Shown: one piece after another, positions 1-64,000 of the stretch
Layout of the letters: every line of letters starts with the position of its first letter
Numbering within the stretch: position 1 is the first letter of the stretch
From: Candidatus Gastranaerophilales bacterium
GTDB lineage: Bacteria; Cyanobacteriota; Vampirovibrionia; Gastranaerophilales; Gastranaerophilaceae
Reading direction: 5' to 3'
Length of the DNA: 64,000 nucleotides
Assembly: GCA_944326585.1 (NCBI GenBank)
Contig: CALVEN010000001.1
Coordinates: 248,001 to 312,000 of the forward strand
Position numbers and translations under genes: made by a program
The notes under the pieces: generated by a model
The model's database searches: none
Seen by the model: only the letters and a program-made list of their open reading frames with translations
What the model was told of the DNA's origin: nothing

Positions 1-540
1 AATAACATTTGGTCCTGCTTTTCCGTTTATATCTATGGAAATTAGTGGGGCTGATATAAAGTGAGTAGTAACGCCATCAATTTCAGTGGTAGACCCGTTG
101 TAGGTAAAAAATATTATAGTTCCGTTGTTGACTTCAGTAGTGTAAACTTTAGAATTTTCGTTGTAATATGATTTTCCGTCCTTTGATTTAAAACCGGAAT
201 ACCCGATATCTTTCAGCTTAACCTTGCCATAATTTTTTGAAACTCGGAGATAAGGAAGAAAATATTTTTCTGCATATTCTTTTATATATTGTAAATTATC
301 ATCATTCGGATTAACAGTTGTGCCGTAGTATTTTTGATATCCCCAGGTTGAGACATCTCCGTATTCAACCTGAGCCATTTTAACGGCATTGGATAATACA
401 CTGAAAGTTTGTGAAAGTCTGGATGCAAACTCACGTTTCTGGTAATTTACAATCAAAGTCGGAATAGTCATAGCTGCAACAATACCGATTATGCCGATGG
501 TTATTAAAACTTCTGCCAGTGTAAAAGCATGTTTATTCAT
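1..540 (-). CDS. Prepilin-like (type II secretion pseudopilin family) protein, cut by the window edge
   Basis: The frame starts at the ATG at 540 and runs off the left edge with no stop, so the C-terminus is missing. The N-terminus is MNKHAFTLAEVLIT followed by a hydrophobic helix ending in AAMTIPTL, the signature of type IV prepilins and T2SS pseudopilins. Cleavage is expected just before FTLAEV. Near the edge it reads IDINGKAGPN, a motif shared with the other prepilins here that resembles the calcium loop of GspG. Unlike several paralogues in this window it has only a 4-residue leader and no homopolymer tract. Its substrate and role are unknown. Confidence 0.85.
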   Translation of the reverse strand, partial: MNKHAFTLAEVLITIGIIGIVAAMTIPTLIVNYQKREFASRLSQTFSVLSNAVKMAQVEYGDVSTWGYQKYYGTTVNPNDDNLQYIKEYAEKYFLPYLRVSKNYGKVKLKDIGYSGFKSKDGKSYYNENSKVYTTEVNNGTIIFFTYNGSTTEIDGVTTHFISAPLISIDINGKAGPNVI

Positions 541-647
541 TTTTACTCCAATATCTAAACAATACTCAAGTTAATATTTATTATAGCAAATATTAGATTT
601 ATGATAATCTCTTTCTAATAAAATGTCAACAATATAAAATAATTTTT

Positions 648-866
648 ATGAAAGAAAATTTTGCTTATATTTTGGGGTCAAATATAAAAGCGGAAAGATT
701 GCGAAGGCATTATACACAGGATGACCTTGCTGAGCTGCTTGATATGAGCGTAAATTATGTGGGCAAAATCGAACGCGGAGTTATTATTCCGAGTGCATTT
801 GTTATATACAAATTGTCACAAATTCTGAAAGTAGAAATAAATGAATTTTTTAAAGAAATTGTATAA
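648..866 (+). CDS. Small XRE-family helix-turn-helix regulator
   Basis: This 72-residue protein is essentially one HTH_3/XRE domain: SNIKAERLRRHYTQDDLAEL (helices 1-2), then MSVNYVGKIERG (recognition helix). Its length fits a stand-alone DNA-binding domain. A TATAAA box lies about ten bases before the ATG and no clear Shine-Dalgarno sequence is visible, so the mRNA is probably leaderless or nearly so. It converges on the HEPN/MNT pair downstream. It might regulate that pair, but this is only proximity. Confidence 0.8.
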   Translation: MKENFAYILGSNIKAERLRRHYTQDDLAELLDMSVNYVGKIERGVIIPSAFVIYKLSQILKVEINEFFKEIV

Positions 867-885
867 ATATTTATATTAAAAATAT

Positions 886-1275
886 TTATATTAAATAAGT
901 TTCAATCTCAGAAACAAAGTACTTTGTTTCTTCTATGGATGCAAGTATTTCTTTAGCATCAGGTTCATACATAAAGTCATAATCAGATTTTTGTCTGTTG
1001 GTAAATGCTTCTTTATATATCCTAAACAATTGTTCGTCAAAAATTTTATCAGTATAAATATATTTTTTATTGAACCAGCTCATTAATTGTGAATGTTTTG
1101 AAGTAATAAAATCTTCTTTGTAGGCAAGGGCTGTCACTGCATAGAATATTGCATAATATAACCGGTTTTGGCATGTTGAATAAAATTTATTTTGAAAGTT
1201 GCTTTCAGCGGATGAAATGGCTTCATGAGATTTTTTCAGAGCATTATTAATAAGAATTTTTTTATCTTGCGCCAT
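886..1275 (-). CDS. HEPN-domain protein, putative toxin of an MNT/HEPN pair
   Basis: A 129-residue all-helical protein of the HEPN (UPF0332-like) type. It has an NRLYYAIFYAVTALA helix near residues 39-53 and a SKHSQLMSWF segment near residues 60-69. HEPN proteins are usually RNases or effectors held in check by a partner nucleotidyltransferase. The classical R-x4-6-H catalytic motif is not evident, as is common in this subfamily, so nuclease activity is uncertain. It overlaps the end of the upstream MNT gene by 14 bp, so the two are translationally coupled, antitoxin first. Confidence 0.8.
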   Translation of the reverse strand: MAQDKKILINNALKKSHEAISSAESNFQNKFYSTCQNRLYYAIFYAVTALAYKEDFITSKHSQLMSWFNKKYIYTDKIFDEQLFRIYKEAFTNRQKSDYDFMYEPDAKEILASIEETKYFVSEIETYLI

Positions 1276-1579
1276 AATATATACCTCTGTTTACGACTTG
1301 ATTGTAATACACGGGGTTATTTTTTAATTCGGTAAGTGTCATTGGATGTATATCAAATATTAAATCAAGTTCGGCTTCCAATCTGCCGATAATTCCCCAT
1401 AAATTCATTCTTTCTTCACGGCTCAGTGAATTATCAAATAAAGCGACTAAATCTATATCACTGTCATTTTTGGCAGTATTATTAGCATACGAACCGTACA
1501 AATAAACTCCGTTAAAGTCAGAATAAAAATCTTTTATTTTATTATTCAATTTTTTTATAATTCGGTCGATTTTTTTCAT
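1262..1579 (-). CDS. MNT-type minimal nucleotidyltransferase, putative antitoxin
   Basis: A 105-residue nucleotidyltransferase with the polymerase-beta signature GSYANNTAKNDSDIDL: GS, then DxD as the metal-binding pair near residues 30-43. In characterised MntA/HepT (type VII) systems the MNT enzyme adenylylates the HEPN toxin to neutralise it; that role is inferred here from the domain pair and gene order. A near-consensus promoter places the -10 box six bases before the ATG, so the mRNA is probably leaderless. Confidence 0.85.
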   Translation of the reverse strand: MKKIDRIIKKLNNKIKDFYSDFNGVYLYGSYANNTAKNDSDIDLVALFDNSLSREERMNLWGIIGRLEAELDLIFDIHPMTLTELKNNPVYYNQVVNRGIYYGAR

Positions 1580-1585
1580 AAAGAT

Positions 1586-1614
1586 ATTATATCATTTTTG
1601 TACATAAATATCAA
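1586..1614 (-). promoter_or_regulatory. Sigma-70-type promoter for the MNT/HEPN pair
   Basis: On the minus strand TTGATA (1609-1614) and TATAAT (1586-1591) are separated by 17 bases. Only six bases lie between the -10 box and the ATG, so transcription should start at or next to the start codon. Confidence 0.7.
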
Positions 1615-1620
1615 CAATAA

Positions 1621-1653
1621 AAGCGGGGAGTTCATTTGAACTTCCCGCTTTTT
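1621..1653 (-). terminator. Rho-independent terminator of dnaK
   Basis: A 13-bp stem with a four-base loop (AAGCGGG...CCCGCTT) lies 19 bp after the dnaK stop and is flanked by T-rich sequence on both strands. It probably ends dnaK transcription and insulates the MNT/HEPN promoter. Confidence 0.8.
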
Positions 1654-1671
1654 GGTGTAAGAATTTTTTTA

Positions 1672-3510
1672 TTATTCTTTAGTATATTCAGCGTCGATTA
1701 CGTCGTCGTCTGAACCTTTGTTTTCTTCGGTAGATGCGCTTTCGCTGTTAGCAGATTGAGCGGCATCTTCTTTTTGTACTGCTTCGTAAGCTTTTTGAGA
1801 AATTCCGAACATTGTCTGCTGCAATTCTTCTGATAATTTTTTCAATTCATCAGTCGGTTTGTTTTCGTCAATAGCTTTTTGAAGAGCTTCTTTTTGTTCA
1901 TTCAATTTGGTTTGATCGGCAGAATCAATTTTGCCTTCAAAATCTTTTACGATTCTTTCAGCGGAGCTGATTAAGCTTGCTGCATTATTTTTGATTTCAG
2001 CATCTTCTTTTTTCTTTTTATCTTCCGCAGCGTTGGCTTCTGCTTCTTTAACCATTTTGTCGATATCAGCTTCAGAAAGGTTAGAAGAATTTGTGATTGT
2101 GATTTTTTGTTCTTTGTTAGTAGCTTTATCTTTAGCTGAAACGTTAACGATACCGTTGGCATCAATATCAAATGTAACTTCAATTTGCGGCAAACCTCTC
2201 ATTGCAGGCGGAATACCGTCAAGTCTGAACATACCCAAAGATTTGTTATCTTTAGCCATCGGTCTTTCACCTTGAAGTACGTGGATATCAACTGCTGTCT
2301 GGTTATTTTCGGCTGTTGAGAATACCTGTGATTTAGAAACAGGTATTGTAGTGTTTCTTGGGACAAGAGGTGTCATAACGCCGCCCAATGTTTCAATACC
2401 GAGTGTCAACGGTGTTACATCCAACAAGACGATGTCTTTAACTTCACCGGCAAGTACACCTGCCTGAATTGCAGCACCGACTGCAACTACTTCATCAGGG
2501 TTAACTGATTGGTTAGGTTCTTTGCCTGTATATTCTTTTACTAACTGTTGAACTGCCGGAATTCTTGAAGAACCGCCGACCAATACAACTTCATTGATAT
2601 CAGCTTTTGTAACTCCTGCATCTTTAAGTGCATTTTCAACAGGCGTTTTGCATCTGTTCAACAAATCACGGCTTAAATCTTCAAATTTAGCTCTTGTTAA
2701 GTTCAAGTCAAGGTGTTTAGGACCGTTTGCATCAGCGGTAATAAACGGTAAGTTGATGTTTGTTTCCATAACTGATGACAATTCGCATTTAGCTTTTTCA
2801 GCGGCTTCTTTAACACGCTGCATAGCTTGTTTATCGTTTCTCAGGTCGATACCTTCCTGTTTTTTGAACTCATCGCACATCCAGTCCATAATCTTCTGGT
2901 CGAAGTCATCGCCGCCTAAGTGAGTATCACCTGATGTTGAAAGAACTTCGTGAACGCCGTCGCCGATTTCAAGGATTGAAACATCGAATGTACCGCCGCC
3001 CAAGTCGAATACAAGAACTTTTTCACTCTTTTCTTTTTCAAGTCCGTAAGCAAGAGCTGCTGCGGTCGGTTCGTTTACGATACGTAAAACGTCCAAACCT
3101 GCGATTTTACCTGCATCTTTTGTTGCCTGTCTTTGAGCATCATTGAAGTATGCAGGAACAGTGATTACGGCTGATGTAACTTTTTCACCCAAATATGCAC
3201 TAGCATCATCTGCCAGTTTTCTCAAAATCATTGCAGAGATTTCTTGCGGGGTGTAATCTTTGCCGTCAATGTTCACTTTATAATCTTCGCCCATGTGTCT
3301 TTTGATTGAAGCGATTGTTTTATCAGGGTTTAAGATAGCCTGACGTTTTGCAAGCTGACCTACAAGTCTTTCGCCTGTTTTTGAAAAACCAACAATTGAA
3401 GGGGTTGTACGTGAACCTTCAGCGTTGGCTATAACTGTCGGCTTGCCGCCTTCCATGACCGCTACAACCGAGTTTGTTGTACCTAAGTCAATACCTATTG
3501 TTTTAGCCAT
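1672..3510 (-). CDS. dnaK: Molecular chaperone DnaK (Hsp70)
   Basis: A 612-residue, full-length Hsp70. The N-terminal ATPase domain begins [14 protein letters not shown] and contains [13 protein letters not shown] and [13 protein letters not shown] phosphate/adenosine motifs. The substrate-binding domain starts after the [14 protein letters not shown] linker region, followed by a helical lid and an acidic tail ending in [12 protein letters not shown]. It folds cytosolic proteins with DnaJ and GrpE, neither of which is next to it. A good Shine-Dalgarno (AAAAGGAG) precedes the ATG. No CIRCE element was seen upstream. Confidence 0.98.
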
Positions 3511-3610
3511 AATATTATCTCCTTTTCATAAAAATATATTGCTTTTTATATTATCGTTATAACATTATTTTTTAGGAATTCTTGAAAAATAAACAAAAAA
3601 TTAATAATTT

Positions 3611-3639
3611 ACCCGCCCGAAATTTCGGGCGGGTAAAAT
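3611..3639 (-). terminator. Terminator of the small secreted-protein gene
   Basis: Perfect hairpin ACCCGCCCGA-AAT-TTCGGGCGGGT at 3611-3634 just beyond the stop of the leftward gene, with T-rich sequence following on the minus strand. Confidence 0.75.
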
Positions 3640-3960
3640 TTATTCTGTGAGTTCACCTTCCATATTGTTAGAACCCGGCAGGCAGACACCGAATTGACAG
3701 TTCGCATTGTAATTATTATTGTTTGTTGCTGTGGCAGGAGTTGTGTTTATTAATTCATCATAGTAGGGTTTATGGTATTGCGGCTGAAATGCGTCGGGTT
3801 CTTTTATTTCTTCAAGCGGGTCGGGAAGCAGTTTTTCCTGTAAAGTTTGGTTTTCGTTTAATGCTGATGCGGTGCAAGGCTCATTTGCGTCGATACTGCA
3901 TGACGCAAACGCCGGCATTGTAAAGAAACCTGTAATTAATAATACTAAAATTTTTTTCAT
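3640..3960 (-). CDS. Small secreted protein of unknown function
   Basis: This 106-residue protein opens with a classical signal peptide (MKKILVLLITGFFTMPAFAS), with cleavage expected after AFA. The mature part is acidic, proline- and asparagine-rich and has four cysteines, including CSIDANEPC and CQFGVC, which could form disulphides outside the cytoplasm. No known domain is recognisable. It is a single-gene unit with its own terminator, and a good ribosome-binding site (TTGGAGG) precedes the ATG. Confidence 0.7.
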   Translation of the reverse strand: MKKILVLLITGFFTMPAFASCSIDANEPCTASALNENQTLQEKLLPDPLEEIKEPDAFQPQYHKPYYDELINTTPATATNNNNYNANCQFGVCLPGSNNMEGELTE

Positions 3961-4059
3961 ACTTATACCTCCAATGGTTATATTCTATAGAATAAGTCAT
4001 GGAGGACAATTTTACATTACCGGAAAGTAGTGTATTTTGTTTGGTTTTGCATAAATTTA

Positions 4060-4404
4060 CACGTCATCCCGCACTTGCTGCGGGATTTTAAGTAAAAAGA
4101 TACTAAGATACTAAGACATTAAGGCACTAAGGATTTACTGTTGGGTGAGTATGCCCAACTACAAAACTCTTATTACTGGTTCCCCCCACCCTACCCCTCC
4201 CCCTCAAGGGGGGAGGGGTGCCAAAGGCACGACAAGATAATGTCATTCTGAGCGTAGCGAAGAATCTCCGATAAAGATACTAAGGCAGTAAGGCACTAAG
4301 GATTTACTGTTGGGTGAGTATGCCCAACTACAAAACTCTTATTACTGGTTCCCCCACCCTAACCCTCCCCCTCAAGTGGGGAGAGGTGGCTGAGCCACGA
4401 CAAC
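4060..4404. repeat. Tandem pair of compound intergenic repeats with TACTAAG heptamers
   Basis: Two imperfect direct copies of about 130 bp (roughly 4099-4235 and 4275-4404) lie head to tail. Each has a run of TACTAAG-like heptamers, a shared middle block (GTTGGGTGAGTATGCCCAAC), a C-rich then G-rich block forming a strong hairpin, and a GTGCC/GGCAC or GTGGC/GCCAC mini-hairpin. Between them is the dispersed motif GTCATTCTGAGCGTAGCGAA. The same modules recur elsewhere in the window. No gene is seen in this stretch. Confidence 0.85.
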
Positions 4405-4428
4405 ATATTAGACTGCTGTCACACCCCA

Positions 4429-5568
4429 CTAATCAGCTATGCAAACCGCCTGAGTATCGTTATAGTAACGGTAGTAGTTGCTCCAGCCCGTAGCGGTACG
4501 GAAGAAGCAGTGGGCGTACGCGTTGCGGCTACTAGACTCCTCACTAGACCAAACGGTGAAATAGGAGCCTTCACTCAAGGCTGTGAAGCCAAGCTCTGCT
4601 GCTTTGTCATAGTCAAGTGTTAAATCTCCTTGGGCTGTCGTACCTGTGCCTGATGTGTTGTAGACATAGTTAGCTATATCTGCCAGCTGTGCCATTGTTG
4701 GCATTTTGCTAACACCGCCGCAAGTTTTAACAGCACCTGCCCAGTAATCACTATCGTAATAACATCTTTTTATCCCAAGGTCACCTTTTAATTGTTCACA
4801 CTCAGCTTTAGTAATAGGTTCAGGCTTAAACGGAGCCATAAAACAAGTACCGTTGATTTCGAACGCACAGTTGCTTCCGTCAAGCGATTCTACGTTAATC
4901 GAGCGTAAATCTTTCTGCTGAGTGTTAGGAGTTTTAAATCCTGTGGTATCATAAAGAATAGCTAAACAACTTGTGCCGGTGAACTGGTTAGTATAAGGAT
5001 TTTCTTTACATTCGGGATTATATGCAATTAAGCCTGTAGTTCCGTTAGCAAATTGCACCCCTATGAGTTCGGTATCCCAATCATCTTGTCCAAAATTAGA
5101 GGCATTTTTAATTTTAGTCATATCGACTTCTTCTTCGTCAGCACCCCAGTATACTTTATCTTCAAAACAAGACATTAAATCGTTATTATTACAGACTTTA
5201 TTAATCTTAAAGTATTTACCTAAAGCTCCGACAAAATCCGCAGTAGATTTGTAACCTGCAAGGATTTGTTGAGTATTCATTTGTCTTAAAGCTTCTTCAA
5301 GTTTACGTTCAAAGACAGAAGCAGAAGTATTCCAAGCTTTATTCTGGTAATTCGCAACAAGCGTCGGAATAGTCATAGCCGCCACAATGCCTATGATTGC
5401 AAGAGTAATCAAAACTTCCGCCAAAGTAAAGGCGGCTTTTTTTGAAGTTAATAAGTTAATAAGGGAATAAGTAAATAAGTGTTTACTGTGAGTTTCGCTC
5501 ACATATTTGTCATGCAGAACTTTACAAAGCGAACCAAAATTTCTGTCATGCTGAACTTGTTTCAGCAT
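4429..5568 (-). CDS. Prepilin-like protein with C-terminal lectin-like tail, possible diversity-generating-retroelement target
   Basis: A 379-residue protein. After a leader of about 45 residues (partly encoded by dispersed repeats) comes AAFTLAEVLITLAIIGIVAA, the prepilin cleavage site and transmembrane helix. A long cysteine-containing extracytoplasmic region follows, then DSDYWAGAVKTCGGV and a tail with WSSEESSSRNAYAHC...QAVCIAD, resembling C-type-lectin/DUF1566 ends. The last 40 codons contain a dense NNY block. The paralogue at 32067-33098 shares most of the body but lacks this codon bias. The start is uncertain: the frame is open upstream to a G7 tract in a separate short ORF, and a one-base deletion there would fuse them. 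Confidence 0.85.
   Translation of the reverse strand: MLKQVQHDRNFGSLCKVLHDKYVSETHSKHLFTYSLINLLTSKKAAFTLAEVLITLAIIGIVAAMTIPTLVANYQNKAWNTSASVFERKLEEALRQMNTQQILAGYKSTADFVGALGKYFKINKVCNNNDLMSCFEDKVYWGADEEEVDMTKIKNASNFGQDDWDTELIGVQFANGTTGLIAYNPECKENPYTNQFTGTSCLAILYDTTGFKTPNTQQKDLRSINVESLDGSNCAFEINGTCFMAPFKPEPITKAECEQLKGDLGIKRCYYDSDYWAGAVKTCGGVSKMPTMAQLADIANYVYNTSGTGTTAQGDLTLDYDKAAELGFTALSEGSYFTVWSSEESSSRNAYAHCFFRTATGWSNYYRYYNDTQAVCIAD
4432..4551 (-). other. Candidate variable region (VR) at the 3' end of the lectin-tailed prepilin
   Basis: From the TGG codon at 4551 to the last sense codon. In the 24 codons at 4456-4527, sixteen end in C, five in T and three in G, none in A, in an AT-rich genome. 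Such NNY runs are the hallmark of adenine-directed mutagenesis of AAY codons in DGR variable regions. The non-biased end (CAGGCGGTTTGCATAGCTG) could be the initiation-of-homology part. No template repeat or reverse transcriptase is in this window, so the call is inference. Confidence 0.5.
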
Positions 5569-5631
5569 CTCATTAACTTTTTGAGATCCTTCGGCTATCG
5601 CCTCAGGATGACCTGTAAAATAACTGTCTGC

Positions 5632-5703
5632 GGAGGTTAAGCTAACTGCCCCCCCTGAGTGAAAAGTAGTTGTTATGCGTATTTGCGCCCATTTTTAACC
5701 TCC
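5632..5703 (-). promoter_or_regulatory. Shine-Dalgarno and complementary sequence around the G7 short ORF
   Basis: The Shine-Dalgarno of the short ORF (minus-strand GGAGGTTAA, 5695-5703) is perfectly complementary over nine bases to TTAACCTCC (5632-5640), which lies just after the G tract and stop. A hairpin would enclose the short ORF and hide the ribosome-binding site. Confidence 0.6.
5642..5692 (-). CDS. Short ORF with G7 tract, out of frame with the downstream prepilin
   Basis: A 16-residue ORF (MGANTHNNYFSLRGGS) with a strong Shine-Dalgarno sequence. It contains a G7 run (5649-5655) and stops at 5642. Deleting one G, or adding two, gives a frame without stops through the ATG at 5568 into the FTLAEVL prepilin. 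It may therefore be the real start of a phase-variable prepilin gene. Translation of the short peptide itself is not proven. Confidence 0.5.
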   Translation of the reverse strand: MGANTHNNYFSLRGGS

Positions 5704-5752
5704 ATTTTTTTATGTACGGTTTTATTATAGCAATTTTTAGAGGTTAGGTCAA

Positions 5753-6175
5753 TTATCGGATGTTTAGCTTTCGTTTTGACAGTTTTTTCATTACATCTTT
5801 AAACGGGACAATAGGTTCCATTTTGTATCCGCAATCATCGGACAAGGCTCCGCCCATAGAGAAAAGTTCTTCCTGAGGGTAGCGGCGGCAAATTGCGGGG
5901 CGGCGTTTATGAATTTTGCATTTGTGCGTTACAGGGTCAAGATTTTGGCATTCAAAAATAAGTCCGATGTCGTCTTTGCCGATTATTTTAAGGTTTGCAT
6001 AAAAATTGTGGAGATATTGCAGTTTTTTGAATTCTTTTTCATCCTGCAGAACGTGTTTATAGTGTTTGACGTAAATTTGTGTGCAGCATTTGCCGCAGGC
6101 TTTGCATTTGCCGGTGCGGTAATATTTTTTGCGCAGAATATTTGCCAAAAACCATTTTTTAAATCTTATCCACAT
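5753..6175 (-). CDS. YkgJ-family cysteine-cluster protein
   Basis: About 140 residues with the YkgJ-type metal cluster signature CKACGKCCTQIYV, a second part with CQNLDPVTHKCKIHKRRPAIC, and a late DDCGYK. Such clusters bind zinc or iron-sulphur, and their cellular role is unknown. I chose the ATG at 6175 (MWIRFKKW); a longer TTG start at 6190 lies inside the -10 box. TATAAT (6182-6187) sits six bases before this ATG, so the mRNA is probably leaderless. Confidence 0.8.
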   Translation of the reverse strand: MWIRFKKWFLANILRKKYYRTGKCKACGKCCTQIYVKHYKHVLQDEKEFKKLQYLHNFYANLKIIGKDDIGLIFECQNLDPVTHKCKIHKRRPAICRRYPQEELFSMGGALSDDCGYKMEPIVPFKDVMKKLSKRKLNIR

Positions 6176-6315
6176 GATTATATTATACAATTTATAATAT
6201 TAATTTTTGTAAACTTTTTATTCAACCGGGGCAATAACGAATCTTGAGGATAATTAAAAAAAGTACAAAAGAGAAACTGACATAATACTATATAACCTAA
6301 AAAATAACCAACCTT

Positions 6316-6341
6316 GACCTCTTAAAAAGAGGTCTTTTTTT
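6316..6341 (+). terminator. Orphan rho-independent terminator
   Basis: GACCTCTT-AAA-AAGAGGTC followed by seven T on the plus strand. No plus-strand gene ends before it, so it may end a small RNA or be a relic. It lies in a 385-base gap (6176-6560) without other coding features. Confidence 0.6.
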
Positions 6342-6383
6342 GAATTTTCGGTGGGGCGCCGTGTGAGCGAAGCGAGAGATGAA

Positions 6384-6419
6384 CAACATCAACGAAAACG
6401 TTGAGTTTTCGTTGTGTTG
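6384..6419. other. Long imperfect hairpin in the intergenic region upstream of rubrerythrin
   Basis: CAACA-TC-AACGAAAAC-GTTGA-GTTTTCGTT-G-TGTTG forms a 14-bp stem with a small internal loop. It has no T-run, so it is not a terminator. It may be part of a small RNA or a cruciform. Confidence 0.5.
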
Positions 6420-6486
6420 AGAGCGTTGCCGTTTAATGCGAGGAGGATTTTTAGAGTAGCGGCATAGTCTTAACAAAAATTAAAAA

Positions 6487-6531
6487 TGAGAATAATTCTC
6501 ACTTTACAAATTAAATTTGCTGTGATAGAAT
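6487..6531 (+). promoter_or_regulatory. Promoter with Fur/PerR-like palindrome upstream of rubrerythrin
   Basis: The perfect palindrome TGAGAAT-A-ATTCTCA (6487-6501) lies directly before a -35 box TTTACA (6503-6508) and a -10 box TAGAAT (6526-6531) with 17-base spacing. Fur-family regulators (Fur, PerR) bind sites of this form, and peroxide-responsive control of rubrerythrin is common. The regulator itself is not in the window. Confidence 0.65.
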
Positions 6532-6560
6532 TAAATATGTAAAAAGAAAGGCGGTAAGAT

Positions 6561-7097
6561 ATGAAATATGTATGCACAGTATGCGGTTGGTCAACGGAAG
6601 CAGATAAGGCACCTGAAAAATGTCCTTTATGCGGAGCAACAACTTTCAAGGCTGTAGGCGGCGGAGATAAAGTTTATGCTTGCGAACACAAAGTTGGCGA
6701 CGGCGTAGTTGAAGATAAAGAAGTAATGGAAGGCTTGAGGGCACACTTTACGGGTGAATGTACCGAAGTCGGTATGTATCTTGCCATGTCAAGAGTAGCG
6801 GAAAGAGAAGGTTATCCGGAAGTTGCTGAAGCTTACAAAAGATATGCATTTGAAGAAGCCGAACATGCTGCAAAATTTGCGGAATTGCTTGGTGAAGTTG
6901 TAACCGATTCAACGAAAAAGAACCTTGAACTTCGTGCAGAAGCTGAACATGGTGCTTGCGAAGGCAAGCTGGCAATTGCCAGACGTGCTAAAGAATTGGG
7001 TTATGATGCAATTCATGACACAGTTCATGAAATGGCAAAAGATGAAGCTCGTCATGGTAAAGGCTTTGACGGACTTTTGAAAAGATATTTTTCATAA
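6561..7097 (+). CDS. Reverse-type rubrerythrin
   Basis: A 178-residue protein in which the rubredoxin-like iron site comes first ([20 protein letters not shown], residues 4-23) and the ferritin-like di-iron domain second, with [22 protein letters not shown] and [11 protein letters not shown] supplying Glu/His ligands. This order defines reverse rubrerythrin, a peroxide/oxygen scavenger of anaerobes. It is cytosolic, monocistronic, preceded by AAAGGCGG as ribosome-binding site and followed by a strong terminator. It points to an anaerobic lifestyle. Confidence 0.93.
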
Positions 7098-7109
7098 AAA
7101 TTGAGAAAA

Positions 7110-7144
7110 ATACGCCGGAACAATTTGTTCCGGCGTATTTTTTA
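7110..7144. terminator. Bidirectional terminator between rubrerythrin and acyl-CoA ligase
   Basis: AATACGCCGGAACA-ATT-TGTTCCGGCGTATT is a perfect 14-bp stem with T-runs on both strands, and serves both converging genes. Confidence 0.85.
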
Positions 7145-8815
7145 TGCATTAATCAATTCTTTAACTTCTTTTCGTTTAACTTTTCTGGTTGTTGTTTTTG
7201 GTAGAGGTTCTTTGTTTATAATGAGATTAGTGGGTCGTTTGTATTGGGTTAATTGCTGTGACAAAAGTTTCACGTCATTTTTAACCAGCGACTCAATGGT
7301 ATTTTCGTCATATTTTTCGTACAAGTAATCTTTTGGGACAATTACTGCTGTAATTTCTTCGGTGCCGTCTTTGGAGCCGAAGGTTCTTGAGGTGCCGAGG
7401 ACACAGACTTCTGCTATGTAGTCGCTTTTTTCTATTACGGATTCGACTTCCTCTGGGAATACTTTTTTGCCTCCGGAGAGGACTATCATATTTTTAATTC
7501 TTCCGGTAATATAAATATGCCCGTCGGGCGTAATATTTGCGATATCGCCGGTATGCAGCCAGCCGTTTTCGTCAATAACTTCTTTAGTAAGTTCCGGCTG
7601 GTTATGGTAGCCTTTCATAACAGAGGGACCTTTGAGGAGCAGCTCGCCTGTTTCGGGGTCGGTTTTTGCTTCATAGCTTTGCAAAGGCTGTCCGACTGAG
7701 GCAAGATCTCCGCGTTTGTTGGTGTTAACCGATACGACGGGGCTGGTTTCGGATAGACCGTAGCCTTGATAAACTTTTATGCCGATTCTTTCAAAGAATT
7801 GTCCGACCGCGACATCCAACGGCGCCCCGCCTGATATGCAGCCCATAAAATGTCCGCCGAATTTGTCATGAATTCTCTTGAACATAAGTTTTTTAATTGT
7901 ATAGGACGGAATAAATTTTGCAAGATTATACATAAATTTAAAAACTGTCTGCGTAAATTGTGACGAATTATGCAATTCTGATTCAATTGCCGTTTTTAAA
8001 AGTTTTAAAAACGCAGGTACAACAATCATAAAGTCGACTTTTTTTTCAACCATAATGCTTAAAATATCTTTAGGTTTTAAGCTTTGTGTATAATATACGG
8101 TAAAACCGAAATTAAGAAATGTTGAAAACCCGACAGTCAATTCAAATAAATGATTCATGGGCAAAATTGATAATACCGTAACTTTCCGGTTTGGCAGGAT
8201 TGCTTTTAATGCGATTTCCAGATCATCCAATTGCGTAAACATATTGGCAAAAGTTATTTCAACACCTTTTGGGGAGCCTGTTGTGCCTGAGGTGTAAATT
8301 ATGAGAGCTGTTGATTTAGAGCTTCTGTGGCGCCATTTGCATTCATAAATATTTTCGAATTCGTAAATACTTGTTAAGCCGAGGTTATATGACGGCTCAT
8401 CAATTACAAAAATATTTTTAAGCGACGGGATTTCTTTTTGAAGTTCAAGCGCCATCTGGACAAAAGTTTGTGACACAAGCATAACGGTCGGTTCGCAGTC
8501 CGAAAGAATTGATACAAGTTCGTATTTTGTTAATTTAATATCCAGAGGCACAACGGTCATACCTGCCATAATTGATGCAAAAACGCATGCTCCGTATTCG
8601 GGTTTTGATTCCGATAAAATTGCCACCCGTTCGCCTTTTTTTACCTGAACTTTCATAATCAAATGGCTTGCGAGTTTTCTCGACAAAAGCCCGATGCCTT
8701 TGTAGGAAAATTCCTTCCACCCGAGAGGCGTTCTTATACCGAGTGCTATTCTGTCACTGAATTCATTGGTTTTATCTTCTAAAACCGTTAACATGTTGTG
8801 TCTTCTTAACCCCAT
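7142..8815 (-). CDS. AMP-forming acyl-CoA/acyl-ACP ligase (AMP-binding enzyme)
   Basis: About 557 residues of the ANL superfamily. It has the P-loop-like YTSGTTGSPKGVE motif, GYGLSETSPVVSVN, LHTGDIANITPDGHIYITGR, and the C-terminal KxxxxRK-type region PLPKTTTRKVKRKE containing the catalytic lysine. It should activate a long-chain fatty acid, or another carboxylate, with ATP. The start at 8815 (MGLRRHNM) follows TTGGAG at good spacing; a TTG four codons upstream is less likely. Substrate specificity cannot be read from the sequence. Confidence 0.88.
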   Translation of the reverse strand: MGLRRHNMLTVLEDKTNEFSDRIALGIRTPLGWKEFSYKGIGLLSRKLASHLIMKVQVKKGERVAILSESKPEYGACVFASIMAGMTVVPLDIKLTKYELVSILSDCEPTVMLVSQTFVQMALELQKEIPSLKNIFVIDEPSYNLGLTSIYEFENIYECKWRHRSSKSTALIIYTSGTTGSPKGVEITFANMFTQLDDLEIALKAILPNRKVTVLSILPMNHLFELTVGFSTFLNFGFTVYYTQSLKPKDILSIMVEKKVDFMIVVPAFLKLLKTAIESELHNSSQFTQTVFKFMYNLAKFIPSYTIKKLMFKRIHDKFGGHFMGCISGGAPLDVAVGQFFERIGIKVYQGYGLSETSPVVSVNTNKRGDLASVGQPLQSYEAKTDPETGELLLKGPSVMKGYHNQPELTKEVIDENGWLHTGDIANITPDGHIYITGRIKNMIVLSGGKKVFPEEVESVIEKSDYIAEVCVLGTSRTFGSKDGTEEITAVIVPKDYLYEKYDENTIESLVKNDVKLLSQQLTQYKRPTNLIINKEPLPKTTTRKVKRKEVKELINA

Positions 8816-8925
8816 AATAAACTCCAAAATTCCAAACGACTAATCTCAGCATATTATTTTATGGCAGAAAAGTCAAGTTATAACAATATTTTTGTATTAT
8901 AATCGTAATATATTGAAAGGAAGTT

Positions 8926-10263
8926 ATGAAAAAAGTTTATATAGAAACAATGGGATGCCAGATGAATAAATCAGATACCGAAAGAATGCTCGGTATGCTG
9001 TCGCATTTCGGTTATGAAGAAGTTGAAAACCCTAAAAGCGCGGATTTATTGATGGTTAATACTTGTTCAATAAGACAATTAAGCGAAGATAAGGCATATA
9101 GTTTGATTGGCGTCTGGGGCAAGTGGAAGCAGGAAAATAATCCGGATTTGAAAATCGGTTTTTGCGGATGTGTAGCCCAGCAAAAGGCTGAAAAGCTTTT
9201 TAAGCGCGCGCCTTATGTGGATTTTGTTTTAGGCACCCATAATATTTATAAACTTCCCGAGATAATCAAGGCTGTTGAAAACGGTGAAAAAGTTTGCGAA
9301 TGCACTGAAACCCATAAAACTGAGGACACCCGCGGTTTCGGGATTAAACGTGTAAAATCCGTCAATGCATGGGTTAATATAACAGAAGGCTGTAACAATT
9401 TCTGCACATATTGTATAGTGCCTTATACCCGCGGCAGAGAACGTTCAAGACTCCCTGAAGTTATAATTCAAGAGGCAAAAGACGCGCTGGCAGAAGGGCA
9501 TAAGGAAATTACACTTCTCGGGCAGAATGTTGACAGCTACGGAAAAGATTTCAAAGATAAAAACTATAGATTGGCTGATCTTTTGCGTGATTTAAACGCG
9601 CTGGACGGGGATTTTAGGATAAGATTTGTAACCTCATATCCGACGGATATTACGGATGAACTTATCAGGACTGTTGTCGAGCTTGACAAGGTGTGTGAAT
9701 ATTTCCATATTCCGATGCAGTCAGGCTCAACAGAGGTTTTAAAAAAAATGAACAGGCGCTATACAAGAGAAGAATACGGCGCTATTGTTAAAAAAGTCCG
9801 TGATATGGTGCCGGATGTAACAATTACAAGCGATTTTATAGCGGGTTTTCCAGGCGAAACCGAAGAACAGTTTGAAGAAACTTTGACCGCAATTGATGAA
9901 TTTGAGCTTGATTACTGCAATGTCGCTGCATATTCCCCGCGTGAAAAAACAGTTGCCGCAAAATGGGTTGACAAATTTATTCCCGAAGATGTAAAAGACG
10001 AAAGGTTTCAGCGTTTGAACAAAAAAGTTCAGGAAAATTGTCTTAAATCCAATCTTAAATACGTGGGACGCGAGATGGAAATTCTGGTTGAAAGTTTTTA
10101 CGAACGCAGTGGAAAGCTTATAAATACCGGCAAAACCAGAAATAATAAGACAGTTCATGTGCCTTATGATAAAGACTTAACCGGACAATTTGTGAACGTA
10201 AAAATTACCGGCGCCAAAACCTGGTATCTTAATGGGGAAGTTACTAAGATACTAAGGCATTAA
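8926..10263 (+). CDS. miaB: tRNA-2-methylthio-N6-isopentenyladenosine synthase MiaB
   Basis: A 445-residue radical-SAM methylthiotransferase. The UPF0004 domain starts MKKVYIETMGCQMNKSDTER with cysteines at about 11, 48 and 82 for the auxiliary cluster. The radical-SAM motif CNNFCTYC is near residue 157, and a C-terminal TRAM domain ends in TWYLNGEVTKILRH. It modifies A37 of tRNAs reading UNN codons. The last codons and the stop are made from TACTAAG repeat sequence, so a repeat has replaced or extended the natural 3' end. The Shine-Dalgarno is GAAAGGAAG. Confidence 0.95.
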   Translation: MKKVYIETMGCQMNKSDTERMLGMLSHFGYEEVENPKSADLLMVNTCSIRQLSEDKAYSLIGVWGKWKQENNPDLKIGFCGCVAQQKAEKLFKRAPYVDFVLGTHNIYKLPEIIKAVENGEKVCECTETHKTEDTRGFGIKRVKSVNAWVNITEGCNNFCTYCIVPYTRGRERSRLPEVIIQEAKDALAEGHKEITLLGQNVDSYGKDFKDKNYRLADLLRDLNALDGDFRIRFVTSYPTDITDELIRTVVELDKVCEYFHIPMQSGSTEVLKKMNRRYTREEYGAIVKKVRDMVPDVTITSDFIAGFPGETEEQFEETLTAIDEFELDYCNVAAYSPREKTVAAKWVDKFIPEDVKDERFQRLNKKVQENCLKSNLKYVGREMEILVESFYERSGKLINTGKTRNNKTVHVPYDKDLTGQFVNVKITGAKTWYLNGEVTKILRH

Positions 10264-10445
10264 GAATTTGCAGTTGGAGTGAAAGCTCAACCTGCTTTTT
10301 TAGAAGATACTAAGTTACTAAGGCAGTAAGGCACTAAGAAAGGATTTTTGTCATTCTGAACTGCCAAAGGCAGGACAACACACTTTTTATTCCCTCCCCC
10401 CTTGAGGGGGAGGGATAGGGTGGGGGGCTGAATTTAGAAATTCGG
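10242..10445. repeat. Compound repeat (TACTAAG heptamers plus C/G-rich hairpin) downstream of miaB
   Basis: It holds heptamer runs at 10242-10264 (overlapping the miaB end) and about 10302-10340, a CTGCCAAAGGCAGGAC mini-hairpin, and a CCCTCCCCCTTGAGGGGGAGGG hairpin near 10392-10413. These are the same modules as at 4.1 and 11.8 kb. No gene is seen. Confidence 0.8.
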
Positions 10446-10496
10446 GAGAGGGTTATAAAAAAATCTGCAACAAAAGTAGTATTTTTTGTAAATCTA

Positions 10497-10524
10497 TTGA
10501 CAAAAAATGCAAAACAAATATAAT
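10497..10524 (+). promoter_or_regulatory. Consensus promoter before the poly-G ORF at 10.5 kb
   Basis: TTGACA (10497-10502), 16-base spacer, TATAAT (10519-10524). Six bases later comes ATG (10531), so the transcript would be leaderless. Confidence 0.75.
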
Positions 10525-10530
10525 AAAATC

Positions 10531-10821
10531 ATGATTAAAAAATATATGGAAAAGATTATTTTAAATATTAAAACGCCTGCAACCCTTGCCACGACTAGCA
10601 TGGAAGTCGGGGGGGGGTGCCATACTTTAGGTATTAAGAGGCTTTTCCATAGAATAGGTTTATCTGACATCACAACCCTGTTGTGGCCCGTAATCGCTAT
10701 GAACAAACGAAATATGACGGGTCGAACTTGTCATGTTGATACAATATTGATTTCACCTTTCGATAATTGTAACAACCGGGGCTGCAATGGGGCTGTGATA
10801 TCAGCGCGAGGTCGTGCGTAA
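10531..10821 (+). CDS. Leaderless ORF with G9 tract, unknown function
   Basis: A 96-residue open frame beginning MIKKYMEKIILNIKTPATLA, with the G9 run (10609-10617) read in frame as Gly-Gly-Gly (SMEVGGGCHTLG). The flanks of the tract (GACTAGCATGGA...) resemble those of the short poly-G ORFs at 22.8, 45.5 and 62.1 kb. Both other frames stop within a few codons of the tract. It ends 42 bp before a prepilin gene in the same direction. It has no recognisable domain and could be a leader or regulatory RNA rather than a protein gene. Confidence 0.4.
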   Translation: MIKKYMEKIILNIKTPATLATTSMEVGGGCHTLGIKRLFHRIGLSDITTLLWPVIAMNKRNMTGRTCHVDTILISPFDNCNNRGCNGAVISARGRA

Positions 10822-10863
10822 ACGGCCAAAAGATAGTTGTAAAAGAAAGAAAGGTAAAAGATT

Positions 10864-11688
10864 ATGACAAAAAGATTTGGTGTGCCACAGGCACGACAGG
10901 ACAGAAGTAATGCATTAACAGCATTCACATTGGCAGAAGTATTGATCACATTAGGTATTATCGGTGTTGTAGCTGCCATGACAATTCCGACATTGATATC
11001 CAACACAAACGGAGCACAATTTAAGACAGCTTACAAAAAAGCATTGTCAACCTTGAATCAGGCAGTATTGATGAATATTGCAATGGAAGACGAGGATTTT
11101 AGTACTATTGGTGATGATAAGGCGACACAAACAAACGCCGGCACAAGATTATCTGAAATCTTAGGTCAACGTATGCAATCAGCAACCGAAATTACAGCTT
11201 CATATCCTACAACAGGTATTACATTACAAGAAAATAATGCAGCACCAAAATTGGACTATACTATTAATTGTGTAAATAAAGGTTCTACTGAATCTCCAAA
11301 CTGGCAGATTGAAATTCCGGCAGATGATACAGATTTAACTAAGCCAGATGGTGCTACTTGTGATGCAACTACACATACTGCTGTTATTAACAAATCAATG
11401 TCAACAGAAATGGACGATTATAAAAAGTATTCATTTGCTGATGGTACAGCTTTCTGGTATAATCAGAATGCTTATAAATGTACAGATGCAACTGCATTAG
11501 ACAATGATTGCTATGGTTTCATCGACGTAAATGGTGCAACAGGTCCAAACTCAGTTATTTATTGTGCTAATGCAGATGCAGGTTCTTGTGAATCATCAGA
11601 AATTACTGACTTGTTCCCTGTAATTTTCCACGGACAAACAGTCGAACCGGCAACAGATTCAGCAAGAGCAGTATTATTCGGTAAATAA
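10864..11688 (+). CDS. Prepilin-like protein
   Basis: A 274-residue protein. A 19-residue leader (partly a dispersed-repeat translation, VPQARQDR) is followed by AFTLAEVLITLGIIGVVAAM, the prepilin cleavage motif and helix. The extracytoplasmic part has cysteine pairs and the motif FIDVNGATGPN shared with its paralogues. AAAGG precedes the ATG. It lies 42 bp after a leaderless poly-G ORF, and its frame is closed upstream, so it does not fuse to that ORF. It is presumably assembled into a pseudopilus or surface fibre by a system not in this window. Confidence 0.85.
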   Translation: MTKRFGVPQARQDRSNALTAFTLAEVLITLGIIGVVAAMTIPTLISNTNGAQFKTAYKKALSTLNQAVLMNIAMEDEDFSTIGDDKATQTNAGTRLSEILGQRMQSATEITASYPTTGITLQENNAAPKLDYTINCVNKGSTESPNWQIEIPADDTDLTKPDGATCDATTHTAVINKSMSTEMDDYKKYSFADGTAFWYNQNAYKCTDATALDNDCYGFIDVNGATGPNSVIYCANADAGSCESSEITDLFPVIFHGQTVEPATDSARAVLFGK

Positions 11689-11705
11689 TTTATTGAATAA
11701 AAATT

Positions 11706-11733
11706 AAAAAAGGGCGCGCAAGCGCCCTTTTTT
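11706..11733 (+). terminator. Terminator of the prepilin gene
   Basis: GGGCGC-GCAA-GCGCCC followed by six T, 18 bp after the stop codon. Confidence 0.9.
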
Positions 11734-11739
11734 GTTACC

Positions 11740-12024
11740 TTTATGTTCCCTCCCACCTTGAGGAACAAAGGGAGCCAACGAGGTACGAGTTGTGCGACCC
11801 TGTTTCCGGAACGTAGTGAAGGTGGGAGGGTTAGGGTGGGGGACTGAATTTAGAAATTACCGTCATACCGGACTTGTTCCGGTATCTTGTTGTCGGTACG
11901 ATGTGAAAGCCCCTCTCCCGTCACTGCATGCCACCCTCTCCCCCGGGGGAGAGGGCAAGGATGGGGTCATGGTTACTAAGTGCCTTACTGTCTTAGTAAC
12001 TTAGTAACTTAGTAACTTCTACCC
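11740..12024. repeat. Compound repeat region between prepilin and TPR genes
   Basis: A 330-base gap filled with repeat modules: TCATACCGGACTTGTTCCGGTATC, a CCCTCTCCCCCGGGGGAGAGGG hairpin, and heptamers in reverse orientation (CTTAGTAACTTAGTAACTTAG) at about 11976-12018. No gene was seen. Confidence 0.75.
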
Positions 12025-12759
12025 CTACACCAGCGAAAGTATTTTAGGAGTATGGTTTTGTTCTTTCAGCTTTTGCATTCTGGTTTTTATAAAGCTTGCC
12101 TTTGAAGAATCCGGCATGTGGAGTAAAAATTTTCTGTAATATCTTTGGGCATCCGATTTTTTGCCGAGTTTGTCAAAACAGATTCCAATTCCTGCATACG
12201 CGTTATAATACGTCGGATCTATCCGCATAATCTTATTTAAAATCACTGACGCTTCTTTGTATCTGTCCATTTTCATTAAAAGCGAAGATTTATGATCATA
12301 AGCTTTTACATATTCCGGCGAATTTTCAATAAGCTTCTGGTAAATCATCAGCGCCATGTCGTATTCTTCGCATAATTCGTGAGAAATCCCTAATTGAAGT
12401 ATTGCGTCGGGGTTTTCAGGGTTTAATTGGATTGCTTTTACAAAATTCTTTATTGCTCCGCAGGGAATGCCTTCCAAAAGGTGGCAGACGCCGAGTTCAA
12501 AATATGCATCATAGTTTTCTTCGTCAATTTCGGTTGATTTTTCAAAGTAATGTATGGCTTTGGGGTAATTTTCCATTTGTTTGTAGCAAATCCCCAGCCC
12601 GAAGTATGATTTTGCGTTATCACGTTTGAGCATTAATGCATTAAGATAGCTGGAGATAGCTTCTCTGTAAGCATTTTTTTTCAGTAATTCATCGGCTTTT
12701 TTGCATAAATCCGTTGAATTCTTAACAGGATTGCTCATATATTGTGATTTCTTAGTCAT
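12025..12759 (-). CDS. Tetratricopeptide-repeat protein
   Basis: A 244-residue cytosolic protein made of about six TPR units, for example AKSYFGLGICYKQMENYPKA and ENYDAYFELGVCHLLEGIP. TPR arrays are protein-protein interaction scaffolds; the partner is unknown. There is no signal peptide or other domain. An AAAGGGGAGGG ribosome-binding site precedes the ATG. The stop lies directly against the repeat region. Confidence 0.88.
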   Translation of the reverse strand: MTKKSQYMSNPVKNSTDLCKKADELLKKNAYREAISSYLNALMLKRDNAKSYFGLGICYKQMENYPKAIHYFEKSTEIDEENYDAYFELGVCHLLEGIPCGAIKNFVKAIQLNPENPDAILQLGISHELCEEYDMALMIYQKLIENSPEYVKAYDHKSSLLMKMDRYKEASVILNKIMRIDPTYYNAYAGIGICFDKLGKKSDAQRYYRKFLLHMPDSSKASFIKTRMQKLKEQNHTPKILSLV

Positions 12760-12839
12760 ACCCTCCCCTTTACTCTATCTATTCTAAAATTTTTCCCTCC
12801 TTTGCAGTACCTCCAAAAGATGTAAAACTTAATCAATCA

Positions 12840-12868
12840 TTGGATTTATTATTTTCTTATGCTATAAC
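12840..12868 (+). promoter_or_regulatory. Promoter for the secreted pair and lipM
   Basis: TTGGAT (12840-12845), 17 bases, TATAAC (12863-12868), then six bases to the ATG at 12875: a leaderless configuration. Confidence 0.65.
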
Positions 12869-12874
12869 TTTATT

Positions 12875-13699
12875 ATGAGAAGGGTTTTAGTATCTGTATT
12901 ATTAATAGCGCTGGGAGTTCCGTCAATTGCGGCTGACGAGATTATACTTGACGGTGTAAAGCCGCAGCAGGTCGAAATTCCCAAAACCGATGTCAAGCTT
13001 AAAGAGTCTATTGTTATAAATGACAAAGCTGTCATGGAAGAAATCGTTAAGCGCCAGAAAGAAAAAGACCTTGAAGATATTGAAAACCTCTGGAAAGGTA
13101 CTGTCGAAAATAATCAGGTAATCGGGTTTGCCTTGAAAAAACTCTCTACCCCGGAAAGCCAGCGGCGTATTCATTCGTCTTTGATGGCAAAAACTTTATC
13201 CGCAATTGTTGCAGGGTCATCTTTTTTGCCGTATGCAATGGGGTCTGATTATATGGTCGCAACAGGTGCTTTTGCAGCGGGACGTCTCGCACAGAATCTT
13301 ATTAACAGAAAAAATATCCCGCAGGAAATCCCTTTGACCGATACAGAGTTAATCGAGCTTGCAGGACTTGTTGAAAACCTGCAGGACAGAATTATCAACG
13401 CATACTATAATTACAAAAATTCTTTAATTATGTTGAAAGAAACCCGTTCAAGACAGCTTTTGTACAGTAAAAATTACGCAAAAGCCATGGATGAGGAAGA
13501 TTTTTTGGAAATAGCAATATCGTCTTCGCTTTATGACAACGTGGTTATTGAAGAATTTTATTACATGCAGACTGCAAAAAAATATCACCTTGAACTTCAG
13601 CGTCTTGCAGGGAAAAAAGTTGTGGATAAATTGAATTTGTACCAGTATAACTATAATGCCGCACTTATAGGCGGAGGAGGTGCAAATGGTCAAAAATAG
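12875..13699 (+). CDS. Secreted helical protein, first of a paralogous pair
   Basis: A 274-residue protein with a signal peptide (MRRVLVSVLLIALGVPSIAA). It has a charged N-terminal part, a central glycine/alanine-rich hydrophobic segment (SAIVAGSSFLPYAMGS), and a long C-terminal helical region with LQDRIINAYYNYKNS, loosely like the coiled-coil helices of TolC-type outer-membrane factors. It is paralogous to the next gene (ENLWKGTVENNQVIGFAL versus SLLWRGAATQSDTINFAL). The function is unknown; a periplasmic or envelope role is inferred. The two genes and lipM overlap and form one operon. Confidence 0.75.
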   Translation: MRRVLVSVLLIALGVPSIAADEIILDGVKPQQVEIPKTDVKLKESIVINDKAVMEEIVKRQKEKDLEDIENLWKGTVENNQVIGFALKKLSTPESQRRIHSSLMAKTLSAIVAGSSFLPYAMGSDYMVATGAFAAGRLAQNLINRKNIPQEIPLTDTELIELAGLVENLQDRIINAYYNYKNSLIMLKETRSRQLLYSKNYAKAMDEEDFLEIAISSSLYDNVVIEEFYYMQTAKKYHLELQRLAGKKVVDKLNLYQYNYNAALIGGGGANGQK

Positions 13700-14579
13700 T
13701 TTGATACTTCTTTCGTGTCTGGCAGTTTTTGCAAATCCTTGTTTTGCTTTGACTTATGAGGATATAAATTTCCCGAAAGATCCGGCATATCGTTTAGGAA
13801 CATCGGATTCACCCGAAAAAATGTATGTTCAGGCTGAAGTTCAGCCGGTTAAAAAAGAATATGCGGAAAAAGATACGTCAATTGAGCATACTCCGGATGA
13901 TTTGACCTATGCTGATTTGAGCTTGAAAAGAATGTCAAGTGAAATTGCCTCTGAACTCAGTCTTGAAGAAAAAGATATGGTCGCTGATTTGTCATTATTA
14001 TGGCGCGGTGCCGCAACCCAGAGCGATACAATAAATTTTGCACTGTATAAGCTTGCAAACCCTGATGCGGACAAACCTGATGAAAAATCCGTTAAAAAAG
14101 TTCTCACAACCATCGCCAGCATGTCAACAATGGTCGGGGCAGGTATGGGTAACCCTATGCTCGCGGCAGGGTCTTTAATCGGCGGCAATGTTCTGGGGAT
14201 TATGTCGCAGGACACAAAGGCTTTGAATTATAAATATACAAAAGTTACTGACGCGGATATGATTATTCTTGTCCGTAAAATTGAAGATTTGCAGCAAAGA
14301 GCGGTTGATTTGTATTATGACTATATGACTGCAAGAAAACAGCTTGAAATGTTGGATAAGCTTGTTGCTCAGCGCAAGAAAAATTACGAACTGGCGCAGG
14401 ACGCTTCCCGTGAAATAATTCTTGTAACGGATGCTTATTATAGAACTTCATTAGATATGCAGTCAAAAGCTAAATCAGATTATCTGGCCAAACGCGCTGC
14501 TCTGGAACAATTTGTCGGAAATGAAGTTTTTGTGCAGTTTGAAAAAGAGCTTGCAGCAAGGGAAAAAGACCAAAAATGA
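13686..14579 (+). CDS. Secreted helical protein, second of a paralogous pair
   Basis: A 297-residue paralogue of the preceding gene, with a signal peptide (MVKNSLILLSCLAVFANPCF). The ATG at 13686 was chosen because it follows GGAGGAGG at proper spacing; a GTG six bases earlier is less likely. The central segment is glycine-rich (VGAGMGNPMLAAGSLIGG) and the C-terminal half is helical, with IEDLQQRAVDLYYDYMTARK and KSDYLAKRAALEQFVG. It overlaps the previous gene by 14 bp and the next by 4 bp. The function is unknown. Confidence 0.75.
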   Translation: MVKNSLILLSCLAVFANPCFALTYEDINFPKDPAYRLGTSDSPEKMYVQAEVQPVKKEYAEKDTSIEHTPDDLTYADLSLKRMSSEIASELSLEEKDMVADLSLLWRGAATQSDTINFALYKLANPDADKPDEKSVKKVLTTIASMSTMVGAGMGNPMLAAGSLIGGNVLGIMSQDTKALNYKYTKVTDADMIILVRKIEDLQQRAVDLYYDYMTARKQLEMLDKLVAQRKKNYELAQDASREIILVTDAYYRTSLDMQSKAKSDYLAKRAALEQFVGNEVFVQFEKELAAREKDQK

Positions 14580-15226
14580 AAATAATTCCCTATGAAATTA
14601 AAACAGGGTTTGAAAATATGCAAATTGATTCCGATTTGCTGGAGGAATCTATTGCTGAGCAATGTAAAGAGCCGATTTTTAGGTTATACGGCTGGTCGCC
14701 TGCGTGCGTTTCTCTTGGCAGAAATCAAAAAGACTATTTTCTGGACTATGATTTTTTGGAATCCGAAAATATTGACGTCGTCAGGCGCCTTACAGGCGGC
14801 AGAGCCTTATTGCATGATGATGAAATAACATACAGTTTTATTTGTCCGGTTTCTTATTTGGAACACGGCGAAAATGTCACGCAATCTTATATGGAAATTT
14901 CTCAATTTCTTATAGAAAAATTTAAAAAACTCGGTGTGGATTTGAATTTTGGCGGCGAAAACGGTGTCCATACAAAATTTGATTATTGTATGCTTATTTC
15001 AACCGGCGCGGATTTGTGTTATCAGGGTAAAAAGCTTATAGGCTCCGCTCAATGCCGCAAACAGGGTTATATTCTCCAGCACGGCTCTATTCTGTTTGAT
15101 TATAATATAGAACTTCTGGAAAAAATTTTTGACGAAAAAGTCGATACATCTTATATTACGTCAATCAGACAAATTCGTTCAGACTTGTCTAAAGACGATA
15201 TAATTAATGTTTTTATGAATTATTAA
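14576..15226 (+). CDS. lipM: Lipoate/octanoyl transferase of the LipM/LplA family
   Basis: A 216-residue BPL_LplA_LipB-fold protein. RLYGWSPACVSLGRNQ is the substrate-binding start, VVRRLTGGRALLHDDEITYS is the RRxTGGRAxxH core, and GKKLIGSAQCRKQGYILQHG is the lysine loop. A cysteine (DYCMLIST) sits where LipM enzymes have their catalytic Cys, favouring an octanoyl-ACP:protein transferase over an ATP-using ligase. It attaches octanoate or lipoate to E2/GcvH domains. It overlaps the preceding gene by 4 bp (ATGA), so it is translationally coupled. LplA remains the alternative. Confidence 0.8.
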   Translation: MKIIPYEIKTGFENMQIDSDLLEESIAEQCKEPIFRLYGWSPACVSLGRNQKDYFLDYDFLESENIDVVRRLTGGRALLHDDEITYSFICPVSYLEHGENVTQSYMEISQFLIEKFKKLGVDLNFGGENGVHTKFDYCMLISTGADLCYQGKKLIGSAQCRKQGYILQHGSILFDYNIELLEKIFDEKVDTSYITSIRQIRSDLSKDDIINVFMNY

Positions 15227-15378
15227 GAATTATTAAAAGTAATTTAAATATGCTGAAATGCCCGAATTGGCGGTATTTTTTGGGATTATTAGAAGCCTGA
15301 AATCCATGCAGGCATGCAATTTTTGAATATAAATTTTTTTTATATAAGTACGGGGAACAAATTAAGGGGATATTAAAA

Positions 15379-16557
15379 ATGACTTGGGGAACAATTTCAG
15401 GCGGACCAATAAATTTATTCACTTGGAACTCATTATATCCGTATAATTATGCTACCAATTACGGCGGACAATATCAGTTTAATGTTATGCCGTCATATTT
15501 GACACCTGCTCAAGCATTCGGTATTCAGAACGTATTTAATCCGTTTTATAATATCGCCCAAATGATGGGTCGTTTTAACAGCATGTTCAATCCGTTTATG
15601 AATATGCAGCAAATGATGATGAATCAGGCAGCATATGCAAACGGTTATGCTATCGGCGAAAATATTGGTAATGGAGTTATTGCACAAAATTTAGGCTCCA
15701 ATATTTCCGGTTTGAAATCTCAATTAGAACAGGCTTTGACCTCAGAACAATTAACGGCTGAACAAAAAGATGAATTAAGAGCTCTGAAACGTGAGGTTGA
15801 AGCTCTTGAAGATAAATTCAATGAACTTATGGAATTGCAAAAACATGGTGCTACACCAGAACAGATAAAGGCCGGAATTTCACAGCTTAATGAACAGTAT
15901 AGAGAATTAAGAGATAAAATTCAGGCAAAAGCTGAAGAAATTCAGGCAGAAATTGAAGCTGCCGCAGGCGCAACGACTACCGATGAAGATACCGAAACCG
16001 GAGATCCTGCAGATCCTGCTGTTACCACACCGGCAGGCGGCGTTGCAACTCCAAGCAAATTGGGCGCACTGGATTTAGTATCATTTAATGAAGATATGGT
16101 TGCAGCTGATGTTGATGATGAAAATATCCGTCAAATAGTTAATACTATTTATCAAAAAGTAGACGGAGCAGGTTCCGGCAGAATCAAAAAATATTTAGAA
16201 GAAAATATAACAAAAGATAATGTTGTTGAAGTAATGCTTCAGTGGAACAAATATTATGCACCGATTTATGAAAAAGCTGATCCTTTGGGATTCACTGAAA
16301 CCCTTATGGATGAAAGATTTATGACGGGTGACAGAATTGCTGAAGTCGTACTTGAAGCTCTGGAAGCAAGATTGCAGGATTATCAGGGAATTGATGTTGA
16401 ACTTTATAATACCGCTAATACTCAATTATCAATTGCAAGACGTGAAGTCGAATCCTGGTGGTCCAATGAAGATAAAATGTCAGAAGCATTAAATAAAGCT
16501 CACAAATGTATTACAATCCTTATGTATGCCCAAGCAGAGGCACAACAAGGTCAATAG
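15379..16557 (+). CDS. Unrecognised 392-residue protein with central coiled coil
   Basis: No known family is recognised. The N-terminal 100 residues are rich in Asn, Tyr, Phe, Met and Gln (NPFMNMQQMMMNQAAYANGY) without a signal peptide. Residues 110-195 are a strongly predicted coiled coil (Glu/Lys/Leu-rich). A Thr/Asp/Pro/Gly-rich linker follows, then a helical C-terminal domain (about 235-392) with a WWSNEDKMSEALNKAHKC segment. A long 152-bp upstream gap and its own terminator make it monocistronic. Such composition suggests a structural or secreted scaffold, but this is a guess. Confidence 0.65.
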   Translation: MTWGTISGGPINLFTWNSLYPYNYATNYGGQYQFNVMPSYLTPAQAFGIQNVFNPFYNIAQMMGRFNSMFNPFMNMQQMMMNQAAYANGYAIGENIGNGVIAQNLGSNISGLKSQLEQALTSEQLTAEQKDELRALKREVEALEDKFNELMELQKHGATPEQIKAGISQLNEQYRELRDKIQAKAEEIQAEIEAAAGATTTDEDTETGDPADPAVTTPAGGVATPSKLGALDLVSFNEDMVAADVDDENIRQIVNTIYQKVDGAGSGRIKKYLEENITKDNVVEVMLQWNKYYAPIYEKADPLGFTETLMDERFMTGDRIAEVVLEALEARLQDYQGIDVELYNTANTQLSIARREVESWWSNEDKMSEALNKAHKCITILMYAQAEAQQGQ

Positions 16558-16606
16558 ATTTATGTTAGATTCCTCATATTAGTAAAAGGTTAGGTAGTAT
16601 AGGTGT

Positions 16607-16631
16607 GGGGTTCTCTATGAACCCCTTTTTA
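16607..16631 (+). terminator. Terminator of the 392-residue protein gene
   Basis: GGGGTTC-TCTAT-GAACCCC followed by a T-run, about 50 bp after the stop. Confidence 0.85.
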
Positions 16632-17267
16632 TTTCAAAAATATTTTTGCAATTTCAATATCGCTTTGGGTTGTTATTTTTATGTTTTTATAACTTCCGTC
16701 AACAATATAAACGTCATACCCCAAAGCTTCAAGCATTCCGGCATCATCCGTAAAGTTTTGTCCTTGGAGTTTTTCATGCGCAGACATTATTATGTCATAC
16801 CTGAAAGCCTGCGGAGTCTGGGTATTATAGAGCTTTGAACGGTCAATTGTTTTGATGATTTTTCCGTCTTGAACTTCTTTTATGGTGTCAATAGTTTTTG
16901 TCACAACGCTTACGGCATTTTTTTCTTTTACCAGATCTATGGTTCTGTTTATAATCTCCGGTGTAATAACAGGTCTTGCGCCATCATGGATTAGCACAAA
17001 ATCGCATTGTCCGGCAGCTTTCAAGCCGTTGTAAACTGATGCCTGACGGGTTGAGCCGCCTTCGGTTATTTTGTGGTTAAACATAGAAGAAAGCTCAGGA
17101 ATTATTGATTTATTGGCACTTATGATAATTTCATCAATATCAGATTTCTCAAAAGCTTCAATCGTATATTTTATTACTTCTTTTCCGTAAATTTTTTCTA
17201 AGAGTTTATTTCCCGTTCCAAAGCGGCTTGATGTTCCGCCTGCGGTTATAATTGCAGTGGTTTTCAT
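16629..17267 (-). CDS. ispD: 2-C-methyl-D-erythritol 4-phosphate cytidylyltransferase
   Basis: A 212-residue enzyme of the MEP isoprenoid pathway, transferring CMP from CTP to MEP. The nucleotide-binding loop is AIITAGGTSSRFGTGNK (with AGG and GNK), then LIHDGARPVI, YNTQTPQAFRYD, FTDDAGMLEALG and GSYKNIKITTQSDIEIA, all diagnostic. Its length is normal. It overlaps thiL by 4 bp and is last in the leftward operon. Confidence 0.95.
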   Translation of the reverse strand: MKTTAIITAGGTSSRFGTGNKLLEKIYGKEVIKYTIEAFEKSDIDEIIISANKSIIPELSSMFNHKITEGGSTRQASVYNGLKAAGQCDFVLIHDGARPVITPEIINRTIDLVKEKNAVSVVTKTIDTIKEVQDGKIIKTIDRSKLYNTQTPQAFRYDIIMSAHEKLQGQNFTDDAGMLEALGYDVYIVDGSYKNIKITTQSDIEIAKIFLK

Positions 17268-18157
17268 TTCTGCTCCTTAAAATGATTGAATAATTTTTTT
17301 TCTGCGTTTTTCACAAATTCTCCGTCAATTTTGACGCCTTTTCCTTTTGTGATTTTTCCTATTTCAAACGAATTCGGAACGTAAAAATCTTGCGGCACAC
17401 ATGCAACAAGTTCATAGTCCTCTCCGCCGTATAGAATTAAATCTTTGTAATTGTCGAATTTTTCAAGTCCATTGTCATAAGGAATTTTGTTAAAATCAAC
17501 ATCAAGTAAAACATTACTCTGCTCTGCAATTTGCAGCAAGGCATCCATAAGTCCGTCAGAGGTATCCATCATTGCGTAATCGGTTTTTATGTTTTTGGCA
17601 ATATATTTTGAAAATTCAACTTTTGCTTTTGGAATAAGATGTTTTTCCGTAAATTCGTTTGTCTTTCCTTCAAACAGTTCTTTTAAGCCTGCGGCGCTTG
17701 AGCCGTGCGTGCCTGAAACTATTATTTTATAACCTTTTTTTGCGTTTTTTCGGGAAGAAATCTTGCGGTCTTTTGTTTTGCCGATAATTGCGATTGAGAT
17801 GAAAATTTTGTCACTGCCTGTTATATCTCCGCCTATTATCTCGATTCCTTTGACTGCATCTTTTATACCTTTATAAAAATTTTCTACAAATTCGCTGTCA
17901 ATATTATCCGGCAGGGATAAACCTATTGTCATATAACAAGGTTCCGCGCCGCTTGCCGCAATATCAGAAATATTTACCATTGCTGATTTATAGCCGAGTT
18001 TATATGCATCGGTGAATTTCATTGAAAAATGAACATCTTCAACAAGATTGTCCTGAGAAATTACTATCCCAAAATCTTTTAAATGTGCACAATCATCTCC
18101 TATAACATCGGATTTTGTGATATTTTTTATTATATTTATAAATTCTTTTTCTTTCAT
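17264..18157 (-). CDS. thiL: Thiamine-monophosphate kinase
   Basis: A 297-residue AIR-synthase/PurM-like kinase that makes thiamine diphosphate from thiamine monophosphate. It has GDDCA at the N-terminus for metal binding, SQDNLVEDVHF, NISDIAASGAEPCYMTIGLS, IIGGDITGS, DTSDGLMDALLQI and ILYGGEDYELVACV. Start and stop overlap the neighbouring genes by 1 and 4 bp, so translation is coupled. Confidence 0.95.
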   Translation of the reverse strand: MKEKEFINIIKNITKSDVIGDDCAHLKDFGIVISQDNLVEDVHFSMKFTDAYKLGYKSAMVNISDIAASGAEPCYMTIGLSLPDNIDSEFVENFYKGIKDAVKGIEIIGGDITGSDKIFISIAIIGKTKDRKISSRKNAKKGYKIIVSGTHGSSAAGLKELFEGKTNEFTEKHLIPKAKVEFSKYIAKNIKTDYAMMDTSDGLMDALLQIAEQSNVLLDVDFNKIPYDNGLEKFDNYKDLILYGGEDYELVACVPQDFYVPNSFEIGKITKGKGVKIDGEFVKNAEKKLFNHFKEQK

Positions 18158-20061
18158 TACACTAAATCAAGTTCGGTAAGTGTTATAAATTCCTGTACAA
18201 GAGCTTTGTTCCATTTTTTGCCGGCGTCTTTTTTGATAACTTCAAGTGCCTCTTGAGGTGTCATTTTAGCTCTGTAGGGACGGTGTTCAATGAGTGCAAA
18301 ATAAGCATCTATTATCAAAATAATCTGCGATGTCAGCGGAATGTCATTATGCGATAATTTTTGCGGATAACCCGTTCCGTCCCAGTTTTCGTGGTGGTGT
18401 TCAATAATCGGAATGACATCTTGAATGTATGAAATCGGTTTTAAAATTTCTTGTGCCGCAATCATCGGGTGCTCTTTTATGTGCTGTTTTTCTTCTTCGG
18501 TTAAAGGTGTTGTTTTTTGTAAAAGTTCAGGCGGAAGCATCAGGTTTCCTATGTCATATAAAAGCATTGCTATACGTAAGTTATCAATTTCATCTTTTGA
18601 AAGATCAAAGCGTTTTGCAAGACTTGTTGCCATAAACACTTTTGACTTCATAATACCTTTTGTGTGCATAGGGTTGTAGGTTGATGTGAGAATATCCGCA
18701 ACGTTAAAGAGAGTTTCTTTAGACATCTCTTTTTTGTCTTCCGCATCTTTAAGTTTTGCCTGCAAGTCTTTTGAAATATCCTGAGGTATCGGAATATTGT
18801 GTTTTGATAGAATTTCAAGGAAAGTATTAACCGCAATTTCCTGCCACGAGGTTTCGGTAATCGGTTTTGCAAGCGTAACCTGATTGCGGCCGTTGCGTTT
18901 TGATTGATACATGGCTTGATCAGTCAGCTCAAGCAATTCTTCGATGTTATCGGAATGCTCAAAAAATGTTGCCACACCGACACTGGCGGTTACATGACCT
19001 ATAACATCAAGCTCCTTATCCGCGATGGCTTTTCGAATTCTTTCCGCCGCTACCATTGCGCCTTTTGAATCAATACCGGGCAAAAGAACATTGAACTCTT
19101 CGCCGCCCATTCTCGCCGGTATATCAATTGATCTGGCGTTGCTTTTTAAAACTTCCGCTACTGTTTTTATTGCCATATCGCCATAGGCATGTCCGTATTC
19201 ATCATTAATTTTTTTCAAATAGTCAAGATCAATTCCGATAATAGAAAACGGCTGATTTTGCCTTTGTGCACGTGTGACTTCGCGTTTCAGGGTTTCTTCA
19301 AAGTGGCGTCTGTTATATAAACCTGTTAAACTGTCCGTTACGGCCTGTTCTTTTACTGCTAAAAACAAATCCGTAATCGTTATTGACATTTCGATTTGCT
19401 GGGCAAAAAGCGATAAAAAGTCTGTTTCGGACTCTGCCAGTTCATCGCGGGATGTAAATACGCAAAACCAGCCGAATTCAGTATTCATAGGACATAGCGG
19501 TATAATTATTAAAGACCTGCAAGGTTGATTTGTGACAGCCGCAAGTGCTACATCATCAGGCAAATCCGGCATTACGTATTTCAGCGTTCCGCCCAAATCT
19601 TTTGTTTGAACTATTTTACGGTTTTTGATAGTATCCGCGTATATGCTGTCCGGATTATAGGCTAATCTTCTTGCTTCAATAGGAATTCCGATAATTTTAT
19701 TTACCCTTGCGATTGCCGAATCTTTCGATTGCGTTGCAATTTGCATGTAATCGCCTTTTTCATCATGGAGTTTTCTTATAATTGCGCAGTGAAGATATCC
19801 GAGTTCGCCATGGATACTGTTTACGACTTTTTCCAGAACATTTTCCAACGGTGTTGAAGAATTCATCATATCCCATATATGCTGCAGGGTCAGCATACGT
19901 TTATTTGCGACATTTAATTCGGTTGTGCGGGCTTCAATTTCTTTTTCAAGCTGCAGGTTGCGTTCGTAAATTTCCAGATAGTCCTGTTTCTCGCCGTAGA
20001 TGTTTCTTTCTACCTGCGAGAGCATTCGTCTGTATTCTTTTATTTTATCTAAAAAGCCCAT
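18157..20061 (-). CDS. GAF-GGDEF protein with degenerate HD-GYP domain
   Basis: A 634-residue cytosolic signalling protein: coiled coil (about 5-50), GAF-like sensor (about 60-230), then GGDEF (about 240-405) with the active-site variant RMGGEEF and inhibitory-site region, then HD-GYP-like (about 455-634). GGEEF usually supports diguanylate cyclase activity. In the HD-GYP part HHHENWDGTGYP is present, but the first HD motif reads LLYDIGN instead of LLHDIGK, so one metal-binding His is missing and phosphodiesterase activity is doubtful. No transmembrane helix. It sits in an operon with ROK kinase, glycosyltransferase, thiL and ispD. Confidence 0.92.
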   Translation of the reverse strand: MGFLDKIKEYRRMLSQVERNIYGEKQDYLEIYERNLQLEKEIEARTTELNVANKRMLTLQHIWDMMNSSTPLENVLEKVVNSIHGELGYLHCAIIRKLHDEKGDYMQIATQSKDSAIARVNKIIGIPIEARRLAYNPDSIYADTIKNRKIVQTKDLGGTLKYVMPDLPDDVALAAVTNQPCRSLIIIPLCPMNTEFGWFCVFTSRDELAESETDFLSLFAQQIEMSITITDLFLAVKEQAVTDSLTGLYNRRHFEETLKREVTRAQRQNQPFSIIGIDLDYLKKINDEYGHAYGDMAIKTVAEVLKSNARSIDIPARMGGEEFNVLLPGIDSKGAMVAAERIRKAIADKELDVIGHVTASVGVATFFEHSDNIEELLELTDQAMYQSKRNGRNQVTLAKPITETSWQEIAVNTFLEILSKHNIPIPQDISKDLQAKLKDAEDKKEMSKETLFNVADILTSTYNPMHTKGIMKSKVFMATSLAKRFDLSKDEIDNLRIAMLLYDIGNLMLPPELLQKTTPLTEEEKQHIKEHPMIAAQEILKPISYIQDVIPIIEHHHENWDGTGYPQKLSHNDIPLTSQIILIIDAYFALIEHRPYRAKMTPQEALEVIKKDAGKKWNKALVQEFITLTELDLV

Positions 20062-20084
20062 TAACTACCTATTTTACTCTAATA

Positions 20085-21125
20085 TTATACAACATTTTTT
20101 CTGTTTTCTAACAGTTTGTTAACAATATTTATAATTTCTTCAGGTTTTGGAAGATTTGTGCAGGCATTTGTATCTAATTTGCATTTACGTTTAAAACACG
20201 GCTGGCAGGGTAAATCACCGGTCAGAGCTATGTATTTGTTTTTATCTCCCGGCGGGGCAAGATATTTTAAAGGAGTACAGGTAAAAATTGTTATAACTGC
20301 TGGCTTTTGGGTTGCCCAAGCAAGATGAGCGCTGCCGGAATCCGGTGCGAGTACAATATCCGCACGTGAAAATATTTCAATAAGTTCCAAAATATCGGTT
20401 TTACCGGCAAGATTTAAGAATTCATCCCCGCCTATATAAGATATAAGCTCATTATCTTTTGCTCCGCCGGTAAAAACAATCGAGCAATTACCTTTTATAC
20501 TTTCGACAACTGTTTTCCAGTGGTCTTTATTCCAGTGCTTAGGCTCCCAGGTCGTCGCAGGTGCAATCACAACAAGCGGCTTTTTAATATCTTTTAAAAG
20601 TTCATCAACTCTGGTTTTGGTTTCAGCTGGGGGCTCAGGAAGGGTTACCTTGATTTCGTCCGTATTAACACCCAGATAATCCGCATATTTCATATAATTT
20701 CTTATAACCGGTGAGTTATGATGCTCTGTAATCTTTGGGATGACTTCATTTGCGCCAAGGATTGAAAATTCTCTTGCCTGTTTGGAAATAATTCTTCTTT
20801 TTGCTCCGCAAAATGCCATCCAATAAAGGCTTTTTAACAGCATCTGGGCATCTATCGCAATGTCAAAATGTTCTGAGCGTAGTTGTTTTAAAATTGTTAG
20901 ATATTCTTTAAAACTTTCAAAAGAAGGACCGCGTTTTTTCCATAATTGAACGGGCGCAAGGATTACTTTGTCAACGCAAGGGTTCCCTTCAAGTACATGT
21001 ATGCCTTTTTCAGAGACAAGCCAGGTGATTTCATAGCCTGCTGATTTTAAAGAATTTGCAAGCGGAATTGTATGAATTACGTCCCCGAGTGAAGATAATC
21101 TGATTAAAAGAACTTTTTTACCCAT
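20085..21125 (-). CDS. Glycosyltransferase family 9 (heptosyltransferase-like)
   Basis: A 346-residue GT-B enzyme. The N-terminus VLLIRLSSLGDVIHTIPLA is the WaaC/WaaF signature, and the C-terminal half has VVIAPATTWEPKHWNKDHW, FTGGAKDNELIS and LAPDSGSAHLAWA for the nucleotide-sugar site. It probably adds a heptose or another sugar to lipopolysaccharide core or a similar glycan at the inner membrane. A cysteine cluster (CQPCFKRKCKLDTNAC) near the end is common in this family. The donor is unknown. Three bases separate it from the upstream ROK gene. Confidence 0.9.
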   Translation of the reverse strand: MGKKVLLIRLSSLGDVIHTIPLANSLKSAGYEITWLVSEKGIHVLEGNPCVDKVILAPVQLWKKRGPSFESFKEYLTILKQLRSEHFDIAIDAQMLLKSLYWMAFCGAKRRIISKQAREFSILGANEVIPKITEHHNSPVIRNYMKYADYLGVNTDEIKVTLPEPPAETKTRVDELLKDIKKPLVVIAPATTWEPKHWNKDHWKTVVESIKGNCSIVFTGGAKDNELISYIGGDEFLNLAGKTDILELIEIFSRADIVLAPDSGSAHLAWATQKPAVITIFTCTPLKYLAPPGDKNKYIALTGDLPCQPCFKRKCKLDTNACTNLPKPEEIINIVNKLLENRKNVV

Positions 21126-21128
21126 TTG

Positions 21129-22079
21129 TTACCCTTCTAAAAATGCGGCGCCGACAACTCCTGAAAAATCACCCAGTGCAGCTTTTTTAAATTCTATTTT
21201 TGTTGCGGGAACGGGGAGTGATTTGGCTTTTGCCTTTTTAATTACTTTTTGATAGAAATAATCAACCGCATCTATAAGTCCTCCGCCAAGAACAATCAAC
21301 TGCGGATTGATAAAATTAATTATGCTTGCTATCCCGCCTGATAAATATTCTGCAGCCTCATCCACGCATTGGGTTACAAGTTCATCTCCTCTTTCAATAG
21401 AATCGTGTATCATGTGTGATGTTATTGATTTGCCGTTTTCCATATAATCCAAAATTACGGAGTGTCTGCCTTTTTTGAGTGCGCCTTCAATTCTTTTTTC
21501 AATGGCGGAACGTGATGCGTAAGCTTCCAGACATCCGTGCGCGCCGCATGCGCATGGTCTGCCGTTTAAGTCAACTATAATATGTCCGATTTCACCGGCT
21601 GTGCCTGTGGCGCCGCGAATTATTTTTCCGTCTTTTACAATTGATGAGCCTACCCCTGTTCCGACAAATATGCACACAACGTCTTTATAACCCCTTGCCG
21701 CGCCAAATTTTAATTCGCCTATCGCTGCTATTTCAACGTCATTTCCCAGATATACGGGGATGTCAAAATGTTCATTAATTTTTTCTTTTATATTAAGGTC
21801 ATAGCAGTCAAGATTCGCCGCGGCAATTAAAATCCCGTGTTCTCTGTCAACCTGACCTGCTGCACCGACTCCTATTGATGAAATTTCGCTTAAAGGAATT
21901 TTGCTTTCTTCCAAAAGTTCCTCTACGCCCTCAACCATTTTGCGGATTATATTTTTAGGGCCTTTGTCTTTTTTGGTTTTCTTTTTTACCCAGTGGGTAA
22001 CTTCACCTGTTTCTTTATTTACAAGTGCAATTAAAACTTTTGTTCCGCCTAAATCAATTCCTATTGCATACTTTTTCAT
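21129..22079 (-). CDS. ROK-family sugar kinase (glucokinase-like)
   Basis: A 316-residue ROK protein. The ATP-binding motif IGIDLGGTKVLIAL is at the N-terminus, then VGVGAAGQVD-like and GTGVGSSIV motifs, GEIGHIIVD and the zinc/ROK signature CACGAHGCLEAYAS. It phosphorylates glucose or another hexose in the cytosol. It is the first gene of the five-gene leftward operon. TATAAT on the minus strand lies eight bases before the ATG with no Shine-Dalgarno, suggesting a leaderless mRNA. Confidence 0.9.
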   Translation of the reverse strand: MKKYAIGIDLGGTKVLIALVNKETGEVTHWVKKKTKKDKGPKNIIRKMVEGVEELLEESKIPLSEISSIGVGAAGQVDREHGILIAAANLDCYDLNIKEKINEHFDIPVYLGNDVEIAAIGELKFGAARGYKDVVCIFVGTGVGSSIVKDGKIIRGATGTAGEIGHIIVDLNGRPCACGAHGCLEAYASRSAIEKRIEGALKKGRHSVILDYMENGKSITSHMIHDSIERGDELVTQCVDEAAEYLSGGIASIINFINPQLIVLGGGLIDAVDYFYQKVIKKAKAKSLPVPATKIEFKKAALGDFSGVVGAAFLEG

Positions 22080-22216
22080 ATATTTAAATTATATATAAAA
22101 AATTCCGTTTCGTCCAGCACGGAAATTTTTAAAAATTTACAAATACTTGAATTTAAAAAAATATCGTGTTAGCATTCTATTACTAAGAACAATTTAGGGA
22201 TAGTGAGGTCCGAATT

Positions 22217-22744
22217 ATGAAAAGCTCAACTTTAAGAAGATCAAACCTTTCTAAGGAAAAAATGGCTGTTCTGGAAGCCCTTTCCAAATACAAACAAGAT
22301 TCCTCTTATGATAATTCTCCGAACGTTTATGTTCGTCCGAATAAAGAAAAAGAATTGGATCTTTTGTGGCAGAATTTTAAAATCAGCCAGAAATCAGAAA
22401 AATCCCCGAGCGTTTATCTTGCTACAGGATTTATTGCAGGCGCTGTTACAATGCTTATGCTGACAACTATTATCAGTTTTTCGGTAAAAGGCAGCGATGT
22501 GAATGTTCCGGCTAATAATACTAAAGTTCAGGCTGAAAATGTGAATTTTTTACCGGCCGGTGAAACTGCTGTTAAAGAATCGGAAGTTTATACCGTTCAA
22601 AGCGGTGATACCGTTGAAAGTATTTTGATTAGATTTTATGGTTCCTACAGCCCCGAAAAAGCTAATGCAATTCAAAAGGCTAACAATCTTAAAAATCTCA
22701 ACAGATTACAAATAGGGCAAAAATTGACAATTCCTATGGAATAA
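22217..22744 (+). CDS. Membrane-anchored LysM protein
   Basis: A 175-residue protein. There is a charged cytosolic N-terminus of about 70 residues, one transmembrane helix (VYLATGFIAGAVTMLMLTTI), then an extracytoplasmic LysM domain (about 128-174) with VYTVQSGDTVESIL and LQIGQKLTIP. LysM binds peptidoglycan, so it likely tethers something to the wall. Signal-anchor topology is inferred. Monocistronic, with a strong terminator. Confidence 0.88.
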   Translation: MKSSTLRRSNLSKEKMAVLEALSKYKQDSSYDNSPNVYVRPNKEKELDLLWQNFKISQKSEKSPSVYLATGFIAGAVTMLMLTTIISFSVKGSDVNVPANNTKVQAENVNFLPAGETAVKESEVYTVQSGDTVESILIRFYGSYSPEKANAIQKANNLKNLNRLQIGQKLTIPME

Positions 22745-22745
22745 T

Positions 22746-22775
22746 AAAAAAGCACCCCGCAAGGGGTGCTTTTTT
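22746..22775 (+). terminator. Terminator of the LysM gene
   Basis: AGCACCCC-GCAA-GGGGTGCT followed by six T, directly after the stop. Confidence 0.92.
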
Positions 22776-22776
22776 A

Positions 22777-22805
22777 TTGCCAAAAATTAAAATTTTTGAT
22801 ATAAT
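22777..22805 (+). promoter_or_regulatory. Promoter of the poly-G leader at 22.8 kb
   Basis: TTGCCA (22777-22782), 17 bases, TATAAT (22800-22805). AGGAGAG follows 13 bases later as ribosome-binding site for the short ORF. The same layout recurs at 45.46 and 62.05 kb. Confidence 0.75.
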
Positions 22806-22829
22806 AAACTCGGAAAAAGGAGAGCGAAA

Positions 22830-22877
22830 ATGAAAGATATGACTAGTTTGGATAACGGGGGGGGGCGACTCTCCTAG
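22830..22877 (+). CDS. Short ORF with G9 tract, out of frame with the downstream prepilin
   Basis: A 15-residue ORF, MKDMTSLDNGGGRLS, with AGGAGAG seven bases before the ATG. It has G9 at 22857-22865 and a TAG at 22875. With one more G the frame is open without stop for about 160 codons into the prepilin motif FTLAEVL. CTCTCCT after the tract is complementary to the Shine-Dalgarno. It is either a regulatory leader peptide or the OFF phase of the prepilin gene. Confidence 0.55.
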   Translation: MKDMTSLDNGGGRLS

Positions 22878-23215
22878 ATAGAAATAGCAAGGTTTTAGGC
22901 GGTATTGTTTGGAAAAAGTTACTAAGATACTATGGCAGTAAGGCACTAAGAAGTAACATTCGTCATAGTAAACCCGAGCAATATAGTTATGTTCGCAGGG
23001 AACCTGTCATCCTGAAGTGCCTGAGGCACGACAATACATTTGGCTTTGGTCAACCTATAAACATCATCCCGCACTGCCTGAGGCAGGACAACCCATCGGG
23101 CATTGGCGGGACTTACCGTGTCATCCTGAACTTGATTCAGGCTCTCAAGAAAAATCCCCCCACCCTAACCCTCCCCCTCAAGGGCGGGAGGGAAAAATTA
23201 GTAGGTCGTCATTAC
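22878..23215 (+). repeat. Repeat-rich prepilin leader region, open in the +1 frame
   Basis: It contains TACTAAG heptamers (22918-22951), GTCATCCTGAA... and GTGCC/GGCAC modules, and a C-rich/G-rich hairpin (23158-23192). Most of it is duplicated at 45.56-45.83 kb. In the frame of the prepilin it reads through without stops (for example KKLLRYYGSKALRSN), so it could be translated if the upstream G tract gained one base. Confidence 0.75.
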
Positions 23216-23231
23216 AAGACCAACAACGAAA

Positions 23232-23260
23232 TTGACAAAGAAGCAAATACAAATTATAAT
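23232..23260 (+). promoter_or_regulatory. Perfect consensus promoter directly before the prepilin ATG
   Basis: TTGACA (23232-23237), exactly 17 bases, TATAAT (23255-23260), then six bases to ATGATG. A transcript from here would start at the start codon. An almost identical block is at 62256-62284. Confidence 0.7.
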
Positions 23261-23266
23261 TCTAAT

Positions 23267-24142
23267 ATGATGAATTATAAGTCAGAAAAGAAAACCGTGG
23301 GCGAAGCTCACAGCAAATACGCTTTTCACGCAACTCACTCTACTCACATTAAAAAAGCCGCGTTTACTTTAGCGGAAGTTTTGATAACTCTCGGCATAAT
23401 CGGCGTTGTGGCAGCGTTAACAATACCGACGATATCGCGTAATATTCAGCATGCGGTATTAAAGAATCAATTCAAGAAATTCTACAGCACTTTCTGGCAG
23501 GCGGTAATCGGGATACAAACAAAAGAGGGCAGACCTGTACAGTGTTATTACTGGGATGGCACTAATCCATATACGGGCAAATGCACCCCGACATGTGATG
23601 AAGATGAAAAAAATCAATACGGTAACTGTACTGTATATAGGTGTGCGGAAACTGGAGATCCTCTTCCTGCCGATTTGAACGGAAAGTTTTCTGAGTGCAG
23701 CGAATTTCATGAGGAATTGTTTTTGAAAACATTAAAGACAACAAAAATATGTAAAGATCATGCTTACGAACAAGGGTGCCTGCCTGAAAGTTTCAGGGGC
23801 GCAGATATTGTTAAGACTGAGCAGAATCCGGATAAGAAGCAGGATCCTAGCGGTATCTTTTCGGATTCATCTATAAAAAATAATTATCCTGTGTTTGTTT
23901 TAGCAGACGGAACATATATTATAGAATATTATGCTTATTTAGGTGGTATTCCTATTTATGTCGTGGACATAAACGGGACTAAAGGTCCAAACAAATGGGG
24001 GTATGATATATTCTCTTTTGGCATATCCGGCAATAAAAATGTTGGCATTGGTTCAATTGTGCAAAAACAATTTAATTTTGCTAAAGAAGAAGGCGGAAAA
24101 TATTTTCAATATATGTATAATGAGGCATTTAATATTAAATAG
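23267..24142 (+). CDS. Prepilin-like protein with long leader
   Basis: From ATGATG at 23267 it encodes about 291 residues: a leader of about 30 residues, AAFTLAEVLITLGIIGVVAA, the helix, then a secreted part with several cysteines (CYYWDGTNPYTGKCTPTC) and VDINGTKGPNKWGYDIFSF, a probable calcium loop. The frame is open upstream through a TTG at 23132 to the G9 tract at 22857, so a longer form is possible. It is paralogous to 45730-46821; 187 bp around the cleavage site are identical. The two diverge afterwards. There is no Shine-Dalgarno at this start; the promoter suggests leaderless translation. Confidence 0.85.
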   Translation: MMNYKSEKKTVGEAHSKYAFHATHSTHIKKAAFTLAEVLITLGIIGVVAALTIPTISRNIQHAVLKNQFKKFYSTFWQAVIGIQTKEGRPVQCYYWDGTNPYTGKCTPTCDEDEKNQYGNCTVYRCAETGDPLPADLNGKFSECSEFHEELFLKTLKTTKICKDHAYEQGCLPESFRGADIVKTEQNPDKKQDPSGIFSDSSIKNNYPVFVLADGTYIIEYYAYLGGIPIYVVDINGTKGPNKWGYDIFSFGISGNKNVGIGSIVQKQFNFAKEEGGKYFQYMYNEAFNIK

Positions 24143-24143
24143 G

Positions 24144-27074
24144 CTATATACTTATACTGTTGAGCTGGCAGAAGGATTTTAAGACATTTTTTGCCTTCTC
24201 AATTTCTATATAAATGCAGTTGTTTTTGGTTTGTTTAACAATTTCGGTTGCTTTTTCATACATTTTGCCGGCACCTTTTAAATAGTCTGATTGTTTATCG
24301 GTTTTTAACAGACCAAGTTCCTGGAAATATTTGCCGTATAAGAGATATAATCTTGATAAAATATCCTTCATATTGAATTTGCTTGCCAGAATAATAGCGT
24401 TTTCAATCTGGATTTTTGCCGTTTCGTAATCCGAAATTACAATGCTTGCTTTTACTATAAGCATTTTTAAAAGGATTATAAAGAAATAATTGTTGATTTT
24501 TGGATTTTGTGCAACATCAAGTGCTTGATTTGCAATTTCGATTGCGGCATGCGGACCTTCAACATCCAGTGTGGCTTCCGCTATCAAATACCACGTCAAA
24601 AGCGCCCCGAGAGCTATTTTTTCTTTGGCAAAATAGGTTATCTGATCATTATATATATCAAGAGCCTGTTTTGATTGTTCGTGATCTTTGAAGATTTTTC
24701 CGAGCAGAGTTTTTAATATATTTTTGGTGAAATTATCGCCTGAATTGTTTGCAAAAGTTACAACCTGGAATAAATCCTCCTGCAAGCCGTCGTATCTTTC
24801 GCGGAAGAAATTATTTAATATCTCAATTAAATTCCATTTTAAAATGGTTTCATTATCCATTGTCGAGGTTTTATAAATTTTCAATATATCTTCAAGAATT
24901 GTTTCCGAGGTGTAAAAATCACCTTTCATGGTATTTGCGAATGCGAGTGTGAGCTTGGTTTTGCAGATGAATAAGTCATCTTTAACACGGTTTCTGTCTA
25001 TTATATCAAATATAATCGTCAAGATTTCAAAAGAGCGGTCATTACCCTGCAAAACAAGTGCGTTTGCAAGCAATAAATATGTTTTCAGCCATGTTTCATA
25101 TACAAAATCATACGGAATTTTTGATTTTGGCTCTTTTGCCAAAAATTCATCCAGAACAGGCATAATGTCGTTGTCAACGGTATTTATGATTTCGCCGCAG
25201 TTGCCGATATTGAGCAGTGCTTCAAGTTTTGCTGTCTTTAAAAGTGCAATCTCAAGTTTATGTTCAGGAGGAACTTTAGCAAGAACGTTATCAACGCATT
25301 CAACATTCCCGTAATAATTGCCTGTTCTCAGACAGCAATAGGAAAGATAACCCAGAAGTTCAATCTCTTTCGGGCTGTTACCGACGCCTTTCGCGTTCGC
25401 TATTGCATCGGGCAGAAATTCAAGTGCTTCTTTCGGATTATAATCTGATAAAATTTTGCCTAATCTTTCTGAAATATTGTATCTTGTTTTAATTGTTTCG
25501 CTTTCATCCAGCTCATTGATAAGCGCGAGGCATTGTTTTTGTGAAATTACATAAAGATTTGTGTCCCCGACGTATGCCGCAAGTCTTGTGTTTTTTGTCC
25601 AGATATCAAGCGCAAGCTGTGTTTGCTTGAGATTTTGGGCTATTATTCCTAAAATTGCGTTTGAATTCAGGATAAAGTTTTGAATTGAATTTGCGATTTT
25701 TGTGTTTATTGTAATAAAATCGTTATCGTATTTTGAACTCGTCAGAATGGTTTCCCAGAGTAATAAATTTTTGAATTCGTAAAAAATTTCGTTTACGGGT
25801 TCTATAAAATGCATTTCTCTTAAATAATCGATAATCCCTGTGAACTCTTTTTCGTCAAATCCGAAAATTTCTTTTAAAAGTGCAAGATTTATTTTATCTC
25901 CGAGAACTGATGCCCCGACAAGAGTTTTGTATGCAATCGGATTAACTTCTTTTAAATTTTTTAGCCTTTCGCGTATGATTTCCGTAAAAGTTCCGGGCAA
26001 TTTGAAAGGTTTGTCGCCTATCTGGCAGTCAAAGCAATAGCTCAATGCCTGTTCCAAAAATGCCGGATGCCCCTTGCTTTTTTCAATAATTTCGTGTCTT
26101 TCAAATTCATTTGTGTATGAAAATGCTTCTTCGTATGCTTTACAGAATTCTTCCATCTCATCATTGTTCAAGGGGGCAATCCCTATGTCCAGATAGATGT
26201 TGCCATCCGTCATATAAAAATAGCCTTTTGACGGTTTTGCGTCTGTGTACATCATGATAAAGCGCATATTAAGATTTTCGCGTTTTAATAAGTTGTTTAA
26301 AAATTCAAATGAGAATCCGTCTATAAAATCAAAGTTGTCTGCAATAACTATAAATTCGCTTATCTGAGAGATTTTGTCAAAAACTTTATATAACATATTA
26401 AAGGTTTTTTTCTTATTGATCAGCAAATCTTCAAAATTGCCGTTTTGTGATGTGTACAGAAAATTTATCAGATTATTTATTTCCAACCCCGTCATTTCAG
26501 GAAATTCATTCTGGAAAAATCTTGCCGCATCTTTTTTAAAGTCAGGTGTATTAACACAAAAATTCGGCAGATTATATAAATTCAAAATCATATCCTGAAT
26601 CATTCCGCCGGGGGTAAGCTGGGTGAGCGGTGTGCATTTGCCAAACATCCAGATTAGTTGATGGTCTTGAAGTTTTTTGACTGTTTCTTTTAAAACGTAG
26701 CTTTTGCCTATGCCTTTTTCACCGCTTAGAGAAAATATTTTTTTATCGTCTGATAAAAGCCCCTGAGTTAAAACGGTTACGGCATTTTTTTGTGAAATCA
26801 GGTTTGGTCTGTACTCAAGAGTATCAATCGATGCCGGTTCTTCAATTTTTTCAAAAGGCAGTCCGCATTTTCTGCATTTTTTTGCATTAGGAAAGTTTAC
26901 ACTGTTGCAGTGTGGGCAAATCTTAAGGATTTCTTTGCCGCATTTTTTACATTTTAAATCAAAAATTGAATTTACAGTGTTGCAATTTTTACATAATAAG
27001 CCGGTTCTTGTTTTACAATACGGACATTTGAGCGTATTTTCCGGAATTATTTTCTTGCATACGGGACATCTCAT
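24144..27074 (-). CDS. Zinc-ribbon, AAA-type ATPase and TPR protein
   Basis: A 976-residue protein. The N-terminal 80 residues hold three or four CxxC zinc ribbons (CPVCKK, CPYCKT, CKNCNT, CKKCGK, CPHCNS, CRKCG). A STAND/AAA-like ATPase follows, with Walker A FSLSGEKGIGKSYV (about residue 115) and Walker B FIVIADNFDF. The C-terminal 500 residues are TPR-like helices. This layout resembles the signalling ATPases of MalT or adenylate-cyclase-associated type, but without an output domain. It is preceded by a sigma-like factor and a TonB-like protein on the same strand, 4 and about 600 bp upstream. Its role is unknown. Confidence 0.85.
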   Translation of the reverse strand: MRCPVCKKIIPENTLKCPYCKTRTGLLCKNCNTVNSIFDLKCKKCGKEILKICPHCNSVNFPNAKKCRKCGLPFEKIEEPASIDTLEYRPNLISQKNAVTVLTQGLLSDDKKIFSLSGEKGIGKSYVLKETVKKLQDHQLIWMFGKCTPLTQLTPGGMIQDMILNLYNLPNFCVNTPDFKKDAARFFQNEFPEMTGLEINNLINFLYTSQNGNFEDLLINKKKTFNMLYKVFDKISQISEFIVIADNFDFIDGFSFEFLNNLLKRENLNMRFIMMYTDAKPSKGYFYMTDGNIYLDIGIAPLNNDEMEEFCKAYEEAFSYTNEFERHEIIEKSKGHPAFLEQALSYCFDCQIGDKPFKLPGTFTEIIRERLKNLKEVNPIAYKTLVGASVLGDKINLALLKEIFGFDEKEFTGIIDYLREMHFIEPVNEIFYEFKNLLLWETILTSSKYDNDFITINTKIANSIQNFILNSNAILGIIAQNLKQTQLALDIWTKNTRLAAYVGDTNLYVISQKQCLALINELDESETIKTRYNISERLGKILSDYNPKEALEFLPDAIANAKGVGNSPKEIELLGYLSYCCLRTGNYYGNVECVDNVLAKVPPEHKLEIALLKTAKLEALLNIGNCGEIINTVDNDIMPVLDEFLAKEPKSKIPYDFVYETWLKTYLLLANALVLQGNDRSFEILTIIFDIIDRNRVKDDLFICKTKLTLAFANTMKGDFYTSETILEDILKIYKTSTMDNETILKWNLIEILNNFFRERYDGLQEDLFQVVTFANNSGDNFTKNILKTLLGKIFKDHEQSKQALDIYNDQITYFAKEKIALGALLTWYLIAEATLDVEGPHAAIEIANQALDVAQNPKINNYFFIILLKMLIVKASIVISDYETAKIQIENAIILASKFNMKDILSRLYLLYGKYFQELGLLKTDKQSDYLKGAGKMYEKATEIVKQTKNNCIYIEIEKAKNVLKSFCQLNSISI

Positions 27075-27078
27075 AGTT

Positions 27079-27633
27079 TTACCTAAACGATTCTTTAACT
27101 TTTTTCATTAATTTGAATAATCGTTTTGAAACTTCTGACTGGGATAAACCAAGTTCTTCAGAAATTTCTTTCTGTGTCATTCCATTATCATAACGCAATT
27201 TATAAATTTGTAAATACTGTTTATTAGAATCTTCTTCGTCAATTTTGGTGATTATAGCTGCAATCTGTCTGATTGTATCTTTTTGGATTGCTATTTCTTC
27301 GGGAGAAATTGTCACATTAAAATTGTTGTAGGAAACTTCAATATCTTCATATTTGTTTGATGTGTCAATAGTAATTTCTTTCGACGGAGTGTAACCTGAT
27401 TTTGTTCTCCTCAACCTGCCGGAATCTTTTAAAACATTTAAAATTGAAGTTGTCGCTATCTTTTTTAAATAAGCTTCCAGCGCAGCATCAGAGGTAACGA
27501 TATTTACAATACCAAGTGAACGCTGGCAGGTTTCATTAAAAAAATCGTCAAATAAGTCTTCATTATTTGAAAACTTGCGGTCATTTCTTATTATTTTTTC
27601 TATTAATTCCAGTTTGTCTTGTGCTAAATCCAC
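27079..27633 (-). CDS. Sigma-70-like (region 4) transcription factor
   Basis: A 184-residue protein. The C-terminal 65 residues form sigma-70 region 4, a helix-turn-helix with LRYDNGMTQKEISEELGLSQ and SEVSKRLFKLMKKVKES. The N-terminal part only weakly resembles region 2 (EAYLKKIATTSILNVLKDSG). It starts at GTG (27633) after AAGGAAA. It may be a divergent ECF-like sigma factor, or a region-4-only regulator. It ends 4 bp before the zinc-ribbon ATPase, so they are co-transcribed, which hints at a regulatory partnership. Confidence 0.75.
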   Translation of the reverse strand: MDLAQDKLELIEKIIRNDRKFSNNEDLFDDFFNETCQRSLGIVNIVTSDAALEAYLKKIATTSILNVLKDSGRLRRTKSGYTPSKEITIDTSNKYEDIEVSYNNFNVTISPEEIAIQKDTIRQIAAIITKIDEEDSNKQYLQIYKLRYDNGMTQKEISEELGLSQSEVSKRLFKLMKKVKESFR

Positions 27634-27666
27634 TGTAAAGTTTCCTTCACAAGTATTATAGCATAT

Positions 27667-30312
27667 TTATAGATATATTTTAAGCGTCAACTGTATACTA
27701 TCCCCAACAATCACTCCGGCAGGGGCTTTGAGGACTTTTAGTGTATCATTTACAGTTCGTAACACAATGTCATCAATTTGGGCTGAACCGCTTGACTGGA
27801 GTATGTTAGCGTTCTGTATACCGCCGTCGTTTGATAAAATAACATTCACTTGAATTTGGTCTGAATAAGCATATTCCGTTGCAAGCAGCAAATCACTTGA
27901 CAATGATAATTTTAAACTTTTGCCGGCTGTTTGCAGGTATTTTCTGAATTCATCGTTATATGAAACATAATCCGGAACAGACCATGAAAGTTTTTTAACA
28001 TCAAGATACGGTTCTTCTATAACAGGCGCTTTTGGTTTATTGACATTTTGCACTGCTGTTTTTGCTGTTTCTTCCACAGTCGGATTTGTTTTTTCCGGCA
28101 AAATTGTGCCGTCATCCGGAAGTTCCTGTTCATCAAGTTTTGGCAGATTTTTTTCAAGAACGCTTGTATTATTTTGTTCTGTAACCTGATTAGAGGATTT
28201 GTTCATTGAAGCATAAATTAAAAGTGAGGCTAAAGCTGCAATAACAATAGTCGCAACCGCAATTGCTTTTTTGCCTTTCTCAGGCAGGGCGGTTTTGAAT
28301 TGCAGGTTATTATCATCATTGTTATTTTGGTTGTATAGAACTTCCAGCTTTTCAATATCTTCACTTGTATCTTCCGTCAGATTAGCAGGTTGATTTATAT
28401 CGATAGCGAATTCTCCCGGCGTTTCAAATTGATTACTTATTACGGTAGAATTTTCATAAGATGTCGTTTCAGAAGTTAAGGCATCATCGGCATCCTCTTG
28501 TGTGGTCAAAGTTTCCGGAAAATTTTCGTCGTTTTTGTCATTATTTATCGGAGTATCGGGTACTGCTGCCGATAGTTCCTCCATACTTACGGGTTGTTCA
28601 GGTATTTCTTCCGAAATATCCGATTCGGTAAATTCATCGGTCTTATTTAATTCATCTAAAGATACCGCTTCTGAAAAATCTTCGACTGTTTCGTCAGCTG
28701 AAATATCCTCGGAAATTTCAAGGTTATCCAAAGAGGTTACATCCGGCTGATATGTTTGTTCCTGTATCGGTTCGTCCGTTGAAATCGGTTCAATGTCTTC
28801 CAGAGAAGTAATTTCATCGTCTTCAAATGTGTTTTCTTCAACGGGTTTTATATCATCTCTTTCGCCAAGATTTTCAAAATCCGTTACTTCATTTAAAGCA
28901 GGTTCTTCAATAATTTGTTCGCTGTCTTGATTTTTATCGGATAAGCTGTCTAATTCATCAAGGTCCAAAACTTCTTCATCAGGTTCCTGTATGTTGTCTG
29001 AAGTGTCAAACGGTAACTCATTGAATTCGCTAAGATGAATTTTTTCTTCGGGTAAAGTTTCATCTGCGGATAATTCCGGCAGATCTGCCATAATGTCAAT
29101 ATCAGCTGTATCTGTTTCATTATTTTCTGCATCTGTCAAATCCGGAAGATCTGACAAGTCCAAACTTCCCGTTTCAAGGATATTTTCATCGTTTGTTATG
29201 TCATTTATATCTTCATTATTTGTATCTTCGTTATTTGAATCTGCACTTTCATCAAGATTCAAATCAAAAGACTCCTCTAAATTGAAAGAATCTTCGTTTA
29301 TTTCTGAATCTTCAGGCATTGAATTTTCTTCGTCAAAATGAGGTGTTGTATCTTCCTCCGGCGGAATTGTATCTTCGTCGGAGGACGGTAGTTCAATATT
29401 TGATGAAGTTATATCGTCAGAAATTTCGGTTTCAACCGGCTCATCAATTGAAATATCGTCAATACCGTCTGAAAAATCATCCAGCAAATCTTCTCCCAAA
29501 TTGTCTTCGCCGTTGTTTTCTTCCTCTGTTAAATCATCAGTAAATTCGTCGGTTTGTTCAAATATTTCAAATTCGTCCTTAATCGGTTCAACATCATCCT
29601 GAATTACAGTATCAGAAAGTTCTGTAAGTTCTTCCGTTGTTGCAACGTGGTATGAAATCCATTCAAAGTTGTCAAATTCAATCAAATCTTCACGCAAAGC
29701 CGCACATTTTACGAGCATTTTGAGAAGCCGGCGTTTGTCATCATCAGCAATATCGTGGTCTATAAGTGACATCGCAAGTTTTTGTCCGTTTTCAAAATCC
29801 TCGTCCGGCAAAGCTTCTGTTGTATTTCCGTTAAAGTTTTCAATGTAAGATTTTAAATCTGTCGGGTGTGATAACTTTTCTTTTTCAATAAAATAATATT
29901 TTTCATTATGATTATTTTTATTTATTAATTTCGGTTCAAAAAATCCTAAAAATTTTACGCAGGATTCATCCTCAAGCATTTTGAAAACAAGGTAGATATC
30001 AGGTGTTATTTCATATTCAAAATGTGATTTCGGAATAAAAATACAGTTTTCGTCATAAACCATTCTTACATCTATATGAATGTTCGGCAGCATTACATCA
30101 GCAATGTCAAACTGCTCTCTTATTTTATGTATGTTGTGCAAATTATATATATTAGACGTGTTAATTTCTTCCTGTGCCATATATTTCATTGCAAGTTCGC
30201 TTGCCAGAGCATTAATGTATGCTCTTTTAAGTGTATCTTCAATCGTAAATCCGCCTGCAAGTTTTGCGGCTTCCTGTTTATCTTTTTCTTCTATATAAAT
30301 TAACGGTTCCAT
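27667..30312 (-). CDS. Large acidic membrane protein with TonB-like C-terminus
   Basis: An 881-residue protein. It has a mixed cytosolic N-terminal domain (about 1-220), a very acidic Asp/Glu/Ser/Thr low-complexity stretch (about 220-660), one transmembrane helix (KKAIAVATIVIAALASLLIY), then a proline-rich linker and a TonB-like C-terminal domain (QIQVNVILSNDGGIQNANIL, GDSIQLTLKIYL). TonB domains transmit force to outer-membrane receptors or link envelope layers. The long acidic segment in front of the helix is unusual. The start at 30312 follows AGAGGGG; an upstream GTG (30342) is less likely. Confidence 0.8.
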   Translation of the reverse strand: MEPLIYIEEKDKQEAAKLAGGFTIEDTLKRAYINALASELAMKYMAQEEINTSNIYNLHNIHKIREQFDIADVMLPNIHIDVRMVYDENCIFIPKSHFEYEITPDIYLVFKMLEDESCVKFLGFFEPKLINKNNHNEKYYFIEKEKLSHPTDLKSYIENFNGNTTEALPDEDFENGQKLAMSLIDHDIADDDKRRLLKMLVKCAALREDLIEFDNFEWISYHVATTEELTELSDTVIQDDVEPIKDEFEIFEQTDEFTDDLTEEENNGEDNLGEDLLDDFSDGIDDISIDEPVETEISDDITSSNIELPSSDEDTIPPEEDTTPHFDEENSMPEDSEINEDSFNLEESFDLNLDESADSNNEDTNNEDINDITNDENILETGSLDLSDLPDLTDAENNETDTADIDIMADLPELSADETLPEEKIHLSEFNELPFDTSDNIQEPDEEVLDLDELDSLSDKNQDSEQIIEEPALNEVTDFENLGERDDIKPVEENTFEDDEITSLEDIEPISTDEPIQEQTYQPDVTSLDNLEISEDISADETVEDFSEAVSLDELNKTDEFTESDISEEIPEQPVSMEELSAAVPDTPINNDKNDENFPETLTTQEDADDALTSETTSYENSTVISNQFETPGEFAIDINQPANLTEDTSEDIEKLEVLYNQNNNDDNNLQFKTALPEKGKKAIAVATIVIAALASLLIYASMNKSSNQVTEQNNTSVLEKNLPKLDEQELPDDGTILPEKTNPTVEETAKTAVQNVNKPKAPVIEEPYLDVKKLSWSVPDYVSYNDEFRKYLQTAGKSLKLSLSSDLLLATEYAYSDQIQVNVILSNDGGIQNANILQSSGSAQIDDIVLRTVNDTLKVLKAPAGVIVGDSIQLTLKIYL

Positions 30313-30487
30313 ATTATTCCCCTCTAAACTATAAGATGACACGGGTTCTCTAAATATTCCAAATATATTGTAAATTTTTGTAACGATTGTTGAAAAAGTT
30401 TTTTATTTCGGTCAAAATCATGCTGTCAGAGGGTTTATATAGTATAAGAATTTGATAAAATGTGTGTGTAGTAATAGGAGGTTTTTC

Positions 30488-30886
30488 ATGATAAGTTCTG
30501 TATCTTCTGTAAGTTTTAAGTCTAACGCCCCGGTCCAATCCGCACAGGAACGTATCAGTGCACCTGGCAAATACACGATGCCGGAGGCTTCTGCTCAAAA
30601 GCCTGAACAGGCACCTAAAAAGAAACACGGATTTTTAAAAGCTTTAGCCGGTATAGTTGTTGCAGCAGCTGTTGTTGGCGGTGCATTGCTTCTCGGTGTT
30701 AAAAAAGGCGGATTAAAAGTTCTTGATGAAATCAATTTAAAAGATGCTAAATTTATGGAAAAAGCAAAACATTATTTGGCAAAAGCAGGTGAATGGGTTG
30801 ATACCAATATCTGGCAGAAAATTTCAATTAAAGGTGAAAAAGCTGCTTCGAAAGTTGAAGATGTAGTTGCTGAAGTGGTTGAATAA
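30488..30886 (+). CDS. Small membrane protein of unknown function
   Basis: About 132 residues from the ATG at 30488, chosen because AGGAGG lies six bases upstream. The N-terminus MISSVSSVSFKSN is followed by a Pro/Gln/Lys-rich segment, a single hydrophobic helix (ALAGIVVAAAVVGGALLLGV) and an amphipathic helical C-terminus. There is no typical signal-peptide cleavage site. The function is unknown. Monocistronic, with a strong terminator. Confidence 0.7.
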   Translation: MISSVSSVSFKSNAPVQSAQERISAPGKYTMPEASAQKPEQAPKKKHGFLKALAGIVVAAAVVGGALLLGVKKGGLKVLDEINLKDAKFMEKAKHYLAKAGEWVDTNIWQKISIKGEKAASKVEDVVAEVVE

Positions 30887-30895
30887 TTTTCTAAT

Positions 30896-30925
30896 AAAAA
30901 AGACCCCTCAAGGGGTCTTTTTTTT
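30896..30925. terminator. Bidirectional terminator
   Basis: AAAAAAGACCCC-TCAA-GGGGTCTTTTTTTT between converging genes; it serves both directions. Confidence 0.9.
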
Positions 30926-31991
30926 ATTGCAAAAACTCACACAGTATTGCATTGCTGATTAAGATTCCGTTTGTGTTAAAACAATAGCCTTTTTGTGTTT
31001 TTTGGATAAAATTTGAGTATTTTTTGAGTATTTTTGAGTATTTTTCGTCAAAATTTATATTAAATTTGCGGTTTATATGTGAAATATCAATTCCGTCCGT
31101 TTTTCGGAAACCGAGGAAAATTTCTTCTTCGAGTTGTTCTTGTTTTGTAAGTGTGTGTTTCAGAGAATGTTTTTCGGGATTTTGGATATATTCTTCAAGG
31201 GTTTCAGCGTTTGAATATCTTGTGTCATCCGTGTAGCCGTGCGCAGCAGCTCCGAAACCGTAATAATTGTTGTTATTCCAGTAATTTAAGTTGTGTTTTG
31301 ACGGTTTGCCGAAATTGCTTATTTCATAATGGTTGAAATTTTTCAAAATTTCAATGGCCTTTAAATACATTTCTGCTTGCATGTCTTCATCCGGAATGTT
31401 TTCCGGCATGTGTGTATAAAAATAACATCCTTTATCAATTTTTAAACCGTAAAGCGATATGTGCTGTATGTCGAGGGAAATTGCGTATTTAAGGTCAGCT
31501 GCAAACATTTCCGGCGTTTGATTTGGTAATCCGTAGATAAAATCAAGACTTATGTTGTCAAAACCGGCATTTTGGGCATATTTTACAGCTTCTTCAACCT
31601 GTTTTGACGTATGGCGGCGTCCGATTATTTGCAGAATATTGTCGTCAAAAGTCTGGCAGCCGAGGCTTATGCGGTTTATTCCAATAGATTTTAAGCTTTT
31701 GAGATAATCCTGTGTCAGCCCGTCAGGATTAAGTTCTGCCGTAATTTCGGTTTTATCCGTAAAATTGAATAAATTAAGCAGAGTTTTAAATTCCTCCGGC
31801 GTTAAAAGTGACGGTGTACCCCCGCCAAAGTAAATTGTATCAAGTATTTCGCCTTTGTAATAATATTTGATTTCTTTTATAATCGCAGTAAAATACTGCT
31901 CTTTTAATTCTAGTTTAGGAAATGAGATAAAAGAACAGTATTTGCATTTTGATTTGCAAAAAGGTATATGGATATATGCGCTTTTAACCAT
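30924..31991 (-). CDS. hemW: Heme chaperone HemW (radical-SAM, coproporphyrinogen oxidase-like)
   Basis: A 355-residue radical-SAM protein. AYIHIPFCKSKCKYCSF carries the CxxxCxxC cluster motif plus the extra HemW-type Cys-x-Phe; YFGGGTPSLL, NPDGLTQDYL, RISLGCQTFDD and YEISNFGKPSKHNLNYW follow. Bacterial HemW inserts heme into respiratory proteins rather than oxidising coproporphyrinogen. TAAAAT lies six bases before the ATG, again a possible leaderless start. Confidence 0.9.
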   Translation of the reverse strand: MVKSAYIHIPFCKSKCKYCSFISFPKLELKEQYFTAIIKEIKYYYKGEILDTIYFGGGTPSLLTPEEFKTLLNLFNFTDKTEITAELNPDGLTQDYLKSLKSIGINRISLGCQTFDDNILQIIGRRHTSKQVEEAVKYAQNAGFDNISLDFIYGLPNQTPEMFAADLKYAISLDIQHISLYGLKIDKGCYFYTHMPENIPDEDMQAEMYLKAIEILKNFNHYEISNFGKPSKHNLNYWNNNNYYGFGAAAHGYTDDTRYSNAETLEEYIQNPEKHSLKHTLTKQEQLEEEIFLGFRKTDGIDISHINRKFNINFDEKYSKILKKYSNFIQKTQKGYCFNTNGILISNAILCEFLQ

Positions 31992-32066
31992 AAAAGTATT
32001 TTACTATGAAAATTTTATGACGGCGGTTTTTGCCGGAATGTTGAACAGCGGCTGTCCAACAGTATG

Positions 32067-33098
32067 TTATTTTACGCACAAAGCCATAGCGTTGCTTGTA
32101 CGCGGGAACAGCGAGCCGCCATATGCACAATCTTTACCAAACTGCCAGCTCTCTATAATGTATGCTTGATTATCATTGTTCCAATCGTCAATTTCTTTAT
32201 TTGAAAAAATGTCTGTGTAGTTTGCTGTATTTCCGATTTTATATAAACTGGCTTTCTCTTCATCTATATTTAAACCGCAGCCGTTAAAAGATGCGTCAAT
32301 ACCGGAGTTATTATATAAAGAACGTGCAATAGTCGCCAAATGCTCAGGCGTGGCCATTTTGTCAACACCGCCGCAGGTTTTAACTGCTCCTGCCCAGCTA
32401 TCAGAGTCATAGCGGCAGTTTTTAATTTTTAAAGTGTCCTTTTCGTCAATGCATTCCTGCATACTCAAAGGTTGAGGCGAGAACGGACCAATAAAACAAA
32501 TTCCGTCAACTTCGAATGTACAATCTTCACCGCCAAGACCTAAAACATTTATCTCATTCAAATCTTTTGATTGCGTGTTCGGTTTTTTGTATCCAGTAAC
32601 GTCATATAAAAGGGCAAGACAGCTTGTACCTACTATTTGATTGCTATAAGGATCTTGTTTGCAATCGGGATTATAGGCAATAACACCTGTGACACCGTTT
32701 GCAAATTGAACTCCTATAGTTTCCGTGTCCCAATCTTTTTGTCCTAAATGAGACGCTGCTGTAATTCCCGACATGTCAACTTCTGTATCGCCCCATATAA
32801 CTTTATCTTCAAAACAGGAAAGTATGTCGTTATTAGCACAGATTTTGGTAATCTTAAAATATTTAGAAAGCGCATTGACAAAGTTAGAAGTGGATTTGTA
32901 ACCTGCAAGCACCTGTTGAGTATTCATTGTTTTGAGAGCTTCTTCAAGTTTAATTTCAAAAACTTGGGATGCTTCATCCCAGGCTTTTTGTTGATAATTT
33001 GAAATCAAAGTCGGAATAGTCATGGCGGCAACAATGCCGATGAGAGTAATGGTTATGAGCACTTCTGCTAATGTGAATGCTGTTTTCTTTATATTCAT
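32067..33098 (-). CDS. Prepilin-like protein, paralogue of the lectin-tailed prepilin
   Basis: 343 residues from ATG at 33098 (MNIKKTAFTLAEVLITITLI); AAAGGTAAG precedes this start, so an upstream start at 33161 is unlikely. The body matches the protein at 4429-5568 throughout (CFEDKVIWGDTEVDM, DSDSWAGAVKTCGGV). The C-terminal tail is different and has ordinary codon use: it ends FPRTSNAMALCVK. It may be the non-diversifying member of the pair. It lies just downstream of fliR but is probably separately expressed. Confidence 0.85.
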   Translation of the reverse strand: MNIKKTAFTLAEVLITITLIGIVAAMTIPTLISNYQQKAWDEASQVFEIKLEEALKTMNTQQVLAGYKSTSNFVNALSKYFKITKICANNDILSCFEDKVIWGDTEVDMSGITAASHLGQKDWDTETIGVQFANGVTGVIAYNPDCKQDPYSNQIVGTSCLALLYDVTGYKKPNTQSKDLNEINVLGLGGEDCTFEVDGICFIGPFSPQPLSMQECIDEKDTLKIKNCRYDSDSWAGAVKTCGGVDKMATPEHLATIARSLYNNSGIDASFNGCGLNIDEEKASLYKIGNTANYTDIFSNKEIDDWNNDNQAYIIESWQFGKDCAYGGSLFPRTSNAMALCVK

Positions 33099-33165
33099 TT
33101 GTCTTACCTTTTTATTTTTGTTTGCAGCAATTATCATATCGTATTTTGCAGCCCGTGGCAAATTA

Positions 33166-33945
33166 TTAAAAAATATTAGAATAAGACAAAAAGTAGTCGC
33201 TTATGATATTCAATAACATCGGCAGAATCCAGACCATAATTGCCGCTCCCAGAACAGGTTTGAACAAAAAGCTCAATTGGAAAACATTTACCTGCGGTGC
33301 TGTTTTTGAAATTACGCCGAGAATAATATCCTGTCCCAATGTCGCAAGTAAAATCGGTGACGCTATTTGAAGCCCCATAAAGAGTACATTGGACGACAAA
33401 CTTATTAAATATTCCATATTAACGAGTTTTGCTAAAGGAATGCTCGTGGCGAATATCGGAAATATTTCAAAACTTCGCATCAACGCTCTCAAAAGCCAAT
33501 ACACCCCGCCGAGGTTTATAAATATTAATATCGCAAATAAAGCCATGATTTTGCTTAAAATAGACACCTGGCTTGATGTAGTCGGCTCAAGAACCATTGC
33601 AGAAGAAAGTCCCATCTGCATGTTTATCATATCCGCTCCGGCCTCAACAGCCATTAATATTAATTGTGCCATATATCCGATAAGCGCCCCCACAACAATA
33701 TTTAAAAATATCGACAGGACAAAAGATTCCATTATCATAAGACTTTCGGGCTTTACAAAAGGAGTTATTACAATGGTTAAAAGCAGACATAATGCGAGTT
33801 TTACCATTCCCGGAATTTCTTTTCTGTTAAAAACCGGTGCCAGCCTCATAAATCCTATGAGACGCGAAAATACCATAATTCCTGCCGCAAGCATGGTGTT
33901 CAGTGCAGGAAACATTTTCATTAATTCCGCGATAATTGCGTCCAT
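33166..33945 (-). CDS. fliR: Flagellar export apparatus protein FliR
   Basis: A 259-residue integral membrane protein with about six hydrophobic helices, MFSRLIGFMRLAPVF near the N-terminus and LILMAVEAGADMINMQMGLS, typical of FliR/SctT. It is a core component of the type III export gate with FliP and FliQ. It overlaps the upstream gene by 1 bp. It is last in the fliM/N-O-P-Q-x-R order. Confidence 0.9.
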   Translation of the reverse strand: MDAIIAELMKMFPALNTMLAAGIMVFSRLIGFMRLAPVFNRKEIPGMVKLALCLLLTIVITPFVKPESLMIMESFVLSIFLNIVVGALIGYMAQLILMAVEAGADMINMQMGLSSAMVLEPTTSSQVSILSKIMALFAILIFINLGGVYWLLRALMRSFEIFPIFATSIPLAKLVNMEYLISLSSNVLFMGLQIASPILLATLGQDIILGVISKTAPQVNVFQLSFLFKPVLGAAIMVWILPMLLNIISDYFLSYSNIF

Positions 33946-34319
33946 TATTTACCGCCTTCCTTGCCGGTTACAAGCGGCGGTTCCGGAATCTCAATCTCTT
34001 CAGGCGGAATATCTATCTCAAAATATTCAAATCCTTCTTCCGGCTTCAGGGTGGTTTTTTTGTCGGTTATTTTAACGTCAATAATTTTTTCACTGTCAAT
34101 TGTCGTTATAAAAATTTTGGTTTTGCCCTCTTTTAGCGGTGTCAAAATTATTATTTTTTTCTCGTTATCAATTGTATAAACCGGTTTTGCGTCAAGAATT
34201 TCGTTATTTTCAACCGTAATTGACTTTACGATTGAGTTTGAAATTATCATATAATCTTCAAACGCAAGCGCCGGCAGCATACAATTTATTAATAATATTG
34301 TTAACAGAAATTTTTTCAT
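33945..34319 (-). CDS. Secreted pilus/secretin N-domain-like protein within the flagellar operon
   Basis: 124 residues with a signal peptide (MKKFLLTILLINCMLPALAF) and one beta-rich domain resembling the N-terminal pilus-formation/T2SS-T3SS domain (VKSITVENNEILDAKPVY, IILTPLKEGKTKIFI). A proline- and glutamate-rich tail follows. It should be periplasmic. Its place between fliQ and fliR suggests a basal-body-associated role that I cannot name. Confidence 0.65.
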   Translation of the reverse strand: MKKFLLTILLINCMLPALAFEDYMIISNSIVKSITVENNEILDAKPVYTIDNEKKIIILTPLKEGKTKIFITTIDSEKIIDVKITDKKTTLKPEEGFEYFEIDIPPEEIEIPEPPLVTGKEGGK

Positions 34320-34321
34320 AA

Positions 34322-34810
34322 TTATCTTCCGAGTATTCTATTGGTTTCTACAAGATCAGGACGCGGCATCGGAGTCCTTGAGCTTGGCAGGTAGCGCATT
34401 TTTTGTTGACTGTCAATGAACGGAACTTTGCCGGGATTTTTCATAATGTCATTAATTTCCGAATTGTTTTTGAATCGGTCGTTCATTTCACCTGCAAAAG
34501 GCGTTGTGTATTTGTAATAGTCAGATGACAGAACATAGTTTTCATTTTTCGGGACAACGTTAAATGCCAGCGCCATGCCGTCTGTGAAAAGGTTCGTCAA
34601 AATCCTTATAAAACCTACTCCGCCGACAATTATAACCAAAAATACAGCAAGAATTTTCGGCGCGGCAGCAATTGTCTGCTCTTGAACCTGTGTTACTGCT
34701 TGCAGAATACCGACAACCAGACCGATACCGGCAGCAACAAGTACACATGGCATTGATATTGCCAGCATTACCATAAATCCTCTTGCTAAATATTCTATTA
34801 AAGGTTCCAT
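34322..34810 (-). CDS. fliQ: Flagellar export protein FliQ with C-terminal extension
   Basis: A 162-residue protein. The first 90 residues match FliQ, with two helices (MVMLAISMPCVLVAAGIGLV and ILAVFLVIIVGGVGFIRIL) and AVTQVQEQTIAAAPKI between. FliQ is normally about 89 residues; here about 70 extra polar residues follow (KNENYVLSSDYYKYTTPF...TNRILGR). There is no sign of a frameshift. It is an export gate subunit. Confidence 0.9.
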   Translation of the reverse strand: MEPLIEYLARGFMVMLAISMPCVLVAAGIGLVVGILQAVTQVQEQTIAAAPKILAVFLVIIVGGVGFIRILTNLFTDGMALAFNVVPKNENYVLSSDYYKYTTPFAGEMNDRFKNNSEINDIMKNPGKVPFIDSQQKMRYLPSSRTPMPRPDLVETNRILGR

Positions 34811-34818
34811 AATTCTCC

Positions 34819-35460
34819 TTAATTGTAACTTGTAACCAGCCCCTGTACAATCAATGCCCAGCCGTCAACCGCAATAAATATCAAAAGTTTAAACGGAAGT
34901 GATATAATCGTCGGCGACAGCATAAACATACCGAGTGCCAGAAGTATATTTGCCACCACAAGGTCTAATACTATAAACGGTACAAATATTATAAATCCGA
35001 TTTCAAAAGCTGTTTTTAATTCACTTATGATATATGCCGGCGCAACCTGCCATATAGTGATTTCTTCCGGCGATTTTGGCGGTGTTTTTTGCGATAATTC
35101 CACAAAAAATGCCAGATCGGACTCACGTGTCTGTTTCATCATAAATTCTTTTAAGGGTTTTGAGCCTTCGCTTATCGCCTCAATCATATTTTGATTTTTG
35201 TGGTACGGAACAGACCCGAGCTCATACATTTTGGAAAAAGTTGTTCCCATTGTATAAAACGTCAGAATCATTGCAAGCCCGATAATTACGATAGACGGCG
35301 GAACCTGCTGGGTTCCGAGTGCTGTCTTTAGCATTGAAAATACTATGACAAATCTTAGAAAACTTGTCATACAGCAAAAGACAAACGGTATAAGCGAAAA
35401 TACCGTCATAACTATCAGTAATTGTAAAACCGGGTTTATATCTTTTAAAACTGTATCCAT
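34819..35460 (-). CDS. fliP: Flagellar export protein FliP
   Basis: A 213-residue membrane protein. FLRFVIVFSMLKTALGTQQVPP is the family hallmark, followed by SELKTAFEIGFIIFVPFIVL and a terminal MFMLSPTIISLPFKLLIF helix pair. FliP usually has a signal peptide; here the N-terminus is short and starts directly with the first helix, which is common in non-proteobacterial members. It is co-transcribed with fliO upstream and fliQ downstream with 8-9 bp gaps. Confidence 0.93.
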   Translation of the reverse strand: MDTVLKDINPVLQLLIVMTVFSLIPFVFCCMTSFLRFVIVFSMLKTALGTQQVPPSIVIIGLAMILTFYTMGTTFSKMYELGSVPYHKNQNMIEAISEGSKPLKEFMMKQTRESDLAFFVELSQKTPPKSPEEITIWQVAPAYIISELKTAFEIGFIIFVPFIVLDLVVANILLALGMFMLSPTIISLPFKLLIFIAVDGWALIVQGLVTSYN

Positions 35461-35469
35461 TTTATATCC

Positions 35470-35832
35470 TTATATTTGATTGATTTTTTTGAGCATTTCT
35501 TTAATAACCGGCTTTTGCGGGAAATCCACGATTACAGGCAAATCTTCCGCATCCGGTTGTTTTTCAAAACGCTGAGGCTTTGAATTGTCGTCGAGTTTTG
35601 AGATTAAGTTTGTTTTGTCGACATCAGATGCTATTAAAAATCTTTCATTGCCTGCGCGTACTATATATAAATTTTTACGGGGTGCAAGGCTTATACATTC
35701 TTCAATGCCTAAAAATTTTGACTTATTGTTTGTGTTTCCGTTTGCGAATTTTTTGTATACAAAAAGCGCAAAGCAGATTAAACCGAGCATTGCCATTGTA
35801 TAAACAGTAAAATTTGCTATATATCCTCCCAT
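35470..35832 (-). CDS. fliO: FliO-like flagellar assembly protein
   Basis: A 120-residue protein: one transmembrane helix (FTVYTMAMLGLICFALFVYK) and a cytosolic domain with ISLAPRKNLYIVRAGNERFL, the typical FliO pattern. FliO helps assemble FliP rings. Position directly upstream of fliP supports the call. Confidence 0.82.
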   Translation of the reverse strand: MGGYIANFTVYTMAMLGLICFALFVYKKFANGNTNNKSKFLGIEECISLAPRKNLYIVRAGNERFLIASDVDKTNLISKLDDNSKPQRFEKQPDAEDLPVIVDFPQKPVIKEMLKKINQI

Positions 35833-35844
35833 AAGCCTTACTCC

Positions 35845-37014
35845 TTAAATATCTTCATCATCAAGTTCAAAGTCGCTGTAGTCAAATTCTTCATCTTGTT
35901 GATCTGCCGCCGGTGTTTCATCTTCGGTTTCTTCCGGTACGGTTTCATCTGCCGGCATGGTTTCAAAATCATCTGCCACAGCGGATACATTTTCTTTTTG
36001 CTGGGCGGTAACTTCGGATATTTTGACGCCGTATCTGTCGTTTACTATCACAAGTTCTCCGCGGGCAATAATTTTATCTTCAACTTTTAAAGTAACTTTG
36101 TTGTCATATATTGAGGTTAAATCAACGACCATTCCGTCCTCAATATTTTTTAGGTCTCCGAGAGTTATTTTGACAGGATCAAATTCAGCAGTCATCTCAA
36201 CTTCAATGCTGTCCCATAAATTGTTGGCTCCCATATTATTTCCTCCGTTATTCTCATCTGTCGGTGTTATTAAGCCCAGATTCGGGTTTAATTTTATTTC
36301 TTTTTCATAATCATCTATAATAAGCGTCATTTTTTTTGTATTGCTGTTGTCAAAAACCACAATATCTTCAGTATCCAGACTTTTTAAATCATACATTGAA
36401 AATTTTGTGGACCCTATTTTTATTTTGACGTCAAGCGTGCTTGTTTTGAAAGTGGTATTGTCAAATTTTTCGCCTTTTGAAGTTATTGTATCCGGGTTCA
36501 AAAGTGCTGCAGGCAATGATACAATGAATTTTCCGAATTTTGGTTCATCAATATCTTTGATAATAAAAGTCAAATGTATTACGTCAAAGTTGGTTCTTCT
36601 TAATTCAGTCGGCGGCGGGGGGGATAAGAACTGTGACGTCATGTTAAACATGTAATCATTAAAAGATGTTATGATTTTAGCTTCCAAATCGGTCATTCTG
36701 TTCAAATTGAATGATCTGTTCGGTTTGCCTAAAACTCTGTCCAAAATTAGGGAGATAGCTTTTTCAGAACTTCTGAAAAACATATCATATTGTTTGTCAA
36801 TTCGTATTTTGGTGACAAAGTAAAAATCTTTATCCATTAAAACGTTAATATTTTTGCTTATCCCTATCAGTGCGAATTTGAATCCGGGTAAAAAGAATTC
36901 ATCACAGGATTTTTGCACGACAGGCGGAAAGGTATTCTTGTACCAGTCATATTGTACGTATAATTCTTTTGAATTTATTGAATTTATAGTCTGAGTACTC
37001 ATATCCTGCCCCAT
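35845..37014 (-). CDS. Fused C-ring protein with two SpoA (FliM/FliN, SctQ-like) domains
   Basis: A 389-residue protein. The N-terminal 180 residues are FliM-middle-like. SpoA domain 1 is at about 191-240 (TLDVKIKIGSTKFSMYDLKS), SpoA domain 2 at about 269-335 (IEVEMTAEFDPVKITLGDLK) and resembles FliN. An acidic tail (about 345-389) follows. Classical flagella use separate FliM and FliN; tandem SpoA in one chain is the SctQ/YscQ/HrcQ arrangement. The start could be ATG 37014 or 37002. It is the first gene of the operon. Confidence 0.8.
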   Translation of the reverse strand: MGQDMSTQTINSINSKELYVQYDWYKNTFPPVVQKSCDEFFLPGFKFALIGISKNINVLMDKDFYFVTKIRIDKQYDMFFRSSEKAISLILDRVLGKPNRSFNLNRMTDLEAKIITSFNDYMFNMTSQFLSPPPPTELRRTNFDVIHLTFIIKDIDEPKFGKFIVSLPAALLNPDTITSKGEKFDNTTFKTSTLDVKIKIGSTKFSMYDLKSLDTEDIVVFDNSNTKKMTLIIDDYEKEIKLNPNLGLITPTDENNGGNNMGANNLWDSIEVEMTAEFDPVKITLGDLKNIEDGMVVDLTSIYDNKVTLKVEDKIIARGELVIVNDRYGVKISEVTAQQKENVSAVADDFETMPADETVPEETEDETPAADQQDEEFDYSDFELDDEDI

Positions 37015-37203
37015 AAATACAATAGAATATTATTTTTTACTTCACATCAATCATTTAATGGATATTTGATTAATGTCCAGCTTAAAAATTGTTAATTTTT
37101 GTTACAAATTTAGCGCATGAATTTAAAGATTTATACACAAAATGTCGTAACCCAACATGTATACAAGGATTTTGTTACTAAAGTTACGAAAGGAAAATCG
37201 AGT

Positions 37204-38940
37204 ATGGGACTCGCGGCATCACAGGCCAGATTATTAACCATCACAGCGCGTAAATCCGACTGTGAGTTTCAATCCATGCGCTATTCACATCAAAAAATAG
37301 CGTTGTCCCGTGATCTTGCGAATTTATCAAATGAGTATCAGAATTCATTAGACAAAACAAAATTAGTTTACGATTTTTACGGAACAGGTGATGAAACAAC
37401 AGCATTAAGCTATGGTTTGATGATGACGCCGTCGGAGATGAACGGATATTTACCGATATTGGCAACTGATGCATCAGGCAAAGCAGTATTAAGCAGTCAA
37501 TATGCGGCAGCGGCAAGAGCAGCTGGTATTCCTCAGGAGGGCTTAGGGTGCTTGCCGTCAAGTGATGTAAGAAACAGATTTTTACAAGGTATGGTCGACA
37601 GCGGTTTAATAACTCAAGCTGCAGCAGATACATATATGGGAATACAGTATGCTCAGACAATGGGTGTCGGAACAACAGATCTTGTGACAACAGAAGTCCA
37701 GCAGATGACGTTGGAACAATTGTTGGATTATTATGATGAAAATACTGATCTTACGGCGACACCTGGTACATTTAGCAAGGAAGAATGGAAAACTATATTA
37801 AATGAAGATAACAACAGAGTTCGTGGTATACAATTACGTAGCGGGAATTTAGGAGAAGATGCCGATACTGTTGATTCTGCTACCTTTACTCTTAGTGATA
37901 TACTGAAAGGAAACTATAGGCTTGTAACCAGTTTGAACTATAAACAGACAGACGGTAGAAATGGGGCTATAGAATCTGTTGCGAATAATATAGCCAACCT
38001 TGATATTTGGGAATGGATGTTCAATGAATTTGAATCATTATTGAGTGTTGCGGGTAACTCAGGTATTGAAAGAGCATTTCAGACCGCTAAAGCAAAGACA
38101 CAAGCTTTGTTAAGTGCTGACAATTTAGCATTATGGGCCGGCGGTGATACAAAAGAAGACGGGCAAAACGGTTTTAAAGGCGTAATGGATACGTTGGACG
38201 GTGTCAATTCAGGCTACGACGGTTCCTGGTGGCAAAATAAAGGACACCGTTATGAAGCTGTATATTCCAATACGGATTATATCGGTATTTGTGTCCAGAA
38301 AAACTCATTGCCTAATGCAAATAAATGGCATAGGGCAGATGGTGTTGCTATAAACATAACTAATATTGCCAAGGCGTTTTTGACATATTTTGCAATCGAA
38401 ATGGAAGGTGTAGGACATTCAAAATATGAAGTTTCCGAGAAAAATAGTGATAACGGAAGCCGTACGGTTAAAGACAGTAATTTGATAGATCTTGATGATG
38501 ATTTCTTATTTGATGTAGTTGTTAATACAGGCATAAATACAGATCAGGCATTAATATCAGGATTTTATGATTCAATCTTTAACCAGATATGTTTGCGCGG
38601 CTGGACAGAGAATAATCAGGTTTTGGATAATGATTATTTGCAGGAAATGTTAAAAACAGGCAAATTATTCCTGACAACTTGTGCGGATGACGGATATTAT
38701 TATCAGGGTAATTATGCAACGAATACATATGTTCGCGAAATAACGGATGACGAGGCAATAGCCAAGGCAGAAGCAAAATATAATACTGAGAAACAGAAAT
38801 TAAATCAAAAAGAAGAAATATTAGACTTGAAGATGAAAAATTTAGATACGGAGATATCATCACTGACAACTGAATACGATACGATAAAATCCGTAATCTC
38901 CAAAAATATTGAAAAATCTTTTAAACGCTACGATGCATAA
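37204..38940 (+). CDS. Large protein with conserved N/C termini, candidate flagellar/export-associated protein
   Basis: About 578 residues from ATG 37204 (MGLAASQARLLTITARKSDC); GAAAGGAAAA precedes it and the paralogue at 44339 starts in the same context. A longer frame starts at 37117. The N-terminal about 45 residues and the C-terminal coiled coil (LDLKMKNLDTEISSLTTEYD to NIEKSFKRYDA) are shared with 44339-45364, and the C-terminus also with 55257-55580; the middle (about 450 residues) is unique. This pattern, conserved helical ends and variable centre, is what flagellar axial proteins show. It sits divergently next to the C-ring/export operon. Identity is inference. Confidence 0.7.
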   Translation: MGLAASQARLLTITARKSDCEFQSMRYSHQKIALSRDLANLSNEYQNSLDKTKLVYDFYGTGDETTALSYGLMMTPSEMNGYLPILATDASGKAVLSSQYAAAARAAGIPQEGLGCLPSSDVRNRFLQGMVDSGLITQAAADTYMGIQYAQTMGVGTTDLVTTEVQQMTLEQLLDYYDENTDLTATPGTFSKEEWKTILNEDNNRVRGIQLRSGNLGEDADTVDSATFTLSDILKGNYRLVTSLNYKQTDGRNGAIESVANNIANLDIWEWMFNEFESLLSVAGNSGIERAFQTAKAKTQALLSADNLALWAGGDTKEDGQNGFKGVMDTLDGVNSGYDGSWWQNKGHRYEAVYSNTDYIGICVQKNSLPNANKWHRADGVAINITNIAKAFLTYFAIEMEGVGHSKYEVSEKNSDNGSRTVKDSNLIDLDDDFLFDVVVNTGINTDQALISGFYDSIFNQICLRGWTENNQVLDNDYLQEMLKTGKLFLTTCADDGYYYQGNYATNTYVREITDDEAIAKAEAKYNTEKQKLNQKEEILDLKMKNLDTEISSLTTEYDTIKSVISKNIEKSFKRYDA

Positions 38941-38941
38941 T

Positions 38942-38968
38942 AAAAAATCCCCATTTCGGGGATTTTTT
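38942..38968. terminator. Bidirectional terminator
   Basis: AAAAAATCCCC-ATTTC-GGGGATTTTTT between converging genes. Confidence 0.88.
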
Positions 38969-38969
38969 A

Positions 38970-39797
38970 TTACATACCTGATACATCCGGCAGGTCAATA
39001 CTTTTTAAACGCTGTTCAATTCGTCTGTACCATTTTAGATGCTGTTTGAAAAGTATTTTGTATTCTCCGAGTTCACCTGTTGAAATATCTTTCATCTGGT
39101 GGTCGCAAACTTCTTCCATTGACCTTTCAAGCAGATGCGTGAATTCTTTTCTGTCAACCTTAGGATCGGTTAATTCTATTCTTTTGCCGAATTCCACAAG
39201 AACTTCCGGACGGTTATCTCTTAAAAAACAATAATCAATGGATATTGGTATAAGGTTAACTTTGCCGTATTTTTTTACTGCATTTTGTGCAATATAAGCA
39301 AGCCCGGTTTGAAATTCTATAGGTCTGAAATGCGGAGGGCGTATGATACCCTGCGGGAATATAAATAAAATATTTCTTAAATCTTTTAACAATTCTACCG
39401 AATATTTTAAAGCTTTCATCGCGGATTGCGGTGACTTTTTGCAAACGGAATATGCTCCGCCGCGTCTTAAAAGCGGAAATCTGTTTAATTCTTCAACCAT
39501 CAGGCGTATTTCTTTATGGCAGATTCTGTGTGAAATATTGTATAAAACAATTCCGTCCCACCAGTTGCAGTGTGGTGCAAAAATAATTGTCGGATATTTT
39601 TCGTCACGGTTAAAATAATTTTCGGCATTTTTGTACCGGAAAGCATAGAATCTGTTTTGGAGCATGTTGAAAAAGAACAAACTCGCAATTGTCAACCAGA
39701 ATTTGTTGGTTTTTGCCGGTTTGAAAACTTCGTCTTTGTTGCGAAGCTTTGTAGGTGGTATGTCTGAATATAGATGTTCTTCCGCGATTGCTTTCAT
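38970..39797 (-). CDS. plsC: 1-acyl-sn-glycerol-3-phosphate acyltransferase-like protein
   Basis: A 275-residue PlsC-family acyltransferase. The catalytic HX4D motif is APHCNWWDGI (about residue 75), and FPQGIIRPPHFR corresponds to the FPEGTRS block with Glu to Gln. It probably acylates lysophosphatidate or another lipid at the inner membrane; the Gln variant leaves substrate open. TAAAAT lies six bases before the ATG, another candidate leaderless start. Confidence 0.82.
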   Translation of the reverse strand: MKAIAEEHLYSDIPPTKLRNKDEVFKPAKTNKFWLTIASLFFFNMLQNRFYAFRYKNAENYFNRDEKYPTIIFAPHCNWWDGIVLYNISHRICHKEIRLMVEELNRFPLLRRGGAYSVCKKSPQSAMKALKYSVELLKDLRNILFIFPQGIIRPPHFRPIEFQTGLAYIAQNAVKKYGKVNLIPISIDYCFLRDNRPEVLVEFGKRIELTDPKVDRKEFTHLLERSMEEVCDHQMKDISTGELGEYKILFKQHLKWYRRIEQRLKSIDLPDVSGM

Positions 39798-39895
39798 AAA
39801 ATTATTTTACTCCGACAAAGATTTTAGTGAAACACTTCAAGCTCTGTTTTTAAGAAAACTTTACTAAATATTATATTACTGCGCTTTTTAAAATT

Positions 39896-39924
39896 TTGCA
39901 AGTTTATGCGATTTATATTATAAT
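39896..39924 (+). promoter_or_regulatory. Promoter of the DtxR-family regulator gene
   Basis: TTGCAA (39896-39901), 17 bases, TATAAT (39919-39924), then seven bases to the ATG: leaderless layout. Confidence 0.7.
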
Positions 39925-39931
39925 AAATCTT

Positions 39932-40300
39932 ATGGAAAAATTGTCTAGAAGTCAGGAAGATTATTTAGAAGAAATCTACGTTCAGGTCTTAAAGAATGGT
40001 TTTGCAAAGGTTACTGATATATCTGAAGCACTTAAGGTTAAAAAAGCTTCTGTAACTTCTGCTCTAATACAGCTTTCTTCCAAAGGCTTAATTAATTACT
40101 CTCCATATTCTTCTGTTACTCTCACGTCTGAAGGAGACAAAATCGCGAAAAAAATTTTGAAAAAACATAAAGTTTTGTGCGAATTCTTTGGTGAAATATT
40201 AAAACTTGATAATGCAGCGGAAATTGCTTGTGCGGTTGAGCACCTTATTTCTGATAAAAATTTAGATAAAATTAATAAGTTTGTCACTAATTTTAAATAA
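39932..40300 (+). CDS. DtxR/IdeR-type iron-dependent regulator (short form)
   Basis: A 122-residue protein: winged helix (SRSQEDYLEEIY to VTLTSEGDKIA) and the helical dimerisation/metal domain (about 65-120); no SH3-like third domain, as in MntR. Metal ligands align: the ED..E pair of the first helix, KKH (about 77) and CAVEH, where MntR has E but DtxR/IdeR has C in the C..EH motif. The Cys suggests iron rather than manganese. I chose the ATG at 39932. Two DtxR-like palindromes lie between it and the next gene, an obvious target. Confidence 0.85.
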   Translation: MEKLSRSQEDYLEEIYVQVLKNGFAKVTDISEALKVKKASVTSALIQLSSKGLINYSPYSSVTLTSEGDKIAKKILKKHKVLCEFFGEILKLDNAAEIACAVEHLISDKNLDKINKFVTNFK

Positions 40301-40324
40301 AAAATTGTTGTATCTTAAATACTA

Positions 40325-40353
40325 TTGACAAACAGAAATTCTTTTGATAAAGT
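40325..40353 (+). promoter_or_regulatory. Promoter overlapped by metal-regulator operators
   Basis: TTGACA (40325-40330), 17 bases, TAAAGT (40348-40353). The operator palindrome begins inside the -10 box, a classical repression layout. Confidence 0.6.
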
Positions 40354-40389
40354 TAGACTTGTCTAACAAATAAGTTAGATGTGACTAAC
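40352..40389 (+). promoter_or_regulatory. Tandem DtxR-like operators
   Basis: GTTAGAC-TT-GTCTAAC (40352-40367) is a perfect 16-bp palindrome, and GTTAGATGTGACTAAC (40374-40389) is an imperfect copy with centres 22 bp apart, the spacing of two helical turns. The pattern resembles TTAG...CTAA sites of DtxR/MntR regulators, one of which is encoded directly upstream. Confidence 0.75.
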
Positions 40390-40401
40390 TAATATCGAGG
40401 G

Positions 40402-41409
40402 ATGATGAAAATACAGACACTTGCCAAATATGTGGATCAGCCGCTTGTAATAAATAAACTTAATAACCGGATACCAAAACTTCTAATCGGATCAGGTTCT
40501 GCAATAGCTGTTTATGATGCTTATAAACACAGAAACAGCAAACATAAGAAAAATGAACACAGGTTATTAAAAAACGGCATTATAGCTGCATCAATAATAG
40601 GGTCTACTCTGGCTGCAGTTAAAAAATTTAAACTTATAGAAATTGAACCTGCCTCAAAAATTATTCAAGAGCAAACAAGAGCAGTTGACGAATATATTCA
40701 AAAAACAAATTTAACCGATAATATTTTACTGTCTATACTTAATAAGTCTAAGAGAAACCACCTTTCCTTGGACGAGGTTCCGGTTCTGTTTGAAAAGTTG
40801 AAAGATGATTCAAACAGAGCCGTTTTATTTAAGACATTATTTTCGGAAAATAAAAATTTAACTTCCTCAGAAATTTTTTCGGAGATAAAAAGGCTTTCTA
40901 CTTTGGGGGCAGTACCTGTTGCAAGCGGTCTTGCAGGGGGTATTATCGCAGATACCGTGACAGGCACATCTTCTTTAAAGAAAAATGCAAATAAGATAAA
41001 AGAAGGATTTTATCAGTATTTTGCAAATATCTTTTTGTGTAATGTCGGAGCGGGAGCTGCACTATATGGAGCCGAAAAATTACATCAAAAAGGTGTCATA
41101 AAATCCTTAACACCTGCGAAAAAGCTTGTGACAATACTTGCAGGGATTACTGCAACCGGTATTGTCGGCGGAAGTTACATTGCAAATTTTTTGAGTAAAA
41201 AAATAATTAACCCGTTATTCGGTCAGAAAAAGGAAAAGGGTATATATTCCGAAAGAAAGCCTGAGCCTTTGGATATTGCGCTTCATGCTGATGATATAGC
41301 AACGGCAGGTGTGTTGTCCGGTGTAAAATGGATTGAACCGATGCTTCCTGTAATGTATTTTATATCAGGTTTCAGAGCCGGAACCGGGTATCGTAATGTT
41401 AACAATTAA
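40402..41409 (+). CDS. Putative metal-regulated membrane protein, unknown family
   Basis: A 335-residue protein with several hydrophobic segments, among them LLIGSGSAIAVYDAY (about 27), NGIIAASIIGSTLAAV (about 58), GAVPVASGLAGGIIADTV (about 172), FLCNVGAGAALYGAE (about 210) and LAGITATGIVGGSYIANFL (about 250), and Lys-rich loops. There is no family I recognise. GAGGG precedes the ATG-ATG start. Its promoter carries two DtxR-like operators, so it is likely iron-repressed, and a cobalamin riboswitch operon follows. Transport or storage linked to metal is possible but unproven. Confidence 0.65.
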   Translation: MMKIQTLAKYVDQPLVINKLNNRIPKLLIGSGSAIAVYDAYKHRNSKHKKNEHRLLKNGIIAASIIGSTLAAVKKFKLIEIEPASKIIQEQTRAVDEYIQKTNLTDNILLSILNKSKRNHLSLDEVPVLFEKLKDDSNRAVLFKTLFSENKNLTSSEIFSEIKRLSTLGAVPVASGLAGGIIADTVTGTSSLKKNANKIKEGFYQYFANIFLCNVGAGAALYGAEKLHQKGVIKSLTPAKKLVTILAGITATGIVGGSYIANFLSKKIINPLFGQKKEKGIYSERKPEPLDIALHADDIATAGVLSGVKWIEPMLPVMYFISGFRAGTGYRNVNN

Positions 41410-41419
41410 ACACAAATGT

Positions 41420-41448
41420 TTGACATGAATTTCAGGTTATTTTAAGAT
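41420..41448 (+). promoter_or_regulatory. Promoter of the cobalamin riboswitch operon
   Basis: TTGACA (41420-41425), 17 bases, TAAGAT (41443-41448). The expected transcript start near 41455 coincides with the 5' end of the riboswitch. Confidence 0.65.
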
Positions 41449-41454
41449 TTTTTT

Positions 41455-41585
41455 AAGAGGAAATGGTGTGAACATCTCCAGCTGTAGCCGCAACCGTAAA
41501 AGCCGGAACACTCATAAATACTGTCCACGTGCTGTTGGAAGTATAAGTTGTCCTCTTATTCGTGTTCAAAAAAGAGGATTTTTTA
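41455..41585 (+). ncRNA. Cobalamin riboswitch with overlapping hairpin expression platform
   Basis: The core matches the cobalamin aptamer: GGAAATGGTGTGAACATC, then CCAGCTGTAGCCGCAACCGT, and later GTGCTGTTGGAAGT (compare CGGTGGGAAGTC in E. coli btuB). TCCTCTT (41551-41557) can pair with AAGAGGA at the 5' end (41455-41461) or with AAGAGGA at 41572-41578, which is followed by six T and includes the Shine-Dalgarno of the next gene. The two pairings exclude each other. The canonical B12-box hairpin was not found, so it may be a compact (class-II-like) type. Confidence 0.8.
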
Positions 41586-42272
41586 ATGCACTTGTCAACG
41601 GTACATACGCAAAACGCCAGAGTCGGAACTTGTCCTCATGGTTTACCTATGGGCGCGTGTCCGATTTGTAACGGTATGTCAGGCGGCGGTGCCGCTAAAA
41701 AAGCTGATTTTTCAGCAAAACCCGGCGAAATGAGCTGGAATGAATGTGCGGCAATAGGTGCATTCTTAAAAGCTCAAAAAGCGGCGCAGCAAGCCAGAGA
41801 AGCTGATTTTCAAGCACATTTGCAAGCGCTTCAAAAATTTCAAAACACAATGGCAAATGCTGCTCAAAGGGCAGCTCAATTCGCTCAAATGGTTCAAAAT
41901 TCCATGCCGCCGATTATTGCCAAGCCTCTTGGTTTTGTTATGAATAATATTGTTGCTAATGGACTTAATATGATTAGAAATCTGCCGCAGACAATATCAA
42001 ATTTTGTACAAAATTTTTCTCAAAAGCTTGCTGATATTGCGGACAAATTAACTGCCGTATACGGTGAATTAAAAGCTGCCGTGCAAAAGAAAGTATCAGA
42101 AACCTTTAATGAAATTAAAAAGAAGATAAAATCAATTTTCAAAATTTTTGAGCCTTTAGACACGGACGATGAAGACAAAAAGGTTGAAGAGGCAAAACGA
42201 ACTTTTGAATTAAAAACCTTTATACATAAACTTTACAAAAAATTAAAAGACGGTGATAAAGATGAACGTTAA
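41586..42272 (+). CDS. Riboswitch-controlled protein with CPHGxPxGACPIC metal motif
   Basis: A 228-residue protein starting MHLSTVHTQNARVGTCPHGL; residues 15-27 form CPHGLPMGACPIC, a probable zinc or other metal site. The rest is helical, Ala/Gln/Lys-rich, without signal peptide (AAQQAREADFQAHLQALQKF), ending in a basic/acidic coiled coil. The ATG lies seven bases after AGAGGA, which is sequestered in the riboswitch hairpin. No family is recognised. It is first of three co-directional genes (overlap 11 bp with the next), so it is cobalamin-controlled together with them. Confidence 0.75.
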   Translation: MHLSTVHTQNARVGTCPHGLPMGACPICNGMSGGGAAKKADFSAKPGEMSWNECAAIGAFLKAQKAAQQAREADFQAHLQALQKFQNTMANAAQRAAQFAQMVQNSMPPIIAKPLGFVMNNIVANGLNMIRNLPQTISNFVQNFSQKLADIADKLTAVYGELKAAVQKKVSETFNEIKKKIKSIFKIFEPLDTDDEDKKVEEAKRTFELKTFIHKLYKKLKDGDKDER

Positions 42273-43755
42273 TCAATTCAGAGATGGTGAAACGCTGAGA
42301 CAAAACAGGAATTTAACACCTATTCAGCAAAAAACAAATGCATATACAAAAGAAGGTGTCATTGTAAACAGTTTTTATAAAGACCCTTCAAAACAAACGG
42401 ATTTTCAAGATACATGTGATACTTTGATAATATCCGATGACACCAGCCTGCCCAAAAAACTTGCCGAGATTGAAACTCCCGTGAATAAAAGTCTTTTGCC
42501 GATTAGTGCAATAGTCCTCGGAGTTATGGGTTCAATTGCTTTGTTGACTTCATTTGTAAGGCGCAGTGCAAAGATTAATTTGAATATACCGTCTTTTAAA
42601 AGACTTCCGGCAACGACGCGAAATGTTGCCCTGAACGAAGAAACACATCAGGCGCTTTATCAGATGATACAAGCACCTAATCAAAAGACTATTCTTGCGG
42701 GTACAGGGGTTTTGACGCTGACGGCAATGGCATTTATGGGCAAAACGTTCTTTGACGGGTTTAAGGATGTCTGGGTAAAACGCCGCGAAGCGGATATTCA
42801 AAAAAATCTTCAGGAAAATTTGATTGAAGTTGAAACGCAGTCTTTTGCCGGCAAAATGCAAATTGTTCGCAGTATGCTTGCAAAACACGCAATTGAATTT
42901 AAAAAATATTTGTCTGATGACAGCGACCAAATTTTGCCGAATTTCGGACGGAAAAAGTTCAATCCTTTGACATTTACCGCTAAAAAGTCTGATGAAAATA
43001 AGTCGAATAAAAATTTTGCAAGCTATATACTTCTCGGACTGGGTACATTTGCCTCAATTATAGGGCTGGGTTTTATTTCAATGAAGAATTTGAGTAAAAG
43101 CAAACTGCATCTTGATAAGTATATAAAAGATACTAAAGCTGTAATCAACGATATTATAGAGAAATCAGCTCCGGTTACTAAAGAACATGACAGAACAAAT
43201 TTAACTCATTTGTTCAAAGCAATAGGTGCTGATGCGGAAGAAATTAAGTCTTACACAAAGAATTTAAATTGGGATAAGGAAGATATTGCCAAATTCGAAA
43301 AAGAGATTGCGGAAGAAATACAGACTTCATCTACAAAGGTTAACGCGGCAATGGGTGGTGACGGAACCCCGAAACCATCTTTTTATTCTCACGTAAATGA
43401 TTACAGGGCGTTTTTCTATAATTGGCTTCTGGATACTTCAAATCCGCAGTTTAAGCAGTTGTTTTTCGGGATTACCGGTTTGACAGCACTGGGTTACGGC
43501 GGTAAACTGGTAGGTGATGCCGTAAAAGATGTTCAGGTGAAAAAGATTAATGCAGAAACCGAGCTTCAGCTTCAAAAACGCCTTGTTTCAACTGAACTTC
43601 GAAATTTTAAATCCAAAAAAGATGCGGCAATTAAGCCTCTGGTCGATGAATTTTATCGTCAGGTCGATGCGGGAAAATCAAAAGATGAGTTAAAAACAAT
43701 GGCGGAAAATATTCTGTTTGAAATTAAAAACGGTGCTCCGTTTGTATATTCATAA
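42262..43755 (+). CDS. Multi-pass membrane protein of unknown family in the cobalamin operon
   Basis: About 497 residues from ATG 42262 (a GTG at 42253 is less likely). Four hydrophobic helices are visible: LLPISAIVLGVMGSIALL, ILAGTGVLTLTAMAFMG, SYILLGLGTFASIIGLGFIS and LFFGITGLTALGYGGKLVGD, separated by Lys/Glu-rich loops. The C-terminal about 90 residues are helical and soluble. It shares the Gly-rich helix style of the 40402 protein but no clear homology. It could be a transporter-related or membrane-scaffold protein; this is inferred only from topology. Confidence 0.7.
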   Translation: MNVNQFRDGETLRQNRNLTPIQQKTNAYTKEGVIVNSFYKDPSKQTDFQDTCDTLIISDDTSLPKKLAEIETPVNKSLLPISAIVLGVMGSIALLTSFVRRSAKINLNIPSFKRLPATTRNVALNEETHQALYQMIQAPNQKTILAGTGVLTLTAMAFMGKTFFDGFKDVWVKRREADIQKNLQENLIEVETQSFAGKMQIVRSMLAKHAIEFKKYLSDDSDQILPNFGRKKFNPLTFTAKKSDENKSNKNFASYILLGLGTFASIIGLGFISMKNLSKSKLHLDKYIKDTKAVINDIIEKSAPVTKEHDRTNLTHLFKAIGADAEEIKSYTKNLNWDKEDIAKFEKEIAEEIQTSSTKVNAAMGGDGTPKPSFYSHVNDYRAFFYNWLLDTSNPQFKQLFFGITGLTALGYGGKLVGDAVKDVQVKKINAETELQLQKRLVSTELRNFKSKKDAAIKPLVDEFYRQVDAGKSKDELKTMAENILFEIKNGAPFVYS

Positions 43756-43767
43756 AAAGGAGGATAA

Positions 43768-44229
43768 ATGTATATTCAACCGGTTAACAATATTCAACAG
43801 AGATATATGCCCACACAAATGCCTGATATCAGGCGAAATTATATTACGGTTGATAATAATAAAGTCGATACTTTCGTAAAACAGGGTGAAAATGCTTTGC
43901 CTTATATTTCGGATGTCCTTCAGCATTCAAATAACGAAACACAGATTACGGAAACCTTATATATATTGGACAGAATGATTGACGGAGGCGTTAAAAATAT
44001 TGATAAGATGTATCCTGTTTTGTCAAGGTTTAATAATGCAAAATCCCCGAATATCCAGACATTTTTGGCAGGAATCTACAGAAAAATTCAGGTGCCGGAT
44101 GCTTTTGGTCCTTTAGTTAAAATGCTTGTGCAAAATTCCTTAAACCCTAATCCGACGCCGTTTTTTGATCCGAATGAGGAAATCGGCGGCGCAATACTCA
44201 GCTATATTTCTCCGGAATTCAGAAAATAG
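43768..44229 (+). CDS. Small helical (HEAT-like) protein, last gene of the cobalamin operon
   Basis: A 153-residue protein, MYIQPVNNIQQRYMPTQMPD at the start, then repeated helices (GENALPYISDVLQHSNNETQ, AKSPNIQTFLAGIYRKIQVP) resembling HEAT/armadillo units. AAAGGAGG precedes the ATG 12 bp after the upstream stop. No signal peptide. The function is unknown; co-transcription with the riboswitch genes is likely. Confidence 0.7.
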   Translation: MYIQPVNNIQQRYMPTQMPDIRRNYITVDNNKVDTFVKQGENALPYISDVLQHSNNETQITETLYILDRMIDGGVKNIDKMYPVLSRFNNAKSPNIQTFLAGIYRKIQVPDAFGPLVKMLVQNSLNPNPTPFFDPNEEIGGAILSYISPEFRK

Positions 44230-44338
44230 TTTTGTAACAGTTTTGTAACATAATACGATAAATAATTAAAGAATACAGCCCGAAGTGCCGACATGACATG
44301 TGTAAGCACAAAACTTGCAGAAAGGAAATCGACACGCT

Positions 44339-45364
44339 ATGGGTATGGCAGCCTCACAAGCCAGATTTTTAGGCCTGACCGCCAGAAAAAGCAATGTTGA
44401 ATACGAAGGGCAGCAGATTAACCAGCAACGTACAACATTAGCTAATCAGTCGGCAAATTATTATAATGATTTGCTTGGTATGTCCGTGCCGACACCTCCT
44501 TCTGTTGACAGTTATACAAAAACTGTTTATACATTCAATGACGGTGCTTTAACTAATACAATAACAACACTTATCGCACAGCAGAACGGTTTATATACAT
44601 TGAGTTATTTATCACAGTATGAAGATGAATTTACACCTGTTTCTGCATCGACAAGCGTAGTTAATAAAGACGGCAATAATTTCTTTGTCGGATCAGTACA
44701 ATTAAGAAAAATCGGTGATAATATAACCGATGATTTTATCAAAAATGATCCTTATTTAAGCACGCTGTCTGATGAGCAGCTGGATAAATTAAAAGAAGAA
44801 GAAGCCGCATATAAAACATTATTGGATGAAAAATACGGTGAAAATGATTGGATGATAAGATATGTTCAAAATTCATCTACAGGCATCTGGTCACCATATT
44901 TTTATAAAATGTCTGATTTGACCGGCGCGGGTGTTGTTACTGATGGCAATGGTAATATTACATCGGCAATCAGCTGTTACACAATGGGTTCTTCTACAAA
45001 GACCAATGAAATCAAAGGTATTGAAGATTGCAGAATTGAAAAAGATTCAACAGGCAGATTTATAAATATAAGTATACCTGATGAAAACGGTAAATATATA
45101 ACATATTCATTGACTACATCTACGGTAACCGATCAAGATGCTTATGAAGATGCAATGAATCAGTATGAATATGATAAATTTTTGTACGATCAGGCAATAC
45201 AAGAAATTAATGCTCAAATTGAAATTGTTCAAGCTCAAGACAAAAACCTTGAATTGAGATTGAAGCAGTTAGACACAGAGCAGGACGCAATTTCAACTGA
45301 AATGGATGCAGTCCAAAAGGTTATTGAAAAGAATACGGAAAGTTCATTCAAAACCTTCGGATAA
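44339..45364 (+). CDS. Paralogue with conserved N/C termini, candidate flagellar/export-associated protein
   Basis: A 341-residue protein starting MGMAASQARFLGLTARKSNV; AGAAAGGAAA precedes this ATG. A TTG at 44315 is less likely. The C-terminus (LELRLKQLDTEQDAISTEMD to SSFKTFG) matches 37204-38940, and less strongly 55257-55580. The middle (about 45-290) is unique. It is separated from the B12 operon by 109 bp. A strong terminator follows. An export substrate role is inferred. Confidence 0.7.
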   Translation: MGMAASQARFLGLTARKSNVEYEGQQINQQRTTLANQSANYYNDLLGMSVPTPPSVDSYTKTVYTFNDGALTNTITTLIAQQNGLYTLSYLSQYEDEFTPVSASTSVVNKDGNNFFVGSVQLRKIGDNITDDFIKNDPYLSTLSDEQLDKLKEEEAAYKTLLDEKYGENDWMIRYVQNSSTGIWSPYFYKMSDLTGAGVVTDGNGNITSAISCYTMGSSTKTNEIKGIEDCRIEKDSTGRFINISIPDENGKYITYSLTTSTVTDQDAYEDAMNQYEYDKFLYDQAIQEINAQIEIVQAQDKNLELRLKQLDTEQDAISTEMDAVQKVIEKNTESSFKTFG

Positions 45365-45416
45365 TCCGTAAAAAGATATTTCCTTTCCCTTTTTTCCTTT
45401 TTCCTATTGATTTTCC

Positions 45417-45450
45417 AACGACTTTTTCCAAGAAGTCGTTTTTTTTTTTT
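45417..45450 (+). terminator. Terminator of the 44339 gene
   Basis: AACGACTT-TTTCCAAG-AAGTCGTT with a run of ten or more T. Confidence 0.88.
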
Positions 45451-45455
45451 ATGTA

Positions 45456-45484
45456 TTGCCAAATTTTTTATAATTTGTTATAAT
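45456..45484 (+). promoter_or_regulatory. Promoter of the poly-G leader at 45.5 kb
   Basis: TTGCCA (45456-45461), 17 bases, TATAAT (45479-45484), AGGAGAG follows. Same layout as at 22.78 kb. Confidence 0.75.
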
Positions 45485-45508
45485 AAACCCAGAAAAAGGA
45501 GAGCAAAA

Positions 45509-45556
45509 ATGGAAGTTATGACTAGTTTAGGTAACGGGGGGGGGCGACTCTCCTAA
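45509..45556 (+). CDS. Short ORF with G9 tract, out of frame with the downstream prepilin
   Basis: A 15-residue ORF, MEVMTSLGNGGGRLS. G9 lies at 45536-45544 and TAA at 45554. One extra G opens the frame without stops for about 170 codons into the prepilin at 45730. CTCTCCT after the tract complements the AGGAGAG Shine-Dalgarno. Protein production in the present phase is unproven. Confidence 0.55.
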   Translation: MEVMTSLGNGGGRLS

Positions 45557-46040
45557 GTAGACAGGACAAGGGTTTTGGCGGTATATTTTGGGAAAAGTTA
45601 CTAAGATACTATGGCACTAAGGCACTAAGAAGTAACATTCGTCATGGTAAGGCGGATCAATATAGTTGTATTCGCAGGGAACCTGTCATCCTGAAGTGCC
45701 TGAGGCACGACAACATACTGGGCATTGGCGTGACTTACCATGTCATCCTGAACTTGATTCAGGCTCTCAAGAAAAATCCCCCCACCCTAACCCTCCCCCT
45801 CAAGGGCGGGAGGGAAAAATTAGTAGGTCGGCATTACTATGCCGACAGAAAAGTTTACCGTCGGGTTAGTAAACCCGACCTACAAGAGAATATGGCTCAG
45901 AATGACAAGAATATCATCCCTCGCCCCTTGGGGAGAGGGTGTCACGAAGTGACAGGAGAGGGGCTAAGTGACAAAAATGTGAGCAAAGCTCACAGAAAAC
46001 GCTTAGTGCCTTACTGCCTTAGTAACTTAGTATCTTCACA
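45557..46040 (+). repeat. Repeat-built prepilin leader with inverted TACTAAG arms
   Basis: Heptamers at 45599-45630 (forward) and 46003-46038 (reverse: CTTAGTGCCTTACTGCC...) form inverted arms about 370 bp apart. Between them are modules shared with 22.9-23.2 kb: GTCATCCTGAA..., the C/G-rich hairpin at 45780-45812, and CCTCGCCCCTTGGGGAGAGG. The prepilin frame is open through all of it. Confidence 0.75.
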
Positions 46041-46821
46041 AAAAGCCGCGTTTACTTTAGCGGAAGTTTTGATAACTCTCGGCATAATCGGCGTTGTGGC
46101 AGCGTTAACAATACCGACGATATCGCGTAATATTCAGCATGCGGTATTAAAGAATCAATTCAAGAAATTCTACAGCACTTTCTGGCAGGCGGTAATCGGG
46201 ATACAAACAAAAGAGGGCAGACCTGTGAAGTGCTATTATTGGAACGGTACAAATCCATATACAGGTAAATGTACGCCAAAATGCAAAGAAAAAAATGAAT
46301 TCGGATCATGTATCGGCGGATATGTTTGTCAGGAAACTGATCAAACGCTGCCCGGAGATTATAATGGTCCGCTGTCAGAATGTTCCTCATTTCATGAGGA
46401 ATTGTTTTTAAAGACGTTAAAAACAACAAAAATATGTAAAGATAAGGCGTATGAACAAGGATGCTTACCGAAAGATTTCAGGGGTACGGATGTTGTAAAT
46501 TCAGAAAAAAATCCTGATCAAGAATATGATCCTGCGGGATATTTTGCGGATTCGCCAGTAAAAAACAATTATCCTGTATTTGTGTTATCAGACGGAACAT
46601 ATATAATAGAATATTATAAGTATTTGAGTTCTATGCCTCAGTATGTAGTTGATATAAATGGTCATAAAGGTCCGAATAAATGGGGATATGACATTTTTTC
46701 TTTCACCTTGGTTGGTAATTCTCAGGTAGGAATAAATAAATTGAAATCTGCTAATTATACCACGGACAAAGGCGGAAAGTTTTTTGATAAAATGTATGAC
46801 GAGGTATTTAATAATAATTAA
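45730..46821 (+). CDS. Prepilin-like protein with very long leader
   Basis: Longest frame from a GTG at 45730 is 363 residues, but the true start is unclear: no good Shine-Dalgarno precedes it and the frame is open back to the G9 tract at 45536. After about 105 repeat-coded residues comes AAFTLAEVLITLGIIGVVAA, then the secreted domain with CYYWNGTNPYTGKC and VDINGHKGPNKWGYDIFSF. Close paralogue of 23267-24142; 187 bp (46040-46226) are identical to 23352-23538, then they diverge. It may be expressed only when the tract is in frame. Confidence 0.8.
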   Translation: MTYHVILNLIQALKKNPPTLTLPLKGGREKLVGRHYYADRKVYRRVSKPDLQENMAQNDKNIIPRPLGRGCHEVTGEGLSDKNVSKAHRKRLVPYCLSNLVSSQKAAFTLAEVLITLGIIGVVAALTIPTISRNIQHAVLKNQFKKFYSTFWQAVIGIQTKEGRPVKCYYWNGTNPYTGKCTPKCKEKNEFGSCIGGYVCQETDQTLPGDYNGPLSECSSFHEELFLKTLKTTKICKDKAYEQGCLPKDFRGTDVVNSEKNPDQEYDPAGYFADSPVKNNYPVFVLSDGTYIIEYYKYLSSMPQYVVDINGHKGPNKWGYDIFSFTLVGNSQVGINKLKSANYTTDKGGKFFDKMYDEVFNNN

Positions 46822-46827
46822 GGTTAA

Positions 46828-46855
46828 TTGATTAAATAACTTTTTTTGATATTAT
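46828..46855 (+). promoter_or_regulatory. Promoter of the polyprenyl synthase gene
   Basis: TTGATT (46828-46833), 16 bases, TATTAT (46850-46855), then seven bases to the ATG: leaderless layout. Confidence 0.6.
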
Positions 46856-46862
46856 AAGATGT

Positions 46863-47723
46863 ATGAACAAACAATATCAAAAAATTTACGATGTGGTACG
46901 GGCTGACATGGAGAGAGTCGACAATTGTTTGCTTTTAAATCCTGAATTGCAGCCGGAACTGGACAGTGAACTTGAAAATTTTTTAAAAGCTCCGTCTAAA
47001 AGAATTCGTTCTTTAATGACAATATTATATTTAAGAGCCTCGAAAATGTATCTTTTGCCCGCGCATTATGAGCTTTTGGCATCTGTGGAACTTATACATA
47101 ATGCATCTTTAATTCATGATGACGTTATTGATGAAAGTAAGCTGCGCAGAGGGCGAAAATCACTTAATGCAAAGTTTGACAACCAGCTTGCCGTAATTTC
47201 AGGCGATTATCTTTTGGGCGAAGTTTTGAAAAAATTAGTAAAAATAGGTTCAATTCCGGTTATAGATGTATTTGCGGATACTGTTAAAAGTATGTGCCTA
47301 GGAGAAGTTAATCAGTATTTTAATAAGTATAAAAAAACTGATATTGAAAAATATGTTGAAAAATCTTCCCAAAAAACAGCTTCATTATTTGAAAGTGCTT
47401 TAAAAGCTTCTATAATGCTTGCCGGTAATGATGTTGATGACAAATCTCTTGAATTTGCGTCAAATTTCGGACTCGCGTTTCAGATACGGGATGATTTGTT
47501 AAATATAAAAAATTCCGATACCACAAAATCAGCAAGCGATTTGGAAGAAGGAATTTATAACGCTCCGGTGATTTTGGCGGATAATATTAATGACGGTATT
47601 GAAAAAACAAAAGATTTATTGAATAATTACGTTAATTGTGCAAAGCTGTGTATTGATGATTTGGAAAACAGTATTTATAAAAAATCATTAATAGAGCTTT
47701 TGGAGTTGTTAGAGGATGTTTAA
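46863..47723 (+). CDS. Polyprenyl diphosphate synthase
   Basis: A 286-residue trans-isoprenyl diphosphate synthase. First Asp-rich motif LIHDDVIDESKLRRG; KxxR equivalent KRIRS near residue 43; GDYLLG; second motif FQIRDDLLN, where the usual final Asp is Asn. It elongates isoprenoids from the MEP pathway for quinones or undecaprenyl-like lipids; chain length cannot be told. The next gene overlaps by 8 bp. Confidence 0.9.
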   Translation: MNKQYQKIYDVVRADMERVDNCLLLNPELQPELDSELENFLKAPSKRIRSLMTILYLRASKMYLLPAHYELLASVELIHNASLIHDDVIDESKLRRGRKSLNAKFDNQLAVISGDYLLGEVLKKLVKIGSIPVIDVFADTVKSMCLGEVNQYFNKYKKTDIEKYVEKSSQKTASLFESALKASIMLAGNDVDDKSLEFASNFGLAFQIRDDLLNIKNSDTTKSASDLEEGIYNAPVILADNINDGIEKTKDLLNNYVNCAKLCIDDLENSIYKKSLIELLELLEDV

Positions 47724-48348
47724 GGAACAAATTAAAGCCTGGTATAAAAAAAATCAGCCCGCAATAAAAGAAACGGTTGATACGGTCGTATTTGTCGTTG
47801 TAATGGTAATTATAATAAGGTTTTTTATAGGAGAAATCCGCTGGATTCCGTCAGGTTCAATGAAGCCTACACTTTTGGAAGGCGACAGAATTTTTGTTGA
47901 AAGATTTTCAAGATTTTATGCGACTCCGGAACGCGGCGATATAATGGTGTTTTATCCGCCGTTTACCGAATTAAAAAACACTCCGTGGAAGTTATTTTCA
48001 AGGCTTACGGGCTTTTTCTGCAAAGATATTGCCTATATCAAGCGTGTAGTCGGTATGCCGGGCGATAAATTTGAAGTTAAACAGGATAAAGACGGCAAAA
48101 GTACGGTTTATATAAATGACAAACCGCTCGACGAGCCGTATGTAAGAAGTGTTTACGATTATACTGTTTGCACGGAGGCCATGTATTGCGGTCCGTTTAT
48201 AATTCCGGAAGGTGAATATTTTATGATGGGCGATAACCGCGGGAATTCTCAAGACAGCAGATACTGGGGGACTTTACCCAAAGAACGTTTTGTGGGTAAA
48301 GCAGTATTTTTGTTCTGGCCGTTTACAAGGGTAAGAGTATTACATTAA
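47716..48348 (+). CDS. lepB: Signal peptidase I
   Basis: A 210-residue type I signal peptidase: one N-terminal helix (VVFVVVMVIIIRFFIG), catalytic Ser in IPSGSMKPTLLEGD, catalytic Lys in YIKRVVGMPGD, and FMMGDNRGNSQDSRYWG. It cleaves signal peptides at the outer face of the membrane. It overlaps the polyprenyl synthase by 8 bp. Confidence 0.95.
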   Translation: MFKEQIKAWYKKNQPAIKETVDTVVFVVVMVIIIRFFIGEIRWIPSGSMKPTLLEGDRIFVERFSRFYATPERGDIMVFYPPFTELKNTPWKLFSRLTGFFCKDIAYIKRVVGMPGDKFEVKQDKDGKSTVYINDKPLDEPYVRSVYDYTVCTEAMYCGPFIIPEGEYFMMGDNRGNSQDSRYWGTLPKERFVGKAVFLFWPFTRVRVLH

Positions 48349-48708
48349 CATGTGGTAATACTTCATATAGTCCGCCATAATAGTTGAGCTAACAGCGTTT
48401 GCAACTGTCGCTTTTATTGTCTGTTCATTATCGGTTTCGGATATTTTTTGCGGCTGTTCACTTTGTGTCTGTTGCTGCTGCTGCGCTTGTTCAACTTTTG
48501 TCTGTTCAATATATTGTTCAACAGTTCTTTGGATTTCATCTCTAAGTGCTTTATCACCTGAAAAAGAGCCTGTTGATTGTACGCCGGCTTCTTCCAGGTC
48601 GCTTAAAATCTGACTCCATTCGTTGTAATTCGGAACGGAAGTCCCTTGTGCCGCCGCTGCTGCTTTTAATTGTTCCAAATCCTCAATACTGTTTATTCTG
48701 TCAGCCAT
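48340..48708 (-). CDS. Small Gln/Ala-rich protein of unknown function
   Basis: A 122-residue cytosolic protein starting MADRINSIEDLEQLKAAAAA with a helical Gln-rich middle (VEQAQQQQQTQSEQPQ) and a hydrophobic end (MADYMKYYHMLM). It overlaps the end of lepB by 9 bp on the opposite strand. GAGTGTAAT precedes the ATG. No family is recognised. Confidence 0.6.
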   Translation of the reverse strand: MADRINSIEDLEQLKAAAAAQGTSVPNYNEWSQILSDLEEAGVQSTGSFSGDKALRDEIQRTVEQYIEQTKVEQAQQQQQTQSEQPQKISETDNEQTIKATVANAVSSTIMADYMKYYHMLM

Positions 48709-48985
48709 AATTACACTCCGAATTTATGCTCTCTTATATTATATAAGTAATATATTCCCGTCGGATTTCAGAAAAAATCATAATTTTAACATAAGTTAAT
48801 AATTTCTGGTTATTGTTTTATTAAAAATACCTTTTTTAGAATTATTAAGAAAAATTTACAAAAAGTCGGAAAGTTCTATAAAATCCGAGTTTTTGAATTG
48901 GTTAATTTTATTGAAAGTGTGCCGTTATTAAAAAAACAACATAAATATTTAAGATGATTTTTACATGCAAATTCAATAATACTGC

Positions 48986-49013
48986 TTGCAAACAAATATT
49001 TTGCAAATATAAT
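48986..49013 (+). promoter_or_regulatory. Promoter of the infA-ribosomal operon
   Basis: TTGCAA (48986-48991), 16 bases, TATAAT (49008-49013). The 358-base gap before infA is AT-rich and shows nothing else clear. Confidence 0.7.
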
Positions 49014-49066
49014 TTTTTATACGGGGTATTATGCTCCGAAATTTTAAAGCCGAAAATGAGGAAAAT

Positions 49067-49282
49067 ATGTCAAAAGACGTAATAGAATTAGAAGGTACAA
49101 TATTGGAAGCTATGCCGAATGCTATGTTCAGAGTCAAACTTGAAAATGACCATGAAATTCTGGCACACATATCAGGCAAAATCAGAAAGAATTTTATAAG
49201 AATTCTTCCGGGTGATAAAGTGAAAGTTGAAATGACCCCGTATGATTTATCCAGAGGCAGAATTACCTTCAGATTAAAGTAG
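49067..49282 (+). CDS. infA: Translation initiation factor IF-1
   Basis: About 71 residues, starting [20 protein letters not shown] at ATG 49067 (TGAGGAAAAT ahead). [20 protein letters not shown] and the OB fold end match IF-1. It assists start-site selection on the 30S subunit. It is first in the ribosomal protein operon; a longer frame from 49031 is less likely. Confidence 0.95.
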
Positions 49283-49319
49283 AAAACATCTCACAAATAT
49301 AAATATAAAGGAAAACAAA

Positions 49320-49433
49320 ATGAAAGTAAGATCATCAGTAAAAAAGATTTGCGATAAATGCAAATGTATCAAGAGAAAAGGAAGAATCGCAGTTATCTGT
49401 GAAAATCCGAAACACAAACAACGCCAGGGATAA
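49320..49433 (+). CDS. rpmJ: Ribosomal protein L36 (bL36)
   Basis: A 37-residue protein, [20 protein letters not shown] to NPKHKQRQG, with the zinc ribbon ligands C-x2-C, C and H typical of the cysteine-containing form. AAAGG precedes the ATG. 37 bp after infA. Confidence 0.95.
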
Positions 49434-49637
49434 GCGGGATTTATTTTAGTGGTAAATCCTATTTGCTTTGGCAGGAGCTGAACCTGCGGGCATCAGCAGG
49501 TGGAGAGGAAGTATTTAAGCCTCTTACCCAAAAAAATCTAACAACAGAGGCGGATAAACGAGTGTGACGGTTTGATTAGAACTAAGCCCGCATTGAAATT
49601 CCAATTCCGCCAAAAGCCAAGAAAAGGAGAAAAATAA
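49434..49637 (+). ncRNA. Structured leader between rpmJ and rpsM
   Basis: A 204-base gap with several complementary segments: GCAGG (49471-49475) and CCTGC (49483-49487), or the same CCTGC with GCAGG (49496-49500), which exclude each other; GCGGG (49434) with CCCGC (49587-49591); GGCGG (49549-49553) with CCGCC (49607-49611). It may be an autoregulatory leader of rpsM. I do not recognise a known class. Confidence 0.5.
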
Positions 49638-50003
49638 ATGGCAAGACTAGCAGGGGTAGATTTACCTCGTAACAAAAGAATGATAGTAGCATTAACCTAT
49701 ATTTACGGTATAGGACCAACAAGAAGTGCAAAAATTCTTGAAGCTACAAAAATATCACCTGATTTAAGAACAGATGATTTAACAGAAGAAGATATTAAAA
49801 ATCTTCGTAACGAATTAGCAAACTACCACATTGAAGGTGACTTAAGACGTGAAGTAACAATGCACATCAAACGCCTTCAGGAAATCGGTTCATACAGAGG
49901 CTTGCGTCATAAACGTAATCTTCCCGTAAGAGGACAGAGAACAAAAACTAACGCAAGAACACGCCGCGGCAAGAAAAACGGCGCAGTTGCTAAAAAGAAA
50001 TAG
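49638..50003 (+). CDS. rpsM: Ribosomal protein S13 (uS13)
   Basis: A 121-residue protein, [20 protein letters not shown] to [41 protein letters not shown] and [18 protein letters not shown] are diagnostic. It sits in the head of the 30S subunit. AAAAGGAG precedes the ATG. Confidence 0.98.
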
Positions 50004-50005
50004 CG

Positions 50006-50036
50006 CTACTTAGTGCCTTAGTAACTTAGTAACTTA
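50006..50036 (+). repeat. Heptamer repeat inserted between rpsM and rpsK
   Basis: CTTAGTGCCTTAGTAACTTAG is the reverse form of the TACTAAG repeat. It sits in the intergenic region of an essential operon without disrupting a gene. Confidence 0.8.
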
Positions 50037-50071
50037 ATAAAAAGAAAGATAAAAAGTAAAGGATAACTAAA

Positions 50072-50458
50072 ATGGCAAGACCAGTAAAAACAAAGAAAAA
50101 AGAAAAGAAAAACGTATTGCAGGGAGTTGTACACATACAGTCAACTTTCAACAATACAATCGTAACTTCAACAGACACCCAGGGTAATGCTATTGCATGG
50201 GCAACAGCAGGAGCTACGGGTTTTAAAGGCGCAAGAAAAGGAACACCTTTTGCAGCTCAATCAGCAGCTGAACTTGTTGCTAAAAAATCCATAGATCAGG
50301 GTATGAAAAAAGTTGAAGTTTACATCAAAGGACCCGGTTCAGGTCGTGAAACAGCTATCAGAGCAATTCAAGCTGCAGGTTTGGAAATTACTCTTATCAA
50401 GGACGTAACTCCTATCCCGCATAATGGCTGCAGACCGCCGAAGAAAAGACGCGTATAG
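50072..50458 (+). CDS. rpsK: Ribosomal protein S11 (uS11)
   Basis: A 128-residue protein. [40 protein letters not shown] and [16 protein letters not shown] are typical. It forms the 30S platform. A TAAAGGA site precedes the ATG. Confidence 0.98.
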
Positions 50459-50479
50459 CGCACAATTATCAGTAGAACC

Positions 50480-50524
50480 GCGGGGGCTTGCTTAAAGCCA
50501 ACAAGCAAACCATAGATGCCCCGC
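50480..50524 (+). ncRNA. Hairpin leader directly upstream of rpsD
   Basis: GCGGGG (50480-50485) pairs with CCCCGC (50519-50524), with C87-G18 extension, and enclosed TTGCTT (50488-50493) pairs with AAGCAA (50503-50508). S4 represses its own synthesis in many bacteria by binding a leader; this two-stem element is a candidate for such a site. It is not a known Rfam class that I can name. Confidence 0.5.
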
Positions 50525-50542
50525 AAAAGTAAAGGAGAAAAA

Positions 50543-51145
50543 ATGGCAAGATACAAAGGACCTACAAATAAATTATTCCGTAACTACGGTGTAAAAGATT
50601 TGTCTAACAGAAAATTAACATCTTCTATGAGACAAAGTGCTTCAGGTCAGCACGGTGCAGTCAGAAAAAAACTTTCTGAATATGCAATTCACTTGAATGA
50701 AAAACAAAAAATCAGACTTACATATCTCGTAAGCGAAAAACAATTTGCAAGATACTATTCTGAAGCTGCAAGAAGAAAAGGCGTAACAGGTACAATCCTT
50801 TTACAGCTTTTGGAATCCAGATTGGATAATATCTTGTTCAGAGCAGGTTTTGGTATTACCCGCAAACAAACAAGACAAATCGTAAACCACGGTCATGTGC
50901 TTGTTAACGGTAAGAAAGTTGACATCCCGTCATATCTGGTAAAACCCGGTGATGTTGTTACAGTTAAAGCAAGAAGCTCCGAATATTTGAAAAATGTATT
51001 GGAAATGATTGATTTGGCTTGCGCACCGGCGTGGATGACAATTGACAAAGATGCTTTGAAAATTACTTTTGACAGAATTCCGGAAAGAGAAGAACTTGAT
51101 CCTGAAATCAAAGAACATTTGGTAATTGAATATTATTCTAAATAA
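50543..51145 (+). CDS. rpsD: Ribosomal protein S4 (uS4)
   Basis: A 200-residue protein starting MARYKGPTNKLFRNYGVKDL at ATG 50543 (AAAGGAGA ahead); an upstream ATG at 50516 lies in the hairpin and gives a non-conserved extension. The S4 domain has RLDNILFRAGFGITRKQTRQ and VNHGHVLVNGKKVDIPSYLV. It is a 30S assembly initiator. Confidence 0.97.
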   Translation: MARYKGPTNKLFRNYGVKDLSNRKLTSSMRQSASGQHGAVRKKLSEYAIHLNEKQKIRLTYLVSEKQFARYYSEAARRKGVTGTILLQLLESRLDNILFRAGFGITRKQTRQIVNHGHVLVNGKKVDIPSYLVKPGDVVTVKARSSEYLKNVLEMIDLACAPAWMTIDKDALKITFDRIPEREELDPEIKEHLVIEYYSK

Positions 51146-51205
51146 GGGTTTATAAAATCCCAAAAGGAAGAATCAATAGTTATTATAAAACTAGGAGAAA
51201 AACAA

Positions 51206-52174
51206 ATGGAATTAAAAATTAAATGCGTTAATACAACAACAAGCTCAGACGGTTCACAATACGGTAAATTTGTAATTGAACCGTTGGAAAGAGGCTTTGG
51301 TACTACAATCGGTAACTCTTTAAGACGTGTATTACTGTCAAGTCTTGAAGGAACAGCCGTAACATCAGCAAGAATTGAAGGTATTACTCACGAATACACA
51401 GCAATTCCCGGTGTTTTGGAAGACGTTATTGATGTAATGCTTAACCTCAAAGGCTTAGTTGTAAAAACCGATTCAAAAGATGCACAACATTTGAGAATAG
51501 ATGTTGATCGTCCTGGACCGGTTCTTGCAAGTGATATTCAATTGCCTGCAGGCGTTAAAGTTGTTAACCCTGACTGGTTAATTTGTACGATTGCTGACGG
51601 CGGTTCATTCCACGCCGATATTATTGTGGAAACCGGCAAAGGCTACGTTGCAAATGATGTTCCGAGAGATGCAAAAGGTTTATCAATCGATGTATTGCCT
51701 ATTGATGCAACATTTATGCCTATCAAACGAGTAAGCTACAATGTTGAAAATACACGTGTAGGCGATATGATTGACTTTGATAAATTAACTCTCGAAATTT
51801 GGTCAAACGGGTCAATTGATGTTACAACAGCATTAAGTCAAGCATCAAATCTTTTGATTGAACACTTTATGCAGATAGCATCAATTACAGGTCAGCCTGT
51901 AATTTCACCGGTTGCATCCGTTGAAGAAACTGAAGAAGAAGATTCTAATGTTCCTTCAATGACCATTGAAGAATTGGAATTGTCTGTCAGAGCATACAAT
52001 TGCTTGAAACGTGCAAGCATCAATTCAATGGCTGAATTGTTGAAAAAATCAGAACATGATTTGTTGAATATTAAAAATTTCGGTAAAAAATCTTCAGATG
52101 AAGTTATCGAAAGACTTCACCATTTCGGATTGGAATTAGCTCCGAGCCCTGAAATGGAAGAAGAAATCGGCTAA
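51206..52174 (+). CDS. rpoA: RNA polymerase alpha subunit
   Basis: A 322-residue protein: N-terminal dimerisation/assembly domain (FVIEPLERGFGTTIGNSLRR, GVLEDVIDVMLNLK) and C-terminal alpha-CTD (LELSVRAYNCLKRASINSMA, NFGKKSSDEV). It nucleates RNA polymerase assembly and contacts promoters and activators. CTAGGAGAA precedes the ATG. Confidence 0.98.
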   Translation: MELKIKCVNTTTSSDGSQYGKFVIEPLERGFGTTIGNSLRRVLLSSLEGTAVTSARIEGITHEYTAIPGVLEDVIDVMLNLKGLVVKTDSKDAQHLRIDVDRPGPVLASDIQLPAGVKVVNPDWLICTIADGGSFHADIIVETGKGYVANDVPRDAKGLSIDVLPIDATFMPIKRVSYNVENTRVGDMIDFDKLTLEIWSNGSIDVTTALSQASNLLIEHFMQIASITGQPVISPVASVEETEEEDSNVPSMTIEELELSVRAYNCLKRASINSMAELLKKSEHDLLNIKNFGKKSSDEVIERLHHFGLELAPSPEMEEEIG

Positions 52175-52208
52175 TTAAGATATCAAATTAATAAAAAGGA
52201 AAATAAAA

Positions 52209-52637
52209 ATGAGACACCAAACTAAAAAACATACGCTTGGAAAAGCACAAGACCAAAGAGAAGCCTTGTTGCGTTCTTTAGCGACTGAACTTTTTATGCA
52301 CGGTGAAATCAAAACAACTATGGCAAGAGCAAAGGCTTTGAGACCGTATGCTGAAGAGATTATCACTTTTGCAAAAAAAGGTGATTTGAACAGCCGCCGC
52401 CAGGCCGCTAAATATATTTTCGACAAAGAAACAGGAAAATATATGGACCTTGCAACAGGTGAAGTTTTTGACGCACCTCAGGCTGACAAAAAATTGGCTG
52501 CAGAAACAGTTTTGAGAAAATTGTTTGTTGTAATCGGTAAAAAATATTCTAACCGTGAAGGCGGTTATACAAGAATTTACCGTTTGCCGCCAAGACGCGG
52601 AGATGCTTCTGAAATGGCATTAATCCAGCTGGTATAA
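52209..52637 (+). CDS. rplQ: Ribosomal protein L17 (bL17)
   Basis: A 142-residue protein, MRHQTKKHTLGKAQDQREAL, with RSLATELFMHGEIKTTMARA and YTRIYRLPPRRGDASEMAL at the end. It is slightly longer than typical by an internal segment (KETGKYMDLATGEVFDAPQA). Confidence 0.96.
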   Translation: MRHQTKKHTLGKAQDQREALLRSLATELFMHGEIKTTMARAKALRPYAEEIITFAKKGDLNSRRQAAKYIFDKETGKYMDLATGEVFDAPQADKKLAAETVLRKLFVVIGKKYSNREGGYTRIYRLPPRRGDASEMALIQLV

Positions 52638-52640
52638 CCT

Positions 52641-53396
52641 ATGCGTTATGCCGTTCAGGTTCAGTATATAGGTAAAAACTATGCCGGAAGCCAGTTGCAA
52701 GCCGGAAGTGACTTACCGACAATACAGGGAGAACTTGAAAAAGCACTTAGTACATTGATATATGGTAATTCCATAAATAATAACCGGCCGGTTAAAACAA
52801 TCTTTTCCGGAAGGACGGATAAAGGAGTAAATTCCGTCGGACAGGTTGTTCATTTTGATTGTGACAAACCTATTGTTGCTTCAAAGTTTGTCTACTCTTT
52901 GAATGAAATACTTCCCAACGACATATCCGTTACGGACTTGAAAGAGGTTGACCCTAAATTTCATGCTCAAAAATCGGCAAAAAAACGTCATTATGTTTAT
53001 GAATTTGTTAATCGCAGATGCAAAAACGCTTTTGACGGTGATTTGTTAAGAGTTAAGTATGATATTGATATAAAAAGGATGCAAAAATCACTGGATTATA
53101 TCAAAGGCGAACATGATTTTTCAAGTTTTAAAAGTTCCGGAACGCTGAACCCGAGCAAAGTTTGTTTTATCTATGAAGCGAAAGTTTCACGCGCCGGCGA
53201 CAGGGTGATTATTGATATTATAGGAAACAGATTTTTGTATAATATGGTAAGAGCCATTGTCGGAACTCTTTTAGAAATAGAAGGGCATAACCTGCCGCCT
53301 GAGCATATGAAAAATGTTCTTGAGGCAAAAGATCGGAAGAAAGCCGGTCAAACCGTCAGTCCGTACGGATTGACACTTGTAGAAGTAACATATTAA
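52641..53396 (+). CDS. truA: tRNA pseudouridine38-40 synthase
   Basis: A 251-residue protein. Catalytic Asp in IFSGRTDKGVNSVGQVVHFD; RHYVYEFVNR; FSSFKSSG; GNRFLYNMVRAIVGTLLEI. It converts U38-U40 of tRNA anticodon arms. It begins 3 bp after the rplQ stop with no separate ribosome-binding site, so it is coupled. The rplQ-truA-rplM-rpsI order is common in cyanobacteria and Firmicutes. Confidence 0.95.
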   Translation: MRYAVQVQYIGKNYAGSQLQAGSDLPTIQGELEKALSTLIYGNSINNNRPVKTIFSGRTDKGVNSVGQVVHFDCDKPIVASKFVYSLNEILPNDISVTDLKEVDPKFHAQKSAKKRHYVYEFVNRRCKNAFDGDLLRVKYDIDIKRMQKSLDYIKGEHDFSSFKSSGTLNPSKVCFIYEAKVSRAGDRVIIDIIGNRFLYNMVRAIVGTLLEIEGHNLPPEHMKNVLEAKDRKKAGQTVSPYGLTLVEVTY

Positions 53397-53410
53397 ATTG
53401 GAGATAAAGC

Positions 53411-53848
53411 ATGAAAACATATTCAGCAAAACCTCTGGAAGTTGAAAGAAAATGGTATTTAATCGATGCCGAAGGTGAAATCCTTGGCAGATTGGCTACC
53501 AGAATTGCTAATATTCTCAGAGGCAAAAATAAACCTGAATATACACCCAACGTTGATACAGGTGATTTTGTCATCGTAATCAATGCTGATAAGGTTGTTG
53601 TTTCAGGTAAAAAAGAAACTGATAAAATTTATTATCATCACACCGGTTATCCGGGCGGCTTGAAATCTGCAAGCGTAAAAGAAGTACGCGAAAAAGATGC
53701 AAGAAAATTAATTGAAAAAGCAGTAAAAGGCATGCTTCAGCACAACACATTGGGTGATACTCAATTTACTAAATTGAAAGTCTACAATGGTCCTGAACAT
53801 CCGCATGCTGCTCAGAAACCAATTGTATTAGAAAAGGAGGTTAAATAA
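53411..53848 (+). CDS. rplM: Ribosomal protein L13 (uL13)
   Basis: A 145-residue protein. [40 protein letters not shown] and [20 protein letters not shown] are typical L13. It overlaps rpsI by 1 bp. Confidence 0.97.
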
Positions 53849-54243
53849 TGGCTGATAAAGAAATTATAGCTACAGGACGCAGAAAGACCTCTATTGCAGT
53901 TGTAAAATTGGTTAAAGGTAAAGGCAGAATTTTTGTTAACGGTAAAAAATTAACAGATTATATCGGTAACAGACCTGCTATAGAAATGTTAGTTTATAGA
54001 CCCCTTGTTTTAACTGACAATCAGGATAAATATGATGTCAGAGTAAAAGCAGTAGGCGGCGGTGTTGTTGCTCAATGCGGTGCAATCAGACACGGTATTG
54101 CAAGAGCGCTTGTAAAAGCTAACGAAGAATACAGAAACGTATTAAGACTTGAAGGTTTGTTAACACGTGATCCGCGTGTTAAAGAACGTAAAAAATACGG
54201 TCGCAAACGTGCAAGAAAACGTTTCCAATTCTCAAAACGTTAA
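53848..54243 (+). CDS. rpsI: Ribosomal protein S9 (uS9)
   Basis: A 131-residue protein. GRRKTSIAVVKLVKGKGRIF, KAVGGGVVAQCGAIRHGIAR and GRKRARKRFQFSKR at the end are diagnostic. The end of the operon; AAAGGAGG precedes it in rplM. Confidence 0.97.
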   Translation: MADKEIIATGRRKTSIAVVKLVKGKGRIFVNGKKLTDYIGNRPAIEMLVYRPLVLTDNQDKYDVRVKAVGGGVVAQCGAIRHGIARALVKANEEYRNVLRLEGLLTRDPRVKERKKYGRKRARKRFQFSKR

Positions 54244-54249
54244 TATTTC

Positions 54250-54281
54250 AAAAAAAGCCGGTTTTCAAAATCGGCTTTTTT
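54250..54281 (+). terminator. Terminator of the ribosomal operon
   Basis: AAGCCGGTTTT-C-AAAATCGGCTT with a T-run; also ends the converging prepilin gene, whose stop lies inside it. Confidence 0.88.
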
Positions 54282-55050
54282 AATCGCATTTATGTTTACC
54301 ATCCCAGGATAAATCGCTGCATTTCAGGTAATCCATATTTTTGTTATAAATTACCCATGCCGTACAGCCATAACCGTTGTTGACGATTGTGCTATTAAGA
54401 TTGCAGCCTCTTTCTATACGGTATGATGTATCATCTTTAGTTCCTATAGGAATAATTGCGTTTTTATAAATATAAAAATAAAAAATATCTTTACCAATGG
54501 TATTTGGAGAGTTGGTCATTCCGTTTATATCAATAAAAAAATCACCGCACAAAGTTTTATCATTACAAGCAAAGTTTGAAATCCAGCCCCCGGAAAGCGT
54601 CATGCCGTCTGCAAGATGGATTAGTACGGATACGTTGTTATTATTTACTTCTCCTGATAAATAGTATCTTTTATATTCAAATTTATTAGCATTTTGTACG
54701 GCTTTTTCTTTGTTAATTTTAAGATAAGGAGTTATTTTTTCCCAAAATATAAATGCATTATTAGCATAGTCAGGGCTTTGTGAATTATTTGTAAATCCCC
54801 AACTTGACAGTTCACCGTTGTCAATTTTTGCCATCTGATAAGCATTGCTAATCATTCCATAAGCTTTTGTAAGCCGAGATACAGTTTGTTTTTCCTGATA
54901 ATTGTTTACCAACGTCGGAATTGTCATTGCTGCCACAATACCAATAATGGCAAGGGCTATTAGAACTTCCGCAAGGGTGAAAGCCTTGTCTGGTCGGGAT
55001 ATCGGGGGGGGGGCGACTATCTGAACAGCTTTTGTAGTAATCTTTTTCAA
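54280..55050 (-). CDS. Prepilin-like protein with C10 tract in its leader (in frame)
   Basis: A 256-residue protein. The leader MKKITTKAVQIVAPPPISRP is followed by DKAFTLAEVLIALAIIGIVA and the helix. The secreted part has IDINGMTNSPNTIGKDIFYF and six or more cysteines. AAAGGAG precedes the ATG. The C10 run (55004-55013 on the plus strand as G10) lies between start codon and cleavage site, so slippage would shut the gene off; the present length is in frame. Related to the edge prepilin at 1-540 (SRLTKAYGMISNAYQMAKID). Confidence 0.88.
   Translation of the reverse strand: MKKITTKAVQIVAPPPISRPDKAFTLAEVLIALAIIGIVAAMTIPTLVNNYQEKQTVSRLTKAYGMISNAYQMAKIDNGELSSWGFTNNSQSPDYANNAFIFWEKITPYLKINKEKAVQNANKFEYKRYYLSGEVNNNNVSVLIHLADGMTLSGGWISNFACNDKTLCGDFFIDINGMTNSPNTIGKDIFYFYIYKNAIIPIGTKDDTSYRIERGCNLNSTIVNNGYGCTAWVIYNKNMDYLKCSDLSWDGKHKCD
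55004..55013. repeat. G10/C10 homopolymer in a prepilin leader
   Basis: Ten G on the plus strand, flanked by GATATC and CGACTATC, similar to the GGGGGGGGCGACTCTC of the short poly-G ORFs but in opposite orientation to the gene. Confidence 0.85.
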
Positions 55051-55256
55051 TATATAATCTCCTTTTTACTTTATTAAATATTATTTTGTATATTTTGTCA
55101 AGTTATGTCTGCCTAATAGTTATTATAGATACATATAATAATTATATAAATTTATAATGTAAACAAATGTTACAAAAAATACAAACACTGAAATCGGACA
55201 AAATTAAAATACTTTATATATGTAAGAGAGAGTACACAAACATAAGGAGAGCTATT

Positions 55257-55580
55257 ATGTCATTCTTAGCGGTAGATGCACAAAAACAATTATTTATTTT
55301 GCAAAGAAACCAGCTTCAATATGAACAAACTCTTGTTATGAATGAAGCGAACTGGGTTTCAAAAGAAATGGGTTATTACGCCAATGAATTGGGTGAAGAT
55401 GCAGATTTAGATAATGACCCGTACTACATTGAATTGCAGCAGACTGAAGAATATTTGGAATCAAGACAGGACACTTTGGATTCACAAATCCAATTGCTTG
55501 ATAACGAAATCTCCAGTTTGAAAACACTGGTTAACAACAATATTAAGAACAGCTGCGGCTTGAATTTGATAGGCAGCTAA
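55257..55580 (+). CDS. Small coiled-coil protein, relative of the large conserved-termini proteins
   Basis: 107 residues from ATG 55257 (AAGGAGAG ahead), MSFLAVDAQKQLFILQRNQL, ending with a coiled coil (LDSQIQLLDNEISSLKTLVN) and NNIKNSCGLNLIGS. It matches the C-terminal helix of the 37204 and 44339 proteins, with almost no middle domain. Cytosolic or export substrate; a role in the flagellar-type system is speculative. A longer start at 55167 is unlikely. Confidence 0.65.
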   Translation: MSFLAVDAQKQLFILQRNQLQYEQTLVMNEANWVSKEMGYYANELGEDADLDNDPYYIELQQTEEYLESRQDTLDSQIQLLDNEISSLKTLVNNNIKNSCGLNLIGS

Positions 55581-55585
55581 TAGTA

Positions 55586-55611
55586 AAAACGCCTTATTTT
55601 AGGCGTTTATT
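55586..55611. terminator. Bidirectional terminator
   Basis: AACGCCT-TATTTT-AGGCGTT with flanking T/A runs between converging genes. Confidence 0.75.
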
Positions 55612-56442
55612 ACTAATCTCAAAAAGTTCAACGGTGTTAAGCATTAATGACGTAATTGTCATTGGGCCGACGCCGCCCGGAACAGGTGAGATATATGATG
55701 CAATTTTGGAAACATTTTCAAAGTCGACGTCTCCGCGTGTTCTACCCGCCGCATCTTTGAAAATTCCTACATCAACCACTATACAACCGGGTTTCAACAT
55801 TTTTTCTTCTATTATATTTTCCCCTACTGCAGAAACTAATACATCTGCAGTTTTTGTTATGTCGGAAAGATTTTTGGTATGGCTGTGGCAGATTGTGACA
55901 GTTGCATTTCTGTTCAGCATCATCTGGAATAATGGTTTGCCGACAATGTTTGAACGTCCTACGATTACTACGTGTTTGCCTTCAAGTTCAATATTATATT
56001 CGTCAAGCAAAAGCAAAATGCCCTTTGGTGTACACGGGTATACAAAAGGTTTTTCTCCTGAGAAAAGTTTGCCGAAATTGTACGGCGTAAACCCGTCAAC
56101 ATCTTTTTGCGGGCTTATCATATTGATTACTTTTTCTTTTGAAATATGTTCTGGCAAAGGCAGCTGAACAAGAATTGCATCTACGTTTTCATCTCTGTTC
56201 AATTCATGAATTTTTTCTAATAATTCATCTTCTGTAACCGTTGCCGGATAATTAATTACATTTGAGTTAATCCCTATTTTTTCGGCTGTTTTCTTTTTAT
56301 TGTATACATAAATTTGGCTTGCGGGGTTGTTCCCTACCAGAATAACAGCAAGCGAGGGTTTTTTGTTAAAACCTTCTATTTTGGTTTTTAAATCCGAAAG
56401 GATTTTTTCTCTTAATTTTTTACCGTCAAGAATTGTTGTCAT
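55594..56442 (-). CDS. folD: Methylenetetrahydrofolate dehydrogenase/cyclohydrolase
   Basis: A 282-residue bifunctional enzyme. YVYNKKKTAEKIG carries the catalytic Lys, QLPLPEHISKEKVINMISPQ, KDVDGFTPYN, PCTPKGILLLL, VVIVGRSNIVGKPLFQMML (NADP site) and PVPGGVGPMTITSLM are diagnostic. It interconverts methylene-, methenyl- and formyl-tetrahydrofolate. Last gene of a leftward group with a CooC-like ATPase and a methyltransferase-like protein. Confidence 0.97.
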   Translation of the reverse strand: MTTILDGKKLREKILSDLKTKIEGFNKKPSLAVILVGNNPASQIYVYNKKKTAEKIGINSNVINYPATVTEDELLEKIHELNRDENVDAILVQLPLPEHISKEKVINMISPQKDVDGFTPYNFGKLFSGEKPFVYPCTPKGILLLLDEYNIELEGKHVVIVGRSNIVGKPLFQMMLNRNATVTICHSHTKNLSDITKTADVLVSAVGENIIEEKMLKPGCIVVDVGIFKDAAGRTRGDVDFENVSKIASYISPVPGGVGPMTITSLMLNTVELFEISNKRLK

Positions 56443-56459
56443 ATTACCTCACAGCGTCC

Positions 56460-57203
56460 TCACTGCGGCAGATTTAGCCTGAAATAAAATTGTTTAATCG
56501 CATCTTCAACTATTTTGGACTCTTTTTTTACTGTATTTTGTTCCAGCGATTCGTCATAAGGAATTACGCCCAGAACGTCAAGATCATATTTTTTTAATAA
56601 TTCATAAACATTGCTTAATTCATCATTAGCAGCCTTATTAATTACAACACCTAATTGCCCGCCGGCTGCGTATTTTGCGCTGAATTCCTCAATACGTTTT
56701 GCAAGATGCGCAGAGGCTTCACTCGGGTTTGCGACAATAATGGTTGTGTCAATATCAGTATCCACAAGCTGATTGAGGTATTTGAGGTCAAATTCGCAGT
56801 CAAAAATTACTATGTCGTATCGTTCAATAAGTTTTAAAACCGCATCATTGATTTGACCGGTAATCGGGCATCTGCAATCTTTTGATCCGACAAGCCATGA
56901 AACAATTATGTCAACATTTTCGTCCAGCGACACTACAATATCTTCCATTGCCCATTCAATGAATTCCTGCTTGGTCATATTTTCGGGAATGCCGGTTTTG
57001 TATTCGTGTTTTCCGCTTCTGATACCGTAGATGGTATTTCTTATATCCAGCCCGAAGCTGTGTCCGAGTTCACCTGTCAGGTCATTATCCAGAAGCAAGA
57101 TTGTTTTTTCGGGAAACATTTCTTTTAGTATATTTAAAAATGCTTTGGTAATTGTAGTTTTTCCGCTTCCGCTTTTGCCGATAATTGCGAGTTTAGTTGT
57201 CAT
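56460..57203 (-). CDS. CooC/MinD-type P-loop ATPase
   Basis: A 247-residue SIMIBI ATPase. Walker A IIGKSGSGKTTITKAF, switch-like LLLDNDLTGELG, a Cys pair VGSKDCRCPITGQ and FDCEFDLKYLNQL, then VVINKAANDEL. Closest in pattern to CooC, the nickel-insertion ATPase of carbon monoxide dehydrogenase, and related metal-cofactor ATPases. It overlaps the preceding gene by 11 bp. No CODH is in the window; the client is unknown. Confidence 0.82.
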   Translation of the reverse strand: MTTKLAIIGKSGSGKTTITKAFLNILKEMFPEKTILLLDNDLTGELGHSFGLDIRNTIYGIRSGKHEYKTGIPENMTKQEFIEWAMEDIVVSLDENVDIIVSWLVGSKDCRCPITGQINDAVLKLIERYDIVIFDCEFDLKYLNQLVDTDIDTTIIVANPSEASAHLAKRIEEFSAKYAAGGQLGVVINKAANDELSNVYELLKKYDLDVLGVIPYDESLEQNTVKKESKIVEDAIKQFYFRLNLPQ

Positions 57204-58236
57204 TATACCTCTCTTTTAATTCAAAGGTTAGCTTCATTGCCTTTTCAGCAAGTTCATCGGACAAAGATCCTGCGCCGCATGTAGGCGTTATAAATGAATT
57301 GTCCATTATTAGTTTCTCATTAATTCCTTTTTTAGTCAAATAGTTAACAGCTTTTTTAAATTTTTCATCCAGAATATCCAGATTAGCATTTTCCAGTGCT
57401 TTTTTATCTTTTGTCGGAGTAATTCCCCAGGCAATTTTTCCGCCTTTTTCAAGAAATGTTTTGATATTTTCGTGAAAAAGGCTTAAATTTTGTGCATAAG
57501 AATACGCATCAAGGCTTATAATGTTAATTCCGGCATCAATCGGCACTGTCCAATCGCATTTGCCGCAGCAGTGTATTCCGCAAATGCCTCCGTTATTTTG
57601 AATTATATCGGAGATTTCTTTAAGCATTGGGATAACTTCTTTACGTGAAATAGTAAGGTAGCTTGAGGCGCCGAGTTGTGTTAACGTCGGTTCATCTATA
57701 AAAATTATCGGAGTCGCGCCGGCTTTTTTGATTTCTGTTATCTGCCATAATGCCTTCAAAGATAGTATTTTGACTGTCAATTCTCTGAGAGTATCGTCAT
57801 AAATTGCTGATTGGCCCTTTTTGTCCGTGAGGGCCGCTGTGAGTGTAAAAGGTCCGGTTATTTGACCTTTAGCGTATTTACAGTGATTTTTTTTTATGAA
57901 TTCTAAAAACGGTTTGAATGTTGATGAAAAATTTTCACTTATTCTGAATTTCTCAAGCAGTTTATAATCTTTGTTTTTAATAATGTTTTCATAATCAGAC
58001 AAAAATTCTTCAACATCATTAAAAAATTGTTCATTTTCTGTATCAAAGCGGAAATCAGCATCTTCGGGCATAAAAAATGAAGGCATTCCTTCCAAGAATT
58101 GAAAAGACATGTCTTCATTTTTGCTAACTTTTGCCAGCTGCGGCCAAAACGGTATTTCAGAAAAATAGTTTTGGACGATTGCTATAGCTTTTTGGGGATT
58201 ATCATAAGGTAATGAACCGATTGCCAGACACTCCAT
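57193..58236 (-). CDS. UROD/MetE-like (B12-linked methyltransferase superfamily) protein
   Basis: A 347-residue TIM-barrel protein of the uroporphyrinogen decarboxylase/cobalamin-independent methionine synthase superfamily. LPYDNPQKAIAIVQNYF at the start, FIDEPTLTQLG, GIHCCGKCDW and TPTCGAGSL supply His/Cys zinc ligands. Members act as methyl transferases to or from corrinoids or thiols. In the operon order rplI - this gene - CooC-like - folD, a role in one-carbon metabolism is plausible. The substrate is not known. Confidence 0.78.
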   Translation of the reverse strand: MECLAIGSLPYDNPQKAIAIVQNYFSEIPFWPQLAKVSKNEDMSFQFLEGMPSFFMPEDADFRFDTENEQFFNDVEEFLSDYENIIKNKDYKLLEKFRISENFSSTFKPFLEFIKKNHCKYAKGQITGPFTLTAALTDKKGQSAIYDDTLRELTVKILSLKALWQITEIKKAGATPIIFIDEPTLTQLGASSYLTISRKEVIPMLKEISDIIQNNGGICGIHCCGKCDWTVPIDAGINIISLDAYSYAQNLSLFHENIKTFLEKGGKIAWGITPTKDKKALENANLDILDEKFKKAVNYLTKKGINEKLIMDNSFITPTCGAGSLSDELAEKAMKLTFELKERYNDN

Positions 58237-58254
58237 TCAATCCCCCTTGAAAAA

Positions 58255-58761
58255 TTATTCTTCTTCAGTTGTTGCTTCTTCAACTTCTTCTTCAATTGAT
58301 TCTTTAACAACTTCTGATGCGGTAACTGAAATTGCTAATTCGCATTTAACTTTAGACGTCAATTTGATAAGCATTTTGTATTCACCGATTTTGTTGATAG
58401 GAGCATTCAGAGAAACATTTTTTCTGTCAACTTCGATGCCTGATTTTTCTTTTAATTCTTCGGTCAATTTTTTAGTTGTAATAGTACCGAACAATTTTCC
58501 TGATTCACCTGCTTTTGCAGACAATTCAAGTTTGCCGAATTTTTCGATTTGTTCAGCTTTTTTGAGTGCTTCTGCGTGTAATTTTTCCTGTTTAGCTTTA
58601 ATTCTTGCCAGATTTTTTTCACGGTTTTGGAGTGCGCCTTCCGTTGCTATTTCAGCAGCTGCCTGAGGCAGTAAGAAGTTTCTTGCATAACCGTCTTTAA
58701 CGTTAACGATGTCGCCTGCTTCACCTAAATTCTGGACATCTTTTTTTAATATAACTTGCAT
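58255..58761 (-). CDS. rplI: Ribosomal protein L9 (bL9)
   Basis: A 168-residue protein. MQVILKKDVQNLGEAGDIVN, VKDGYARNFLLPQ and FGTITTKKLTEELKEKSG are typical. The C-terminus has an extra acidic tail (KESIEEEVEEATTEEE). It bridges L1 stalk and neighbouring ribosomes. AAAGGAGAA precedes the ATG. 18 bp upstream of the UROD-like gene. Confidence 0.96.
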   Translation of the reverse strand: MQVILKKDVQNLGEAGDIVNVKDGYARNFLLPQAAAEIATEGALQNREKNLARIKAKQEKLHAEALKKAEQIEKFGKLELSAKAGESGKLFGTITTKKLTEELKEKSGIEVDRKNVSLNAPINKIGEYKMLIKLTSKVKCELAISVTASEVVKESIEEEVEEATTEEE

Positions 58762-58861
58762 AATAACATTCTCCTTTACTATTTATTATCGCGTTTAAGC
58801 CAATGCTATAACAAACAAAATCAATTGTCGAGCTTTTTTTGCGGATTGTTACAGATAAATT

Positions 58862-59506
58862 TTATTTTATATCAGGGAAAAGGTAATGTATCCCGTCGTC
58901 GCCTCTCCAGCGGATATAACCGGTTTTTGGCGCTCTGTCAAGGTCAAGAACGCTTACAAGCGCCCAGTTGCCTCTAATTACGTTCAATTTAATTTTGGTA
59001 GGCATATTCATTTGTGCGATTAACTGCGCTGTATCATCGGTTGCGCTCCGTATGTTTTTAACGGTGTCCGGTGCGCCTTTGAGAATGTAAAGTCCGTATT
59101 TTCTGCCGTACATATTATAAAAATATATCCAGGTCATAAATTTATACGGATCATCTTTTTTAATCCAGGCAGTTTCGCCGGTTTTGTTGTTATAAATTAT
59201 CTGAACCCAATCTTCTGTTTCATCCGTTACCGCAACAAATCCCAGTTCTTTTTCAGGTATAAAGACAATGAAAAGTTCATTAAACTTTACTTCTTCCGGG
59301 AAAATATCTACGGCAGACCATTTAATATTATTAATTATGCTTGATTGATCATCCGGCTGCTCATAAAGTGTTATATCTTTAGATATCTGATATAAACCGA
59401 TAGTCCTGAGGTCATTAGGTTCAACATTCACAGGCATGATATTTGCAGCATTTACCGGTAGAATTAAACCAAGTAACAAAATCAAAAATACTATCAGTTT
59501 TTTCAT
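58862..59506 (-). CDS. Secreted SH3-like domain protein
   Basis: A 214-residue protein with signal peptide (MKKLIVFLILLLGLILPVNA). Two beta-rich SH3-like regions are visible: about 45-120 (ITLYEQPDDQSSIIN, GETAWIKKDD) and about 160-214 (NVIRGNWALVSVLDLDR, GYIRWRGDDGIHYLFPDIK). Bacterial SH3 domains often bind cell wall. Located 10 bp after pheT and probably co-transcribed. The function is unknown. Confidence 0.7.
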   Translation of the reverse strand: MKKLIVFLILLLGLILPVNAANIMPVNVEPNDLRTIGLYQISKDITLYEQPDDQSSIINNIKWSAVDIFPEEVKFNELFIVFIPEKELGFVAVTDETEDWVQIIYNNKTGETAWIKKDDPYKFMTWIYFYNMYGRKYGLYILKGAPDTVKNIRSATDDTAQLIAQMNMPTKIKLNVIRGNWALVSVLDLDRAPKTGYIRWRGDDGIHYLFPDIK

Positions 59507-59516
59507 AAGAATTCTC

Positions 59517-61979
59517 CTATTCTCTGAAAGTTATATCAGCGTAAGTTTTTTGAAGTTTTTCTCTGACGGATTGCATTTGTTTTTCAATAATTTCGTCAGT
59601 CAAAGTTGCATTTTCATCCTGCATTTTAATTCGGAAAGCAAGACTTTTGTAACCTTTATCAATATTCTCACCCTGATAAATGTCAAACACTTCGCTTCCT
59701 TTGAAAATATTTTGCTGAACAGCGCCTTTTATGACTTTTTGAATTTCGTCAAACGTAACATTTTCGTTTATTACAAACGCTAAATCGCGGCGGACTTCAG
59801 GGAATTGCGGAAGTTTTTTGAAACGCGGCACGGTTTCTTTTACCGCTGAGATTATTGTTGTCAGATTTAATTCAAATAAAAACGCATTTTGATTAAGTTT
59901 CAATTTGTCTTTCAAAAGCGGATGGATTTGTCCGAAATATCCGATTCTTTCCGGTTTTTTGCCTAAAAGCAGAATTTCTGCGGTTCTATAGGGGTGCATA
60001 TAGTCGATATCGGAGCAGAGGTTTAATTTAATTCTTCTTTCGACGCCGAGAACTTCAAACAGATGTTCAAAAATGCCCTTTACGGTATAAAAATCAAGCG
60101 AGCCGGTATTTTGCCATTTTGAATTTTGTATTTCACCGGTTAAAACACCTGCCAAGATTTTGGATTCCGTAACGCCTGTTATTTTTTCATCAGCTTCGCC
60201 CGTAATTTTATAGGTTTTGCCGATTTCGTAACCCCAGAAATTTTTCTGCCCGTTGTCAAAATTGTTTTTCATAACGTTCAAAACGCTTGCGGCAAGTGAT
60301 TGACGTAGCATTGAGTATTCTTCGCTTGCAGGGTTTTCGACATAAACTGCTTTTTCCTCTTCAAACGGTACCATAAATTTGTCAAGGAATGATTTACCGA
60401 TTAATGAGCTTGTGATTATTTCGTTAAGTCCTGAATCCTGCATAAGTCTGTTTACTTTTGCGGTGACTTTTTCTTCCAGAGAAATTTCAGGCATTTCATT
60501 TTTGGCGGGAAGTGTCGGCGCAATTTTGTCGTAGCCGTTTATGCGGGCAATTTCTTCTATCAAGTCAATTTCGCGTGTTGCGTCATAAGCACGCCATGAA
60601 GGTACTGAAAATTTCGCAGCGGCTTCATTCCCGCCGAGTTTTTCAAATCCAAGATTCTCTAAAATCGTGCAGCATTTTTGAGGCTCAATTGTGCATCCGA
60701 GAATTCTTTTTACTTCAGGGAATCTTAAAGTTATTTCAATCGGATCAAGTTTGTTTTTGCCTGTTTCAACGACGCCTGTAACTTTTGCGTCAGCGTATTC
60801 CGTCATTAACTGCATTGCGCGCATTAAGGCGGGTTTTATTGCTTCAATATCAACGCCTCTTTCGTATCTTGCGCTGGCTTCACTTCGGTAGCCCACACTG
60901 CGGGCAGATTTGCGATTTGTAACAGGAGTAAAATATGCGGCTTCAAGCGCAATATTTTTAGTATTGTCGTCGATTTCGGAATTTTCACCTCCGAATACAC
61001 CGCCCAGGCATACTCCGCGTTCTTTTGTTGCAATTAAAACGGTATCAGTGGTCAGGGTTCTTTCAACTCCGTCAAGTGTTGTAAGTTTTTCGCCTTCTTT
61101 TGCACGTCTTACGCAAAGATATCCGTTTAATTTGTCAAAATCAAATGCGTGAAGAGGGGTGCCGTATTCAAGCATTACGTAGTTTGTAATGTCGACAATA
61201 TTGTTTATTGCACGTACGCCGGACGCAAGAAGCCTTTTTTGCATCCAATCGGGCGACGGCTTTATTTTAATATCTTTTATCAAACCTATTGAATAATATT
61301 TGCAGACATCGTCATCTAAAATTTCAACATCAAATTCATCTGTTGATAAATCTTTTGTGCATTCAATTTTGTTGAATTTTAAAGGTCTGTCAAATATTGC
61401 GCTTAATTCTCTTGCAATTCCGAGGACGGACATTTCATCTCCTCTGTTTGCAGTCGGTGCGACATCAAGGATGTAATCTTTTTCAAACCCTAAAACATCT
61501 TCCGCATTAAGTCCTATTTCTACATCGGGGAAAATTCCGTTAAGTATCAAAATGCCGTCTTCTTCCTGATAATTTCGTTCCGCAACCCCTAACTCATCAG
61601 CGGAACAAAGCATGCCCTGAGATTCAACGCCGCGTATCACAGCCGGTGTGAGGGTAAACATTTCTCCTGTTTTTCTGTCAAGAACCTGACTTCCGACGCT
61701 CGCATAAGGAACAATCTGACCTTCCGCGATATTTTGTGCGCCGCAGACAACTGTTTTGAGTCCAGACCCTGTGTTTACTGTTACAAGATGTAATCTGTCC
61801 GAATTCGGGTGATTATCAATTTTTTCGATTTTTACTGTTTTTATATTGGTAAATTTTGGTTTTATTTCTTCTACAGCCTCTACTTCCAGACCGCTCATAG
61901 TAAGCTCATGTGCGATTTCTTCAGGCTCTTTATCAGATAAATCAACAAATTCATTCAACCAGTTTAGTGATACTTGCAT
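59517..61979 (-). CDS. pheT: Phenylalanyl-tRNA synthetase beta subunit
   Basis: 820 residues from ATG 61979 (MQVSLNWLNEFVDL); AGAGGGAATAAA precedes it, so an upstream start at 62060 is unlikely. Domains in order: B1 tRNA-binding OB fold (TVNTGSGLKTVVCGAQNI), B3/B4 editing, B5, and the anticodon-binding domain at the end (PRFKKLPQFPEVRRDLAFVI). It pairs with PheS, which is not adjacent. Normal length. Confidence 0.97.
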   Translation of the reverse strand: MQVSLNWLNEFVDLSDKEPEEIAHELTMSGLEVEAVEEIKPKFTNIKTVKIEKIDNHPNSDRLHLVTVNTGSGLKTVVCGAQNIAEGQIVPYASVGSQVLDRKTGEMFTLTPAVIRGVESQGMLCSADELGVAERNYQEEDGILILNGIFPDVEIGLNAEDVLGFEKDYILDVAPTANRGDEMSVLGIARELSAIFDRPLKFNKIECTKDLSTDEFDVEILDDDVCKYYSIGLIKDIKIKPSPDWMQKRLLASGVRAINNIVDITNYVMLEYGTPLHAFDFDKLNGYLCVRRAKEGEKLTTLDGVERTLTTDTVLIATKERGVCLGGVFGGENSEIDDNTKNIALEAAYFTPVTNRKSARSVGYRSEASARYERGVDIEAIKPALMRAMQLMTEYADAKVTGVVETGKNKLDPIEITLRFPEVKRILGCTIEPQKCCTILENLGFEKLGGNEAAAKFSVPSWRAYDATREIDLIEEIARINGYDKIAPTLPAKNEMPEISLEEKVTAKVNRLMQDSGLNEIITSSLIGKSFLDKFMVPFEEEKAVYVENPASEEYSMLRQSLAASVLNVMKNNFDNGQKNFWGYEIGKTYKITGEADEKITGVTESKILAGVLTGEIQNSKWQNTGSLDFYTVKGIFEHLFEVLGVERRIKLNLCSDIDYMHPYRTAEILLLGKKPERIGYFGQIHPLLKDKLKLNQNAFLFELNLTTIISAVKETVPRFKKLPQFPEVRRDLAFVINENVTFDEIQKVIKGAVQQNIFKGSEVFDIYQGENIDKGYKSLAFRIKMQDENATLTDEIIEKQMQSVREKLQKTYADITFRE

Positions 61980-62044
61980 TTTATTCCCTCTTTTATCTTT
62001 TATACACCTAAATTGTAGTACAAAATAAACAGATTGTAAAATAG

Positions 62045-62073
62045 TTGCATAATTTGTCAAAATTTGTTATTCT
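62045..62073 (+). promoter_or_regulatory. Promoter of the poly-G leader at 62.1 kb
   Basis: TTGCAT (62045-62050), 17 bases, TATTCT (62068-62073), then AAGGAGAG as ribosome-binding site before ATG 62100. Confidence 0.6.
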
Positions 62074-62099
62074 TATAAAAAAATAAGGAGAGTGTTGAT

Positions 62100-62138
62100 A
62101 TGACTAGTTTGAATAACGGGGGGGGGCGACTCCTCTAG
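62100..62138 (+). CDS. Short ORF with G9 tract, out of frame with the downstream prepilin
   Basis: A 12-residue ORF, MTSLNNGGGRLL. G9 is at 62118-62126, stop TAG at 62136. One extra G gives a frame with no stop through 54 codons to ATG 62291 and on into FTLAEVL. CTCCT after the tract complements AGGAG of the Shine-Dalgarno. Possibly the OFF phase of the prepilin gene. Confidence 0.55.
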   Translation: MTSLNNGGGRLL

Positions 62139-62402
62139 GTACAGATAGCAAGGTTTTAGACGGTATTGGTTTAGTAAAGATACTAAGATACTATGGCAGT
62201 AAGGCACTAAGAAGTAACAGAAATGCAAGTCGTCATTACAAGGCCAACAACGAAATTGACAAAGAAGCAAATACAAATTATAATTCTAATATGATGAATT
62301 ATAATTTAGAGATGCTGAAACGAGTTCAGCATGACAGCTCAGGGAGCGAAGCTCACAGTAAACACTTAGTGCCTTACTGTCTTAGTAACTTAGTATCTTC
62401 TA
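62139..62402 (+). repeat. Repeat-built prepilin leader with inverted TACTAAG arms at 62.2-62.4 kb
   Basis: Forward heptamers at 62178-62212 and reverse heptamers at 62366-62401 can pair over about 33 bases with few mismatches. In between is a block (62230-62300) nearly identical to 23213-23284, including the second promoter and ATGATG. The prepilin frame is open throughout. Confidence 0.75.
62256..62284 (+). promoter_or_regulatory. Perfect consensus promoter directly before the prepilin ATG
   Basis: TTGACA (62256-62261), 17 bases, TATAAT (62279-62284), six bases, ATGATG (62291). A leaderless transcript is expected. Copy of 23232-23260. Confidence 0.7.
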
Positions 62403-63097
62403 AAAAAATTGCCTTTACCTTAGCGGAGGTTTTAATAACCCTTGCCATAATCGGCATTGTGGCAGCCATGACTATTCCGACGCTTGTCGCCAAATATCAG
62501 GAAAAGGTAATGGTAACAAAAGTTAAACAGGCTCATTCACAATTAATGAATGCAATACAGTTATATGTGGCAAAAAATAATTGTCAGAATATGCTTTGTT
62601 TATTTGATACAAAAAAGACGTCGGATGAAGTAGCTGCAGAATTGGCAACTGTATTGAGAAAAGCAAAAGTATGCAAAAACGGTGATACTGAAAAGGCTTG
62701 CAGATATTATGGTTTTAAGAGTAATAAACCTTTCATAGTAGATGGTGTTTATTCTGTTGGTGATGGTATGGGAACAACCGGTCGTATATATCTTCCAAAT
62801 GGCATGATTTTTCGTGTAGGTCAGAATTCACAGTGCCCCAGCACTTATGAAACAATAATACGAGATGAAAACGGATACGAGATTGATCGTGTGGAATCAG
62901 TAAGTCCTAATTGTGCTTATGTATATGTTGATATAAATAATATAGAAGGACCAAATCAGTTTGGTGCGGATGTATACAGGTATGATATTGAATACACCGG
63001 AAAAATCGAGCCGTATGACAAAAAATTATTAAATAATGCGCTTTTATATAACAAAATAGAATATACACCGTATAATATTGGTGATCCGGTTGAATAA
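62291..63097 (+). CDS. Prepilin-like protein with repeat-derived leader
   Basis: 268 residues from ATG 62291. The leader MMNYNLEMLKRVQHDSSG... is repeat-coded (RVQHD and HLVPYCLSNLVSS), followed by KIAFTLAEVLITLAIIGIVA. The secreted domain has NNCQNMLCLF, a cysteine-rich core and YVDINNIEGPNQFGADVYRY. The frame is open upstream to the G9 tract at 62118. No Shine-Dalgarno. A paralogue of the other prepilins only in the N-terminal third and the DINxxxGPN loop. Confidence 0.87.
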   Translation: MMNYNLEMLKRVQHDSSGSEAHSKHLVPYCLSNLVSSKKIAFTLAEVLITLAIIGIVAAMTIPTLVAKYQEKVMVTKVKQAHSQLMNAIQLYVAKNNCQNMLCLFDTKKTSDEVAAELATVLRKAKVCKNGDTEKACRYYGFKSNKPFIVDGVYSVGDGMGTTGRIYLPNGMIFRVGQNSQCPSTYETIIRDENGYEIDRVESVSPNCAYVYVDINNIEGPNQFGADVYRYDIEYTGKIEPYDKKLLNNALLYNKIEYTPYNIGDPVE

Positions 63098-63142
63098 CTT
63101 TCTTTTGTGTAAACAAAATTTGCGTAAAGCATACACTTGTTC

Positions 63143-63170
63143 TTGATAAAAAATATTTTTATGGGATAAT
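63143..63170 (+). promoter_or_regulatory. Promoter of fusA
   Basis: TTGATA (63143-63148), 16 bases, GATAAT (63165-63170), 56 bases before the ATG. Confidence 0.6.
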
Positions 63171-63226
63171 TTTTGTGTAGCTTAAATAGCAGAAGTACAC
63201 AATTATATAAAAAAGGGAAAAACAAA

Positions 63227-64000
63227 ATGGCTAGAAAAACTCCATTAGAGAAAATCAGAAACATTGGTATTGCCGCTCACATTGATGCCGGTAAAACCAC
63301 TACAACAGAGCGTATTTTGTTCTATACAGGTAAAACTCACAAAATCGGTGAAGTTCACGATGGTGCTGCTGTTACCGACTTTATGGAACAGGAACGCGAA
63401 AGAGGTATTACAATCCAATCCGCTGCTGTAACAGCATCCTGGAAAGGTCACCAGATTAACATCATTGATACCCCGGGTCACGTTGACTTTACAATTGAAG
63501 TTGAACGTTCTTTGCGTGTATTAGACGGTGTTGTTGCTGTATTCTGTGCGGTTGGCGGTGTTCAATCTCAATCAGAAACCGTTTGGCGTCAGGCTAACAG
63601 ATACGAAGTTCCGCGTATGGTTTTTGTTAACAAAATGGACAGAACCGGTGCTAACTTCTATCGTGTAGTTGACCAAATAAGAAATCGTTTGGGCGCTAAC
63701 GCTCATCCTATCAGATTGCCTATCGGTGCTGAAGATCAATTTAAAGGTCTTATCGACTTATTTGAAATGAAAGCTTATATCTATACCAACGATTTGGGTA
63801 CTGATATTAAAGTTGAAGATATTCCTGCTGATATGGCTGAAAAAGCTCAACAATACAGAGATGCTCTTGTTGAAGCTATCGCTGAATGCGACGACGATAT
63901 CATGATGAAATATCTTGAAGGCGAAGAAATTTCAATTGATGAATTGAAAAAAGGCTTGAGAAAAGGTGTTTGCGACAATAAAATTGTTCCGGTAACCTGC
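63227..64000 (+). CDS. fusA: Elongation factor G, cut by the window edge
   Basis: The first 258 residues. The GTPase domain has the P-loop [28 protein letters not shown] (switch), [21 protein letters not shown]. It catalyses ribosomal translocation. AAAAGGGAAA precedes the ATG. It is separated from the rest of the usual str operon (rpsL, rpsG are not upstream), since a prepilin gene precedes it. Confidence 0.97.

Follow-up and report, generated by a model that had tools for sequence, protein, structure and literature searches.

Three co-directional open reading frames, here called P1, P2 and P3, lie directly 3' of an AdoCbl-II cobalamin riboswitch (Rfam RF01689) in the window, i.e., the whole 64-kb stretch of DNA that was analysed. 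Close relatives among the named genomes place the genome in the Gastranaerophilales (Vampirovibrionia/Melainabacteria), a diderm lineage (PMC4040986). The riboswitch was found by cmscan as a match to the full model (1-81), with 44.1 bits (gathering score 36.5) and an E value of 2.6e-7. It is the sole Rfam match within the window. As a full-length match above the gathering score it is an ordinary member of its family; it differs in its targets, which are orphan protein families. A sequence-only reading of this DNA had proposed a cobalamin-controlled three-gene operon at 41586-44229. Such an operon is indeed present, and the riboswitch falls just outside the range given. RF00174 was considered as a better model but gave no match at E ≤ 0.01 in the window's genome; in relatives it mostly re-detected AdoCbl-II sites weakly. 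The features are compiled in the table.

Features of the riboswitch-P1-P2-P3 locus, with positions counted in the window
Feature	Position	Strand	Basis
Promoter-like TTGACA-17-TAAGAT	41420..41448	+	consensus scan
AdoCbl-II riboswitch aptamer (RF01689)	41441..41518	+	cmscan, 44.1 bits
Aptamer AAGAGGA, copy of the Shine-Dalgarno region	41455..41461	+	RNA fold
Anti-Shine-Dalgarno arm GTCCTCTT	41550..41557	+	stem search
Shine-Dalgarno-containing arm AAGAGGAT, then T run; sequestering/terminator-like hairpin	41572..41584	+	8-bp stem
P1, 228 aa orphan protein	41586..42272	+	ORF, homologue alignment
CPHGLPMGACPIC motif of P1 (C16, H18, C25, C28)	41631..41669	+	26-sequence alignment
P2, 497 aa orphan membrane protein, 11-nt overlap with P1	42262..43755	+	ORF
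P2 repeat 1 (aa 124-200), hydrophobic segment into long charged helix	42631..42861	+	hhalign vs repeat 2
P2 repeat 2 (aa 377-454)	43390..43623	+	hhalign vs repeat 1
P3, 153 aa orphan alpha-solenoid (HEAT/ARM-like, predicted), 12 nt after P2	43768..44229	+	ORF, model

A TTATTTTAxGAT-type sequence is recurrent among many homologous leaders. As the 5' edge of the Rfam aptamer model, formed by the 5' strand of its outer helix, is shared with the putative -10, the P1-leader transcript probably lacks this helix. The overlap suggests that AdoCbl-II switches of this type begin at the aptamer core.

The expression platform, as far as it can be predicted in silico, consists of a Shine-Dalgarno (SD) hairpin and an alternative pairing between aptamer and anti-SD. 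The anti-SD arm is able to pair with AAGAGGAT (41572-41579), which has the SD inside; the T run and then the start codon of P1 (ATG, 41586) come next. In the MFE fold calculated without ligand, the anti-SD arm pairs instead, via GUCCUCUU, with AAGAGGA inside the aptamer. According to a stem search, 69 of 98 P1 leaders can form a stem whose 3' arm holds the SD, as can none of 97 regions upstream of P2 and four of 92 upstream of P3. An upstream copy of the SD arm, at least 6 nt long, is present in 46 of the 79 homologous leaders with a hairpin. The MFE fold of the P1 leader as such is no more stable than that of shuffled sequences (z -0.24).

The P1-specific SD hairpin and the ligand-free pairing of aptamer and anti-SD point to a leader that acts as an OFF switch, with B12 as repressor: at low cobalamin, AAGAGGA of the aptamer would pair with the anti-SD, the ribosome binding site of P1 would be free and the operon would be expressed; upon binding of cobalamin, the aptamer would fold, the anti-SD would pair with the SD and expression would stop. 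RBS-hairpin expression platforms of the same kind have been described for btuB and env8HyCbl, and repression is how B12 usually controls uptake genes and B12-independent isozymes. Since a corrinoid riboswitch that activates is also on record, we infer the direction of control here and do not take it as demonstrated (all PMC10653944).

The N-terminus of P1 contains the motif CPHGLPMGACPIC, as had been noticed from the sequence. In an alignment of 26 sequences, the family motif reads CPHGxPxGACPIC, complemented by Cys54 and followed by variable long amphipathic/coiled helices. Invariant residues are G23, C25, P26, I27, C28, E48, C54 and E161, while C16 and H18 are kept in 90% or more of the sequences. 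The conserved C16, H18, C25, C28 and C54 might make up a zinc knuckle, but no family match was obtained. C16, H18, C25 and C28 are considered a putative ligand set for a metal or a corrinoid. P1 has neither a hydrophobic segment nor a signal peptide.

For P2, four membrane helices had been claimed. We see three to four hydrophobic segments, near residues 81-99, 142-160, 256-274 and 400-418, of which the second and the fourth are only moderately hydrophobic. P2 is internally duplicated, its two repeats being aligned by hhalign with a probability of 97% and an E value of 9.5e-11. A paralogue of P2 was not found in the window's genome, and the structural model (pLDDT 67) yielded no Foldseek match at E ≤ 0.001. 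P3 is predicted to be all-helical (AlphaFold2, pLDDT 89) and is strongly conserved in the motifs YRKxxVPDAFGPL and FDPxEExGGAIL. The proposed HEAT-like repeats may be reflected in the solenoid model and in its best Foldseek matches, which are armadillo/HEAT repeat and ARM/alphaRep structures with TM values up to about 0.5; these matches are non-significant (E ≥ 0.06), and a Pfam HEAT match was not obtained.

Searches of Pfam, NCBIfam and PDB with the three proteins and their homologues disclosed no convincing relative, which agrees with the previous statement that none of them is a known B12 protein. Scattered profile matches of P1-P3 were non-reproducible or of coiled-coil type and were discarded. 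No ATPase, porin, signal peptide or fold match indicative of transport was seen in P1-P3, and within open-access limits no description of the operon was found in the literature. The earlier interpretation is partly supported; no protein feature of P1-P3 reveals transport or corrinoid binding.

A helical, membrane-associated and adaptor-like make-up devoid of transport or enzyme domains would also suit a surface, cell-contact or stress structure that is induced by B12 starvation and never touches a corrinoid. There is a precedent of a kind: ppe2 of Mycobacterium tuberculosis, a gene of uncertain function, is controlled by a B12 riboswitch (PMC11260477). The linkage to the riboswitch, which is complete and deep, and the loss of the system together with B12 use fit a direct role better, and we rate such an indirect one as unlikely. 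Both observations are detailed below.

The family survey comprised 117 Gastranaerophilales genomes, 100 of which contain a P1 homologue. In 99 of the 100, an AdoCbl-II riboswitch precedes P1 at a distance of 57-244 nt (median 94). The hundredth (G102) has one too; a permissive scan detected it at 30.8 bits, with an insertion. This aptamer (L060 1280-1408, G102:C30) has an extra arm of about 50 nt and had been missed by the fast genome-wide search. Two P1-P2-P3 loci from sister families were also examined. Each has a divergent AdoCbl-II element upstream with a sub-threshold score: 28.7 bits (E 3e-4) in L233 and 20.9 bits (E 0.06) in L232, the latter being weak alone and convincing mainly by position. 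With these divergent copies, detected by permissive scans, an apparent absence of the riboswitch from G102 and the sister families could be dismissed. The linkage of the homologues to the riboswitch, the point at which the sequence-only reading was to be put to the test, is thus complete in the family and reaches into two sister families, the very opposite of a refutation.

About 98 loci share the order riboswitch-P1-P2-P3, with variable flanking genes. Among the 386 genomes of the phylum, 153 gave a P3 match, and the matches listed are all from the order Gastranaerophilales. In genus g25, P3 is located elsewhere and without a detected riboswitch; in L234 (6002-6409, G024:C6) it stands apart from P1-P2, beside a prepilin-peptidase-like gene. 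A fourth gene, P4 (44339-45364), was rejected as an operon member because of a gap of 110 nt and its absence beside P3 in distant genera. Upstream, a membrane protein (40402-41409) and a DtxR-like regulator (39932-40300) are encoded. As only close relatives keep them beside P1, they are probably not part of the P1-P3 system. That the riboswitch match or the neighbourhood is accidental, or that the reading frames are not genes, has a negligible probability in view of the 44.1 bits, the 100/100 linkage within the family and the conservation of proteins and synteny.

Usual targets of B12 riboswitches are uptake systems, B12-independent isozymes and B12 enzymes. The second of these classes had been overlooked when the targets were narrowed down to transport or B12-dependent metabolism, and it is represented in the window's genome: a second strong AdoCbl-II riboswitch (G000:C3:102097-102177, minus strand) directly precedes nrdD/nrdG (L065 5554-8060). 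These genes encode a B12-independent ribonucleotide reductase, while NrdJ needs adenosylcobalamin. NrdJ itself is encoded at G000:C5:8160-9917 and forms with nrdD/nrdG a B12-switched ribonucleotide reductase pair. In the family, nrdD/nrdG are also the target of most other riboswitches that were examined.

P1-P3 could in analogy be a B12-independent substitute for a B12-dependent process, as nrdD/nrdG is for NrdJ. Riboswitch class and the presumed B12-repressed logic are indeed shared with nrdDG of the same genome. NrdD/NrdG, however, is an enzyme, and in P1-P3 no catalytic domain or enzyme fold was detected. A substitute would further be expected to persist where B12 use has been lost, yet P1 is absent there, and it would leave the entry of B12 into cells without BtuBCDF, CbiQ and CobS unaccounted for. 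We therefore regard a substitute as quite improbable.

Other AdoCbl-II elements of the family have more familiar targets. Four precede an operon of TonB receptor and FecCD, one in a genome of the window's genus (L200, G038:C34) and three in genus g19 (L201, L205, L209). An ABC ATPase and a BtuF-type protein are also encoded there where the contig reaches far enough; Pfam confirmation of the domains is limited to L200. The four genomes of genus g19 all encode FecCD and TonB receptor and are without P1; three of these loci were read. A B12-binding radical SAM protein follows an AdoCbl-II element in L215 (900-2279, G032:C1). In L204 (919-1800, G012:C7) the element precedes two small reading frames without a Pfam match, possibly a further target of a new kind.

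Known importers were searched for as FecCD, TonB receptor and CbiQ/ECF-T; the profiles for import, CobS and MetH domains found control genomes positive as expected. FecCD (PF01032) occurs in 12 of the 117 genomes and the TonB receptor (PF00593) in 13, nearly the same ones; the window's genome has neither. CbiQ/ECF-T (PF02361) and CobS (PF02654), the one cob/cbi gene that the search covered, were not found in any of the 117, nor was the MetH activation domain, the window's genome included. NrdJ, in contrast, is above cut-off in 81 of the 117 genomes, again including that of the window. Neither FecCD nor TonB receptor accompanies it in 76 genomes, and 71 of these 76 have P1. With most genomes lacking standard import genes and CobS yet keeping NrdJ, a new system for the acquisition or handling of cobalamin appears to be the best reading. 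Here the earlier proposal of a novel cobalamin- or cobalt-handling system gains support for cobalamin from the phyletic pattern, while nothing points to cobalt as such.

P1 and NrdJ co-occur with a Fisher p of 3e-4 in all genomes and of 2e-4 in those of high quality, values that are descriptive, because related genomes are not independent. High-quality genomes without P1 number nine, six of which are also devoid of riboswitch, NrdJ and FecCD. Of the other three, G018 (genus g19) has TonB receptor and FecCD immediately 3' of its riboswitch, G062 has a riboswitch at nrdD only, and G080 is treated below. That P1 and BtuCD strictly exclude each other was considered and found no statistical support (P1 versus FecCD, p = 0.07 in all genomes, 0.44 in those of high quality).

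That P1 tracks NrdJ across genomes would also be expected if P1-P3 handled the corrinoid after its entry, at the inner membrane, by trafficking, removal of the upper ligand, salvage or delivery to enzymes, with import taking a separate route. P1, with a conserved Cys/His set and neither signal peptide nor hydrophobic segment, would suit such a task, and coordination of cobalt by cysteine as well as decyanation are known from BtuM (PMC8123684). P1, however, is not bound to NrdJ alone, as 24 P1-positive genomes have no NrdJ above cut-off, and the importer would be left unaccounted for. Mere handling of this kind we consider rather unlikely.

The explanation that we prefer, with a confidence just short of even, is that riboswitch, P1, P2 and P3 constitute a system by which Gastranaerophilales acquire corrinoid (vitamin B12). 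More tentatively, with the balance tilted somewhat against it, the whole order may import B12 via a membrane system of three proteins that has not been described before and has no relation to BtuB/BtuCDF, ECF-CbrT and BtuM. With BtuB-BtuCDF the operon shares riboswitch control, which in the few family members mentioned (L200, L201, L205, L209) is even exerted by the same AdoCbl-II switch, but P1-P3 comprise no TonB receptor, FecCD permease, ABC ATPase or binding protein. ECF-CbrT likewise stands for B12 uptake without BtuCDF; its T component (CbiQ), however, is what all 117 genomes lack. BtuM offers a possible analogy, in that P1-P3 include a membrane protein and conserved cysteines and the operon has no ATPase. 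Yet the P2 profile has no convincing match to a PDB chain, P2 with its 497 residues has three to four hydrophobic segments, and it is P1, rather than the membrane protein, that carries the Cys/His set.

In an acquisition system, the internally duplicated P2 would be the membrane part, C16, H18, C25, C28 and C54 of P1 might bind the cobalt of the corrinoid or a structural metal, and P3 could serve as a HEAT-like adaptor. As the operon has no ATPase, the energy might come from an ATPase encoded elsewhere, or uptake might proceed by facilitated diffusion with trapping, an idea borrowed from BtuM. Of course, there are points to the contrary. In a diderm lineage the outer-membrane step is left unaccounted for, as is the energy source. 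P1-P3 have no transport signature. Eight genomes have FecCD and P1 together, the said 24 are P1-positive without NrdJ, and one of high quality (G080) keeps NrdJ without P1, riboswitch or known importer. Finally, P3 of genus g25 does without a riboswitch at its separate location.

The supply of B12 shapes gut communities, and uptake genes serve to predict B12 dependence. Such predictions would miss most of the family's genomes, which use NrdJ without having standard uptake genes and CobS. The strictly riboswitch-linked orphan operon, so far seen only in Gastranaerophilales, is a testable candidate for the missing B12 route. Even if it should turn out not to be an importer, P1-P3 would represent a conserved B12-controlled function of uncharacterised type.
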